Assembly (NCBI GenBank): GCA_009777365.1
Contig: WRLZ01000023.1
Span: 1-10,410 of the forward strand
Direction: 5' to 3'
DNA: 10,410 nucleotides
Source: Candidatus Saccharimonadota bacterium
GTDB lineage: Bacteria > Patescibacteriota > Saccharimonadia > Saccharimonadales > Saccharimonadaceae
The notes beneath the pieces are model-generated. The model did not search any database. It saw only the letters and a program-made list of their open reading frames with translations, and had not been told where the DNA came from. The first letter of the stretch is position 1; every line of letters begins with the position of its first letter. Positions 1 through 10,410 of this stretch are shown one piece after another. The translations under genes and the position numbers were made by a program.

Positions 1-46
1 AACCAAGAAAATCGCCAAAACCTATTGATAATCCGACGAAGCGAAT

Positions 47-110
47 GATGAAAATGTTTTACATTTTCATCTGAGCAAGGAGAGATTAAGAACACTTTCC
101 GTAAGGAAAG
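47..110. other. Two hairpins upstream of the first promoter
   Basis: Positions 47-56 pair perfectly with 62-71 (10 bp, loop TTTTA). Positions 95-100 pair with 105-110 (CTTTCC/GGAAAG) across a GTAA loop of the GNRA type, ending two bases before the -35 box at 113. Neither hairpin is followed by a clean T-run, so terminator function for whatever lies left of the window is unproven. Frames 1 and 2 both close early (stops at 46-48 and 26-28), so the tail of an upstream gene could lie at 1-48, but this cannot be decided from so little sequence. Confidence 0.35.
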
Positions 111-112
111 GG

Positions 113-141
113 TTGACTTTTCACCCAAAGTATGCTATAAT
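113..141 (+). promoter_or_regulatory. Sigma-70 type promoter with extended -10
   Basis: TTGACT (113-118), 17-nt spacer, TATAAT (136-141), with TGc directly before the -10 box. This is near consensus at both boxes. The predicted transcription start is about 148. The message would begin with a hairpin (150-158 pairing with 176-183, one bulge) that covers the ATG at 151. Confidence 0.85.
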
Positions 142-219
142 GAAAGTATAATGGGGAGTATTGCTTCTTGCAGTCCTCCCATTAGCATATTTCATAAACA
201 AAGAAAGGTGTTGGCTTTA

Positions 220-630
220 ATGTCAAAGAGCAAAAACACTACCAAGAAAGAACACCGCAGAGGACACTACAAGGCCGCCCAGCAACGAAAGACGAACACG
301 AAAAAGACCCAAGAATGGAGCGGAGATGCAAATTTGGCACGTACGTATGCCGCCGATGCCGCTCGACTCGGCCTAGCCGCCAACGCGATCCCCGAGCACC
401 TAAAGCCACATGCGAAAGATCTGCTGAAGTTCTTTGGACAACAGACCTCCCCCGAATCAGGTAGCGCCCGCAAGCACGTTATATACAATGGCTGGATATA
501 CGAATTAAAAGACCATTCGACCTGCACCGGCGTGTCGAGAGTGCCAAAACCATTGAAAGAGAAGTACCAAGGAGCAACAGACAAAACAGCCATCCTAAAG
601 ATACTCCAAAGCATAGCAAACGAAGCCTAG
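220..630 (+). CDS. Small basic protein of unknown function (136 aa)
   Basis: I do not recognise this protein. The first 30 residues are Lys/Arg-rich (MSKSKNTTKKEHRRGHYKAA) and look disordered or nucleic-acid binding. The rest is a soluble mixed region with a Gly/Trp/Tyr patch (YNGWIYELKDHST) around residues 90-102 and no signal peptide or membrane segment. I chose the ATG at 220 because AAAGGTG lies about 10 nt upstream and the N-terminus fits a compact basic protein. An in-frame ATG at 151 would add 23 residues and sits only about 3 nt after the predicted transcription start, so a leaderless longer form is possible, but a 5' hairpin covers that codon. It is a monocistronic unit: strong promoter at 113 and terminator at 646. 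Confidence 0.7.
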   Translation: MSKSKNTTKKEHRRGHYKAAQQRKTNTKKTQEWSGDANLARTYAADAARLGLAANAIPEHLKPHAKDLLKFFGQQTSPESGSARKHVIYNGWIYELKDHSTCTGVSRVPKPLKEKYQGATDKTAILKILQSIANEA

Positions 631-645
631 CCCAACACCTATACC

Positions 646-670
646 ACCGCCCTCTTAGGGCGGTTTTTTT
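646..670 (+). terminator. Intrinsic terminator
   Basis: ACCGCCCT (646-653) pairs with AGGGCGGT (657-664) around a CTT loop, and 664-670 is a run of seven T. It lies 16 nt after the stop of the small basic protein gene. Confidence 0.9.
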
Positions 671-760
671 CCACCAACAACCCTTCTCCCCCAACAACTC
701 CCACCAACAACCCTTCTCCCCCAACAACTCCCACCAACAACCCTTCTCCCCCAACAACCC
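671..760. repeat. 30-bp minisatellite, three copies
   Basis: Three head-to-tail 30-nt units occupy 671-700, 701-730 and 731-760. The first two are identical and the third differs only near its end. Each unit is almost pure C/A/T (blocks CCACCAACAA, CCCTTCTCCC, CCAACAACTC) with no G. The unit length is a multiple of three, so minus-strand frames stay open (GEKGCWWELL repeated), but no start signal supports that frame. The array begins directly after the terminator T-run. The rest of 631-874 is similar C/A-rich spacer with no gene. Confidence 0.9.
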
Positions 761-874
761 CACACCTAGCGCAACCCCAGACAACACCACCCACACTAGC
801 TCCAGCCAACACCCTAGAATCTCCAGTAGCTAGAGAGAAAAACAAAAACCAAACGATCTGCCATATGATAAATA

Positions 875-903
875 TTGCATTTTAGAATGGTCTATGCTAC
901 AAT
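875..903 (+). promoter_or_regulatory. Promoter of the rpmF-nusB-nudix-rnc operon
   Basis: TTGCAT (875-880), 17-nt spacer, TACAAT (898-903), with TGc before the -10 box. The TATGC context before the -10 is the same as in the promoter at 113. The predicted start is near 910, giving a leader of about 100 nt. Confidence 0.8.
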
Positions 904-909
904 ATAACC

Positions 910-1009
910 AATGCGAAACGCCGCAGACTCAGGAGGAATGAATTAGAATTCACTCCAACCAAGCAGTCTGTAGCGATAAAATTCGGCTAAATGAAAGGAT
1001 AATTAAGAA
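910..1009 (+). promoter_or_regulatory. Structured leader with two-codon mini-ORF ahead of rpmF
   Basis: Positions 919-929 pair with 965-975 (11 positions, one C-A mismatch and one G-U). Inside this, 935-944 pairs with 947-956 (GGA.TGAATT / AATTCA.TCC, two-base loop, one mismatch). The inner hairpin contains AGGAGGA followed by ATGAATTAG, that is, a strong ribosome-binding sequence and a two-codon reading frame. The real rpmF ribosome site, AAAGGA at 994-999, lies outside the fold. Autoregulatory leaders are well known for ribosomal protein operons. Assigning one here is inference. Confidence 0.5.
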
Positions 1010-1198
1010 ATGCCAGAACCAAAAAAGCAAAGTAGTCCACGAAAAACTGGACTACGTAGGAGTCATCTCAGATTGACCCTAGCTCGCTCAGTCAACAAAA
1101 AGTCGCCCGTGAAAGCCTTCGAGACCAAGAAGCAAACACCACGCGTACGCAACACCGACAAAGCAAAAGCAGTGTCAAAGAAATCGAAAAAATCTTAG
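1010..1198 (+). CDS. rpmF: 50S ribosomal protein bL32
   Basis: This is a 62-residue, strongly basic protein. Its N-terminus (MPEPKKQSSPRKTGLRRSHL, then RLTLARSV) follows the bL32 pattern of a Pro/Lys start, a basic stretch with paired Arg-Arg-Ser-His and a Leu-Thr segment. bL32 is a small large-subunit protein near the peptide exit side of the ribosome. The usual four zinc-binding Cys are absent, giving a Cys-free form, and the C-terminal half is a Lys/Ser tail instead of the zinc knuckle. The start is fixed by AAAGGA at 994-999. It is the first gene of the operon and nusB follows 26 nt after its stop. The family call rests on the N-terminal half only. Confidence 0.8.
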   Translation: MPEPKKQSSPRKTGLRRSHLRLTLARSVNKKSPVKAFETKKQTPRVRNTDKAKAVSKKSKKS

Positions 1199-1224
1199 CT
1201 CATTAAATTAGGAGGTTGAAACTT

Positions 1225-1821
1225 ATGGACAAGAAAGAAAACAACAAAGCCAAAAAGCGCGTAGCACCAAACCGCCACCTAGCGCGGGTCATAGTACTCC
1301 AAACGCTTTACGAATACGAAGTCAGAGACGCCATCAAGGATAAAAGCTTTGACCTGGACAAAGTAGCCGAACGCAACGGCAATTCCTACGACGGACTCCT
1401 CGGAGACTGGCAGTTTATGTACGACCTGCTCCACGGAACCTTTGACAACCGCGACAAAATCGACGCCATGCTCACCCCAGTCGCCCCAGAATGGCCGATC
1501 GACCAGCTCGCACCCCTAGATCGCAACATCCTTCGCATGACAGTCTACCAGATGGCAAATATGCGAAAAGAAGTCCCAGTCAGCGTTGCCATCAACGAAG
1601 CCGTCGAGCTAGCCCACTGTTTCGGTGGCGACAACTCCAGCAAATTCGTGAACGGCGTCCTAGGAACCATCTACCGCGAAACCATCGAACCGGAAATGAT
1701 TAAAAATGGCGAACCCATCAACGACCGTAGCCAGAAGAATGGAAAGGATCCAAACAATGTCAGAAGAAAAGAAGGGGAAGCCAAAGCCCCAGACAAAACC
1801 CCAGACACGTCAACTGCCTAA
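1225..1821 (+). CDS. nusB: Transcription antitermination factor NusB
   Basis: NusB is an all-helical RNA-binding protein that, with NusE (S10), binds boxA of rRNA leaders and keeps RNA polymerase elongating. Family signatures are visible: [16 protein letters not shown] at residues 17-32 (the ARxxALQxLY helix), then [23 protein letters not shown] at about 88-110, [15 protein letters not shown] at 117-131, and [15 protein letters not shown] at 136-150. The ATG at 1225 is chosen because AGGAGG (1210-1215) is spaced 9 nt from it; a TTG at 1216 abuts that site and is unlikely. At 198 residues it is longer than typical NusB (about 140), because of a charged, probably disordered C-terminal tail (about 155-198). 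The last 65 nt of that tail overlap the start of the NUDIX gene. Confidence 0.95.
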
Positions 1822-2386
1822 AGAATCAGACCCCGACAACTGGGAAAACGCCAAGCGTATCCACCAGCAAGTTCTAACATCAGAACGCCGTCCCACCAAG
1901 TTCGAGAAAGTCAAAAAACTCTTCACTCGCCGCTCCCATATCAGCGAAATCACCCGCGAGCCAACCGCTGGCGGCATGATTTTCCGCGTCAGCGCCGACA
2001 AACAAGACATTGACGTCCTCCTGATCCAAGACGCCAAAAAGCGCTGGACCATCCCCAAAGGCCACGTCGAACCAGGCGAAACCCCCAAACAAACCGCCCT
2101 CCGCGAAATCAGCGAAGAAGTCGGCCTCAAAAAGCTCGACATTCTCGGCTGGCTCGGCAAAGTCGAGTTCCAATACCGCCGCGAAAACCGCCTAGTCCTC
2201 ATGAGCATGCACATCTACCTAGTCCGCCATAATGAATACAACGAAAAAGTCAAACCCGAAGCCTGGATCAAAAAGGCCGAATGGTTCCCCTTCGCCGAAG
2301 CCGTTGATAAAATCGAATACGACGACATCGCCAAAATGATGCTACTAGGACGCAACAAGCTCCGCACCGGAGATTATGAACAATGA
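1757..2386 (+). CDS. NUDIX hydrolase
   Basis: The complete NUDIX box Gx5Ex7REUxEExGU is at residues 102-124 (GHVEPGE, then REISEEVGL). It binds divalent metal and hydrolyses a nucleoside diphosphate linked to another group. WTIPKGH just before the box is typical of NUDIX proteins acting on dinucleoside polyphosphates or nucleotide-capped substrates, but the substrate cannot be read from sequence. The domain starts at about residue 68 (EPTAGGMIF). The first 65 residues are a charged extension containing a basic patch ([10 protein letters not shown]). The ATG at 1757 is supported by GGAAAGGA at 1741-1748; an ATG at 1739 is a weaker alternative. It overlaps the end of nusB by 65 nt in another frame and ends in a 4-nt ATGA overlap with rnc, so translational coupling is likely. 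The protein has 209 residues. Confidence 0.93.
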
Positions 2387-3135
2387 CAACCAAAGACCAA
2401 ATAGACAAATACCAAGATTTCGCCCGTACTCGCCTAGGCTTCAAGTTTAAGGACCCAGGCCTCCTCATCACCGCCCTAACCCACCGCAGCTTCACCAACG
2501 AACACCCCAAGGCCACCAGCGACAACGAACGCCTCGAGTTCCTCGGCGACGCCATCCTCGAGTTCGTCGTAACAGATTATCTCTATAAGAACTACAGCAA
2601 AAACGAAGGCGTCCTCACCAAATGGCGCGCCGCTCTCGTCAAGACCGAAACCAACGCCGAAAGCGGCTTTGATCTCGGCCTAGACGAGCTAATCCGCGTC
2701 AGCCGCGGCGAAAAACACGCCGGCAAACCCGCCGCCACAGCCATCATCGCTGACGCTTTCGAGGCCCTCATCGGCGCAATCTACATCGACCAAGGCCTAC
2801 CCACCACCGAAAAATTCATCACCACAATCATCAAACCAAAACTCGAAGTAGTCCTCGAAGCTGGCTCATGGCGCGACCCCAAATCCTTCCTCCAAGAAAT
2901 CTCCCAACACGAAGTCGCCGAAACCCCCCGCTACAAACTCATCAGCTCCGAAGGCCCCGATCATGAACGCACCTTCACCATGGCCGTCTTCATTGGCGAT
3001 AAACAAATGGGCGCTGGCACCGGCTCCAGCAAACAAACCGCCGAAACCATCGCCGCCGAGCAAGCCATCGAAGAATACCGCCGCCTCGGCACCGTCTCCG
3101 GCAACCGCTACATCGGCACTAGCAAAAAGAAGTAA
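2383..3135 (+). CDS. rnc: Ribonuclease III
   Basis: RNase III cuts double-stranded RNA and matures rRNA precursors. The catalytic domain shows the signature NERLEFLGDAILEF at residues 48-61 and DAFEALIGAIYID at 124-136. By comparison with E. coli, the metal ligands and catalytic acids are E52, D56, D124 and E127, with E49 also conserved. A double-stranded RNA-binding domain follows at about 165-234 (DPKSFLQE ... GTGSSKQTAETIAAEQAIEE). The length of 250 residues fits a full bacterial enzyme. The start overlaps the NUDIX stop as ATGA, so it is translated by coupling. It is the last gene of the rpmF operon. Its final codons overlap the predicted tyrS promoter, and there is no terminator between the two units. 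Confidence 0.97.
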   Translation: MTTKDQIDKYQDFARTRLGFKFKDPGLLITALTHRSFTNEHPKATSDNERLEFLGDAILEFVVTDYLYKNYSKNEGVLTKWRAALVKTETNAESGFDLGLDELIRVSRGEKHAGKPAATAIIADAFEALIGAIYIDQGLPTTEKFITTIIKPKLEVVLEAGSWRDPKSFLQEISQHEVAETPRYKLISSEGPDHERTFTMAVFIGDKQMGAGTGSSKQTAETIAAEQAIEEYRRLGTVSGNRYIGTSKKK

Positions 3136-3148
3136 ACAGTGGTAAAAT
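3120..3148 (+). promoter_or_regulatory. Predicted tyrS promoter, extended -10
   Basis: TGg followed by TAAAAT at 3143-3148. At 17-nt spacing the -35 position (3120-3125, TAGCAA) matches the consensus at only three of six bases. The strength would come from the extended -10. The transcript would start near 3155 and include the 60-nt repeat element. Confidence 0.5.
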
Positions 3149-3160
3149 AAAATAGCTAGC

Positions 3161-3220
3161 GTAGCGCCGCAGGCTCTTTAGTAGCAAGCGTGAATCCACT
3201 TCACGCGCAGCGAATGCAGC
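3161..3220 (+). repeat. Interspersed 60-nt hairpin repeat, copy 1 (tyrS leader)
   Basis: The first 25 nt (3161-3185) are identical to 5079-5103 and the last 12 nt (3209-3220) to 5125-5136. The 23-nt middle differs in sequence but again folds: GCGTGAA (3188-3194) pairs with TTCACGC (3200-3206) around TCCAC. Here it lies in the leader of tyrS. It does not show the conserved T-box sequence. Its role is unknown. Confidence 0.75.
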
Positions 3221-3242
3221 ATACAAACTAGGGGAGATAGAT

Positions 3243-4457
3243 ATGAAACTAAGTGAAGAACTAATTTGGCGAGGAATGGTAGCAGAACACACCTTCAAGG
3301 ACTCATCCGAACTCGACGCCAAGAAACGCAAATTTTACTGGGGAGTTGACCCAAGCGCCGACTCAATGACCATCGGAAACCTAGCCGCAATGATGCAAGC
3401 CAAGGTTTTCATCCGACACGGCTATACCCCATATCTCCTAGCTGGCGGCGCCACCGGCCAAATCGGCGACCCCAAAGACAACGGCGAGCGCGACCTCAAA
3501 ACCCTAGACGAAATCCAAAAAAACGTCGAGGGCATCAAAGGCCAATTCAACCGCATCTGTGGCGACAGTTTTGAAATCGTCAATAACGCCGACTGGTTCG
3601 CCAGTATCAATTACATCGAATTTCTCCGCGAAGTCGGCAAGCATTTCTCAATGACCCAACTCCTCGATCGGGAGTTCGTCAAGAACCGCATCGGCGAAGG
3701 CGGCAGTGGCATCTCCTACGCAGAATTTTCCTACACCCTCATCCAAGGCTACGACTTCCTCCACCTCTACCGAACCCACGGCGTAGACCTCCAACTCTGC
3801 GGCGCCGACCAATTCGGCAACAGCGTCTCCGGCATGCACCTCATCAAGCGCCTCGAAGGCGCCGAGGCCGACGTCTGGAGCATGCCGCTCATCATCGACC
3901 CAGTATCTGGCCGCAAATTCGGCAAGTCCGAAGGCAACGCCATCTGGCTCGCTCGAGAGCGCACCAACATTTTCGACTTCTACCAATTCTGGCTGAACCA
4001 ACCCGACCAAGCCGTCCACAGCCTCCTCAAAACCTACACCATCCTGACCAAACCCGAAGTCGACGAAATCATGAAAAATCACGAGAAAAACCCAAGCCAC
4101 CGCATCGCCCAAAAAGCTCTAGCCTTTGGCGTAACCACCGTCGTCCACGGCGAAAAGAACGCCCTAGCCGCCCAGCGCGCCACGGAAATTTTGTTCCAAG
4201 GCAAGGCTGGCCCAAGCGAAAAACGCGATGACCTAGCCCTCCTCTCCGAAATTCTACCCAGCCACTCCCCAAAAAAGAACGAGCTCCTAGTCGACGCCAT
4301 AGCAAATAGCCAAATGACTTCCAGCAAAAGCGAAGCCCGACGCCTCATTAAAGGCGGCGGAGTAGCCCTAAATGGCGAAAAAATCACCGACGAAAACGCC
4401 AAAACCGAACCAGGAATCCTAAAGCTCGGCAAAAACAAGTTCCTCATCATCAAGTAA
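3243..4457 (+). CDS. tyrS: Tyrosyl-tRNA synthetase
   Basis: This class Ic synthetase charges tRNA-Tyr. The 404-residue protein follows bacterial TyrS throughout: YWGVDPSADSMTIGNL at residues 32-47 (HIGH region), LLAGGATGQIGDP at about 65-77, the tyrosine pocket in YTLIQGYDF (164-172) and CGADQFGN (186-193), KFGKSEGNAIWL at 225-236 (KMSKS loop), and a C-terminal S4-like RNA-binding domain at about 355-404 (EARRLIKGGGVALNGEKI). The HIGH motif reads TIGN: the first His, a transition-state residue in well-studied TyrS, is Thr43, and the preceding Thr of DPTAD is Ser38. The start is fixed by GGGGAG at 3231-3236. It shares one nucleotide with the downstream RNA methyltransferase gene (TAATG), so the two are cotranslated. 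Confidence 0.97.
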   Translation: MKLSEELIWRGMVAEHTFKDSSELDAKKRKFYWGVDPSADSMTIGNLAAMMQAKVFIRHGYTPYLLAGGATGQIGDPKDNGERDLKTLDEIQKNVEGIKGQFNRICGDSFEIVNNADWFASINYIEFLREVGKHFSMTQLLDREFVKNRIGEGGSGISYAEFSYTLIQGYDFLHLYRTHGVDLQLCGADQFGNSVSGMHLIKRLEGAEADVWSMPLIIDPVSGRKFGKSEGNAIWLARERTNIFDFYQFWLNQPDQAVHSLLKTYTILTKPEVDEIMKNHEKNPSHRIAQKALAFGVTTVVHGEKNALAAQRATEILFQGKAGPSEKRDDLALLSEILPSHSPKKNELLVDAIANSQMTSSKSEARRLIKGGGVALNGEKITDENAKTEPGILKLGKNKFLIIK

Positions 4458-4972
4458 TGACCAAAATCGTAGTCCTGCTTCACGACATCCGCTCGACCTT
4501 CAACGTCGGCTCGATTCTTCGCACCTCCGACGGCCTCGGCGTCAATAAACTCATCTTCTCCGGGATCACCCCATACCCAGAGATCAAGAACGACCCTCGC
4601 CTCCCCCACGAACGCGACAAAATCACCTCCCAAATCGCCAAAACCGCCCTCGGCGCCGAAACCTCCCTACCCATTGAAGTATCAAGCGACATAAAATCCA
4701 CCATTTCAAGGCTAAAAGCCAGCGGCTACAAAATCCTCGCCCTCGAACAATCCAAGGACAGCATAAAGCTCCAAAACTATCACCAGTCCCTGCCAAACCC
4801 TGGCAATATCGCCCTACTCCTCGGCGAAGAAGTCCACGGCATCCATCCCCACCTCCTCGAACTAACCGACGCCCGCCTAGAAATCCCCATGCTCGGCGCC
4901 AAAGAAAGCTTCAACGTCTCCGTCGCCTACGCCATCACCCTCTGGGAACTCCGCCGCCAAGACCTAAACTAA
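4457..4972 (+). CDS. SpoU/TrmH-family RNA 2'-O-methyltransferase
   Basis: It probably transfers a methyl group from SAM to a ribose 2'-OH in tRNA or rRNA. All three SPOUT motifs are present: motif 1 STFNVGSILRTSDGLGV (13-29, with N16 and R22), motif 2 ALLLGEEVHGI (119-129) and motif 3 IPMLGAKESFNVSVAYAI (143-160). Motifs 2 and 3 form the trefoil-knot SAM site, and these enzymes act as dimers. At 171 residues it is a bare catalytic domain without the N-terminal substrate-binding extension of RlmB or TrmH. Motif 3 resembles TrmH/RlmB more than TrmL, and the target nucleotide is unknown. It starts within the tyrS stop codon (1-nt overlap), so it probably acts with translation genes. No clear terminator follows. 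Confidence 0.93.
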   Translation: MTKIVVLLHDIRSTFNVGSILRTSDGLGVNKLIFSGITPYPEIKNDPRLPHERDKITSQIAKTALGAETSLPIEVSSDIKSTISRLKASGYKILALEQSKDSIKLQNYHQSLPNPGNIALLLGEEVHGIHPHLLELTDARLEIPMLGAKESFNVSVAYAITLWELRRQDLN

Positions 4973-4993
4973 CTCTCAAAACAACCAATCATT

Positions 4994-5030
4994 CGAATCC
5001 TCCTGACGCTCAGGCGCGTACGCTGATTCG
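4994..5030. repeat. Nested palindrome within remnant C
   Basis: CGAATC (4994-4999) pairs with GATTCG (5025-5030). Inside it CCTGA (5002-5006) pairs with TCAGG (5010-5014) around CGC. The inner palindrome lies exactly where remnant C departs from copy B. No T-run follows, so it is not an obvious terminator for the methyltransferase gene at 4457. Confidence 0.55.
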
Positions 5031-5078
5031 TTCCAGTCTGGCTCTTCATGGTTCCTTCCATAGCAACCAATCAGGGCG

Positions 5079-5136
5079 GTAGCGCCGCAGGCTCTTTAGT
5101 AGCGCAGCGCGGGTTCCCCGCGCTAGCGAATGCAGC
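5079..5136 (+). repeat. Interspersed 60-nt hairpin repeat, copy 2
   Basis: It shares 25 nt at the 5' end and 12 nt at the 3' end with 3161-3220. Its 21-nt middle forms a different but equivalent hairpin, AGCGCGGG (5106-5113) with CCCGCGCT (5117-5124) around TTC. It lies inside remnant C, between the part coding SSWF and the part coding YCFRG. One frame through it stays open and reads as a Gly/Ala-rich stretch, so a coding origin is an alternative. Confidence 0.75.
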
Positions 5137-5158
5137 CTTCAGACTATTGTTTTCGTGG

Positions 5159-5201
5159 ACCCCCACGGCTAAAGCCGTGGCCCCCTGCGGCGCATGCGTG
5201 G
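5159..5201. repeat. Small palindromic insertion flanked by CGTGG
   Basis: In copies A and B the sequence GTTTTCGTGGGGAGG is continuous. In remnant C it is split: GTTTTCGTGG (5149-5158), then 38 extra bases (5159-5196), then CGTGGGGAGG from 5197. The insert contains CCACGGC-TAAA-GCCGTGG. The five-base CGTGG present on both sides (5154-5158 and 5197-5201) looks like a target-site duplication. Confidence 0.5.
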
Positions 5202-5217
5202 GGAGGTAAGAGTATCA

Positions 5218-5226
5218 TGTTATAAT
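5218..5226 (+). promoter_or_regulatory. Extended -10 promoter of the DUF3800 gene
   Basis: TGt followed by a consensus TATAAT (5221-5226). No recognisable -35 box lies 16-18 nt upstream. Only 10 bases separate the -10 box from the ATG at 5237, so transcription would start about 3-5 nt before the start codon, predicting a near-leaderless message. A promoter this close behind the conserved CGTGGGGAGGTAA end means the cargo brought its own promoter. Confidence 0.65.
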
Positions 5227-5236
5227 ATAAAGAGCT

Positions 5237-5869
5237 ATGTCAAAAAAGCAGCTAATATTCATAGACGATTCCGGCGATCCAGGGTTTAAGTTCAATAGAA
5301 ACTCTGGCAAACATTTCGTGGTTTGCTGTATTATTTTCAATAATTCTCATAATGCTGAATTTGCTGGCGCAGGGATAAAGGTATTGAAAGACAAGTTGGG
5401 TTGGAAACAAGAACGAGAGTTTAAGTTTAACAGAGCATCTCCGGAACAAAAGAAAGCCTTTTTTGAGAATATTAAACTTTATGATTTCAAAGTTCGAGCT
5501 GTCATAATAGACAAAACGAAAATCAAGGAGCCGCTACTCAAAAAGAGCGATTCGTTCTATCGCTTTGCCATAAAAGAGGTGCTTGCCCGACATAACGACA
5601 TGAGAGAAGCTAAAATTTACTTAGACGGCAGTTCTGGTAAAAATTATCGCAAACAGTCCGCATCATATCTTCGTAAGGAGCTGAATAAGACCATTAGAAG
5701 AATGGCGGAATTTAGAACAGTCAGTTCAAGGAGCGACACTCTAATTCAACTAGCTGATATGATAGCCGGAGCTATACGCAGGAAGTATGACAAGACTAAG
5801 AGCGACAAAGTGAATTGCCTGCGTTATATTAGTGATAAAATCGAAGATATTTGGGAATATCCAGCTTAA
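5237..5869 (+). CDS. DUF3800 domain-containing protein
   Basis: The 210-residue protein has the DUF3800 hallmarks: an N-terminal IDDSGDPG (9-16) on the first strand, a middle EREFKF (59-64), IYLDGSSG (127-134) and a C-terminal DTLIQLADMIAGAIRR (167-182). The acidic residues D10/D11, E60, D130 and D174 are placed as in an RNase H-like metal site. The family's biochemical function is not established. Its members are common in mobile and defence-associated regions, so a nuclease or phage-related role is only inference. Base use is more AT-rich than in the housekeeping genes to the left, which suggests transfer. The message is probably leaderless. It has no operon partner: remnant C precedes it and a convergent minus-strand transcript follows. 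Confidence 0.85.
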   Translation: MSKKQLIFIDDSGDPGFKFNRNSGKHFVVCCIIFNNSHNAEFAGAGIKVLKDKLGWKQEREFKFNRASPEQKKAFFENIKLYDFKVRAVIIDKTKIKEPLLKKSDSFYRFAIKEVLARHNDMREAKIYLDGSSGKNYRKQSASYLRKELNKTIRRMAEFRTVSSRSDTLIQLADMIAGAIRRKYDKTKSDKVNCLRYISDKIEDIWEYPA

Positions 5870-5880
5870 CCTATATCACG

Positions 5881-5900
5881 AAAAAAGCCCGCCAGGGCTT
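5881..5900 (-). terminator. Bidirectional hairpin terminator, stronger on minus strand
   Basis: AAGCCC (5885-5890) pairs with GGGCTT (5895-5900) around GCCA. Read on the minus strand the stem is followed by a T-run (complement of the A-run 5881-5886). On the plus strand the tail is TTGTCTCTT, weaker, but it could end the DUF3800 message. Confidence 0.75.
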
Positions 5901-5983
5901 GTCTCTTGGTCGATTCGTTTTCTATCCGAGAGCTTGTTCGGAAAGCACACACAAGGTGTCAATTCGACAAACGAACCATTTGT
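5881..5983 (-). ncRNA. Candidate small RNA of about 100 nt
   Basis: A full promoter on the minus strand (5990-6018) points at a strong minus-strand terminator (5881-5900), and no plausible reading frame lies between. The predicted transcript could close through TTCGTTT pairing with AAACGAA and hold an inner hairpin TCCGA...TCGGA. It does not match any RNA family I can recognise. It converges on the DUF3800 gene, whose stop is 12 nt beyond the terminator. It could instead be a leftover promoter and terminator of a lost gene. Confidence 0.4.
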
Positions 5984-5989
5984 AACTAC

Positions 5990-6018
5990 ATTATATCACA
6001 CAAAAAGACTAAGTTCAA
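5990..6018 (-). promoter_or_regulatory. Minus-strand promoter between cargo 1 and remnant A
   Basis: On the minus strand, TTGAAC (6018-6013), 17-nt spacer, TATAAT (5995-5990), with TGa before the -10 box. The predicted start is near 5983. The nearest minus-strand gene, the histidine kinase, lies upstream of this promoter, so it does not serve that gene. Confidence 0.65.
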
Positions 6019-6096
6019 GGTTTTTGTCCTCAATATTCTGCTTATTGAAAAACAGCCGACCCTCCCTTACTCTATCTAATACAATACATCTTCTCT

Positions 6097-6117
6097 ATCC
6101 TCTGGGTGGTCGGGGGC
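6097..6117 (+). repeat. 21-nt identical block, partner at 9878-9898
   Basis: Positions 6097-6117 and 9878-9898 are identical over 21 nt. They encode SSGWSG with the same choice at every degenerate codon (TCC TCT GGG TGG TCG GGG). The following 120 nt of the two copies have diverged heavily. Confidence 0.9.
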
Positions 6118-6237
6118 ATGGATACAATCTATAACAAATAACTCTCCGTGGTTTGAGCGCGGTGCACAATCTGGCAATCTCGTTAATGCTGGCATTGAAT
6201 CTATAAATAGTACCGCGAGCGGAGGAGCTAGCGTCAC

Positions 6238-6254
6238 CGGTTTTCGTGGGGAGG
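6238..6254 (+). repeat. 17-nt conserved end block, partners at 10022-10038 and 5197-5209
   Basis: CGGTTTTCGTGGGGAGG is identical at 6238-6254 and 10022-10038. In remnant C it is present in two interrupted parts (5149-5158 and 5197-5209), and 5197-5209 equals 6245-6257. In all three copies unrelated sequence starts directly after it. It is a candidate recombination or attachment site. Confidence 0.85.
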
Positions 6255-6328
6255 TAAATGAATTAGTGAATGCTATTGGCACTTTGCCAACAATCCCCAA
6301 TATGTGGACACGAAAGGAGTATTTCTGT

Positions 6329-8440
6329 CTAAATCTCAAACCCGAAAAGGCTACCTTCGCCTTCGATACTCTCGAAAATCATCTTGCCGCCGCTTTCTTC
6401 AACGGTTTTCTTCACGACATACAGCCCTATGCCCGTACCATCGGGGCGGACAGCACCGGAGTTACTCGCGCGAAACATTTTGCCGAATAGCTTTGGCTGG
6501 TCGGCTTTCGGCACGCCAATACCATCGTCCTTAACTAAGAAAACAACATGCCCGTCTGTTTTGTGAAGAGAGACCTCAACCTTGGACTTGCCGTAATAAA
6601 TGGCATTGTCTATGATGTTCACTATCGCTTGCTTGATGCGTGCTATATCGCCGTTCATCCAAATATTCCGCTTATCGCGGTTGTAGGCAAGTTCCATGCC
6701 TTTTTGCTTGGTCTTTTCCGTAAGGAGATTGACAACTTCGTCAACAATAGCTGACAAATCAAAGTCGGTTTTGTTAAGAACAAAATTGCCGGAGTCAATG
6801 TTGGAAGCGTCCATAACGCTTGAAATCACTTGATTCATTGCTTGACCGGATTGGGCGGCCATCTCCAGCATTTTACGCTGTTCCTTGCTTATTTTGCCAA
6901 ATTCGCCGGACAGCATCATATCGACAATGCCAATCATGCCGGTTAGCGGGGTACGCAGGTTGTGTGATGAGATAGTCATTGCTTCGCTTCGGCGCATATC
7001 GGCTTCTTGTAGCTCCTTATTACTTTCCTGTAATTTCTTGGTTTTTCGGGCTACATCGGCCTTTAGTCTGTCGTTATAACCCATTAACTGTTTGTGAAAC
7101 GCTACTGATTGAACAGATGACGAAATAATGGCGGCAACCCTATCTAATGTCTCCCCATAGTGGCGCTCGAAACGGCGTTTTCGCGGGCTTAACACAATCA
7201 CGCCGTTAGCCTTGCCGTCTATTGCCCCGACAATCGGGGTTACAACTTCAATGTCATGGGCTTTTAGTGTGGTTAGGTCTATGTGGTTCTTAACTTCATT
7301 ACAATATATAGAGCGGGGTTTATTGCCGGTGGTTAAGCGCAGTAAGGTTTTTTCTAGCGCGCTGTCCTTTAGGTGAGCCGCCGTGTCGTGTCCGAAAACG
7401 ATTACATCCACTTGATCTACGCCGAAAAGCTCCTTCAAGGTATGACGAACGGCTTTGAGAAAATCTGCCGGATCGTGTTTGCTGGCGATAATCTGTGAAA
7501 TGCGACTTAAGACCTCGTTTTCGTTGTAGCCATCAAAGTCAAGATTTTTGATAATGACTTTACCGAAAGCGCGCAAAATATATATCCAAATGAGTGAAAT
7601 AAGCAGAACCGTTACGCCTACAACATAATGATTCCAGTTCACATCATAACCCGGACCGATTATCCGAGCCATTATTGTCAGGGCAAGCAAACAACCGGCG
7701 ATAATCAGTGTTCCGATAATACAGTAAATGAAACCCCTTGCAAAAGTTTTGAGGGCAGAAAAATGTTCATTGGTGGTGGCTAGTCGATAGGCTATAGGTA
7801 AAAACACGGCAGCGCCAATAGGGCCAACCCAAATTAAATTGTAATTACCGAGGAGCGGCAAAAGCAAATTGAATATCGCTCCAATTGTTCCACCTACCAC
7901 AGCCAAACAAACAGTAATTTTAAGATCAAGCTGTTGCTTTCTTTGCAGTTTTTTGGAAAGAGAGTTCTTGAGAAGCAGCGCGGCGCCAAAAGAAAAACTA
8001 ATTATAAAGACTAAACAATACGCAACATAATTCGCAAAATTAAACGCAACCCGCCGATCATATATAGAAACAATATCAATATTTGCAATAATAGTGTTTG
8101 GCTGAATAGTTAGAAGTATTGCAAATAAGACCAACATGAATAACAATGCTATTTTCAGAAATTTTAGGCGTTTTACTTGGCTGTATGAATCTGCAAAAAT
8201 TATAATAAATATCGGAATCGATATTGCAATAACATAAAAAATATTCGCGAGCACAAGTGAATTTTGCTGATTTGTATTGAGCAAAAAGAGAATAACAACC
8301 AAAATCCATAACGCTTCACAGACAGTTGTAAGCCCCAATGTTTTTGCGTGCTTATTATTTCTCGTAAATAGCCCGACAGCCGAAATAGTTAATAGGCCCA
8401 ACATAACTAACAAAAAATATGTAAACCATTGAATTTCCAT
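6329..8440 (-). CDS. Multi-pass membrane sensor histidine kinase with GAF domain
   Basis: The 703-residue protein is a membrane sensor kinase. Residues 1-295 hold about nine hydrophobic segments. The first seven (near 5-25, 35-54, 61-83, 93-112, 130-157, 171-197 and 202-221) resemble the 7TM sensor region found in some kinases; two more follow (near 233-258 and 272-293). A GAF-like region spans about 305-450, then a coiled coil (455-490). The HisKA domain has SSHNLRTPLTGMIG with phospho-acceptor His493. The ATPase domain has the N box IVNIIDNAIYYG (N612), G1 DDGIG (638-642) and G2 GTGIG (668-672). It lacks a receiver domain and no response regulator is in the window, so it is an orphan kinase. 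The ATG at 8440 lies 6 nt after the -10 box, which predicts a leaderless message. It is more AT-rich than the housekeeping genes. Confidence 0.93.
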   Translation of the reverse strand: MEIQWFTYFLLVMLGLLTISAVGLFTRNNKHAKTLGLTTVCEALWILVVILFLLNTNQQNSLVLANIFYVIAISIPIFIIIFADSYSQVKRLKFLKIALLFMLVLFAILLTIQPNTIIANIDIVSIYDRRVAFNFANYVAYCLVFIISFSFGAALLLKNSLSKKLQRKQQLDLKITVCLAVVGGTIGAIFNLLLPLLGNYNLIWVGPIGAAVFLPIAYRLATTNEHFSALKTFARGFIYCIIGTLIIAGCLLALTIMARIIGPGYDVNWNHYVVGVTVLLISLIWIYILRAFGKVIIKNLDFDGYNENEVLSRISQIIASKHDPADFLKAVRHTLKELFGVDQVDVIVFGHDTAAHLKDSALEKTLLRLTTGNKPRSIYCNEVKNHIDLTTLKAHDIEVVTPIVGAIDGKANGVIVLSPRKRRFERHYGETLDRVAAIISSSVQSVAFHKQLMGYNDRLKADVARKTKKLQESNKELQEADMRRSEAMTISSHNLRTPLTGMIGIVDMMLSGEFGKISKEQRKMLEMAAQSGQAMNQVISSVMDASNIDSGNFVLNKTDFDLSAIVDEVVNLLTEKTKQKGMELAYNRDKRNIWMNGDIARIKQAIVNIIDNAIYYGKSKVEVSLHKTDGHVVFLVKDDGIGVPKADQPKLFGKMFRASNSGAVRPDGTGIGLYVVKKTVEESGGKMIFESIEGEGSLFGFEI

Positions 8441-8446
8441 ATTTTT

Positions 8447-8474
8447 AGTATAACACGAAAAGAAAAAACGGCAA
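8447..8474 (-). promoter_or_regulatory. Histidine kinase promoter embedded in a terminator arm
   Basis: On the minus strand, TTGCCG (8474-8469), 16-nt spacer, TATACT (8452-8447), with TGt before the -10 box. The -35 box is part of the terminator stem that ends the upstream gene. The predicted start coincides with the A of the ATG at 8440. Confidence 0.6.
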
Positions 8475-8496
8475 CATCACAAGTTTGCCGTTTTTT
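8463..8496 (-). terminator. Terminator between methyltransferase and kinase genes
   Basis: Positions 8463-8474 pair perfectly with 8485-8496 (12 bp: AAAAAACGGCAA with TTGCCGTTTTTT) around a 10-nt loop. On the minus strand the stem ends in a T-run, 11 nt after the methyltransferase stop. The symmetric A and T runs could make it work in both directions. Confidence 0.85.
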
Positions 8497-8506
8497 AGAT
8501 TCCCCC

Positions 8507-9538
8507 CTATTTTTCAACCTTAAAGACTGTCCCGTAGTTTCCGCACTTGAACACGGTGACTTTTGTCTCTCCCAAGTCTGCTTTTTGCAAAAGGGAAAAA
8601 ACCTCGTCAACGCTCCGATAACGGAAACCAAGACCTGCGCCGTACGATATGCTTTTCAGATGCAACAACAACTCGAGCGTATTGCTCATAACTTCGTCAT
8701 CATTGTGCGTAACATCAAACAGCATATATCCGCCGGGCTTCAATCTTTTCCACTTTGACCGCTGGAATTCGATAAAACTTTCGTCAGACATATAATGTCC
8801 GTCGAAGCCTATTGTCGAAATACCGTCAGCAGGAAATTCCACGCAGGCGTTATCCGCAAAAACACCGGTTGCATAGGTTCTTGCCAAGTCTGTCAAACCA
8901 AGTTGCTCTAACTGTTTTTCGGCAATACTTATAGCCCGACCGCTTACATCAATTAGGGCAAGACTTGACGTGGGGTTTCGCGTATTGCATAAAGCCATAA
9001 TCAGACCCCATCCGACGCTTGAACCAATGGCGACAAAATGACCACCGCTCGACAGAGTTTCCTTCGCTTGTTCCATTTCTATGTCTGAGCGGGTGAGGTG
9101 ATAGATTGCCGTTGGAATGACCGAGTTCATTACAACCAAGTCTTCGCAAACAGGTTGCCCATTTATCGTCATTTCAAACGGCATCGACTCTCTGCCGGAC
9201 CCAAACATAATGCAGAACTCATCCCATACGTCAGAAAGCAAAACTTTCGCTTGAGGGATTTCCTTGAGAACTACACCAACGGCAACCATAGGATTTTCCG
9301 GCATCGCCATTTGTGCAGAAAACGCCTTGCGGAAAAGCGATTCCATCCGCTTGCCATCTTCGGAGTACCGCCTTTCCAGATATTCGCTTCTTTCGATTGT
9401 AACTATAGGTGTGGTATTTAGGCTTTGCCTTCCATAGTTCGGCTGCTGCCTTGCACAACAGCTGTCCGTCCTTTCTCGCGTAACTTGCGTTTTTGGCTGT
9501 TCCGCCGCTAACACATTTGATCCACTGGTTTTCAACAT
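8507..9538 (-). CDS. SAM-dependent methyltransferase-like protein
   Basis: The central part of this 343-residue protein has class I methyltransferase features: a glycine-rich loop FVAIGSSVGWG (168-178), an acidic strand end ALIDVSGRAISIAEKQLEQL (194-213, D197) that would hold the SAM ribose, then GFDGHYMSDESF (244-255) and KRLKPGGYMLFDVT (264-277), the usual strand after the active site. The first 160 residues are unlike common methyltransferases and may bind the substrate, which I cannot name. The Gly loop (IGSSVGWG) departs from the classic DxGxGxG, so the fold is more certain than activity. The ATG at 9538 is preferred, with AGAGGTG about 8 nt upstream; the in-frame GTG at 9547 is part of that site. 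It has its own promoter, a regulatory-looking leader and its own terminator. It is AT-rich like the kinase gene downstream. Confidence 0.75.
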   Translation of the reverse strand: MLKTSGSNVLAAEQPKTQVTRERTDSCCARQQPNYGRQSLNTTPIVTIERSEYLERRYSEDGKRMESLFRKAFSAQMAMPENPMVAVGVVLKEIPQAKVLLSDVWDEFCIMFGSGRESMPFEMTINGQPVCEDLVVMNSVIPTAIYHLTRSDIEMEQAKETLSSGGHFVAIGSSVGWGLIMALCNTRNPTSSLALIDVSGRAISIAEKQLEQLGLTDLARTYATGVFADNACVEFPADGISTIGFDGHYMSDESFIEFQRSKWKRLKPGGYMLFDVTHNDDEVMSNTLELLLHLKSISYGAGLGFRYRSVDEVFSLLQKADLGETKVTVFKCGNYGTVFKVEK

Positions 9539-9664
9539 AATTAGCACCTCTTTCTCATATTTGAGGCCGAGCCTACTTTGGCGTGAAAAATAGAGGGTTG
9601 TAAAGGTGCTAATACGCGACCCACAACCTTATTTTCATCAAAATAAGCTGTGAGCCTGTTTACA
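9539..9664 (-). promoter_or_regulatory. Leader that can mask the ribosome-binding site (candidate riboswitch or attenuator)
   Basis: On the plus-strand numbering, 9604-9613 (AGGTGCTAAT) is an exact 10-nt inverted partner of 9540-9549 (ATTAGCACCT), whose minus-strand copy is the ribosome-binding site region. Two further pairings compete upstream: 9628-9635 with 9640-9647 (8 bp, loop CATC, extended by 9622-9625 with 9649-9652), and 9596-9601 with 9623-9628 (GGTTGT/ACAACC), which would enclose the masking segment. The second and third exclude each other, giving an on/off architecture. The ligand or trigger is unknown. Confidence 0.6.
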
Positions 9665-9670
9665 TGATAT

Positions 9671-9699
9671 ATTTTAACACATTTTAATCGAATTTGCAA
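9671..9699 (-). promoter_or_regulatory. Promoter of the methyltransferase gene
   Basis: On the minus strand, TTGCAA (9699-9694), 17-nt spacer, TAAAAT (9676-9671), with TGt before the -10 box. The predicted start is near 9664, leaving a leader of about 125 nt. Confidence 0.75.
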
Positions 9700-9734
9700 G
9701 CATTATGTAGTGTTTTGGGCTGTTTTGTGTAATT

Positions 9735-10085
9735 TTGAGCTGTTATTACCCATCTCTGACCAACTCACAAAATGACATCACCCTCGGCAATTACGGTCTC
9801 GGTTCATCTGGGATTCTGTCTAATTCAAACTGGGGCATCTATGCTTCAAAACTCGGTCTCGGACAAGCCATCTTCGAATCCTCTGGGTGGTCGGGGGCGC
9901 ACGCCAATTCGTTCAATGGCACCACCGTTCGTTGGTTCGGCCGTGGCGGCGGCTCGGTCAATGCCGCTAGTGCTGGAGTCGAGTCCCTCAATGTCACTAG
10001 TGGCGGCACTAGTACGGCGTACGGTTTTCGTGGGGAGGAGCCCAAAACAAACACTCCTATCAGACTAGTGGCCGTGAAAGTCTGA
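9735..10085 (+). pseudogene. Copy B: truncated GFRG-type C-terminal domain
   Basis: This is the longest copy. From about 9755 it reads LTNSQNDITLGNYGLGSSG, SNSNWGIYASKLGLGQAIF, ESSGWSGAHANSF, RWFGRGGGS, AGVESLNVTSGG and YGFRGEE, ending in PIRLVAVKV at TGA 10083-10085. The RGG...AG...GFR pattern recalls lectin-like or FISUMP/formylglycine-enzyme-like C-termini of bacterial surface proteins, but I cannot assign the family. Only a TTG at 9735 could start it, with no ribosome site, and TAG at 9708-9710 closes the frame upstream. Base use shifts from AT-rich to GC-richer near 9745-9770, marking the cargo boundary. It is probably the original 3' end of the interrupted gene, since its stop lies within the terminator hairpin. 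Besides this copy, the intergenic stretch 9539-10123 holds the methyltransferase promoter and leader and this terminator, and nothing more that I can see. Confidence 0.6.
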
Positions 10086-10096
10086 TAGGAGTGTTT
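10049..10096. terminator. 18-bp perfect hairpin terminator, topA and copy B
   Basis: Positions 10049-10066 pair without mismatch with 10079-10096 around a 12-nt loop. On the minus strand, after topA, the stem ends in TTTGTTTTGGG, a good T tail. On the plus strand the tail is TTTCGTTTG. The hairpin includes the last codons of copy B (PIRLVAVKV). Confidence 0.85.
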
Positions 10097-10123
10097 CGTT
10101 TGAGCTAACTCTAGAGAGATCAA

Positions 10124-10410
10124 CTACCCTCTCCTACCTCTACCACCCCCACCCCTCCTCATCCCCGGAAACTTCTTCTTCGGCGCATTCTTCCCAAGCG
10201 CAAAAATCTCAACAATCTCCGTCTCCTCCGCGAGCAACGGATCAATCTGCTTCGGCAACTTCACATTCACCTTCCCATCAGTAATATAAAGCCCATACCG
10301 CCCCTTCATAATCTCCAGCCCATCCGCCAGCTTCCGCACATGCTTCTCTTTCTCCGCCTTCACCTTCTCGTTGTACTTTTCAAGCGCCTCCTCAAGAGTA
10401 ATCGTCCTTG
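10124..10410 (-). CDS. topA: DNA topoisomerase I, C-terminal part (runs off the window)
   Basis: The minus frame is open to the right edge and reads TLEEALEKYNEKVKAEKEK, then GLEIMKGRYGLYITDGKVN and VKLPKQIDPLLAEE, ending in a Gly/Arg-rich tail (PGMRRGGGGRGRRG). The block G.(Y/F)G.YI..G..N..LPK..DP..(L/I)T.E.A is the C-terminal repeat of bacterial topoisomerase I, the type IA enzyme that relaxes negative supercoils. Only the last 94 codons are present; the catalytic domain lies outside. The Lys/Arg/Gly tail probably binds DNA or RNA polymerase, as in other bacterial TopA. The stop is at 10124-10126 and the terminator hairpin begins 27 nt later. Its GC level matches the housekeeping block on the left, so it marks the far side of the accessory region. 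Confidence 0.88.
   Translation of the reverse strand, partial: RTITLEEALEKYNEKVKAEKEKHVRKLADGLEIMKGRYGLYITDGKVNVKLPKQIDPLLAEETEIVEIFALGKNAPKKKFPGMRRGGGGRGRRG

Follow-up and report, generated by a model that had tools for sequence, protein, structure and literature searches.

Diversity-generating retroelements (DGRs) are known for varying one or a few genes. In silent-cassette antigenic variation, such as pilS/pilE, vlsE or MgPar, one or two full-length loci are accompanied by many frame-intact partial copies; in the shufflon of R64 (pilV), interchangeable C-terminal segments share a conserved start block; REP/BIME and MITE repeats, for their part, are short, reach high copy numbers and often occur as inverted pairs. 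In the literature examined, DGRs carry one or a few variable repeats (VRs) inside target genes; PMC10907252 describes one exceptional genome whose 9 loci comprise 15 targets and 21 VRs. Dispersed VR cassettes without a gene are not reported in the open literature examined, which includes the available parts of PMC8144416, PMC10907252 and PMC3240598, subscription papers and preprints being outside its scope.

The DNA analysed here, called the window, is a stretch of 10,410 nt from contig WRLZ01000023.1 of assembly G000 (645 kb, 64% complete). The initial annotation had described in it three fragments of one C-terminal domain, called A, B and C, and these are real: all three lie on the + strand, share a common domain and are discrete units with defined ends; their location stood, with true limits slightly larger than first noted (A from about 6067, B from about 9750). 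Cassette A (6067..6254, +; profile match E 7.0e-17) has an intact frame (WSGA...GFRG) and no gene body; its 38-nt leader contains, by eye, an in-frame TAA, and its 5′ end block (6098..6117, +) and IMH-like 3′ end block (6238..6251, +) are, respectively, one of 88 places with at most 4 substitutions and one of 89 places with at most 2 in the G000 stretches examined. Cassette B (9750..10038, +; E 2.8e-17) has the same 3′ end and is of a longer type, in which the variable part is preceded by about 140 nt of target-gene sequence; the block search places its 5′ block at 9879..9898 (+) and its IMH-like 3′ block at 10022..10035 (+). Directly after it lies an inverted repeat (10039..10106, 28-nt arms, 89%), which may be a terminator or a DGR-type downstream hairpin. 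Cassette C (4973..5209, +) is a decayed copy, absent from the profile matches in G000 given below, in which 4992-5033 is 76% identical to 9873-9914 of cassette B. Its 5′ block is degenerate, its middle holds a dispersed repeat (5079-5146; copies begin at 3161 and 5079), and inspection by eye shows that its leader abuts the stop codon of SpoU and that a REP-like hairpin lies within its 3′ block, giving a split 3′ end that it shares with a second cassette (C13:8580).

The fragments had been interpreted as a hotspot with differing cargo, formed by elements that insert at the 3′ end of a gene and supply it with a new end, or by a recombinase that swaps cassettes, with an integrase acting in trans or lost; this part of the proposal is not supported. 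No link could be shown between the window cassettes and the genes lying between them, and three cassettes make no marked hotspot because copies occur genome-wide, at about 1.4 per 10.4 kb. A scan of 10 window proteins showed no recombinase domain, in agreement with the earlier statement that the window has no integrase; rather than pointing to such an enzyme, the domain is a DGR variable repeat in a genome of the same genus, and base changes in G000 are adenine-biased. The empty-site comparison between SpoU and topA found a different gene after SpoU in the 3.5 kb of a same-genus genome examined. The cassettes resemble the R64 shufflon in their interchangeable C-terminal segments and conserved start block, and differ from it in being unclustered, in the lack of any recombinase seen in the window and in their DGR-type base changes.

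Between C and A lies a DUF3800 gene (5237..5869, +) with an RNase HII-like predicted fold (structure prediction for 32 of the 120 rows listed, query included). The possible small RNA annotated beside it (5908..5977, −) does resemble the Rfam DUF3800-IX RNA, below its gathering score (E 0.00024, 28.7 bits, gathering 36.8), and the Rfam scan of the window returned nothing at that score; the RNA is conserved in G115, a genome of another genus, and a promoter and a terminator can be seen by eye. DUF3800 genes number three in G000 and two in G115, with none in 6 other genomes, and the window gene is 80% identical to one in G115, the others listed reaching at most 60%. Such a distribution is suggestive of DUF3800 as the mover of the cassettes, an idea we did not adopt because DUF3800 and its RNA are already known as a separate module.

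Throughout G000, the domain of about 50 residues gives 87 profile matches (E ≤ 0.001) on 42 contigs and both strands, a spread that argues against a hotspot. Long frames contain only two of them, in the C1 gene (810 codons) and the C69 gene (751 codons); all the others are in frames of at most 315 codons, which speaks against replacement 3′ ends. The cassettes are thus dispersed units without a gene body and, C1 and C69 excepted, do not form the last part of a target coding sequence. Twelve of 77 fall within some open frame of at least 150 codons (a mechanical count on either strand), one being the C1 target itself. Insertion right after stop codons was rejected as a rule, because just 4/77 cassettes begin no more than 12 nt from the stop codon that ends a frame of at least 150 codons on the same strand. 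Viral cargo was rejected as well: 28 IMG/VR stretches hold the 16-nt block once each, and the domain occurs in none of their translations listed.

Both cassette ends are sharp and the 3′ block is near invariant, a conservation that is partly by construction because the blocks were found under a mismatch limit. The end block nevertheless recurs far beyond chance: its 17-nt form is present at 60 places in G000 (≤2 mismatches) vs. 0 for the reversed control pattern. The AT-richer DNA noticed after the block proved general, mean G+C in 65 cassettes being 56% inside, 42% in the next 150 nt where that sequence was available, and 46% in the 150 nt before. A stem of at least 8 bp is found in the right flank of only 10/77 cassettes (shuffled 0.9) and in the left flank of 5 (shuffled 0.6); a 12-bp stem follows the C1 gene and a 17-bp stem follows cassette B. 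TATAAT-like boxes were also observed downstream of 15/77 cassettes (shuffled mean 7.4, maximum 14).

Aligning 79 of the 88 5′ blocks (template-like and hairpin-interrupted ones omitted) revealed a common 38-nt leader; since this alignment gives a sharp 5′ end, the idea of 5′-truncated retrocopies was set aside. The reading frame was tested on the 77 cassettes having both blocks, 23 blocks being without a partner. It is kept in 76/77, of which 74 are stop-free and 2 contain a stop, vs. stops in 43/77 and 71/77 cassettes for the two off frames.

Four copies in G000 are template-like: they are N-rich (12, 11, 9 and 8 AAC/AAT codons, the next cassette having 7), and each precedes a common tail, lacking in that next cassette, of about 200 nt that behaves as a covarying RNA, with two-sided changes in 22/59 pairs vs. 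10.0 ± 2.3 in shuffles (0/500). None of the four equals any cassette or the C1 gene at all non-A bases, the best cassette being 6% off, and the 38-nt leader is absent from all four. Adenine tests were run on 77 cassettes obtained from frame-based patterns (4 template-like and 73 others), not on all 87 matches. When each of the 73 is compared with the best of the four, taken as the one with fewest non-A mismatches plus gaps, a choice that itself lowers the non-A rate, mismatches affect 0.56 of template adenines vs. 0.26 of non-A bases on average (range 0.06-0.43), so that change is not adenine-only, and the A rate exceeds the non-A rate in 72/73. The A mismatch does not rise with divergence (intercept 0.56 ± 0.04, slope −0.12, p 0.45; template with fewest non-A mismatches). 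In 15 close template-cassette pairs, AAY codons are changed at positions 1, 2 and 3 in 76, 89 and 28 of 158 cases, other codons in 99, 61 and 92 of 549; the A and non-A rates are 0.50 vs. 0.12 in these pairs, and the A excess is smaller in 17 close cassette-cassette pairs (0.30 vs. 0.13). One has to keep in mind that the bias partly reflects the positions of variable codons, because the A/non-A ratios obtained without template choice (2.16, 2.02, 1.94 and 1.80 for the four templates) stand against a mean of 1.63 (maximum 1.94) for 73 other references.

Relatives show a more familiar arrangement. G001, of the same genus, has a complete DGR layout with a target gene, a reverse transcriptase (RT), a weak Avd match and a template, and its TR/VR pair differs at 18/42 template adenines and 0/151 other bases; in the pair of G016, 23/40 adenines and 1/149 other bases are changed. 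The G001 RT matches RVT_1 (1.6e-18) and the PHROG reverse transcriptase (1.4e-85), and RT genes are also present in G016 and G130, with a fragment in G115, whose separate family of 61 copies also speaks for the DGR reading given below. In the family-wide scan, at most 17 candidates were scored per genome. The designation “DGR type” rests on this layout and on the TR/VR pairs, because the RTs of the relatives fall below every curated NCBIfam cut-off and the Avd-like protein of G001, a weak PHROG match (E 0.0078), has none in Pfam or NCBIfam. In G000, which is 64% complete as assembled, neither PF00078 nor the G001 RT as query detected an RT, and the stretches examined gave no convincing Avd match. 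Structure prediction covered 22 of 55 target rows plus the C69 gene; the low-confidence model of the C1 protein (mean pLDDT 60.5) most closely resembles, among PDB entries, the DGR protein TaqVP, of which three chains head the matches (best E 1.3e-4), and C1 and C69 appear to carry the VR at the 3′ end of genes with a predicted C-type-lectin-like fold. The family thus shares with described DGRs (Bordetella phage BPP-1, TaqVP, the Patescibacteria clade) a C-terminal VR at the 3′ end of a long gene, a predicted DGR-protein-like fold, a template repeat with AAY codons, adenine-biased change and, in a same-genus relative, an RT with a weak Avd match; it departs from them in that about 80 VR-like units of G000 have a leader and no gene body.

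We consider it probable (roughly 0.6) that the cassettes are gene-less DGR variable repeats, which have become detached from their gene and take their sequence from templates. Error-prone reverse transcription of a template RNA, with mistakes at adenines, would yield cDNA that is written into recipient sites set by the 3′ block GGTTTTCGTGGGG, in the role of an IMH, and the 5′ homology block TCCTCTGGGTGGTCGGGGGC. The normal recipient would be the 3′ end of one secreted C-type-lectin-like gene, and the recipient unit (38-nt leader, VR and 3′ block) would have been copied to about 80 further sites without the gene body. The frame could then remain intact without translation because the sites are, or lately were, rewritten from frame-correct templates, and the leader would decay, being outside the known templates. 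On this reading, the cassettes are presumably not translated, would be rewritten in place, and may first have been inserted by way of DGR cDNA.

An unlikely alternative, which would make of the cassettes a silent reservoir, has them recombine as donors, by homology, into the one or two genes that are expressed, whose selection would in turn preserve the cassette frame. As in silent-cassette antigenic variation, G000 has two full-length genes vs. about 80 frame-intact partial copies, whose nucleotide-conserved ends could serve as crossover arms, and the C2:9669 copy matches the C1 gene at 99.3% identity across the 152 nt preceding the variable part and diverges beyond that point, as after a swap. 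The cassettes are, however, dispersed rather than clustered and show little mosaicism (an interior stretch of 40 nt is ≥95% alike in only 5/2926 cassette pairs), none of the cassettes compared is a donor for the C1 end as it now stands, and an adenine pattern without an age trend requires a mutagenic copying step.

Less probable still is that the cassettes are non-autonomous mobile elements of a REP/BIME or MITE kind, which took up the variable domain and rely on a recombinase acting in trans. The sharp ends would fit, and so would the cassette pairs of G000, five of them head-to-head with a 51-52 nt spacer and others tail-to-tail at C39, C48 and C81. The 61 copies of the separate G115 family would fit as well: many form inverted pairs, a central palindrome is present in the two examined in full, and 56 copies have near-invariant ends. 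The constant end there folds at −15.5 kcal/mol and has 0 matches in IMG/VR, and no template was identified in that genome; in its frame test (51/55 ends examined), stop counts in control frames were left aside, one off frame having a stop within the constant end block. Against such an element, a Y1 transposase was found in 0/6 genomes searched (G000 being 64% complete), vs. 6/14 control genomes in the same search, and target-site duplications show no excess over shuffled sequence (16 vs. 12.9 at k = 4, 5 vs. 3.9 at k = 5, 2 vs. 0.9 at k = 6, 0 vs. 0.3 at k = 7). Although short, high-copy and often in inverted pairs like REP/BIME and MITE repeats, the cassettes carry an intact hypervariable protein-coding frame, and a mobile element alone would leave both frame retention and adenine bias unexplained. 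Transposition of this kind may instead be the spreading step within the DGR reading.

Ordinary selection on cassettes translated as small genes would account for their intact frames and is very improbable: only 28/77 have a usable start (in-frame ATG, GTG or TTG, with no stop between, within 150 nt upstream; ATG in 16), and the leader, which is random for stops, has an in-frame stop within 36 nt upstream in 31/77. That they are what is left of ordinary tandem paralogues encoding a secreted protein, the outcome named in the initial annotation as fatal to its own account, is hardly credible, since only the last 60 codons or so recur, their ends are constant and they are spread over 42 contigs and both strands, even though the domain is also present in several long frames in G013.

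A broader version of the DGR reading, which we regard as somewhat unlikely, is that of a genome-wide DGR whose adenine-mutagenised, frame-correct variants, kept in about 100 gene-less sites, would form a heritable archive refilling the expressed gene, and which would have originated two or more times within a single bacterial family; if true, it would couple retro-mutagenesis to silent-cassette memory. About 80 gene-less VRs with ends and frame kept would mean, for their part, that DGR recipients can become dispersed elements themselves. They would offer natural material for asking what a minimal recipient needs, whether the writing of cDNA requires a gene and whether copies that are not translated can serve as memory, and they bear on how tiny Saccharibacteria-type cells may alter their surface proteins.

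The three copies of one gene end that the initial annotation had read as an accessory hotspot are present in the window, cassettes A and B with an intact frame and cassette C (4973-5209) decayed and interrupted, but their density is about average for a genome-wide family and there is no local concentration. A search of the window's own genome (G000; a 645 kb assembly in 88 contigs, 64% complete) found the 17-nt end block at 60 places with at most 2 mismatches (reversed control, 0), and a profile, A1, built from 65 cassettes gave 87 matches at E ≤ 0.001, spread over 42 contigs. Between the fragments lie a DUF3800 gene, a histidine kinase and a weak methyltransferase match; no link of this cargo to the cassettes, as had been proposed, could be demonstrated except for the co-occurrence of DUF3800 in expanded genomes, the gene being present in both of them (G000 and G115, a relative from a different genus) and absent from 6/6 others searched. 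The DUF3800 gene and a convergent small RNA (5237-5977), the latter resembling Rfam DUF3800-IX below gathering (E 0.00024), are conserved in G115, with 80% protein identity (other proteins listed, 60% at most); the predicted DUF3800 fold is nearest to RNase HII (E 1.4e-5). Elsewhere in the window, a 30-nt tandem repeat in three copies follows the first small gene (671-760), a dispersed repeat whose first 25 nt are identical lies upstream of TyrRS (3161-3230) and inside cassette C (5079-5146), and a long A+T-rich leader seen by eye 5' of the methyltransferase-like gene (9550-9720) may have a regulatory role.

Per-base identity in 77 two-block cassettes is 90-100% over a 20-nt 5' block and over a 14-nt 3' block (the exception, at 77%, being the first base of the latter), figures aided by construction as the blocks were located under mismatch limits; in the interior, the synonymous positions of conserved residues vary. 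The cassettes are preceded by a 38-nt leader that has a consensus of its own, and similarity ends abruptly before this leader (79/88 aligned). Window cassette B and C2:9669 (on contig C2) form a longer type, their shared start lying farther upstream within the target gene; C2:9669 is 99.3% identical to the contig C1 gene across 152 nt. Five cassette pairs are head-to-head with a 51-52 nt spacer. By eye, a REP-like hairpin sits at the identical 5'-block position in four cassettes (C1:14317, C2:8684, C8:9214 and C29:3931), a pattern suggesting that cassettes were copied after they had been interrupted. The palindrome ATGTTATATAACAT recurs just 3' of cassettes, in right flanks at C9, C27, C39 and C81, and falls in the tail-to-tail spacers at C39 and C81.

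Long frames hold only two of the 87 matches, at C1 (810 codons) and C69 (751 codons). We term these target proteins secreted because of a hydrophobic N-terminal segment recognised by eye; they match FGE-sulfatase under the Pfam cut-off, and the top PDB matches of the predicted C1 structure (mean pLDDT 60.5) are three TaqVP chains (best E 1.3e-4), TaqVP being the variable protein of a diversity-generating retroelement (DGR) from Thermus. A recA-like gene, also recognised by eye, is convergent with the C1 target gene (L044, 5729-6901, minus strand). In G001, the sole same-genus genome among 60 relatives searched, the homologous gene is followed by a reverse transcriptase (RT) gene, an Avd-like gene and a second repeat copy, a complete DGR layout; with the second copy as template, the gene end departs from it at 18/42 adenines and at 0/151 of the remaining bases. 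Another relative, G016, likewise has an RT, together with a comparable template repeat/variable repeat (TR/VR) pair (23/40 adenines, 1/149 others). Given this RT layout and these adenine-biased differences, the cassette domain is the variable repeat of a DGR, an assignment resting on layout and TR/VR pairs; none of the relatives' RTs reached the cut-off of curated NCBIfam models.

Four G000 cassettes are template-like, each with 8-12 AAC/AAT codons and a common tail of about 200 nt on the 3' side; the tail recurs, full or partial, at C15, C24 and C69. Five tails (C26:3751-3945, C12, C48, C81 and C15, the last without a repeat) share a 59-pair structure in which 22 pairs show two-sided changes, versus 10.0 ± 2.3 in shuffles (0/500 as high) and 3-5 in slid controls, which makes the tail look like a selected RNA; an Rfam scan of these five loci gave no family at gathering score. 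Against the best template-like copy, the 73 other cassettes have a mean mismatch of 0.56 at template adenines and 0.26 at other bases, the latter lowered by choosing the copy with fewest non-adenine mismatches plus gaps. Mismatch at adenines shows no dependence on mismatch at the other bases (slope -0.12, p 0.45, intercept 0.56 ± 0.04), and even the least diverged cassette, C1:14184, has 19/36 adenines and 6/108 other bases changed. In 15 close pairs, positions 1-2 of AAY codons are changed in about half and position 3 at background. One has to keep in mind that some adenine excess arises with any reference cassette, because its adenines sit in variable codons: over 73 references the adenine/non-adenine ratio averages 1.63 (maximum 1.94), versus 2.16, 2.02, 1.94 and 1.80 for the four template-like copies. 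Close cassette-cassette pairs give 0.30 at adenines versus 0.13 at others.

Family-wide, with no more than 17 candidates scored per genome, we found matches at 1e-5 in 13/394 genomes. Same-genus G001 (75% complete) has 2, and the G000 expansion is therefore recent or local. G115 carries 61 copies of another end block (59 exact; control 0), many at inverted-pair spacing; its frame is kept in 51/51 measurable cassettes, with a stop in 1, and the third base of hypervariable codons is a pyrimidine in 73%. Its loci, including L093 and L077, contain units of about 555 bp with two divergent hypervariable cassettes and near-invariant inverted ends; a central palindrome is present in both of the inverted pairs that were read from end to end. 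An RT fragment lies at a contig edge in G115, and no template was identified there. Four dispersed copies with flanks in common occur in G130, a congener of G115; with the G130 copy C6 as reference, mismatch is 0.26-0.50 at adenines and 0.12-0.13 at other bases, the adenine excess being smaller or absent with the remaining three.

A BPP-1 recipient requires an initiation-of-mutagenic-homing (IMH) element, a downstream hairpin and 5' homology (PMC3240598). The G000 blocks could act as IMH and 5' homology, but only 10/77 right flanks have a stem of at least 8 (0.9 in shuffles), and for left flanks the count is 5 (0.6 in shuffles). The cassette units also carry a leader missing from known templates, and no RT was found in the 64%-complete G000 assembly. 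In the richest case found, that of Thiohalocapsa PB-PSB1, 15 target proteins carry 21 VRs between them (PMC10907252), and nothing comparable to the G000 cassettes appeared in the literature searched.

Cassette lengths range from 142 to 178 nt, yet the frame is kept in 76/77; 74 of these 76 are stop-free, and the other two frames have stops in 43/77 and 71/77. In only 28/77 do the preceding nucleotides (150 at most) offer an in-frame start codon (ATG in 16) that no stop separates from the cassette, and 31/77 have an in-frame stop among the 36 nt just before it, close to a calculated random expectation of about 34. Selection through use of the cassettes as donors would also fit the kept frames; evidence for exchange among cassettes is thin (5/2926 pairs). 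Rewriting from templates would account for both the intact interior and the decayed leader without any need for translation: templates start near -9, covering the interior and leaving the leader outside, so that frame-correct templates would rewrite the one and the other would decay beside it. We infer that DGR cDNA would be the source of the cassettes, and that their rewriting is probably continuing.
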